A DNA stretch of 28,418 nt from a virus: positions 1 through 28,418 of IMG/VR virus record IMGVR_UViG_3300027749_000403. The stretch is one strand, 5' to 3'. Each line of letters begins with the position of its first letter. Position 1 is the stretch's first letter. The translations under genes were made by a program, and so were the position numbers. This document shows positions 1 to 28,418 of the stretch, piece by piece. The notes below the pieces were generated by a model. The model was not told the origin of the DNA. It saw only the letters and a list, made by a program, of their open reading frames with translations, and made no database searches.

Positions 1-27
1 CACAAATTTTCGTGGAACGAGTGGTGA
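1..27 (+). CDS. C-terminal end of an upstream gene (partial)
   Basis: Reading from base 1 gives HKFSWNEW followed by TGA at 25-27, which directly abuts the ATG of the small terminase gene at 28. Stop/start abutment of this kind is common elsewhere in the window, so this is probably the tail of a preceding gene. In related phages an HNH endonuclease often sits just before a P27-type small terminase. Eight residues are too few to identify it, so that is only a context-based guess. Confidence 0.3.
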   Translation, partial: HKFSWNEW

Positions 28-516
28 ATGGGGGGGTCAATGTCAGTTAAAAAACCTCCTGAACTTCATGTAGTCAATAACCGCAAGGGAATGAACCAAG
101 GCGTATTATTGCCTGATGAAATTAAAAAAAGAGTTCCAACGGCTTACTGGCTGGATAATTTCAATGCTTGGGATAAAGAAGAATTTATTAAAACAACTGC
201 GGATTATTTGTATGATGTTTATGGGATTGGAAGCGACCAAGACCAACATCTTTTAGCAATGTTAGCCTTGCAGATAGATACTTTTATTAAATGCCAAAAG
301 ATTGTTGATGATACCCACATTATTGTTAAGTTTAATAATGGTGCAAATCATGGAACAAACCCTGCCTTAATTCAAAGGGATCGTGCGTATAAATTAATCA
401 TTTCAGGAATGAATGAATTAGGTTTAACGCCTAGCGGTAGATTACAAAAACATACAGAACCCACATCAAACGCTTCCATTGGAAAACTGATGCAAGGTGT
501 TCAAAGGAAAATATGA
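28..516 (+). CDS. terS: Terminase small subunit, P27 family
   Basis: This is the DNA-recognition subunit of the packaging motor: it binds the packaging site on concatemeric phage DNA and hands it to the large terminase. The 162-residue protein has the P27-family layout: a helical N-terminal half (LLAMLALQIDTFIKCQKIV, about 75-93) and a late GMNELGLTPSGR segment (about 127-138), the family hallmark. It overlaps the large terminase start by 4 nt (ATGA), so the two are translationally coupled. Two starts are possible. ATG 28 abuts an upstream stop and has GAG six bases ahead. ATG 40 (MSVKK) has a G-run only three bases ahead. I keep 28 but cannot exclude 40. Confidence 0.85.
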   Translation: MGGSMSVKKPPELHVVNNRKGMNQGVLLPDEIKKRVPTAYWLDNFNAWDKEEFIKTTADYLYDVYGIGSDQDQHLLAMLALQIDTFIKCQKIVDDTHIIVKFNNGANHGTNPALIQRDRAYKLIISGMNELGLTPSGRLQKHTEPTSNASIGKLMQGVQRKI

Positions 517-2168
517 ACTGGCAAGACGGTGTTCAATACGCAAGTGATGTTTCAAAAGGCAATATTTCAGTTTGCAATAATATTAGATTATCTTGCCAAC
601 GCTTTCTTGATTTCATGGAAAACAAACAATGGGAATATGTCTTTAGTCCTGCTGATGTAGAACATTTTTTAACCTTTGTGGCATTGTTGCAACATACCAA
701 AGGTGCTGATGCTGGCAAACCAATTATATTAGAGCCGTTCCAAATAATGCTGATTTGTGGCATCTATGGATTTAGACACAAAAAAGACCACGCCAAAAGA
801 ATGACAACTGATGTAATAGTTTTTATTCCTAGAAAGGCTGGTAAATCTACATTAACAGCCGTAATTGCATTATATGAATTGTTGTTTGGTGAGGCAGGGT
901 CGGAAGTATTTACATTAGCAACCAATAGAGAACAAGCCACAATTGTATTTGATGCCGCCAAAGGCATGATTGAACATATGCCAAAAGAAGATGCCAGTTG
1001 GTTTAAAACCAGTAAATATCACATAGGCAAAGCTAATGATTTGCAGTCAATGTTCAAAGCATTATCACGAGATAATAAAAAATCAGGTGATGGTAAAAAT
1101 GCTTCATGCGCCATTATTGATGAAGCGGCACAAATTGTGGACAGAAACTCAATTGAAGTTATCCATTCAGGCATGGTTGCCCGAAAGAACCCACTCCGCA
1201 TTTATATTACTACTGCATCATTTACAAAGGACACCAAATTCTTTGAGGATATGCAAATGTTTGAATCAATGCTTAATGGCGAAGCGACAGATAATCCTCA
1301 TTGGTTTGGATTATTATATGGGCTTGACCCACAGGATGATTGGCGCAATCCCGATACTTGGGCAAAGGCAAACCCTATGCACGGCATTAGTATTTACCAA
1401 GATGCAATTGCTGAAAGATGCGAACAAGCAAAGTTAAAGCCAGCGGCATTAAATGAATTTTTATGCAAAACACTTAATATATATGTTTCAGCTAATAGCG
1501 CATGGCTAGACCGCCAATATTGGGATAGTAGCATTGGTGAAGCACAGCCCGAACCCGAATCAGTTTATATAGGCTTTGACTTAGCGGCTACACGAGATTT
1601 AAATGCCGTATGTACTCTTAAAAGGTATAGTGAAAATGAGTTTCATGCGGAATTTAAGTTCTTTTTGCCCGAAGAAGGACTGTTATTAGTTCCTAGCCAT
1701 TATCGTGATATTTTTGACCAAGCCGTTAAGTCAGGAATTTTGCATATTACGCAGGGCAATGTAATGGATGACCGCGAAATATCTGATTATATAAAAAATC
1801 AGGCGGCACTATACAATATTAAAGAAGTAGGATATGATGCCTACAATGCGGCAAGTTTAATTGCTCGTTTACACGAAGTCGGTATGCCAGTTAAGAAAGT
1901 TGGGCAGGGAATGGCGGTATTATCCAATCCTAGCAAGCACATAGAAAAACTGGTAATGTCCAAGTCTATAAAACATGATGGCAATCCATTTTTGGGTTGG
2001 CAATTAGGCAATGCCGAAGTTTATGAAGATGTAAATGGGAACATTAAGGTTCGCAAGAATGAAGCAGACAAAAGCGCAAAAGTTGATGGGATCATTGCTT
2101 TGATTATCGCTATGCATTGCTCCTTAGACCACCCCATTTCATCAAGTTATGGCTTCCGTAGTCTTTAA
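513..2168 (+). CDS. terL: Terminase large subunit
   Basis: ATPase/nuclease motor that cuts concatemeric DNA and pumps it into the prohead through the portal. The 551-residue length is normal for the HK97-like Terminase_1 family. Visible motifs: Walker A PRKAGKS (about 106-112), Walker B AIIDEA (about 200-205), a YITTAS coupling motif (about 231-236), then an RNase H-like nuclease domain with acidic residues in GFDLA (D356), GYDAYN (D442) and KVDGIIA (D525). All three expected nuclease aspartates are present, so the enzyme looks intact. Its start overlaps the terS stop, with AAAGGA upstream as ribosome binding site. Confidence 0.97.
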   Translation: MNWQDGVQYASDVSKGNISVCNNIRLSCQRFLDFMENKQWEYVFSPADVEHFLTFVALLQHTKGADAGKPIILEPFQIMLICGIYGFRHKKDHAKRMTTDVIVFIPRKAGKSTLTAVIALYELLFGEAGSEVFTLATNREQATIVFDAAKGMIEHMPKEDASWFKTSKYHIGKANDLQSMFKALSRDNKKSGDGKNASCAIIDEAAQIVDRNSIEVIHSGMVARKNPLRIYITTASFTKDTKFFEDMQMFESMLNGEATDNPHWFGLLYGLDPQDDWRNPDTWAKANPMHGISIYQDAIAERCEQAKLKPAALNEFLCKTLNIYVSANSAWLDRQYWDSSIGEAQPEPESVYIGFDLAATRDLNAVCTLKRYSENEFHAEFKFFLPEEGLLLVPSHYRDIFDQAVKSGILHITQGNVMDDREISDYIKNQAALYNIKEVGYDAYNAASLIARLHEVGMPVKKVGQGMAVLSNPSKHIEKLVMSKSIKHDGNPFLGWQLGNAEVYEDVNGNIKVRKNEADKSAKVDGIIALIIAMHCSLDHPISSSYGFRSL

Positions 2169-2177
2169 GGGATAAAA

Positions 2178-3575
2178 ATGGCAATATTTGATATGTTCAA
2201 AAGCAAAACAACAAACGAAAGCAATACGCTATTCGGTCAAACTGCGCTGGGTAATAATGTTATCCGCAACGCTGGTAGCCCTACACAATCGGTATCAAAT
2301 CAATTATTATATGTAACAACATCAAGTTCTAGCGAAGCTGGGCGTGTTGTTGATATGTCGGTGCTTAGCCGCAATTCAACCATCATGAGTTGCGTTGGTG
2401 TTAAGGCTCGCGCATTGGCGCAATTGCCAATTAAAATTATGGCTAATACTGATGATGGCTCATTGGTTGATGCTTGCTTAAGCGATAAAGTAACGGCAAG
2501 GGATAAAGCAAAAGCAAAATCAGTTCTTTCATTACTGCAAAATCCAAACAACTTTCAAAGCCAATATGAATTTTGGTATCAATTTTGTATGTGGTTAGAT
2601 TTGTCAGGTGAAGCGTTTACAATCTTATGGCGCAAAGACCAAGAAAATACGCAACAAACGCCACTTGAAATGTATATCCTAGATTCAACCTTGATTACAG
2701 CGCAATTAACTCCTACACGATACCCTAGTTATAGACTTTCAACGCCTAGTTATGGCTTCAGCAAAGATGCACCATTACAAGCGCACCAAGTTATGCACTT
2801 AAAAGAAGCGGCATGGCAAGGTTCTGCTGGTTTTAATAAAGGTATCTTAGCAGTTGAATTAGTTGCATTAGACCAAGATATTGATTTATACGCTAACTTT
2901 ATAATGCAAAACGGTGCAAAACCATCAGGAATGTTCGTAACCGATATGGTTATACCTGATACACGATACAAAGAGATAGCGGCACGACTTAAAGAAGCGT
3001 GGGCAAGCATGACAGGTAGCAAAGCAACTGACTTATCAAAAGCTGGTCAATCAATGCTATTAGACAATGGCATGAAATATATGCCAATTAATATGTTGAA
3101 TTTACAAGATGCTGATTGTGCCAATCTTAAAATGCAAACTATGAAGCGCATTTGTGGTTTATTTGGCGTTCCAGTTACCATGTTAAGTATTGAAGCAGGG
3201 AAGTTTAATAATAGTCAGACAACGATTGACGAATTTTACAAAACGACAATGTACCCAATGCTGGTGAATATTCAGCAAAAATTAAAACAAAGTTTATTGC
3301 AAGGTTATCCAAATCTATCAATAGAGTTCCAAACCCAAGACTTTTTACGAGGCGCACCGCTTGACCAAATGAATTATGTGGTAGCTGGTGTGGGAAATGG
3401 AATATTAACGCCCAACGAGGCTAGAAAGTACCTCGGCAGGGCTGAATTAGATGGTGCTGGTGAATTACAAGCTAAAACAGCACCAACAGCGATTGATGGA
3501 AGTTCCAAACAAGATACAGGTGGTGGTGGTAATACTTCAAGCGTTGGCAAAACAGGTCAAGCTGGCAAAGCATAA
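2178..3575 (+). CDS. Portal protein, HK97 type
   Basis: Forms the dodecameric ring at one capsid vertex through which DNA enters and leaves; it nucleates capsid assembly and docks the terminase and the head-tail connector. The 465-residue protein carries typical HK97-type features: an N-terminal VLSRNSTIMSCVGVKARALA segment (about 61-80), LPIKI shortly after, a central YEFWYQFCMWLDLSGEAF block (about 129-146), and the MKRICGLFGVPVTML region (about 323-337) of the portal stem/clip. The C-terminal tail is Gly/Ser/Thr rich and probably disordered. It lies 9 bp after terL with a GGGA ribosome binding site. Its stop overlaps the start of a 44-residue gene by 1 nt. Confidence 0.95.
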   Translation: MAIFDMFKSKTTNESNTLFGQTALGNNVIRNAGSPTQSVSNQLLYVTTSSSSEAGRVVDMSVLSRNSTIMSCVGVKARALAQLPIKIMANTDDGSLVDACLSDKVTARDKAKAKSVLSLLQNPNNFQSQYEFWYQFCMWLDLSGEAFTILWRKDQENTQQTPLEMYILDSTLITAQLTPTRYPSYRLSTPSYGFSKDAPLQAHQVMHLKEAAWQGSAGFNKGILAVELVALDQDIDLYANFIMQNGAKPSGMFVTDMVIPDTRYKEIAARLKEAWASMTGSKATDLSKAGQSMLLDNGMKYMPINMLNLQDADCANLKMQTMKRICGLFGVPVTMLSIEAGKFNNSQTTIDEFYKTTMYPMLVNIQQKLKQSLLQGYPNLSIEFQTQDFLRGAPLDQMNYVVAGVGNGILTPNEARKYLGRAELDGAGELQAKTAPTAIDGSSKQDTGGGGNTSSVGKTGQAGKA

Positions 3576-3709
3576 TGACAGAAAAAGAGATTAAAGAATT
3601 GCGTTTATTATTGCTAATGGTACAGCTAAAACAATCGGCTGAAAAAAGAGTAGGTAAACCGCTTGAGGCTAACGGAATGAAAAAAAAGGGAGTTCCAATC
3701 CATGACTAA
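3575..3709 (+). CDS. Small hypothetical protein between portal and protease (44 aa)
   Basis: A 44-codon frame starts at ATG 3575, sharing one base with the portal stop (TAATG), and ends 8 nt inside the protease gene. It reads MTEKEIKELRLLLLMVQLKQ, then a basic stretch with KKKG. The first half is predicted to be a Leu-rich amphipathic helix and the second half is positively charged. The portal and protease starts would otherwise be separated by an unusual 126-bp gap in a head operon with gaps of a few bases. Function is unknown. It could be a small head-assembly accessory, or its translation may simply deliver ribosomes to the protease start, whose GGGAG site lies inside it. Confidence 0.6.
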   Translation: MTEKEIKELRLLLLMVQLKQSAEKRVGKPLEANGMKKKGVPIHD

Positions 3710-4505
3710 AGATGTAAAATTTTATTATGAAAGCCAAGTTGCTTTGGGCGTTACAAATGATGAAGCAAATGGTATTAGTGGCGCAATTGAAGCTGTTTTA
3801 ACTACTTGGGGCGCACGAGAGGGCGCAGATGGTCGTAGGTTTAATTATCAAGCCGCACCATTTCAAGAATGGGCAAATGAATTTGCACAAACTGGCAAAC
3901 CATTACCAATGTACTTTCAACACAATGACGAATCATTACCAGTAGGCGAATGGTCAGCATTTGAATTTGATGATACAGGCATGACAGGTAAAGGTCGCAT
4001 TTTCACTAATACGACAGTAGGAAAAGATTTATACACAATCATGAAAGAAAGCCCAAACATGGTTGGCGGTGTTTCAGTCGGTGCTTATGCAGACGAATAT
4101 CAAATGGTTAATGCCAATAATGAGGTTATGAACCCATTAGACCCTGCTTATGATGAAGCCTATTTTCAGATTACCAAAGGTGGATTGCGTGAAGTTTCAG
4201 TTGTAATGAACCCTAACAATCCTATGGCGAACATTAACAAACTAGAAAATGTTTATCGTGAAGATGGTAGTATTAATTTAAAAGAAATAGAATCGGTCTT
4301 GCGTGATGCAGGACTTACAAAGTTGCAAGCAACCTCCGCAACTAGCATTTTCAATAAAGTAATTAAGTTGCGTGAAGTAACTGATGAAACTATTGAATCG
4401 CCACCAAGTTTGAGTGAATCAGATGCGGAGGTTAATCAAGCAATATTAGCCGCCTTAACAGAACGCGAATTGCTTAAAAAACTTACTAATCGTATTAAAG
4501 GATAA
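3702..4505 (+). CDS. Prohead maturation protease, HK97 (S78) family
   Basis: Serine protease packed inside the prohead that removes the N-terminal delta domain of the capsid protein and then itself, triggering maturation. The 267-residue sequence has the catalytic His in PMYFQHND (H74) and the catalytic Ser in VGGVSVGA (S125), both in family context. Residues 175-267 hold a REVSVVMNPNNPMA block and a helical KEIESVLRDAGLTKLQA segment of the type often found at the C-terminus of these proteases, possibly a scaffolding or targeting region. The start is fixed by GGGAG ten bases upstream. It sits between portal and capsid, as expected. Confidence 0.93.
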   Translation: MTKDVKFYYESQVALGVTNDEANGISGAIEAVLTTWGAREGADGRRFNYQAAPFQEWANEFAQTGKPLPMYFQHNDESLPVGEWSAFEFDDTGMTGKGRIFTNTTVGKDLYTIMKESPNMVGGVSVGAYADEYQMVNANNEVMNPLDPAYDEAYFQITKGGLREVSVVMNPNNPMANINKLENVYREDGSINLKEIESVLRDAGLTKLQATSATSIFNKVIKLREVTDETIESPPSLSESDAEVNQAILAALTERELLKKLTNRIKG

Positions 4506-4508
4506 ATC

Positions 4509-5858
4509 ATGTCTAAAGAAATTATGGAAAAGTTAGATTTAATTGAAGCGGAACAAGTTGCTAAAATTGAATTGGTAAAATCAGAAGTTAAGGCTGAATT
4601 TGATGCCACAGTTGCAACATTTGAAGAAAAAGTTGCTAACCTTGAAGCTAAAGTTGCTTCAATCAATGTAGCACCATCAATCATCAAAATTGAAAAATCA
4701 ATTCGTGGTGATGTAAACAAAATGGTTAAAGAACAACTATCAGCTTTTCACAAAGGCAATGGTCGTACTGAAAAAGAACTAAAAATGTTTGAAGATGAAT
4801 CACATTACGCAGAATATTTAAAAGAAGCGTCTGCTTTAACTGCTGGCGGTGATGGTAAGGGTGGTCGTACTGCTTATGACCCAACATTTGTTGCTTTGCG
4901 TTTGGCAAATCCTTTGCGTGGCGTGGCTCGTACTAATGCAACTGATGGTTCTTCATACCAATGGCGCGTTAAAACTGGTAATGCTGGCGCTCAATGGGGC
5001 TACACAGTTCAAAACAATGGTACTCCAACTACTGAAGACACAGTTATTTGGCAAGTGGTACTAAAAGATTTAAATGTTCAATTCCCAATCCGTACTGCGG
5101 CACTAGATGATGTTGATGGTTTAGAAGCTAATGTTGTTGATGATATGTTGGCAGAATTTGCACAAACTGAAGCACAATCAATGATTTCAAACAATGACCA
5201 ATCAGGTTCAGGTTCTTCAGTTTCTACTGGCGGTGCTGACGGTGTTCGTGGTTTAAATCAATACGGTGGTTCAAATGCTTCATTTGCTGGCGGTACTGTT
5301 TCAGTAGCGGCATTTGGTTCAACTGGTACAAGTTCATCAAGCGGTTTACATAGCCTTGCAACTTATGACCAAACAACATCAAATGTTAATACTGTTGGTG
5401 CTAATGCGATTACATACAAAGATGTAATTAATTTAATCCACAGCTTGCCACAACAATACTGGACTGCTGATGCTAAATTTATGATTAACCCAATCCTTTT
5501 ACAAGGTATTCGTGGTTTAGTAGATACAAATGGTCGCCCAATCTATGTTGATGGTTTGGCTCGTACTGATGGTATCGTTGGTCAATTATTAGGATTTGAT
5601 GTTATCGTTAATAAATACCTAGACACTCCATCACAACTTACAACAGGCGCGGCTGGTACAGTAAGCAAGTTCCCAATGTATTTTGCTGATTGGAATCGTT
5701 TTTACGGTATTGTTGACCGTTTAAATATGGTTATGCGTAGATATGACCAAACACTTCCGGGCTACATCACCTTTTTTGGTGAAAAGCGTTTGGCAACTTC
5801 TGTCCGTGACCCTAATGCTGGTGTTCGTTTCCGTTCAACAGCCACAGCCGCGGCTTAA
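4509..5858 (+). CDS. Major capsid protein, HK97 fold, with N-terminal delta domain
   Basis: Main shell subunit. Residues 1 to about 105 form a highly charged coiled coil (MEKLDLIEAEQVAK, VATFEEKVANLEAKVASI) typical of the delta/scaffold domain removed by the protease encoded just upstream. The body begins near TAGGDGKGGRT (about 111-121) with the N-arm, followed by EAQSM (about 218-222) and NNDQSGSGSS; the end carries EKRLATSVRDPNAGVRF, a usual C-terminal signature. Total 449 residues. It lies 3 bp after the protease with an AAAGGA site. Codon use is rich in GGT, GCT and CGT, fitting high expression. A terminator-like hairpin follows, then a paralog. Confidence 0.94.
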   Translation: MSKEIMEKLDLIEAEQVAKIELVKSEVKAEFDATVATFEEKVANLEAKVASINVAPSIIKIEKSIRGDVNKMVKEQLSAFHKGNGRTEKELKMFEDESHYAEYLKEASALTAGGDGKGGRTAYDPTFVALRLANPLRGVARTNATDGSSYQWRVKTGNAGAQWGYTVQNNGTPTTEDTVIWQVVLKDLNVQFPIRTAALDDVDGLEANVVDDMLAEFAQTEAQSMISNNDQSGSGSSVSTGGADGVRGLNQYGGSNASFAGGTVSVAAFGSTGTSSSSGLHSLATYDQTTSNVNTVGANAITYKDVINLIHSLPQQYWTADAKFMINPILLQGIRGLVDTNGRPIYVDGLARTDGIVGQLLGFDVIVNKYLDTPSQLTTGAAGTVSKFPMYFADWNRFYGIVDRLNMVMRRYDQTLPGYITFFGEKRLATSVRDPNAGVRFRSTATAAA

Positions 5859-5866
5859 TTAGGCTT

Positions 5867-5904
5867 AGGGGTGGTGGTTAATCTCCAACATCACCCCTTT
5901 TTTT
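5867..5904 (+). terminator. Rho-independent terminator/attenuator after the capsid gene
   Basis: A 10-bp stem pairs AGGGGTGGTG (5867-5876) with CATCACCCCT (5889-5898), with one G-T wobble and a 12-nt loop, followed directly by seven T residues (5898-5904). TTAGG at 5859-5863 and CCTAA at 5907-5911 could extend the base of the structure. It lies between the major capsid gene and its paralog, which are transcribed in the same direction, so it probably lowers rather than abolishes downstream expression. Confidence 0.85.
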
Positions 5905-5921
5905 AACCTAAAGGACACACC

Positions 5922-6971
5922 ATGAAAATATCAGAACAGGCAATTTTAGCAGGAATTAAAACCGCGTTAATTGATGGCGAAGCTACCATTAATATGTTTG
6001 AAAACGCAACAACAATAGATGAGGCTTCTGCGATTACTGGTTCAGGTAGTGGCAAAGGTGGTCGTACATATTTTGATGATACATTTGCAGTAGATAGATA
6101 CATCAATCCATTTCGTATGGGTAGCCGTCAAATTACTATAAGCGGTTCAGATGCTCAATTTGTAGCAAAAGTTGGTAATGCGGCAAATGCCACAAACCCT
6201 TGGCTATATGCTTTGACACCTAATAGCGGTACTCCGAACATTGATACAACGATTTGGCAATTGCCTACGCGAGTTATTGCGGCACAACTTCCTATTCGTA
6301 GTGCAGTTTTATCAGATGTAAATAATTTAGATGGTGCAATTGTTTCAGATTTAATGATGGAATTTAGTCAATTAGAAGCGCAATCAATGGCAACTAATAA
6401 TGATCAATCAGGTTCAACAACTACTGCAACTGGCGGTACTAATGGCTTGCGTGGTTTAACTTCATATTTAACAAGCAGTTCAGCATCATTTGGAACTAGC
6501 GGTACAGCGATTACAAATGGTATTCATACTATTAAATCTATTAGCCACAGCACTACGGTTCTTGATTACAATATGATGGCTGATTTAGTTAATGCGTTAC
6601 CAGCAGTTTATTGGGCAATGCCTACAACTGCATGGCATATTCACCCAACAATGATTAATGCTTTACGCCAATTAAAAAATACGGCTGGATTACCATTATT
6701 CTTAGAAGTTGGTGATGATGATGGTGCGGCAATTGGTTATGTATTTGGCTTCCCTGTTATTCCTAATCCTTACTTAGATGCTCCTGCTGTTGGCGCGATA
6801 CCATTAGTATTAGCTAACTGGGATAGATTTTTAACTATTGCTGATGTTGAAGAACTAACAATTAAACGCTTTGACCAAACACAGGCTGGTTCTATTGTTC
6901 TATATGCAGAAAAGCGTATGGTTTCAAGTGTTCGTGATTGCTTTGCTGGCGTGTATTTGAAAGGCATCTAA
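5922..6971 (+). CDS. Second capsid-like protein, paralog of the major capsid protein lacking the delta domain
   Basis: A 349-residue protein clearly homologous to the body of the preceding capsid protein. Shared landmarks in the same order are SGSGKGGRTYFDDTF against GDGKGGRTAYDPTF, TTIWQL against TVIWQV, PIRSAVLSDVNNLDGAIV against PIRTAALDDVDGLEANVV, EAQSMATNNDQSGS against EAQSMISNNDQSGS, and EKRMVSSVRDCFAGV against EKRLATSVRDPNAGV. Identity over the body looks like about 35-45 percent by eye. The GKGGRT motif is at about residue 44 instead of 116, so the coiled-coil delta domain is missing. AAAGGA precedes the start. It may be a minor shell or vertex subunit that co-assembles with the main capsid protein; that role is inferred. 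Confidence 0.88.
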   Translation: MKISEQAILAGIKTALIDGEATINMFENATTIDEASAITGSGSGKGGRTYFDDTFAVDRYINPFRMGSRQITISGSDAQFVAKVGNAANATNPWLYALTPNSGTPNIDTTIWQLPTRVIAAQLPIRSAVLSDVNNLDGAIVSDLMMEFSQLEAQSMATNNDQSGSTTTATGGTNGLRGLTSYLTSSSASFGTSGTAITNGIHTIKSISHSTTVLDYNMMADLVNALPAVYWAMPTTAWHIHPTMINALRQLKNTAGLPLFLEVGDDDGAAIGYVFGFPVIPNPYLDAPAVGAIPLVLANWDRFLTIADVEELTIKRFDQTQAGSIVLYAEKRMVSSVRDCFAGVYLKGI

Positions 6972-7622
6972 ATGACAACAACTACTTTGGGTGGTGTTGC
7001 TAGTTTAGCCTCAAATCGCAATCCTTTTAATTATGAAAAGATTGAACAAACTAGCCGTGATATATCTACCGCTTGGCTAACACTTGACGAAATTACCAAT
7101 CAATTAAATTTGTTTGGTGATGAATCGCAAGATGCTTATTTGAGTGGATTGGAAGTTGCGGTGCGTATGCACATTGAGGATTATTTGGGTATGCCAATAT
7201 TCAATCAATCTTATCGTGTTTATTATGGTGCTGATTGTTTATATGGAACGCCTATTAGTTTAGATTTGCCCGAAGTATCAATGAATGGAACAAAAATTAA
7301 TTCCGTTCAATATTATAACAATGCAAGTCCATCTGTTTTAACGACAGTAACCGCTAGTAATTATTATTATGATAATACTGGAAATAAAGTTGTAATTTTG
7401 GCTTTAGGTTCTGATTTAAATACAAACATGACTTCACCAGTATTAGTTAATTACACGATTACGCCTAATTTAATTTCGCAATATCCTGTAATTAAACAGG
7501 CTGGATTGTTATTGCTTACTCATTTATATAATAATAGAAGCGATACCACAGCGACAGCATTACAAAAAATCCCTTTTGGGGTTGATGTATTACTTAGACC
7601 TTATAAACCGTTGGTGATGTAA
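6972..7622 (+). CDS. Head-tail connector adaptor (gp6-like / phiE125 gp8-like)
   Basis: Ring protein that attaches under the portal and begins the neck. The 216-residue sequence shows the expected pattern: a helical AWLTLDEITNQLNL region with SQDAYLSGLEVAVRMHIEDYLGM (about 50-72), a beta-rich middle ending in a VNYTITPN strand, a second helix VIKQAGLLLLTHLYNNR, and the end PFGVDVLLRPYKPLVM, which matches the gp6/gp8-type terminal LLxPYR element. It directly abuts the upstream gene and its stop overlaps the next start (TAATG). Position between capsid genes and head closure supports the call. Confidence 0.8.
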   Translation: MTTTTLGGVASLASNRNPFNYEKIEQTSRDISTAWLTLDEITNQLNLFGDESQDAYLSGLEVAVRMHIEDYLGMPIFNQSYRVYYGADCLYGTPISLDLPEVSMNGTKINSVQYYNNASPSVLTTVTASNYYYDNTGNKVVILALGSDLNTNMTSPVLVNYTITPNLISQYPVIKQAGLLLLTHLYNNRSDTTATALQKIPFGVDVLLRPYKPLVM

Positions 7623-7966
7623 TGGCTATTAGTAGATATGAACAGGTCAGCGTTAATAATTTAACTTTTGGCGTTAATGCTTTTGGTGAATATACAACAA
7701 CAACGGTAGTATGGTTCTTAGGTCGCCCATTGGTGGCTGAAGTCCGTAATTCAGTTGCCATTACAGAACGATATAGAATTTATAGTGATTTGATTACTTT
7801 TAAATTCAACTATACTCCTAACATGAGAATGATTGTAGATGACCAAAACAAATACAGCATTACATACAGGGGCAATGAATGGCGAATAACTGATGCAATT
7901 GAAAACAATGATAAAATGTCGGTAATGTTAATGTGCTATCGTTCTGACCCTGAAACAAAGGCGTAA
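7622..7966 (+). CDS. Head closure / head-tail joining protein
   Basis: A 114-residue protein in the position of the head-closure (stopper) protein, which seals the neck after packaging and gives a docking face to the tail. The sequence is largely beta-stranded, with TERYRIYSDLITFKFNYTPNM and then the characteristic end segment YSITYRGNEWRITDAIENND followed by MSVMLMCYR. That ending resembles the strand pair at the end of the SPP1 gp16/HK97 gp9-type family. The start overlaps the previous stop by 1 nt with a GGTGATG stretch upstream. Assignment rests on position plus this terminal pattern. Confidence 0.72.
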   Translation: MAISRYEQVSVNNLTFGVNAFGEYTTTTVVWFLGRPLVAEVRNSVAITERYRIYSDLITFKFNYTPNMRMIVDDQNKYSITYRGNEWRITDAIENNDKMSVMLMCYRSDPETKA

Positions 7967-7968
7967 AT

Positions 7969-8388
7969 ATGGCAATTCAACAAAATGTTAGTAATTATGC
8001 AAAAGCAATACAAGCACAGCTAGTTAGCATTGTTGGTTCTACTATTCCAGTTTATGCTAGTTTTAATCGCAATTTTGCAACTGAATCAAAGTTTATAACA
8101 TGGCAATTAAGGAATGTTCATCAAGAAGTTTTTGCTGGGCAAATACAAAGTAACAAAAGTATAGATAGACCAATATTTCAAATAAGCCTATTCACAACGA
8201 ATATGCAGGATTGTTTTGATATATCTAATACTATATTGCAATCGCTTCATGGATATAGCGGTCAATTTGGGGGTGTAAGTGGCTTCCCAATTGCCAAGGC
8301 AGATGTAGCATGGCTTTATAATACATACGACAATGAAATTAACTTGCATAGCATTATTATGGATTGCACCTTAGATATATCAACATAA
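7969..8388 (+). CDS. Tail terminator / tail completion protein (DUF3168-like)
   Basis: A 139-residue protein matching the tail-terminator layout: an N-terminal helix (VSNYAKAIQAQLVSIVG), a strand region with FITWQLRN, the DRPIFQISLFTTNMQDCFDISNTILQSL strand-helix pair (about 65-92), and a final strand LHSIIMDCTLDIS. This is the usual pattern of DUF3168/gp17-type proteins that cap the tail tube and connect it to the neck. It lies 2 bp after the head-closure gene and just before the tail-tube genes, the canonical place. No catalytic residues are expected. Confidence 0.7.
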   Translation: MAIQQNVSNYAKAIQAQLVSIVGSTIPVYASFNRNFATESKFITWQLRNVHQEVFAGQIQSNKSIDRPIFQISLFTTNMQDCFDISNTILQSLHGYSGQFGGVSGFPIAKADVAWLYNTYDNEINLHSIIMDCTLDIST

Positions 8389-8423
8389 TAAGATTCAACC
8401 AATTTTTTAAGTGAGGTATCAAA

Positions 8424-8927
8424 ATGGCATTACCAAATAAAGTATTAGCAGGTTTTAGTGCAACAATGTATGCACAACCAACAGCATCACCAACAGCATT
8501 AACGACAGCACAATTGGCTTTAGTTGCTAGTGTTTCACCTATTGCAGTTGTTGGCAATGTTATCAATATTGAAGCAATCCCTGCATTTGGTCAAGATGAT
8601 GCAGTTGCTTCTTTTGCCGTTGCTGGCTCTCGCCAATCAGATAAAATCCCAGTTCAATCAGCACCAACAAGCATGACAATCACAGCACCGTGGAATCCTA
8701 CTGATGCAACATTATTATTAATTCGTGGTGATGCGTATAGTGGTCAAGTTGATAGAACTTATGTTATTGCCGCAATTGATGGTGCAACTAGCCCTAACAT
8801 TATTTATTACGCATTTAATGGTCGTGCATCACAATTCCAAATTGATTCCGCACCAAGCGCAGAAGCTAAATGTACATTTACAATTCAACCGCGTGGCAAC
8901 CAATATGGTTGGTCTAACAACGCTTAA
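8424..8927 (+). CDS. Major tail (tail tube) protein, copy 1
   Basis: Tail-tube subunit, inferred from its position between the tail terminator and the tail chaperones and from its high-expression style. The 167 residues start MALPNKVLAGFSATMYAQP. From about 48 onward the beta-rich core reads NIEAIPAFGQDDAV, ASFAVAGSRQSDKIPVQ, MTITAPWNP, and it ends FTIQPRGNQYGWSNNA. A GAGG site lies nine bases upstream. The next gene is a close paralog, roughly 80 percent identical over the last 118 residues by eye. Which copy forms most of the tube cannot be told from sequence. Confidence 0.78.
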   Translation: MALPNKVLAGFSATMYAQPTASPTALTTAQLALVASVSPIAVVGNVINIEAIPAFGQDDAVASFAVAGSRQSDKIPVQSAPTSMTITAPWNPTDATLLLIRGDAYSGQVDRTYVIAAIDGATSPNIIYYAFNGRASQFQIDSAPSAEAKCTFTIQPRGNQYGWSNNA

Positions 8928-8940
8928 TTAGGGGAACAAT

Positions 8941-9459
8941 ATGGCATTGCCAAATAAAATTTTAGCTGGTTTTTCTGCATCATTTTGGATGCAATCAGGT
9001 GCAACACCAACTTCTTTTACAACTGCGAATCTTTCAGTATGGACAGCGCAAGTTGCAACAATCGTGGGTACAGTTGCTAATGGTACTGGTGCGGCTGGTT
9101 TAGCAGTAAATGTAGAAGCTATTCCTGCTTTTGGTCAAGATGATGCGGTGGCTTCTTTTGCTTTGGCTGGTAGCCGTCAATCTGACAAAATACCTGTCCA
9201 ATCTGCACCAACTTCAATGACGATTACTGCACCTTGGAATCCATCTGATACAGCATTACTTCAATTACGCGCTGATGCTTACAATGGTTTAACAGACAGA
9301 ACATTTGTAGTGGCGGCTTCTGATGCGGCAACTACAATTGCTTATGCTTTCAATGGTCGGGTTTCTCAATTCCAAGTTGATGCCGCACCTAGTGCTGAAG
9401 CAAAATGTACTTTTACCATTCATCCTCGTGGCAATCAATACGGCTGGTCAAATACTTAA
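8941..9459 (+). CDS. Major tail (tail tube) protein, copy 2 (tandem paralog)
   Basis: 172 residues, paralogous along the whole length to the preceding gene: MALPNKILAGFSASFWMQS at the start, then NVEAIPAFGQDDAV, GSRQSDKIPVQ and TITAPWNP, ending FTIHPRGNQYGWSNT. Differences concentrate in residues 15-55, where this copy has an insertion rich in Gly/Ala (VANGTGAAGLAVN). The DNA of the identical protein blocks differs at many third codon positions, so this is not a recent copy. AGGGGAA precedes the start, 13 bp after copy 1. A strong terminator follows. Both copies may be tube subunits, or one may be a decorated or terminal-ring variant. Confidence 0.78.
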   Translation: MALPNKILAGFSASFWMQSGATPTSFTTANLSVWTAQVATIVGTVANGTGAAGLAVNVEAIPAFGQDDAVASFALAGSRQSDKIPVQSAPTSMTITAPWNPSDTALLQLRADAYNGLTDRTFVVAASDAATTIAYAFNGRVSQFQVDAAPSAEAKCTFTIHPRGNQYGWSNT

Positions 9460-9465
9460 CACAAT

Positions 9466-9484
9466 AGCCCTACGGGGCTTTTTT
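9466..9484 (+). terminator. Rho-independent terminator after the tail-tube pair
   Basis: AGCCC (9466-9470) pairs with GGGCT (9475-9479) around a four-base TACG loop, followed by six T residues (9479-9484). The structure is compact and GC-rich in an AT-rich genome. It separates the abundant tail-tube genes from the less needed tail assembly genes, which suggests partial termination to set dosage. Confidence 0.88.
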
Positions 9485-9497
9485 AATAGGATAAAAT

Positions 9498-9719
9498 ATG
9501 AATGTAAAATCAAACAATGACTTGTTAGGTTTCTTAATAGCGCAGTCAGGAAGTGGACAAAAAAACTGGTTTGGCTTTGCACAGCAACGCCTTACTGGTA
9601 TCAATTTAGCCCACGAGATTGCGGCTAATCATGCAGATACAATGACACCTGATGAAGTTGTTGAATATGTTGTAAGTTTAAACAACGCAATATACAAACA
9701 TTTGATTAAGGCTGAATGA
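9498..9719 (+). CDS. Hypothetical protein (73 aa)
   Basis: A 73-residue, mostly helical soluble protein with no recognised motif: NDLLGFLIAQ, a Gly/Ser linker, NWFGFAQQRLTG, and a C-terminal helical pair ending VVSLNNAIYKHLIKAE. A good AGGA site (TAGGATAAAAT) precedes the start, and the stop overlaps the next start by 4 nt (ATGA), so it is coupled to the gp10-like gene. Location between the tail-tube terminator and the tail completion gene suggests a role in tail morphogenesis, but function is unknown. Confidence 0.75.
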   Translation: MNVKSNNDLLGFLIAQSGSGQKNWFGFAQQRLTGINLAHEIAANHADTMTPDEVVEYVVSLNNAIYKHLIKAE

Positions 9720-10261
9720 TGGCAAGCAATTTTGAAATTACTGGATTAAAGGAAACTTTGGCAGTTTTTCAGCAATTACAAAATGAAATTGGGGATAAAC
9801 AAGGTAAAAGTAAAATTTTAATCCCAGCCGTTAAAATGGCTATGAAACCCGTTTTATCTATGGCTAAAAGTTTAGCCCCTTATGATAATTCTGCTGGACA
9901 TCAAGGAGTTCATTTACGCGATACATTATCAATTGTAGGTAGAAAACCAACAAACAAAGATATGAAATCAAAGTATATAAAAAAAACAGATACAGTAATT
10001 GCAATTGTTACAAGTAAAAAAATACCAGCTAAATTGAAAAAAGCTGGGAAAAGCATGAGTAAAGAACAAAGAAAAATTTTTTATCATTCTATGAATCAAC
10101 TTACTGATGGTCGTGCCGCATTTAATGAATTTGGTACAGCTAAAATGGCTGGTAAACCATTTATGCGACCATCAATGGAAACTCAAGCGTCAAATGTAGC
10201 AATCAGTTTAGGTGAAATATTAAAACAAAAGATTGAAAACTATAGGAGTAAGAATTTATGA
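9716..10261 (+). CDS. HK97 gp10-like tail completion/neck protein
   Basis: A 181-residue basic protein of the HK97 gp10 family. Supporting features are the opening FEITGLKETLAVFQQLQNEI helix, VKMAMKPVLSMAKSLAPYDN (about 42-61), the HLRDTLSIV strand, and the hallmark C-terminal RAAFNEFGTAKMAGKPFMRPSME segment (about 133-155). The family acts at the head-tail interface or in tail completion. It begins within the previous gene (ATGATGG gives two possible Met starts, 9716 or 9719) and overlaps the following gene by 4 nt with an AGGAG site. In HK97 the gene precedes the tail tube; here it follows it. Confidence 0.82.
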   Translation: MMASNFEITGLKETLAVFQQLQNEIGDKQGKSKILIPAVKMAMKPVLSMAKSLAPYDNSAGHQGVHLRDTLSIVGRKPTNKDMKSKYIKKTDTVIAIVTSKKIPAKLKKAGKSMSKEQRKIFYHSMNQLTDGRAAFNEFGTAKMAGKPFMRPSMETQASNVAISLGEILKQKIENYRSKNL

Positions 10262-10737
10262 GTAAAATCTCAAACGCATTAGGTGGCAAGTATCAAGAAA
10301 ATCGTTTATCAGTAATGACCCGAACATTTGTATTGGGTGACCATTTATTTAAGGTTCGTGTTCCGTCAGTTGGTGAAATTGAAGCAATTTACAATTACTT
10401 TAAAACTCCCGATACCAATTTAGTTGAAAAAACTTTCAAAGAATTAACTTACGAATTGGTTAAAATCAAAGAAGATAAACCTGATGGCGTAGTCTATGGC
10501 GATAATGACATTGTGGTTGAGGGTCGTTCCATGATGGAAGCCGCCAAAAACAAAGTAGTATTGCAACATAGAATTGTTGAGTATTTTAAATTTTTAATTC
10601 CTGAAGATGGTCAAACATTATCAGATTTAGAATATCAAGATATTGAAGAAGAATTTCCATTGGCTATTCAAATTCAATTAATAGATAAAATTAGCGAAGT
10701 AATTGCCCCTGATTACAAGGCTATTAAGGAAAAGTAG
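10258..10737 (+). CDS. Tail assembly chaperone, first frame (gpG-like)
   Basis: A 159-residue acidic protein directly upstream of a short overlapping-frame reading frame and the tape measure gene, the standard position of the lambda G/GT type chaperones that coat the tape measure protein during tail assembly. Visible segments: FKVRVPSVGEIEAIYNYFKT (about 33-52), a helical middle, and an acidic end LEYQDIEEEFPLAIQIQLIDKISEV. It stops with TAG immediately after GAA AAG, where a -1 shift would continue into the next reading frame. It overlaps the gp10-like gene by 4 nt. Assignment is by context and frame arrangement, not by a sequence motif. Confidence 0.65.
   Translation: MSKISNALGGKYQENRLSVMTRTFVLGDHLFKVRVPSVGEIEAIYNYFKTPDTNLVEKTFKELTYELVKIKEDKPDGVVYGDNDIVVEGRSMMEAAKNKVVLQHRIVEYFKFLIPEDGQTLSDLEYQDIEEEFPLAIQIQLIDKISEVIAPDYKAIKEK
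10728..10734 (+). promoter_or_regulatory. Probable -1 translational frameshift site in the tail chaperone pair
   Basis: The sequence GGAAAAG sits immediately before the TAG stop of the first frame (codons GAA AAG TAG). The -1 frame is open from 10728 through to 11078, so a slip gives a fused chaperone. The site is not an ideal heptamer: the lysine tRNA can re-pair (AAG to AAA) but the GAA codon would shift to GGA. The frame opening exactly here, and the lack of a ribosome binding site at the downstream ATG, are the support. Confidence 0.5.
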
Positions 10738-10769
10738 TTGGCTCATTAAGAACGCAAGTAAAAGCGGCA

Positions 10770-11078
10770 ATGATTTTTAATGGGCATACGCAAGAAAGTA
10801 TAAACGCAATGGATGAAGCTACAATGAACGAAATTACAGTCATGTATGCTGATGGTGCATTAGGTAATTATGGAGTGTTACAGACGCTAGGAAGCCTTAC
10901 GGCAGGGGTATTTAATTACTTAAGAGGTGCAAATTCACCGCCTTATGAATTAAAAAGTGTTTTAGGCAATGCTTACGGATATTTATATCCCGAAAAAGAA
11001 GCAAACCCTAATGAAGCGTTATTAACTTTCATGACACAGGCGCAAGGGTTTAATGTAAGCAATTTTAAAAAGGGTTAA
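10770..11078 (+). CDS. Tail assembly chaperone, second frame (gpT-like)
   Basis: The 102-codon frame from ATG 10770 has no convincing ribosome binding site (AAAAGCGGCA precedes it) and is open back to 10728, 10 bases before the end of the previous gene. This is the classic G/GT arrangement, so it is probably made mainly as the C-terminal part of a -1 frameshift fusion, with joining residues VVGSLRTQVKAAMIFNGHTQ. The protein is mostly helical (VLQTLGSLTAGVFNYLRGA) and has an acidic NPNEALLTFMTQA tail. It lies 2 bp before the tape measure gene. The fused form would bind the tape measure and recruit tube subunits. Confidence 0.62.
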   Translation: MIFNGHTQESINAMDEATMNEITVMYADGALGNYGVLQTLGSLTAGVFNYLRGANSPPYELKSVLGNAYGYLYPEKEANPNEALLTFMTQAQGFNVSNFKKG

Positions 11079-11080
11079 TC

Positions 11081-13411
11081 ATGTCAATTGTATCAAGATT
11101 AGGTGTTGTTTTAGGCTTAGATTCTGCCGAGTTCAATAAAGGCTTGGGTCTAGCTGAATCTAAACTTGGTTCATTTGGCGCATCAAGCCTTGCATCAAAA
11201 TTATCACTTGCGGCAGTAGGGGCGGCTTTCGTTTCTACTGCTGTTAGTGCTTTCCAATTTGCAGACAAAATAAATGATATAGCACAATCAACCGAAATGA
11301 CCGCAGGAAAAGTGCTGGCATTTTCTCAAGCATTGGCTTTAAATGGCGTTCATAGCGAAGCCGCAACTAAGATGATTTCATCATTTTCAGTTAAAGTTGA
11401 AGAAGCGGCATCAGGAAGTGATAAAGGTCGTGCAAATTTTGCAAAGATGGGCATTACTTTAAAAGATATTGCCACTTTAGATTCAGCATCATTGATGGAA
11501 AAAACCTTAAAAGGGTTAAGCGCAATTGAAGACCCTATTACCCGAAATGCTTTGGCGTTTCAATTATTAGGTAAAGCGGCTAAAGGATTAGATTTAAACG
11601 GTGCTTATGATGAATTTATGCGCCAAAAAGATAAAAATAAAGATGTAGATAAAGCCTTTTCTGATACTGGTGATGCCATAGATAACATTGACAAATTATC
11701 TATAAGAATGAAAACTAATTTTGCGACAAACATGGGTGGCGCATTTAAAGAAGTTACGATTTGGGCAACTGAATTATTTGATTGGCTTGAAAAAGTAAAA
11801 ATATCATTATTAAGCATAAATGATTTAGGTAAAAACACAGGTATTGAAAAGTATATCAATCATGCCAATGACAAAAATAATTTTTTTGCATTAGGGGCAA
11901 ATACAGGAATTGATGGAACTAAATATCAAAGCGCAAATTATGGTCAAAATACAAGCGTTGGCGCAAAAATGGGAACGCCTAATAAAGCCAACACAAATAG
12001 AACTATTGAGTTAGGTGAAAAAGCAAAAGCACTAGCCGAAGAAGAAAAAAAGAAAGCGATTAAACAATCCGAAGAATTAGAAAAACAAGTAAAAAGTTAT
12101 GAGCAACAAACAGTTGCCGCTGGTCGTACTTTAACTGAAGTTGAAAAACTTACATTAGAGTTTGAAAAGACAGGTAAATTTGACACTATTAAAGAGGGCG
12201 CAAACAAACAACGCTTAATTGATGCCGCCAAAGAATTAGATTTAGCACATGATTTAGTTAAATCTAGGGAAACAGAACTTAAATACGCCAATGAAAAACG
12301 AACCATTATTAATGCAACTAATGATGTTGGCATTGCAACTGAACGCTTAACATTAGAAGCATCTTTGGCAAATGAAACAGATGCAATTAAAACCGCAAAA
12401 TTAGAACAATTTGATATTACCCAAAACATTTTAAAAATGGAAAGGGATATGAGTGTTGCTGTATTAAATACAGCACAAGGTCAAACAATTGTAACTAATG
12501 CAGAACAAGCCCAAGCAGATGCAATGAAAGCACGAGCCACACTAGTTGCGGCAACTAAAGCAAAATCATTGCAAGATGAAATTGATGCGGTAAATGTTTC
12601 AGCCGAAAGATTTAGGTTGGAAATGGGAATGGCTGGGGCATCAGATACGCAAGTTAAAAAGGCTTTAGAACTATTTGATTTGAAACAAAAAATGTTGGAT
12701 ATGGCAAAAAATGGTAATACTGAAGCCCAAATAATAGCCTATCATGATGCAAGAATTGCCGCCATTGATGCTGAAGAAGCTAATACAAGGGCGCAAAATA
12801 CATTCCAAGCTGGTTGGGAAAAGGCTTACAACAACACAATGGAAGCCGCCAAAGATTCAGCTACATTGGGCGCACAGGCATTTAGTTCAATGGCTGACAG
12901 TATGAATGGCGCACTTGATAATTTTGTAAGCACAGGTAAATTATCATTTTCAGATTTAGCCAGTTCAATTATTAAAGACTTAATTAAAATTCAGTTAAAA
13001 GCACAGGCATCAAGTATATTTAGCAGTTTACTTGGTAACATAGGCGGATTGTTTGGAAATGGCGGAGTTTCTGCTGATGCTGGGGCTTATTCAATTGACC
13101 AAAACCCATATTTAAATTGGACAGGGGCGGCAAGGGCTGGCGGTGGTGAAGTCGGTTCTAATACATCATATTTAGTTGGGGAAAAAGGTGCGGAAATGTT
13201 TGTTCCTCGTACTGCTGGAACAATTATCCCAAATAATGCTTTAGGCGGATTAGGCGGTAGCAATCAACCACAAACAGTTTATAATGGCACGGTAATACAA
13301 AATATGAGTGCCATAGATACGCAAAGTGGATTGCAATTTTTAGCAAAAAATAAAACAGCTATATTTGCCGCGAATCAATCAGCCCAACGCAGTCTGCCAC
13401 AATCAAGGTAA
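11081..13411 (+). CDS. Tail tape measure protein
   Basis: Long helical protein that fills the growing tail, sets its length and is ejected ahead of the DNA. The 776 residues begin SIVSRLGVVLGLDSAEFNKGL, a typical tape-measure start, followed by a hydrophobic Ala/Ser-rich segment (about 34-63). Long charged coiled-coil stretches occupy about 300-560. The end has the lambda-type motif GGGEVGSNTSYLVGEKGAEMFVPRTAG (about 687-713). At the usual ratio near 0.15 nm per residue the tail would be about 115 nm. AAAGGG precedes the start. No muralytic domain is evident. Confidence 0.92.
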   Translation: MSIVSRLGVVLGLDSAEFNKGLGLAESKLGSFGASSLASKLSLAAVGAAFVSTAVSAFQFADKINDIAQSTEMTAGKVLAFSQALALNGVHSEAATKMISSFSVKVEEAASGSDKGRANFAKMGITLKDIATLDSASLMEKTLKGLSAIEDPITRNALAFQLLGKAAKGLDLNGAYDEFMRQKDKNKDVDKAFSDTGDAIDNIDKLSIRMKTNFATNMGGAFKEVTIWATELFDWLEKVKISLLSINDLGKNTGIEKYINHANDKNNFFALGANTGIDGTKYQSANYGQNTSVGAKMGTPNKANTNRTIELGEKAKALAEEEKKKAIKQSEELEKQVKSYEQQTVAAGRTLTEVEKLTLEFEKTGKFDTIKEGANKQRLIDAAKELDLAHDLVKSRETELKYANEKRTIINATNDVGIATERLTLEASLANETDAIKTAKLEQFDITQNILKMERDMSVAVLNTAQGQTIVTNAEQAQADAMKARATLVAATKAKSLQDEIDAVNVSAERFRLEMGMAGASDTQVKKALELFDLKQKMLDMAKNGNTEAQIIAYHDARIAAIDAEEANTRAQNTFQAGWEKAYNNTMEAAKDSATLGAQAFSSMADSMNGALDNFVSTGKLSFSDLASSIIKDLIKIQLKAQASSIFSSLLGNIGGLFGNGGVSADAGAYSIDQNPYLNWTGAARAGGGEVGSNTSYLVGEKGAEMFVPRTAGTIIPNNALGGLGGSNQPQTVYNGTVIQNMSAIDTQSGLQFLAKNKTAIFAANQSAQRSLPQSR

Positions 13412-13416
13412 ATGAT

Positions 13417-14097
13417 ATGCCATTAAATACAATACTTGCAGTATCAGAATCAGTTGGAATAAATGACCAAAGATTTGTTGGGCAGATGGTCAGTCGCAAT
13501 CAAAGAATCAGCACTTCTGAAATTCTAACAGTTCAACCCTTTGGCTTTGAGATGAAGCCAATGCAATATCTTCAATACAGCACAAATAGAACTTTGCTTA
13601 GTGCATTGCGTGAAGCAGATAAGGCAACCGAACAATATTTAAATTTTGGTTCTACTAATTGGGTTAATTATATTGCTTATCAAGGAGGGCTTACAAGCGC
13701 ACAAATAGGCAGTTGCCTATGGCAAACATCAAGCGCAAATAAAACGCTAGTGTTAGGGGCTTTGCCGTCAGTCGCAAGTACCACATATATAGTTAGAACT
13801 GGTGATTTTTGCCAAGTTGGGCGTTATTCATATATAGCCACAGCAGATGTTCAAAGAGGAAGTGGAACAACTGTTAATATTCCAGTTCATAGAAACTTAA
13901 TTGCAACATTAACTTCAACAGTTCAATGCGTAATTGGTCAATATGGTACAACAATTGCATTAGGTAGCGGAACATTTACAGGCGTTACTTTTTGCGTAAT
14001 TCTTAGAGATTATCCAACTTATACTTTAGTTCCTATGACCAATGATTCATTTATTGCTTGGACAGGCACATTTAAAGCGTTTGAGGCTGTTTTATAA
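13417..14097 (+). CDS. Minor/distal tail protein
   Basis: A 226-residue beta-rich protein immediately after the tape measure gene, the place of the distal tail protein or lambda M/L-type minor tail protein. No catalytic motif is visible. Notable segments are FGFEMKPMQYLQYSTNRTLLSALREADKATEQYL (about 43-75, the main helical part) and a series of Thr/Val/Ile strands, ending FIAWTGTFKAFEAVL. The stop overlaps the next start by 1 nt (TAATG). Likely a hub or baseplate ring component; the specific family is not recognised. Confidence 0.55.
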   Translation: MPLNTILAVSESVGINDQRFVGQMVSRNQRISTSEILTVQPFGFEMKPMQYLQYSTNRTLLSALREADKATEQYLNFGSTNWVNYIAYQGGLTSAQIGSCLWQTSSANKTLVLGALPSVASTTYIVRTGDFCQVGRYSYIATADVQRGSGTTVNIPVHRNLIATLTSTVQCVIGQYGTTIALGSGTFTGVTFCVILRDYPTYTLVPMTNDSFIAWTGTFKAFEAVL

Positions 14098-14714
14098 TGC
14101 AAGTGATAGCACCAGTAGTAGGCACAAATAATATACGCCTAGCGGACTTTATACGAGTTACAACGATAGTGGCTGGCGTAACAACTATATACCAATTTTC
14201 AACTTGCCCTTATGTCATTACTGTTTCAGCAGTTTCAGCAACTCCTTTCAATGGATTAAGCCAATTGGTTAAAGTTGGTGATGTTCAACGAGATATTAAA
14301 TCCACAGCAAATGAAACTTCAGTTACTTTAATTGGGTTAGATACAGCATTACTTGGTTGGGTATTAGGGCAGAATTTAAAGGGTTCAAAAATTGAAATGT
14401 GGCATGGTTTTTTTGATACTAATAATGCTTTAATTACTACTGGCGGTACTGGTGGGCTTTATAAGTTTTTTACTGGTTATATCAACGCATTTTCTATTTC
14501 AGAACAATGGATGGAAGAAGCTAGGCAATTTATTGGTACAATTAGTGTTAGTGCCGCAAGCATACAAATCATTCTGCAAAACAGAACGGCTGGAAGATAT
14601 ACAAATGACAATGCTTGGCAGTTCTTTAATGCTGGCGATACATCAATGAATCGGGTTAATTTTGTTGAAACAATAAACTACCAATTTGGAAAAGATGCCC
14701 CTGCTGGCTCTTAA
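14097..14714 (+). CDS. Tail tip hub protein (DUF2163-like minor tail protein)
   Basis: A 205-residue protein that resembles the hub family in which a beta domain is followed by a region rich in Arg/Asn: VGDVQRDIKSTANETSVTLIG (about 62-82), FFTGYINAFSISEQW (about 122-136), then IILQNRTAGRYTNDNAWQFF (about 158-177) and NYQFG near the end. These match the pattern of hub proteins placed just before the tip protein. It starts inside the previous stop. Probably forms part of the baseplate hub that holds the J-like protein. Family assignment is by pattern and position. Confidence 0.6.
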   Translation: MQVIAPVVGTNNIRLADFIRVTTIVAGVTTIYQFSTCPYVITVSAVSATPFNGLSQLVKVGDVQRDIKSTANETSVTLIGLDTALLGWVLGQNLKGSKIEMWHGFFDTNNALITTGGTGGLYKFFTGYINAFSISEQWMEEARQFIGTISVSAASIQIILQNRTAGRYTNDNAWQFFNAGDTSMNRVNFVETINYQFGKDAPAGS

Positions 14715-14716
14715 AT

Positions 14717-15175
14717 ATGACAATACAATATACGACAGCACGAGTTTCAGATTGTTTTGATGAAGTTCTAACATTATTAGATGAACATTATCAAGAATTA
14801 TCAGTAACTAAGCATTACAAATTAAACCCTTATTATGATGTATATAAGGAAAATGAAAAGAATGGAAAATGCCGAGTAATTTTATGTAAAAACGATAATG
14901 AAATTATTGGGTATATTGTATTTTTTATTGATGTAAATTTGCACTATAAAGATTGTTTGTTGGCTACTGAAGATATTTATTATTTAAAACCTGAATATCG
15001 CAAAGGCAGAACAGGAATCAAAATGTTTAAATTTGCGGAAGAATATCTAAAATCATTAGGTGTTAATATGATTAAATATTCTACAAAGGTTCATTCTGAT
15101 AATTCTAAATTATTTGAATATCTTGGTTGTTCGTTTACAGAAAAAGTCTATATTAAAACAATAAAGGAATTATAA
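14717..15175 (+). CDS. GNAT-family N-acetyltransferase in the tail tip cluster
   Basis: A 152-residue GNAT-fold enzyme predicted to move an acetyl group from acetyl-CoA to an amine. Visible: strand VILCKNDNEIIGYIVFF (about 54-70), strand ATEDIYYLKPEYR, the acetyl-CoA loop YRKGRTG (about 94-100, a variant of Q/RxxGxG/A) followed by the IKMFKFAEEYLKSLG helix, and the final HSDNSKLFEYLGCSFTEKVYIKTI region. It sits between the hub protein and the tip protein with 2-bp and 0-bp gaps, but has no clear ribosome binding site and looks more AT-rich than its neighbours, so it may be a later insertion. The substrate is unknown; phage tail proteins or a host product are both possible. Confidence 0.85.
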   Translation: MTIQYTTARVSDCFDEVLTLLDEHYQELSVTKHYKLNPYYDVYKENEKNGKCRVILCKNDNEIIGYIVFFIDVNLHYKDCLLATEDIYYLKPEYRKGRTGIKMFKFAEEYLKSLGVNMIKYSTKVHSDNSKLFEYLGCSFTEKVYIKTIKEL

Positions 15176-18100
15176 ATGGGCGTTTCATTAGTAGCATTTG
15201 CATTTTCAGCCGCGGCAACAGAAACTTGGGTAATGGTTGCTGGCTTTGCGCTGAATATGGTTGCCTCTATGATTATATCCAAAATATTTGCGCCCGATAC
15301 TCCAAGTTCTAGCGGTTCGGCACAGCCAAATCCCGGCAATCGCCAACAATTAGCCCCTGCTGGTGATAACAAATTACCAATTGTTTATGGTTCTGCTTAT
15401 GTTGGTGGCGTGGTTGTTGATTTAACCATTTCAAATAATAATCAAGATTTATATTGGGTGTTTGCATTAAGTGAAGTAACTAATAGCGAAAATGGAAATA
15501 CGCCTGATGTATTTACTTTTGGTGATGTTTATTGGGGTGGTAAAAAAGTTATATTTGGAACTGACCAAGCTGTTACTGGTTTAATGGATGAAAGCACAGG
15601 ATTAGTTCAAGATATAACTGGCTACATGGATATATGGTTATATAGGAACGGCTCATATACGCCAACAAATAGCACGACAAACGCCATTAATGTTATGCAA
15701 ACTGCTGGATTAGTATATACATGGGATAGTTCTAAATTAATGAGTAATTGCGCCTTTGCAATTATTCATATTAAATACAGTCAATCAAGAAACTTAGTTG
15801 GATTAGGTCAAACAAGATTTCAAGTAATTAATCCTCGCAATTCTGCTGGCGATTGTATTAAGGATTATTTAACTAGCGATAGATATGGCGCGGCTATTGA
15901 TATTGCTAATGTTGATACTGCAAGCATGACTGCATTAAATACCTATTCTAATGCTTCATTTACTTATACTAATTATAGTGGTGGCACATCTACTCAATCT
16001 AGGTTTAAATTTAACGGTTCATTAGATACAAATACAAAGATAATGGTAAACATTCAAAACATGGCTGATTGTTGCGACTGTTTAGTTCGTTATTCTGAAA
16101 TAAATTCATTGTGGGGCGTTATAGTTCAAACGCCAACTAATACAGTTTCAATGGATATAAATGATAGCAATATGGTTTCAGCTTTAACTGTTACACCAAT
16201 TGATTTATCAAACTCATTTAATATTATTGAAGTTAAATTTCCTGATGGTTCAGCTAAAGACAGTTTTAATTCTGCCACTTTTGATTTGGCAGTTATTAAT
16301 CCATCTTTATTATTCCCAAATGAACCAGTAAACAAACAATCAGTTAATCTTTATTTATGTAATAACAATGTTCAAGCGCAATATACAGCCAATAGATTTT
16401 TAGAAGCCGCGCGTGAAGATTTACAAATGACGGTTGATATTGATTACACAGGACTTCAGTTAGATGCTGGCGATATTGTTACAGTTACTAATGCAAATTA
16501 TGGTTGGGTTGCAAAACAATTCAGAATAGGTAAAGTTACACAAAAATTTAGTGATAGCGGTCAAGTTGTTGCTGGATTAAGTTTAATGGAATTTAATGGT
16601 GCTGTTTATGATGATGCAAGCATTGTTCAATTTACTCCTGCACCTAATACTGGTATTGGAAGTCCTGTAACCTTTGGTGTAGTTCCAGCACCTACTATTG
16701 ATAGTTTTTATCCATCTGCAACTAATCCATCATTTAGTGTTCATGTAACAACATCAAGCGCAGGAATAACACAATATGCAGAAGTTTATTATTCTGCTTA
16801 TCAATACCCTACGACAGCGCAATTAATATTTGCTGGCACTACTGAAATTCAAGCAAATGGAAGTCCTTATAGCACAAATGTTTTAATGCCAGCCGTTACG
16901 CTATTTAATATTCCTGCTGGTAATTGGTACTTCTTCAGCAGAATGGTTAATAGCCTTGCAGACAGTTCTTATTCATTAGCATCAACTATTGTAAATTGGC
17001 GACCAACTATATTTCAATATGGCTATCAATATATGAGTATTGCCTATGCCGATACAATTACAGGAACAGGATTTAATTTATCCCCTACAAATAAATCATA
17101 TTTTGGTTTATGCAATCAAGCGTCACAAACAGTTTCAACAACTGCTTCAGACTATAAATGGTATTTAGCCGACCCATTATTTGGAACTAACAAATATTTG
17201 GTTTTTGTTAATTATGGGAATAGAAGATTTGGCTTTGATACTGACTTTGCGGCTTATGCGGCTGGAACGGCAACATTCGTTCCAACAACTATTGCACAAT
17301 TTGACCCTAGAATTTGGTCTGCATTACCTAATGGAACAAACATAATTGATTTAGACCATTCAACAGGGCAAGTTACTCAAACTGGTACTTCATCTTCTTT
17401 TGTTGCTAATGGTTTAATTCAAACAACTAACACTTCAGATGGTCAATTAATTGCACAACTTTATCCAATGTTTAACTTTGCTGGTGGTACTTCTTCGGGT
17501 TCAGCGGCAACTATTACTATTGATAACTTTGGGCGTGTAATTGGATTTACAACACCTGATGATTTTTATTTTAGCGCACAATATTTTACCGCAACAAGTG
17601 GACAAACTTTATTCACTCCTACGGCTAGGGTATCAGGTTATATTGCTGGTCAAGATTTGATATTTAAAAATGGATTGCTATTAGATACAAGCGAATATTC
17701 AGAAACAATAACTACATTTACATTAAGTGTAGGCGCAACAACTGGTGATATTATTACTTGCCTATCAATGAGAGCAGTTTCAACTTCTGCTTATTATGAA
17801 CCATTATCATTAGTTGTTTCATCTACTGCAACCAATACAGCAATTTGGACTTCATCTCAAATGCCTTATCAGTTAATTAATGTAGGTGATGTTATTACTT
17901 TTGCTAATACAGGAACTCCAACTGGATATACAGTAACAGGCGTAAATTATACAACGCGCACCGTTACATTCTCAACCACAGTTACCGCAGTAAGCGCAGG
18001 GGCTTTATTTTATAGATTAAGGGCTAGTGGTGCTTCCTACCCAGTATTTAGCCGTTGGTCGTTTGATTTAGTTAGTTCAGGCTCATATACTCCGACAACA

Positions 18101-18481
18101 TGGGCAGTAAATAGCGGATATGAATTATTATTTATGAATGGTACTCAAGTTAATGAAGTTGATTATGATGTTGTTGGTGGGGCAATAACAAACTTCCCTG
18201 CTACCAACACAGGTAAAATGAATATGATACAATTTAGCGGAAGCAATTTAGGAACTCCTACTGGAACTCCATCTAATGTTGTTACATATACAGTTAATGG
18301 TCAAACGGTTTACACTTACACTTATACACCATTAGCCTTTGATTTATATGCAAATGGTGTAATATTGCAACAAGCGGTGGATTATACAACTTCAACAGGA
18401 AGTTTTACTTTGACAGCAACACCAAACAATAGCACGACAGTTTTAGTTCAACAATCATTCGCACGAGTAAGCGCGGCATAA
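15176..18481 (+). CDS. Tail tip / host specificity protein (lambda J-like)
   Basis: Large 1101-residue central tip protein. It starts with a hydrophobic segment (about 1-40) and a Pro/Ser linker, then KLPIVYGSAYVGGVVVDLT (about 66-84), the usual opening of J-like proteins that have an I-like N-terminal part. A phage-tail-3-like region follows, with AREDLQMTVDIDYTGLQLDAGDIVTVTN (about 411-438) and KQFRIGKVTQKF. From about 800 there are three fibre-type beta modules, e.g. SGQTLFTPTARVSGYIAGQD followed by LIFKNGLLL and SEY, ending LYANGVILQQAVDYTTS. It probably contacts the host surface and triggers ejection. AAAGGA precedes the start. Confidence 0.88.
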   Translation: MGVSLVAFAFSAAATETWVMVAGFALNMVASMIISKIFAPDTPSSSGSAQPNPGNRQQLAPAGDNKLPIVYGSAYVGGVVVDLTISNNNQDLYWVFALSEVTNSENGNTPDVFTFGDVYWGGKKVIFGTDQAVTGLMDESTGLVQDITGYMDIWLYRNGSYTPTNSTTNAINVMQTAGLVYTWDSSKLMSNCAFAIIHIKYSQSRNLVGLGQTRFQVINPRNSAGDCIKDYLTSDRYGAAIDIANVDTASMTALNTYSNASFTYTNYSGGTSTQSRFKFNGSLDTNTKIMVNIQNMADCCDCLVRYSEINSLWGVIVQTPTNTVSMDINDSNMVSALTVTPIDLSNSFNIIEVKFPDGSAKDSFNSATFDLAVINPSLLFPNEPVNKQSVNLYLCNNNVQAQYTANRFLEAAREDLQMTVDIDYTGLQLDAGDIVTVTNANYGWVAKQFRIGKVTQKFSDSGQVVAGLSLMEFNGAVYDDASIVQFTPAPNTGIGSPVTFGVVPAPTIDSFYPSATNPSFSVHVTTSSAGITQYAEVYYSAYQYPTTAQLIFAGTTEIQANGSPYSTNVLMPAVTLFNIPAGNWYFFSRMVNSLADSSYSLASTIVNWRPTIFQYGYQYMSIAYADTITGTGFNLSPTNKSYFGLCNQASQTVSTTASDYKWYLADPLFGTNKYLVFVNYGNRRFGFDTDFAAYAAGTATFVPTTIAQFDPRIWSALPNGTNIIDLDHSTGQVTQTGTSSSFVANGLIQTTNTSDGQLIAQLYPMFNFAGGTSSGSAATITIDNFGRVIGFTTPDDFYFSAQYFTATSGQTLFTPTARVSGYIAGQDLIFKNGLLLDTSEYSETITTFTLSVGATTGDIITCLSMRAVSTSAYYEPLSLVVSSTATNTAIWTSSQMPYQLINVGDVITFANTGTPTGYTVTGVNYTTRTVTFSTTVTAVSAGALFYRLRASGASYPVFSRWSFDLVSSGSYTPTTWAVNSGYELLFMNGTQVNEVDYDVVGGAITNFPATNTGKMNMIQFSGSNLGTPTGTPSNVVTYTVNGQTVYTYTYTPLAFDLYANGVILQQAVDYTTSTGSFTLTATPNNSTTVLVQQSFARVSAA

Positions 18482-18490
18482 GGATAAAAA

Positions 18491-19375
18491 ATGACACAGG
18501 CATTTAATTTAAGTCAATTTGCAAATAAAGTTAATACAAGTGGTCAAGCAGATTTAACAACAGCAGTATCAGGAACTTTACCAATTGCTAATGGCGGTAC
18601 AAACTCAACTGCAACACCTACGGCTGGTGGTGTTGTCTATGGTACTGGTACGGCTCATGCGATAACTGGTGCTGGTACTACTGGTCAAGTATTGACTTCC
18701 GCTGGTGCTGGTGTACCAACTTGGGCAACTGCTGGTGGAGGTGGTGGTCTAGGTGGTATGCAAGTATTTACAGCATCAGGTACTTTCACAATTCCTGCTG
18801 GTAAAACTGTTATTAAGATAACGGTTGTTGGTGGTGGTGGTGCTGGAGGTAGTAGCACCTCAAATAGCTGTGGGTATGCGGCTACTGGTGGTGGAGGGGG
18901 CGCTGGAGGTTATGCTATTAGTTTTCTTACTGTAACTGCTGGAAATACTATTACAGTCACTAGAGGAGGTGCTGGTGCAACATCTTCAGTTTCATCGGGA
19001 ACACAAACTATATCAACTATATCTGCAACTGGTGGAGGTGCTGGAAGTAATTATGTAAATGCCTCTTATGGAGTTGGAGATGTGGCTAGGGGTGGTGCTG
19101 GTGGGGTTGGTAGTGGAGGTACTTTAAATGGTACAGGCGGTGGCGGTGGTGGTGGGGTAACCGTAAATAGTGCAGGTTTTTTTGCAGGGGGAAATGGCGG
19201 GAACTCTATTTTAGGGGGTGCTGGGTTTTCAGGTGGTGCAGTAACAGGAGTAGCTACTAACAGTAGTGTAGGTGGTAATTATGGTGGTGGTGGTGCAGGC
19301 GCAGGGGCGTCCACAAATGGTACTCTATATAATTTAGGTGCTGGTGCTGGTGGCGTAGTTATCTTTGAATGGTAG
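18491..19375 (+). CDS. Glycine-rich tail fibre / adhesin-like protein
   Basis: A 294-residue protein. Residues 1-85 are a fibre-type stalk with TLPIANGGTNSTATPTAGG and a TTGQVLTSAGAGVPTWAT linker. Then comes MQVFTASGTFTIPAGKTVIKITVVGGGGAGG (about 95-125), a module common in phage fibres, and many polyglycine runs (for example GGGGGAGG and GGGGGGG) separated by short hydrophobic strands, ending GAGGVVIFEW. The pattern resembles polyglycine-helix adhesins such as T-even gp38 receptor binding proteins, so receptor contact is a reasonable inference. AAGGATAAAAA precedes the start. Confidence 0.78.
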   Translation: MTQAFNLSQFANKVNTSGQADLTTAVSGTLPIANGGTNSTATPTAGGVVYGTGTAHAITGAGTTGQVLTSAGAGVPTWATAGGGGGLGGMQVFTASGTFTIPAGKTVIKITVVGGGGAGGSSTSNSCGYAATGGGGGAGGYAISFLTVTAGNTITVTRGGAGATSSVSSGTQTISTISATGGGAGSNYVNASYGVGDVARGGAGGVGSGGTLNGTGGGGGGGVTVNSAGFFAGGNGGNSILGGAGFSGGAVTGVATNSSVGGNYGGGGAGAGASTNGTLYNLGAGAGGVVIFEW

Positions 19376-19384
19376 GAGTATAAA

Positions 19385-19636
19385 ATGAAAAAAGCGTTAA
19401 TTAGCAGTACAGAACTTATTACTAATTTTGATAACACCACAGGCTATCGGGTTGCTCAAGTAGAACTTCCAGCGGATATATTTCCAGTTGCAGATACAAT
19501 GTCTTGGGTTGATTGTGATGATTTAACAGTTCAAGATGAATGGTATTTTGACACTACAACTAATGCAGTTTTAGTTAAACCACAGCCACCTTTAATAGGT
19601 TCTCAACCAATCTCAACAGGCTCACAGGCATTCTAA
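19385..19636 (+). CDS. Small protein next to tail fibre (83 aa)
   Basis: An 83-residue protein: MKKALISSTELITNFDNTTG, then YRVAQVELPADIFPVADTMSWVDCDDLTVQDEWYFD (about 21-56) and a Pro-rich end (PQPPLIGSQPISTGSQAF). Aromatic and acidic residues dominate the middle. Small proteins with a GYRVAQVE and WVDC pattern are often found next to phage fibre genes; I do not know a proven role, and fibre chaperone or fibre-tip accessory are both possible. GGAG precedes the start by nine bases. The stop overlaps the cupin start by 1 nt (TAATG). Confidence 0.72.
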   Translation: MKKALISSTELITNFDNTTGYRVAQVELPADIFPVADTMSWVDCDDLTVQDEWYFDTTTNAVLVKPQPPLIGSQPISTGSQAF

Positions 19637-19917
19637 TGACAACTTCAATCCCAACAGCACATACCCTAGTTTACGATGGTTGCCAAACTAATGTCTTTCA
19701 CGCTTCAATAGGTGAGGGCTTACCACATCATCAACACACTTTTAGCCACGCTACAATCTGCATGGCTGGTTCTATTGTTGTCCGCAAGGAAGGCAAAGAA
19801 TTAGTTATGACCAAAGTAACACAGCCAGTTAATTTGACTGCTAACGAGTGGCATGAGATTGAAGCACTTGAAAATGATACAGTTTTTGTAAACATATTTT
19901 CAGAAGGTAAGTATTAG
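19636..19917 (+). CDS. Small cupin-fold protein in the tail fibre cluster
   Basis: A 93-residue single-domain protein with a cupin pattern. Motif 1 is GEGLPHHQHTFSHATICMAGS (about 27-47), with HxH-type histidines at 31, 32, 34 and 38. A central strand IVVRKEGKELVM follows. Motif 2 is LTANEWHEIEALENDTVFVN (about 67-86), with a fourth metal-ligand candidate at H73. The histidines suggest a bound metal. Whether it is an enzyme or a small structural or sugar-binding cap is unknown. It starts in the stop of the preceding gene, so the two are probably co-translated. Confidence 0.75.
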   Translation: MTTSIPTAHTLVYDGCQTNVFHASIGEGLPHHQHTFSHATICMAGSIVVRKEGKELVMTKVTQPVNLTANEWHEIEALENDTVFVNIFSEGKY

Positions 19918-19923
19918 GTTACA

Positions 19924-19992
19924 ATGTTTGAAACCTATAAGATAAGACAACAACGCGCTTCCGTGAGAACATGGGCGCGAATTACCTTGTAG
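19924..19992 (+). CDS. Very short basic reading frame (22 aa), possible leader peptide
   Basis: ATG 19924 to TAG 19992 encodes 22 residues (MFETYKIRQQ, then RASVRTWARITL). AGG lies five bases upstream, and the TAG overlaps the AGGGG ribosome binding site of the next gene. It fills most of the 84-bp gap between the cupin gene and the BppU-like gene. A hairpin (19954-19979) lies inside it. It could be a coupling leader or chance. Confidence 0.3.
   Translation: MFETYKIRQQRASVRTWARITL
19954..19979 (+). other. Hairpin in the gap before the BppU-like gene
   Basis: CGCGC (19954-19958) pairs with GCGCG (19975-19979), extendable by two T-G wobbles, around a 12-nt loop. No T-run follows, so it is not a standard terminator. 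The GC-rich stem stands out in an AT-rich region and may be an mRNA-stability or translational element. Confidence 0.4.
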
Positions 19993-20001
19993 GGGAAAAA
20001 C

Positions 20002-20490
20002 ATGGCAGTCTTTAGTAAAAATTCAATCACTCAAGTTAGTGGTTTTGACAATCCTTGCATTACAGGGGAACTTGTCTATCAACAAAAAACCTTTTGGAAT
20101 CTAACATTAACTTCAGAAGATGGTGTAACCCCAGTTAATCTTACTGGTGCTACCGTAGATGCTCAAATAATCCGTAGAACTTTAACCAATGTGCAAGATA
20201 CTCGTTATGGGCTATCTTTTGATATTGGTGACTATACCCCTACACCGACAGCAATTCCTCTAACCATAGCCAATCGTAATGATACTGCTGGGTCTTTTAC
20301 GCTTGTTATTGATGACACTTCTTGGATAGCGGTTGCAAGTGACCCTGAAATGGCAATTAGTTCTGTTAATGGCGCTGGATTTTCAGGTCGCATAAAAATT
20401 AGTTTTACCGCAACTGGTTCAACTCCTGCAGAAGACAACATTATCTTTTTACTTTTCATTGTGCGTTCAGACGCAATCATTAAAGTCTAG
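20002..20490 (+). CDS. BppU-like baseplate/fibre adaptor protein
   Basis: A 162-residue beta-rich protein. The segment FWNLTLTSEDGVTPVNLTGATVDAQIIR (about 31-58) matches the pattern seen at the start of upper-baseplate (BppU/DUF2479-like) Ig-type domains, where a strand reading F-x-L-T-L is followed by G-x-x-V-x-L-T-G-A and then a strand with a basic end. The C-terminal part (GRIKISFTATG, IIFLLFIVRSDAIIKV) continues the beta sandwich. It may attach fibres to the tail tip. AGGGGAAAAAC precedes the start. The homology is inferred from a short pattern, so other Ig-like structural proteins are possible. Confidence 0.6.
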   Translation: MAVFSKNSITQVSGFDNPCITGELVYQQKTFWNLTLTSEDGVTPVNLTGATVDAQIIRRTLTNVQDTRYGLSFDIGDYTPTPTAIPLTIANRNDTAGSFTLVIDDTSWIAVASDPEMAISSVNGAGFSGRIKISFTATGSTPAEDNIIFLLFIVRSDAIIKV

Positions 20491-20498
20491 GGGGAATC

Positions 20499-20792
20499 AT
20501 GGCAACTATTAGCGTACAAACAGTACCTAGTAACACAAATGTTACCGTTCAAGATGCTAACAATCTCAATGTCAATGTTACAACTGGAAATTCAATCAAC
20601 CTTGAAGTCACTCCAATACCAACCCAAGTTATTCAAATTAACAGAGGGATTGCTGGTCGTGATGGTGGTGATTTTATCGGGGGCTATCCAGTAATAATGA
20701 GTAGCGTTCAGACTAGAGATGTGGTGATGTTTGGTACTAATCAATGGAACAATGTTTCGCAGACTGAAATTTCAGATGGCGGCAATTTTTAA
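20499..20792 (+). CDS. Small tail-fibre linker protein (97 aa)
   Basis: A 97-residue protein in the fibre cluster. The N-terminal part is Thr/Asn/Val rich with alternating strands (VTVQDANNLNVNVTTGNSINLEV), followed by a short GIAGRDGGDF collagen-like piece (about 50-59) and a final SDGGNF. Similar short modules usually act as adaptors or trimerising linkers in fibres. It lies 8 bp after the BppU-like gene with AGGGGGAA as ribosome binding site, and 16 bp before a full fibre gene. No enzymatic motif is present. Confidence 0.65.
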   Translation: MATISVQTVPSNTNVTVQDANNLNVNVTTGNSINLEVTPIPTQVIQINRGIAGRDGGDFIGGYPVIMSSVQTRDVVMFGTNQWNNVSQTEISDGGNF

Positions 20793-20808
20793 TTAAGGAT
20801 TTTTAATC

Positions 20809-22011
20809 ATGTCAAATACAATCAGAATTAAACGCAGGGCAAGTGGTGGTGGAGCAGGAGCGCCAGCAACTTTAGCCAATGCTGAATTAGCATTTAATGA
20901 ACAGACCAATATTATGTACTATGGTACTGGTACTGGTGGTGCTGGTGGTTCTGCTACTTCAATTATCGCGGTGGCTGGTAATGGTGCTTTTGCTGATATA
21001 ACAACGGCACAAACAATTGCTGGCGTTAAAACATTTAGTTCAACTATTGTTGGTGCAGTAAGTGGAAACGCTGGTACTGCTACCGCATTAGCCACAGGGC
21101 GCACGATTGCAATCACAGGTGACCTAGCATATACAAGCCCATCTTTTGACGGTTCTGCCAATGTAACTGCATTAGGTACTCTTGCAACTGTTAATAGTAA
21201 TATTGGCGCGTTCTTAAAAACAACGGTTAATGCAAAAGGGTTAGTAACTGCCGCGACAACTGCCAGCATCAATGATTTAACTGTTCCAACGGCTAGTTAT
21301 GCTTTTGGTGGTTTTGGTATCACAGGACTTTTAGACCCTACCAATGCTCAAGATGCCGCAACTAAAAATTATGTTGATAGTGTGGCTCAAGGTCTTAATG
21401 TTAAAGCGGCTGTTATATGCGCGACTACTGCAAACATTATATTGTCAGGAACTCAAACAATTGATGGTATTGCGGTTGTTGCTGGCAATCGTGTTTTAGT
21501 TAAAAACCAAACTTTATCTCAAAATAATGGTATCTATCTTGCTTCTGCAACTGCATGGACAAGAACAACTGATATGGACACATGGGCAGAAGTGCCAAGT
21601 GCGTTTACATTCGTTGAAACTGGAACAACCCTTGCTGATACAGGATGGGTATGTACTTCAGATTTAGGCGGTACAATCAATACAACTCCTATTGTATGGG
21701 CGCAATTTAGTGGTGCTGGTTCATATTTGGCTGGTACAGGTTTAACGCTTACAGGTTCAACTTTCAGCATTACCAATACTGCTATTACACCAACTTCTTA
21801 TGGTTCTGCATCAAGTGTTGCAACATTTACTGTTAATGCTCAAGGTCAATTAACGACTGCGGCAACCACAGCAATTGCAATTGCCAATACGCAAGTATCA
21901 GGATTAGGTACAATGAGTACACAATCCGCATCAAGTGTTGCTATTACAGGTGGTTCAATTACTAATTTAACTACTTTTGATGGTATTACAATTGATGGCG
22001 GTACATATTAA
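20809..22011 (+). CDS. Tail fibre protein A
   Basis: A 400-residue fibre. The N-terminal module NTIRIKRRASGGGAGAPATLANAELAFNEQTNIMYYG (about 3-38) is of the kind that attaches fibres to the tail and is also seen at the start of Mtd-like proteins; the fibre gene at 22049 has a related start. The middle has TAQTIAGVKTFSS, AATKNYVDSVAQGLNVKAAV (about 182-201) and the fibre motif VLVKNQTLSQNNGIYL. The end is a Ser/Thr/Gly repeat closing with VSGLGTMSTQSASSVAITGGSI. It probably forms a trimeric fibre for host binding. AAGGA precedes the start. Confidence 0.82.
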   Translation: MSNTIRIKRRASGGGAGAPATLANAELAFNEQTNIMYYGTGTGGAGGSATSIIAVAGNGAFADITTAQTIAGVKTFSSTIVGAVSGNAGTATALATGRTIAITGDLAYTSPSFDGSANVTALGTLATVNSNIGAFLKTTVNAKGLVTAATTASINDLTVPTASYAFGGFGITGLLDPTNAQDAATKNYVDSVAQGLNVKAAVICATTANIILSGTQTIDGIAVVAGNRVLVKNQTLSQNNGIYLASATAWTRTTDMDTWAEVPSAFTFVETGTTLADTGWVCTSDLGGTINTTPIVWAQFSGAGSYLAGTGLTLTGSTFSITNTAITPTSYGSASSVATFTVNAQGQLTTAATTAIAIANTQVSGLGTMSTQSASSVAITGGSITNLTTFDGITIDGGTY

Positions 22012-22018
22012 TTTTTAA

Positions 22019-22041
22019 CCCTGCTATATAGCAAACTAGGG
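22019..22041 (+). promoter_or_regulatory. Small palindrome/hairpin overlapping the ribosome binding site of fibre B
   Basis: GCTATATAGC (22023-22032) is a perfect palindrome. CCCT (22019-22022) can pair with AGGG (22038-22041), which is the ribosome binding site of the next gene. Such folding could partly hide the site and tune translation. The pairing is short, so this is tentative. Confidence 0.3.
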
Positions 22042-22048
22042 AAGCCAC

Positions 22049-22909
22049 ATGGCAAATACAATTAAAGTAAGGCGTTCAGCAACTCCAGCCGCAGTTCCTA
22101 CAACAACTGCGCTGGCGTTGGGCGAATTAGCAATCAATACAAATGATGGTAAATTATTTTTAAAGAAAAGTGTTTTAGGTGTTGAAACAATTGTTGATGT
22201 AACTGCAAGTGGAGGCGGTGTTTCTACATTTAGTGCAGGAACAACTGGGTTAACTCCAACGGTTGCTACGAGTGGGGCGGTTGTTCTTGCGGGAACTTTA
22301 GCGATTGCTAACGGTGGAACTAATGCCACAACTGCTGGTGGTGCTTTAACCTCATTAGGGGCTTATGCTTCATCTAATCCAAGTGGATATACCAACAACA
22401 CAGGAACGGTTACAAGTGTTGCCTCTTTAACTTTAGGCACAACAGGAACAGATTTAAGTTCTACGGTTGCCACAGGCACAACAACCCCAGTAATTACATT
22501 GCAAGTTCCAACGGCTTCTGCAACCAATAGAGGTGCATTAAGTTCTTCCGATTGGACAACATTTAATGGCAAAGGCGCTGGAACGGTAACTTCAGTAGGT
22601 GGTACTGGTACAGTCGTTGGTCTAACTTTAACTGGAACAGTCACAACAATTGGTTCACTTACTCTTGGCGGTACTTTTGCATTGCCAACAGGTCAAGTTC
22701 CAACAAGAATGATTTATGATGCCTTTACTGCAACTGCCTCACAAACTACATTTACAACTTCAACAACTTATACTTCAGGTAAGATTGAAGTATTTTGTAA
22801 TGGCGTTAAAATGAATGGCGGTGATGTAACAGTTACAAGTGGTACTTCAGTAGTATTTGCAACAGGTCTAGCAGTAAATTCTCAAGTCAATTTAGTTTAC
22901 CCAACATAA
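22049..22909 (+). CDS. Tail fibre protein B
   Basis: A 286-residue fibre. Its start NTIKVRRSATPAAVPTTTALALGELAINTNDGKLFLKK (about 3-40) is paralogous to that of fibre A. The stalk has TLAIANGGTNATTAGGAL (about 82-99), TNRGALSSSDWTTFNGKG (about 164-181) and Gly/Thr repeats. The C-terminal domain MIYDAFTATASQTTFTTSTTYTSG followed by KIEVFCNGVKMNGGDVTVTSG resembles modules at the end of the tip protein. AGGGAAGCCAC precedes the start. Two fibres sharing an attachment end suggest either two receptors or a composite fibre. Confidence 0.8.
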   Translation: MANTIKVRRSATPAAVPTTTALALGELAINTNDGKLFLKKSVLGVETIVDVTASGGGVSTFSAGTTGLTPTVATSGAVVLAGTLAIANGGTNATTAGGALTSLGAYASSNPSGYTNNTGTVTSVASLTLGTTGTDLSSTVATGTTTPVITLQVPTASATNRGALSSSDWTTFNGKGAGTVTSVGGTGTVVGLTLTGTVTTIGSLTLGGTFALPTGQVPTRMIYDAFTATASQTTFTTSTTYTSGKIEVFCNGVKMNGGDVTVTSGTSVVFATGLAVNSQVNLVYPT

Positions 22910-22917
22910 GGCGTATC

Positions 22918-23151
22918 ATGGACAGTCAATTACTTATTAATATTATTCTTGGTTGTGCCATGACAGTTGTTGGTTGGTTTGCACGAGAATTATGGGCGGC
23001 AGTTAAAGAATTAAAAACAGATTTAGCAAAATTACGAGAAGAAGTAATTCGTGAATTTGTGCCTAGAGTAGATTACAGGGAAGATATGCGTGATGTTAAA
23101 GTGATGCTAGATAAAATCTTTGATAAACTTGCAGGGAAAATGGACAAATGA
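22918..23151 (+). CDS. Small membrane protein of the lysis cassette (77 aa)
   Basis: A 77-residue protein with one N-terminal membrane segment (LLINIILGCAMTVVGWFA, about 5-22) followed by a charged coiled coil (ELWAAVKELKTDLAKLREEVIREF, about 24-47) and a second helix ending KLAGKMDK. It lies directly before the endolysin, overlapping it by 4 nt (ATGA). The topology fits a holin-like or antiholin-like protein, or an inner-membrane spanin subunit. No lipoprotein partner gene for a spanin was found in this window. Exact function is undetermined. Confidence 0.7.
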   Translation: MDSQLLINIILGCAMTVVGWFARELWAAVKELKTDLAKLREEVIREFVPRVDYREDMRDVKVMLDKIFDKLAGKMDK

Positions 23152-23564
23152 TTAATTCAAGGTCATTAGATGATTTAAATCCAAAAGTAAAAACTTTATG
23201 CGAACAATTTATAAGTTCATGTCATTTAGTAGGAATTGATGTAATTATCACTAGCACTTATAGAGATTTGGAAAGTCAGGGGGCTTTATATGCTCAAGGT
23301 AGAACAACAAAAGGCAGTATCGTTACAAACGCTAAAGCTGGTCAATCATTCCATAATTATAGGGTTGCCTTTGATTTTGTGCCTATTGTTGGTGGTAAGT
23401 GTATTTGGAATGATGCTGGCTTGTTTACTAAGTGTGGTCGGATTGCTGAAGCTATTGGGCTTGAATGGGCTGGTTCATGGTCAGGCAAGTTCAAAGAAAC
23501 AGCGCATTGCCAATTTAGCGGTGGTTTAACGCTTACAGACTTTCAAAATGGGAGAAACATATAA
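23148..23564 (+). CDS. Endolysin, M15 family peptidoglycan peptidase
   Basis: A 138-residue zinc peptidase expected to cut the peptide bridge of peptidoglycan (L-alanyl-D-glutamate type, as in T5-like endolysins). Zinc ligands and catalytic residues are visible: H69 and D76 in QSFHNYRVAFDF, and H120 with E117 in KETAHCQF. The region STYRDLESQGALYAQGRT (about 36-53) is also typical. There is no signal peptide, so it needs a holin for release; a holin gene follows. Compared with the more usual SxHxxGxAxD form, residue 72 is Arg, a known kind of variation. The start overlaps the upstream gene. Confidence 0.92.
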   Translation: MINSRSLDDLNPKVKTLCEQFISSCHLVGIDVIITSTYRDLESQGALYAQGRTTKGSIVTNAKAGQSFHNYRVAFDFVPIVGGKCIWNDAGLFTKCGRIAEAIGLEWAGSWSGKFKETAHCQFSGGLTLTDFQNGRNI

Positions 23565-23947
23565 TGGGTGGACTTTTAAGTTTAATACTGCCAGCGGTCG
23601 TTCCTGCACTTACTGACGGTGTTCGTGGTATCTTTGCTAAGTTTACAGGTGGTGCTGGTGGTACTCCTCAAAATGTAGATGAACGAATTAAATTAATGCA
23701 AGCAGATACAGCAAAACTACAAGCATTAGCTGACATTGACAAACCATCAGGCGAACCCTCCTTGTGGGTTACAAATGTCCGTGCTATATTCCGTTATGCC
23801 GCAATTACCTTAATTTGGGTTGCAACAATTGTGGCTATATTTACACCAACAGTTGAAACTTCAATTACTTTGATGCTACTTGATTTAAGTGGTGCTTGCA
23901 TGAGTTTTGTCATTGGTGAAAGGATGTACCTTTCTCTTAAAAAATAG
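23564..23947 (+). CDS. Holin, 3TM family
   Basis: A 127-residue membrane protein that fits the three-transmembrane holin family: a hydrophobic N-terminus (LLSLILPAVVPALTDG, about 4-19), a soluble linker with DERIKLMQADTAKLQALADI, then SLWVTNVRAIFRYAAITLIWVATIVAIF (about 86-113 by pattern) and a final membrane segment with SGACMSFVIGERMYLSLKK. The LW-x-x-x-x-R and IGER elements are typical. It is expected to open the inner membrane at the lysis time so the endolysin can escape. It overlaps the endolysin by 1 nt and has GGGAG upstream. Confidence 0.85.
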   Translation: MGGLLSLILPAVVPALTDGVRGIFAKFTGGAGGTPQNVDERIKLMQADTAKLQALADIDKPSGEPSLWVTNVRAIFRYAAITLIWVATIVAIFTPTVETSITLMLLDLSGACMSFVIGERMYLSLKK

Positions 23948-23955
23948 GGCAACAC

Positions 23956-25116
23956 ATGAAACTTGATGATGGCTTAAAGCAATTTGCCACAGAAAGACAA
24001 ATAGAATATATAGATGCAGTTAATGAACATGGTGGAGTTAGGCAAGCAAGTGAGTTTCTAAAAGTTGCTGAAACTTCAATTCGTAGAAGTATTATTGCAA
24101 CACAAAAGAAAGCCGCAATAAGAGGTTATGCCCCTGAAAGTAATATGACTAGAACCGCCCCTGAACCCTTTGTGGTGCGCGGTGTATCAACTTACTATAA
24201 TGCCAAAGGCGAAGCATCAGGGCAATGGGTTAAAACCCGACTTGATGATTCTAAAATGCAAGCAATCATGATGGAAACGATTGAAGCATTAAAAGAAGAA
24301 ATACCAAGAGTAACATTAATGTTACCGCCTCCAATGGGCAACGACAAACTCCTTAATTGTTATGTCATTACAGATTACCACATGGGTATGTTGGCGTGGC
24401 ATGAAGAATGTGGAGAAGATTGGGATGTAAAAATAGCCGAAGCATTAATCATTAAATGGTTTGCTCAAGCAATTCAACAATCACCTAGTGCGAACACAGC
24501 CGTATTTGCACAATTATCCGACTTCTTACACTTTGATGGAATGGATGCCGTTACACCAGCAAGCAAGCATTTGCTAGATGTTGATAGCAGATTTTCTAAA
24601 TTGGTGCGTTCTTCAATTCGTGTATTAAGAACCGTGATAACAATGTTATTACAAAAGCATCAAAATCTTCACATTATCATGGCAGATGCTAATCATGACC
24701 CAGTATCACAGATATGGTTGCGTGAATGGTTCAGCGTGATGTATGAGAATGAACCGCGAGTAAGTGTAGATACTAGTCCTAATCCTTATAATGCTTATGA
24801 ATTTGGTAAGACTGCATTATTCTTTCATCATGGGCATAAGCGCAGGGTTCATAATGTAAGTGAAGTATTTGCTGGTCAATTCCGTGAGATGTTTGGGCGC
24901 ACCAAATACGCTTACGCACACATGGGGCATTTACATCATGTGGATGTTAAAGAAAATAATTTAATGATTGTGGAACAGCATAGAACATTAGCCCCTGCTG
25001 ATGCCTATTCCGCTAGGGGTGGTTGGCTAACTGGTCGTGATGCTAAAGTTATTACATACTCAAAAGAGTTTGGAGAAGTTTCAAGGCTTACTATTAACAG
25101 CGATATGCTTAAATAA
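23956..25116 (+). CDS. HTH-metallophosphoesterase fusion (calcineurin-like)
   Basis: A 386-residue protein. Residues 12-58 form a helix-turn-helix-like region (GGVRQASEFLKVAETSIRRS). From about 130 a calcineurin-like phosphoesterase domain shows its two-metal ligands in order: D140 and H142 (ITDYHMG), D189 (QLSDF), N246-H247-D248 (ADANHDP), H292/H294 (FFHHGHK) and H325/H327 (MGHLHH). The usual GD motif reads SD here. The set is complete enough to expect a metal-dependent phosphodiesterase, possibly a DNA nuclease of the Mre11/SbcD kind, although the substrate is unproven. It is the last rightward gene, 8 bp after the holin, and it ends head-on against an early gene. Confidence 0.87.
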   Translation: MKLDDGLKQFATERQIEYIDAVNEHGGVRQASEFLKVAETSIRRSIIATQKKAAIRGYAPESNMTRTAPEPFVVRGVSTYYNAKGEASGQWVKTRLDDSKMQAIMMETIEALKEEIPRVTLMLPPPMGNDKLLNCYVITDYHMGMLAWHEECGEDWDVKIAEALIIKWFAQAIQQSPSANTAVFAQLSDFLHFDGMDAVTPASKHLLDVDSRFSKLVRSSIRVLRTVITMLLQKHQNLHIIMADANHDPVSQIWLREWFSVMYENEPRVSVDTSPNPYNAYEFGKTALFFHHGHKRRVHNVSEVFAGQFREMFGRTKYAYAHMGHLHHVDVKENNLMIVEQHRTLAPADAYSARGGWLTGRDAKVITYSKEFGEVSRLTINSDMLK

Positions 25117-25353
25117 TTAATCTTCAATATGGGTTTGGTGGGTAATTTTATCCATCATTCCCTGAATTTCAGTTTTATCATAATGTAAGCCGTCATTGCC
25201 GTTACTTCCTATAATATCAATTCTATCTTCATTCCATTCAGCATCACGAATAGGATATTTTTTCTTGCCAAAGATTAGGTCGTAATTATCTTCATAATCT
25301 TTATTGTTCTTTTTACTGAATATTGAATCGCCAGTAATATCATTTTTAGCCAT
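25117..25353 (-). CDS. Hypothetical acidic protein (78 aa)
   Basis: A 78-residue protein rich in Asp, Asn and Lys: MAKNDITGDSIFSKKNNKDY at the start, a KKKYPIRDAEWNEDRIDIIG middle (about 30-49), and a C-terminal TEIQGMMDKITHQTHIED. No recognised domain. The start lies 8 nt inside the preceding 55-residue gene, so the two are likely coupled. It is the last leftward gene, and its stop codon touches the stop of the rightward metallophosphoesterase gene. Small acidic proteins in phage early regions often bind host proteins, but nothing here shows that. Confidence 0.65.
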   Translation of the reverse strand: MAKNDITGDSIFSKKNNKDYEDNYDLIFGKKKYPIRDAEWNEDRIDIIGSNGNDGLHYDKTEIQGMMDKITHQTHIED

Positions 25354-25513
25354 TTAAATCATTCCATCTTTTTAATAAATGTTTCAAAAGAGATAGAGGA
25401 ATAATCAAACCTAACCAAATCCAACTTTCGTTATAAACTAAGATGGTTATGCCACATTGCCCTATCAGGTCAATCAAAGTATATTCTTTTTTAGTCAAAA
25501 AATTAAGCATCAT
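25346..25513 (-). CDS. Small membrane protein (55 aa)
   Basis: A 55-codon leftward frame from ATG 25513 to TAA 25346. Its start is in an ATGA overlap with the stop of the upstream nuclease-like gene, and its end overlaps the next gene by 8 nt, a strong sign of a real coupled gene. The protein has two hydrophobic stretches, YTLIDLIGQCGITILVY (about 11-27) and WIWLGLIIPLSLL (about 31-43), and a basic end KHLLKRWND, giving a likely hairpin in the inner membrane. Function unknown; a superinfection or membrane-acting early protein would be consistent but is unproven. Confidence 0.65.
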   Translation of the reverse strand: MMLNFLTKKEYTLIDLIGQCGITILVYNESWIWLGLIIPLSLLKHLLKRWNDLNG

Positions 25514-25941
25514 AAATTTATGTTCCTATAAATTACACCATCTGACCATTGTTTATCGGTTGAATCGTTATAAAGGCTGATTACTTTACTAATTGTCATT
25601 AACATTGGCGATTTGTCTTTAAAGCAAAACGCATAATAAATTGGACACTTTTCTGAATTATACCATTCTACAAATTGTGGCAATAAATCATATTCCTTTT
25701 GTTTAATATTCCCAGTTCCTTTGACCATTATCAGTTTTGATCCCTGCGAATTATTAACAAAATAATCAGGCAAGTTTCTCATGCAAGAATTAAGATTATA
25801 AAAATTGGGTATTTTTCCATTCTTTTCATCAAATCCCAATCGTTTATAAAAGTATTGTTTTGATTGGCAATATGATTCAAATAAATCTTCAGCTAAATTA
25901 ACACCAATATTCCTTTCAGAATAAGTATTTGTTCCATTCAT
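25510..25941 (-). CDS. PD-(D/E)XK-like nuclease-fold protein, possibly degenerate
   Basis: A 143-residue protein whose layout resembles small PD-(D/E)XK proteins: a first helix with NLAEDLFESYC (E18), a strand carrying LPDYFV (P58, D59), then KLIMVKGTG (about 69-77), where the usual E-x-K reads M72-x-K74. A helix (KEYDLLPQFVEWY) and the IYYAFCFKD strand follow. If the fold call is right the expected second acidic residue is missing, so it is either inactive, uses a displaced acid (E18 or E83), or binds DNA without cutting. AGGGG precedes the start. Upstream are paired direct repeats and a large palindrome. Confidence 0.5.
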   Translation of the reverse strand: MNGTNTYSERNIGVNLAEDLFESYCQSKQYFYKRLGFDEKNGKIPNFYNLNSCMRNLPDYFVNNSQGSKLIMVKGTGNIKQKEYDLLPQFVEWYNSEKCPIYYAFCFKDKSPMLMTISKVISLYNDSTDKQWSDGVIYRNINL

Positions 25942-25950
25942 TTAAACCCC

Positions 25951-25980
25951 TATCGGTCATATATTACAATTTATCGGTCA
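25951..25980. repeat. Paired direct repeats TATCGGTCA, 21 bp apart
   Basis: TATCGGTCA occurs at 25951-25959 and again at 25972-25980, exactly 21 bp start to start, or two DNA turns. They lie directly upstream of the leftward nuclease-like gene, and the nearer copy touches its leader. This spacing suits a protein bound on one face of the helix, such as a repressor or activator dimer. No clear -10/-35 pair was found here. Confidence 0.6.
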
Positions 25981-25997
25981 ATTTTGCGTTGATTATT

Positions 25998-26030
25998 ACC
26001 GCACGGTATGTATATACAATGTATATACAT
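25998..26030. promoter_or_regulatory. Perfect 23-bp palindrome with an adjoining small inverted repeat (operator candidate)
   Basis: ATGTATATACA (26008-26018) and TGTATATACAT (26020-26030) are perfect inverted repeats around a single A. Each half is itself built on the palindrome TGTATATACA. Directly beside it ACCG (25998-26001) and CGGT (26004-26007) form a second inverted repeat. The block is non-coding and ends exactly at the stop codon of a 45-residue gene (26031), upstream of the nuclease-like gene. A dimeric repressor binding site is the simplest reading; an origin element is an alternative. Confidence 0.65.
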
Positions 26031-26168
26031 TTACCTCAATCTACCGCCCCATCTTCTGTTACGCATATCTGCGTACAGTCGCTTACATCTATCTGACCGC
26101 CTAAATGTTTTCATGCGACCATCCCATATAGGCTTGCCGTTAAGCATTCGCATTTGGTGGAGTATCAT
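26031..26168 (-). CDS. Small highly basic protein (45 aa)
   Basis: A 45-codon leftward frame from ATG 26168 to TAA 26031: MILHQMRMLNGKPIWDGRMK, then TFRRSDRCKRLYADMRNRRW and GGRLR. It contains 14 Arg/Lys against three Asp, with three Arg clusters. An AAAGG site lies six bases upstream of the start, and the stop abuts the 23-bp palindrome. Protein-like composition in an otherwise very AT-rich non-coding zone (Arg and Trp codons, GC-richer DNA) supports a real gene. It may bind nucleic acid through its charge. I do not recognise a family. Confidence 0.5.
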   Translation of the reverse strand: MILHQMRMLNGKPIWDGRMKTFRRSDRCKRLYADMRNRRWGGRLR

Positions 26169-26182
26169 TTTTTGCCTTTATT

Positions 26183-26239
26183 GTTAGTTAAGTCACACAT
26201 TACTGGCTAAAATTGAACCAATTGTGTGTACTAGCTAAC
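26183..26239. repeat. Imperfect inverted repeat (17-bp arms)
   Basis: GTTAGTTAAGTCACACA (26183-26199) faces TGTGTGTACTAGCTAAC (26223-26239). Thirteen of 17 positions pair, including the outer GTTAG/CTAAC and the inner CACACA/TGTGTG blocks, around a 23-nt loop. It sits just upstream of the 45-residue gene. It could be an operator pair or an RNA hairpin in the leader of that gene. Confidence 0.5.
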
Positions 26240-26243
26240 ATTT

Positions 26244-26300
26244 TTAACGCCTTCGTTATAAAACTTGCGACTTTCTGTCAGTATTAACGCTTTCGTTATA
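26244..26300. repeat. Two 17-bp direct repeats, each containing an inverted repeat
   Basis: TTAACGCCTTCGTTATA (26244-26260) and TTAACGCTTTCGTTATA (26284-26300) differ at one base and are 40 bp apart. Each holds TAACG and CGTTA as a 5-bp inverted repeat around four bases. Read leftward each contains TATAAC, a good -10 box. A repressor binding these sites would cover the start of transcription at two promoters. Confidence 0.65.
26255..26281 (-). promoter_or_regulatory. Second leftward promoter candidate (weak)
   Basis: Read leftward: -35 CTGACA (5 of 6 to consensus), 15-bp spacer, -10 TATAAC (5 of 6). The spacer is two bases shorter than ideal, so strength would be reduced. The -10 lies in the first 17-bp repeat. 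Confidence 0.3.
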
Positions 26301-26323
26301 GAAACAAATGTATCTATTAACAA
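26295..26323 (-). promoter_or_regulatory. Leftward sigma70-type promoter candidate
   Basis: Read leftward: -35 TTGTTA (4 of 6), 17-bp spacer, -10 TATAAC (5 of 6). The -10 is part of the second 17-bp repeat, so a bound protein would block it. It would drive the 45-residue gene and the three genes beyond it. Confidence 0.5.
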
Positions 26324-26362
26324 GCATTTAAACCGTTTAAAGACACATTTATGAATAGTAAA

Positions 26363-26494
26363 CTATGCTTTACTTTTTACAGTCATTGCTAAAGCCTTTT
26401 CATTGCAATCAGAACATCTTTTTCTATTGTTTTTTATAACCAATAGCATTGAGTTTCTATGTCTGCTACATGAAGAACAAAAAAATGTTTGCAT
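26363..26494 (-). CDS. Tiny zinc-ribbon-like protein (43 aa)
   Basis: A 43-codon leftward frame from ATG 26494 to TAG 26363. It has CSSC (6-9) and CSDC (27-30) separated by a basic stretch (RHRNSMLLVIKNNRKR), a C-x2-C, C-x2-C arrangement typical of small zinc ribbons. It ends AMTVKSKA. An in-frame TAA sits two codons upstream of the ATG, so the start is fixed if the gene is real. A strong hairpin ends seven bases before the ATG and there is no free ribosome binding site, so translation may be low or controlled. The four cysteines are the main support. Confidence 0.5.
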   Translation of the reverse strand: MQTFFCSSCSRHRNSMLLVIKNNRKRCSDCNEKALAMTVKSKA

Positions 26495-26501
26495 ATTTTA
26501 A

Positions 26502-26517
26502 AGGGGGCGAACCCCCT
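26502..26517 (-). terminator. GC hairpin with TTCG tetraloop after the SSB-like gene
   Basis: Read leftward, AGGGGG, TTCG, CCCCCT form a perfect 6-bp stem with the very stable UUCG loop, followed by TTTAAAA. It lies 12 bases after the SSB-like gene stop. The T-run is short, so it may be a weak terminator or an mRNA 3'-end stabiliser. Confidence 0.5.
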
Positions 26518-26528
26518 ATCCTATTTAA

Positions 26529-26786
26529 TTAAAAAGGTACTTCTTGGTCATCTGTTTCTTGGGTACTGCCTGATTTTGAATAAGGTTTTTGATTCTCTTT
26601 AGGCATTGGTTCTTTCATCATTAACCAACCATCAAAATTGATTGGTAAACTTTCAATATGCAATGTTTGACCGCCTGATTTAGTATCCATTACAACACCG
26701 CATCTAATCCAACGAGTTTTTTCAACGCCATCTTTGTTTTTGTATGTTTCGCCTTTAGCGATTAATTCATGTGTTATGCCAGCCAT
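26529..26786 (-). CDS. Small single-stranded DNA-binding-like protein
   Basis: An 85-residue protein. The core ITHELIAKGETYKNKDGVEKTRWIRCGVV (about 4-32) and KSGGQTLHIESLPINFDGWLM (about 36-56) is beta-rich, as in a reduced OB-like domain. A flexible linker then leads to DDQEVPF at the extreme C-terminus. That tail closely resembles the DDDIPF tip of SSB proteins, which recruits partner enzymes. It is much shorter than bacterial SSB (about 85 against 170). It follows the exonuclease with a 13-nt overlap and probably serves recombination/replication with it. The tail is strong evidence; the fold is inferred. Confidence 0.7.
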   Translation of the reverse strand: MAGITHELIAKGETYKNKDGVEKTRWIRCGVVMDTKSGGQTLHIESLPINFDGWLMMKEPMPKENQKPYSKSGSTQETDDQEVPF

Positions 26787-27397
26787 TTTAATTCCTTTAG
26801 TTTAGTTAGTGTTTCCGTTACTTCATCAAGAAAAGCAATTACAGCCTTTTCCGTTACTGCTATATATTCATCATCACGCATTACACGAACAACAAATAAT
26901 TCTAAATTTGCCCCAACATCAGGACAATAACTTACAAAATCGCACCATTTTCTGCCCGTACAAGCCATTTGCCATTGCATTTGACTAATATATTTACTTG
27001 GTGCTTTACCGCTTAATGCAGTTTCAATATGATTATTAGGCGTTGGGCATTTAATTTCAATTAATCCGTCAGTTGAAATAAGACCATCAGGGCTTGCCCC
27101 ACTCATTTCAATCGTTGGATGTGGTACAAAACCAACTTCATCAACTAATAAGCCTTTAATTACCTCGTAGGAAGCTCTTGCAAGCGGTTCTAACAGCGTT
27201 CCGCGTTCCATGTGAGTGTTAGTATAGCCGTCTGCTTTTAAACCTGTCAGGCGTTCACAAACAAGCATCATGCGATAATTCCGTCTAGTAATTGACTCAC
27301 CATCTTTACCTTTTGACAGAATATCAATAATCTTACTTGCGGTGGCTTTTCCTAATCTTGCTGAAAACCATTCATTTGATCCCTGAATTTCGTTCAT
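26774..27397 (-). CDS. YqaJ/lambda-exonuclease-type viral recombinase
   Basis: A 207-residue PD-(D/E)XK nuclease expected to chew one strand of double-stranded DNA to give tails for the annealing protein. It starts QGSNEWFSARLGKATASKI (about 5-23), the standard YqaJ opening. Catalytic elements are E70 (GTLLEPLAR), D104 (GASPDG), E114 and K116 (IEIKCP), followed by the conserved helix YISQMQWQMACTG (Q142). All expected residues are present. AGGAAACTAAATG is the leader. It is preceded by a 48-residue gene (ATGA overlap) and overlaps the SSB-like gene. Confidence 0.92.
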   Translation of the reverse strand: MNEIQGSNEWFSARLGKATASKIIDILSKGKDGESITRRNYRMMLVCERLTGLKADGYTNTHMERGTLLEPLARASYEVIKGLLVDEVGFVPHPTIEMSGASPDGLISTDGLIEIKCPTPNNHIETALSGKAPSKYISQMQWQMACTGRKWCDFVSYCPDVGANLELFVVRVMRDDEYIAVTEKAVIAFLDEVTETLTKLKELKWLA

Positions 27398-27540
27398 TTA
27401 GTTTCCTTTCTTTCAATTGATTTGGCTAATAGCCATTTATCGCCCATCTTATCTTTGCAAATTTGAACTTTCTTATCTCGCAAAGTCGTTTCTTTTTTTG
27501 TCGGTGAAGATAAACCGTAAACACTAGATAGAATGAACAT
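27394..27540 (-). CDS. Small basic protein (48 aa) before the exonuclease
   Basis: A 48-codon leftward frame from ATG 27540 to TGA 27394. It starts 17 nt inside the end of the 114-residue gene and stops in an ATGA overlap with the exonuclease start. GGGA lies five bases upstream of the ATG. The protein reads MFILSSVYGLSSPTKKETTL, then RDKKVQICKDKMGDKWLLAK, ending SIERKETK; it is Lys-rich. Without it the operon would have a 126-bp gap, unlike its neighbours. Overlaps at both ends support it. Function unknown. Confidence 0.6.
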   Translation of the reverse strand: MFILSSVYGLSSPTKKETTLRDKKVQICKDKMGDKWLLAKSIERKETK

Positions 27541-27868
27541 TTTTATCCCAATCTAAATTTTTACGCCAGTTATGAGTAATTTTCATTCTAGCGTGTTCGT
27601 GATTAATATCAAACATGGAACAAATCCAAATGAATGATGCTGGTTTTTCGCTATTGTCAAAAATCCAGTTGTAAGCAATACGAGCATTAAGCATTGCTTC
27701 ACCAGTAGTTTGCCTAGATTTATTGGATTTAGCCTTTAGCATTTTTACGCCTCTTGCATAGTCCTGAATGTGTAATGCCATTTTAGAAGCCCACAATCTT
27801 CTGCAAGAATTAATTTGATGCGATAGTTGAATGTCATCAGTAGTTCCTACCGTGCTAATATCATTCAT
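27524..27868 (-). CDS. Hypothetical protein in recombination cassette (114 aa)
   Basis: A 114-residue mostly helical protein between the annealing protein and the exonuclease. Features: RRLWASKMALHIQDYARGVKML (about 23-44), a basic loop (KAKSNKSRQ), and NARIAYNWIFDNSEKPASFIWICSMFDINHEHARMKI (about 61-97), where SFxWIC-x8-HAR resembles a helix-turn-helix with a basic recognition helix. It may be a DNA-binding regulator or an annealing accessory. The start overlaps the upstream gene by 4 nt (ATGA). I do not recognise the family with certainty. Confidence 0.7.
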   Translation of the reverse strand: MNDISTVGTTDDIQLSHQINSCRRLWASKMALHIQDYARGVKMLKAKSNKSRQTTGEAMLNARIAYNWIFDNSEKPASFIWICSMFDINHEHARMKITHNWRKNLDWDKNVHSI

Positions 27869-28395
27869 TCTGTTTCAACTTTGGTCAGTTTAACTTTCAT
27901 AATATCTTTAGTTTTGGTAACTAAAGTAAACATTTTAATATCCGATTTAATCATGGGCGCAATTCGTAAATAATTGGCTTGCAGTTCTTCAATCGTGGTA
28001 CTAGATGTAATTTGGTCAATATATGAATCTGCATTTACATCAGGCAAATCCTCCCCTGCGTAGATGTATAACCCAAGTCCAAAGCAAGCAATACACTTAG
28101 CCAAACAGCGCATGGTTGCATCACTAATTTTTCTGCTATCGGGGTTAATAATTGAATTGTTGCGATTGTCCATAACAGGCAATTGCATTTTCATAGTTTT
28201 GCCTAATGCTGTTACATTGCAGAACACCATCACAGTTTCACCAAAATACTTTGGTTCAGGAAATTCCCATGTTGCGGTTTCATCTTGTTGCAAAAGAGCA
28301 TCAACCGCCCATGTCCAAGAAAGATAGGTTAATTGCCCTTTCTTTTCAGTATGTTCATTAACATTAATTTCACGAAGTTTTTTATATGTTGTCAT
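27865..28395 (-). CDS. Single-strand annealing protein, DUF1071-type
   Basis: A 176-residue protein that matches the DUF1071 single-strand annealing protein pattern: INVNEHTEKKGQLTYLSWTWA (about 10-30), MQLPVMDNRNNSIINPD (about 70-86), and ATMRCLAKCIACFGLGLYIYAGEDLP (about 93-118), the most conserved block. Such proteins anneal complementary single strands in phage recombination and work with a partner exonuclease, here encoded three genes on. The C-terminal part is more variable and helical. AGGAAACTAAA precedes the start. It is the first gene of the visible cassette. Confidence 0.85.
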   Translation of the reverse strand: MTTYKKLREINVNEHTEKKGQLTYLSWTWAVDALLQQDETATWEFPEPKYFGETVMVFCNVTALGKTMKMQLPVMDNRNNSIINPDSRKISDATMRCLAKCIACFGLGLYIYAGEDLPDVNADSYIDQITSSTTIEELQANYLRIAPMIKSDIKMFTLVTKTKDIMKVKLTKVETE

Positions 28396-28418
28396 TTTAG
28401 TTTCCTATTTGTTATTAA
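28396..28418 (-). promoter_or_regulatory. Leader with ribosome binding site of the annealing protein gene
   Basis: The leftward leader AGGAAACTAAAATG (28406-28393) is nearly identical to that of the exonuclease gene, AGGAAACTAAATG (27406-27395 region). No promoter can be judged because the window ends here. Confidence 0.6.

Follow-up and report, generated by a model that had tools for sequence, protein, structure and literature searches.

A second HK97-type capsid protein without a delta domain, kept beside the major capsid protein in a group of siphophages, as a candidate vertex subunit

What does a tailed phage do with two HK97-type capsid genes that lie side by side, the second of which encodes no delta domain? 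The question is raised by a viral sequence of 28,418 nucleotides (IMG/VR record IMGVR_UViG_3300027749_000403), the whole of which is referred to here as the window. It encodes the small and large terminase subunits, the portal, an S78 prohead protease, two capsid proteins designated MCP1 and MCP2, a connector, two tail-tube-like genes, the tape measure and tail genes, the tail module also containing an acetyltransferase-like gene (14717-15175; PHROG E 6e-17), and is part of a siphophage-type genome. The genes of immediate concern are the following.

3702-4505, plus strand: prohead maturation protease (Peptidase_S78; Pfam PF04586, E 2e-9; PHROG head maturation protease)
4509-5858, plus strand: MCP1, 449 aa, the major capsid protein, which carries a delta domain (Pfam PF05065, E 5e-29; TIGR01554, E 3e-32)
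5922-6971, plus strand: MCP2, 349 aa, the second of the two capsid proteins, with HK97 fold but no delta domain (Pfam PF05065, E 1e-15; 37% identity to MCP1; HK97-fold model)

The two capsid genes adjoin on the same strand with a gap of 63 bases, and the coordinates given for both open reading frames in an initial sequence-only reading of this DNA are correct. The four landmarks which that reading had assigned to both proteins (GKGGRT, EAQSM, NNDQSGS and EKRxxxSVRD) are all found in MCP1 and in MCP2; the first of them is no conserved signature, appearing as GxGGRT in most relatives. A BLASTP comparison aligns the two proteins with 134 identities over 361 positions and an E-value of 3e-69, which rules out a chance resemblance. 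MCP1 scores above the curated thresholds set for the HK97 capsid families, and so does MCP2, with 58.3 bits against a cut-off of 24.2 for PF05065 and 63.4 against 27.5 for the NCBIfam family major_cap_HK97 (TIGR01554; E 2e-17). MCP1 and MCP2 are paralogues, both of them HK97-type capsid proteins.

The paralogues differ in the segments that precede the capsid core.

4509-4826, plus strand: MCP1 delta domain or propeptide (residues 1-106), which begins with a helix and has a putative cleavage site LKE/ASA at its end (E106 invariant in 39 sequences)
5922-6023, plus strand: MCP2 short leader, residues 1-34, with a putative cleavage site IDE/ASA at its end (E34 invariant in 41 sequences)

The N-terminal helix of MCP1 spans residues 3-52 in a low-confidence model, and the MCP2 leader is modelled as helical at residues 3-18. 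A site of the form [LIVMF]xE/[ASQ], the slash marking the putative cut, occurs in both proteins in 100 of 100 pairs of relatives, just ahead of the glycine-rich stretch that opens the capsid core. We infer that the protease of this phage cleaves there, and the S78 prohead protease is expected to act on MCP1 and MCP2 alike; the proteases of T4, phiKZ and SPN3US likewise cut after Glu (PMC5694885). Over the 100 pairs, the predicted propeptide of MCP1 measures 99-117 residues and that of MCP2 23-34, so that MCP2 has nothing of the length of a delta domain. The earlier statement that MCP2 is without an N-terminal coiled coil or delta domain holds for the delta domain, and it has to be amended in that a short helical leader, ending in the putative protease site of MCP1, has been kept. 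Loss of the delta domain with retention of the site would fit a protein that relies on MCP1 for its assembly.

Compatibility of the predicted MCP2 structure with the HK97 fold had been named beforehand as a check. A model built with 35 relatives (pLDDT 66.7, pTM 0.69) proves compatible, matching 310 solved chains in the PDB at E <= 0.001 with a TM-score by target of about 0.7, foremost the capsids of the Rhodobacter gene transfer agent and of HK97. The MCP1 model is poor (pLDDT 47) and was used solely for the N-terminal helix, and a detailed comparison of the two folds is therefore not possible; judged from sequence, the family assignment of MCP1 is secure. Besides the difference in leaders, MCP2 lacks about 30 residues of loops that MCP1 possesses, all of which would map, by way of the MCP2 model, to the A domain. 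The A domain is the part of a capsid protein closest to the capsomer axis. In T4, where it likewise lies near that axis, mutations that bypass gp24 are located in it (PMC9958956). Residues conserved differently between the MCP1 and MCP2 families are few and scattered, and the A-domain difference is therefore suggestive only. The HK97 fold by itself does not discriminate between a pentamer and a hexamer role.

The best solved sequence relative of both proteins, and the best fold match of MCP2, is the capsid protein Rcc01687 of the Rhodobacter capsulatus gene transfer agent (6tb9, 6tba). This kinship lends some colour to the idea that MCP2 builds an alternative particle, either a smaller head or a shell resembling a gene transfer agent, or that it replaces MCP1 under certain conditions. 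We regard such a role as decidedly improbable, given that MCP2 has no delta domain and no separate scaffold gene was found in the head module, that the full set of virion genes is present, and that MCP1 and MCP2 always occur together in the loci sampled.

The distribution of the pair was followed by scanning IMG/VR with MCP2 and with two MCP1 alignments, and bacterial and archaeal genomes in one further scan. At least 208 loci in these sources carry both genes, some contigs occurring more than once; they include the cultured Methylophilaceae phage P19250A (KX815270) and contigs binned into proteobacterial MAGs. In P19250A, gp5 and gp6 form an orthologous pair in the same gene order (61% and 58% identity, respectively); gp5 is annotated as a gene transfer agent capsid protein and gp6 as a 'hypothetical protein', and our literature search found no study of gp6. 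Among the matches listed, five loci have MCP1 only and nine MCP2 only; in all of them the contig ends beside the gene, save for one MCP2 fragment at a contig end beside unrelated sequence (L145), which was treated as a probable chimera. No complete locus without MCP2 is present among the matches listed. Venkman (MT375522), reported as a marine relative of P19250A in one genus-level cluster with it (PMC8163748), was considered as a further relative and rejected: neither capsid profile matches it, and it has one major capsid gene together with a scaffold gene.

A second check named in advance, whether MCP2 is missing or broken in close relatives, shows the pair kept across the sampled relatives, with an interrupted MCP2 frame in three loci (L040, L119 and L137). 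These three offer some support to the suggestion in the sequence-only reading that MCP2 might be a relic, in this case of a recent tandem duplication. Each interruption occurs in one metagenome assembly, and one of them is a single-base difference from a near-identical contig. Every complete locus among the matches listed has MCP2; by contrast, a tandem of major-tail-protein-like genes in the same phages has often shrunk to a single gene (among relatives, 46 have the pair and 66 one copy), so that this duplicate is not always kept. In the window this tail-protein tandem occupies 8424-8927 and 8941-9459, its members are 68% identical, and a terminator-like hairpin follows at 9466-9479.

The age of the duplication and the selection on its products also speak against a relic. 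Across 100 complete, mutually distinct pairs, every MCP1 sequence groups in one clade and every MCP2 sequence in another. When the tree was rooted with nine single-copy prophage capsids, found among 300 related bacterial genomes that were sampled, support was 100 for the monophyly of MCP1 plus MCP2, 99 for MCP1 and 100 for MCP2. Since each family is monophyletic relative to the outgroup, a single duplication before the radiation of the group is indicated; on this tree, it postdates the split from the single-copy prophage capsids and predates the radiation of the sampled group as a whole. A long N-terminal region is present in the outgroup capsids too, and the long leader is therefore likely to be ancestral and to have been lost by MCP2. 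MCP1 has a median dN/dS of 0.14 and MCP2 one of 0.16, or 0.12 and 0.19 when both are taken over identical genome pairs; non-synonymous change in MCP2 is about 1.5 times faster than in MCP1, and MCP2 is under purifying selection. Its universal presence in the sampled relatives, low dN/dS and old origin refute a relic, to which we assign next to no probability.

A further element of the locus, lying between the two genes, bears on how much of each protein would be made.

5867-5904, plus strand: intrinsic-terminator-like hairpin followed by a U-run (arms 5867-5876 and 5889-5898, then a T-run)

A hairpin with at least five G-C pairs in its stem stands directly 3' of the MCP1 stop codon in all 84 distinct intergenic sequences, and 78 of these have a U-rich tail in addition. 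Among the 84 sequences the stems take 67 distinct forms, their loops including UUCG, UACG, GAAA and GCAA; the median folding z-score is -2.64, compared with values around 0 for controls 5' of MCP1, at the end of the MCP2 gene about its stop codon, and at random positions. The copy in the window (-19.3 kcal/mol, z -1.96) is weaker, and it is missed by a strict terminator-consensus scan because its loop is 12 nt long. RNAalifold, applied to the intergenic regions after alignment with MAFFT, found no structure because the stems are misaligned; they were accordingly compared through the fold of each individual sequence, a procedure in which pairing is given, in which the diversity of stems alone is informative and which involves no formal covariation test. 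In 13 sequences scanned at length, terminator-like sites recur only behind MCP1 and, in part of these sequences, also behind the tail-tube gene. A terminator-like hairpin after MCP1 predicts less MCP2 than MCP1, and since both genes have a similar ribosome-binding site (AAAGGA), the predicted difference in dose would be transcriptional. We read the hairpin as an attenuator that would hold MCP2 below MCP1; it could, alternatively, be an RNA-stability or processing element.

A capsid protein with a long leader and a paralogue with a short one, predicted to be scarcer and to be processed by the same protease, recall gp23 and gp24 of T4. There, gp23 forms hexamers and loses a propeptide of 65 residues, gp24 forms pentamers and has a propeptide of 10 residues, gp24 occupies 11 vertices, and the two arose by duplication (PMC9958956). 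Both systems comprise HK97-fold paralogues of which the minor one, by prediction MCP2 in our case, has the shorter propeptide, and a protease that cuts after Glu, putatively so in our case. The T4 proteins are only about 20% identical (PMC9958956), as compared with about 37% for MCP1 and MCP2, and they build a T4-type head, whereas the present pair belongs to an HK97/GTA-type capsid with a delta domain, in which a vertex place for MCP2 is predicted. T4 capsid proteins were absent from the profile matches in a PDB search at E <= 0.01; as far as the profiles indicate, MCP2 is not a member of the T4 gp24 family, but as a vertex protein it would work like gp24.

By this parallel, MCP2 would most likely form pentamers, and on balance we lean towards the view that it is a processed minor shell subunit derived from an ancient duplication, most likely the pentameric vertex protein. 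MCP1, with its delta domain of about 106 residues as a built-in scaffold, would most likely make the hexamers; MCP2, with a leader of about 30 residues, would co-assemble with it, be cut at the matching site by the same prohead protease, and fill the pentamers at the 11 non-portal vertices in about 55 copies, as gp24 does beside gp23, with the hairpin after MCP1 keeping its transcription lower. Three features, a short leader of the processed type, the conserved hairpin and the shorter A-domain loops, favour the original suggestion that MCP2 sits at the vertices or forms some minor part of the capsid; we infer the presence of MCP2 in the virion, its cleavage, its low copy number and its location, the vertex being the most likely place by analogy with T4 and from the indirect evidence on dose.

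The main rival to the pentamer reading is a minor place elsewhere in the shell, where MCP2 might contribute to some hexamers or to the portal ring and tune head size, closure or portal attachment. It fits almost as well, in that retention, cleavage site and the evidence for low dose suit any minor position in the shell and the fold alone does not separate pentamer from hexamer. Specialisation for the vertex is, by contrast, documented in T4, and we know of no tailed phage in which a paralogue serves as a minor non-vertex shell subunit; we therefore consider such a place a lesser, though appreciable, possibility. Against a two-protein vertex model in general, in many phages one protein fills both pentamers and hexamers, so that a second is not generally required. 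Capsids of this type that are made of one protein, such as HK97 gp5, share with our pair the fold, the delta domain (here on MCP1) and an adjoining S78-type prohead protease, but differ in using one protein where the window has two genes, one of them without a delta domain. Likewise, a single major capsid protein and no second paralogue is listed for RcGTA, whose capsid is the nearest relative with a solved structure. Phage Milano was considered as another two-protein shell and discarded, as its pentamers and hexamers are made of one protein (PMC10491603). A search for second or duplicated major capsid genes returned nothing relevant in the open-licence literature, and the pair is apparently undescribed.

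Several relatives carry variants of the locus. In one clade (L150 and L154 to L160, L155, L156, L157, L158 and L159 included), about 70 extra residues that match a tail-fibre PHROG are inserted in the E-loop region of MCP2, and MCP1 is without them. This insert bears on whether MCP2 could act outside the mature virion, as an assembly chaperone, nucleation factor or internal decoy. The predicted low dose would also suit such a catalytic or nucleating role; the invariant maturation-type site and the full HK97 fold argue against it, as does the tail-fibre-like insert, confined to MCP2 in a single clade, which suits exposure on the particle, and we hold the role to be unlikely. In another clade (L047:5679-7010, L053:5927-7258, L054:5922-7253, L055 and L161), a phrog_2859 domain of about 100 residues is fused in frame before MCP2; from the reading frame, either the fusion would be made or translation would start at an internal ATG. 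Elsewhere, endonuclease-like genes lie between MCP1 and MCP2: an HNH gene at L216:2078-2419 (Pfam E 4e-5), the same reading frame recurring at L214:6320-6700, and a gene at L132:5895-6526 with a weak match, below the curated cut-off, to group I intron endonucleases.

Among the cases known to us, T4-type phages are the example of a vertex-specialised capsid paralogue. We tentatively propose that widespread small aquatic siphophages may have evolved a vertex protein independently of T4, by duplicating an HK97-type gene, removing its scaffold and setting the ratio of the products with a conserved attenuator, and that some lineages may then have mounted additional domains on the vertex copy and not on MCP1, through the E-loop insert and the N-terminal fusion. 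If true, this would be a second, independent origin of a vertex paralogue, in small HK97-type phages, and would offer a simple system for the choice between pentamer and hexamer, with paralogues still 37% identical and one of them without a delta domain. It would also ask whether a subunit without a scaffold can be recruited by one that bears it, a question that the existence of the cultured phage P19250A on IMCC19250 makes directly testable, and it would supply a proposed function for a gene that a widespread group of phages carries and that is annotated as hypothetical.
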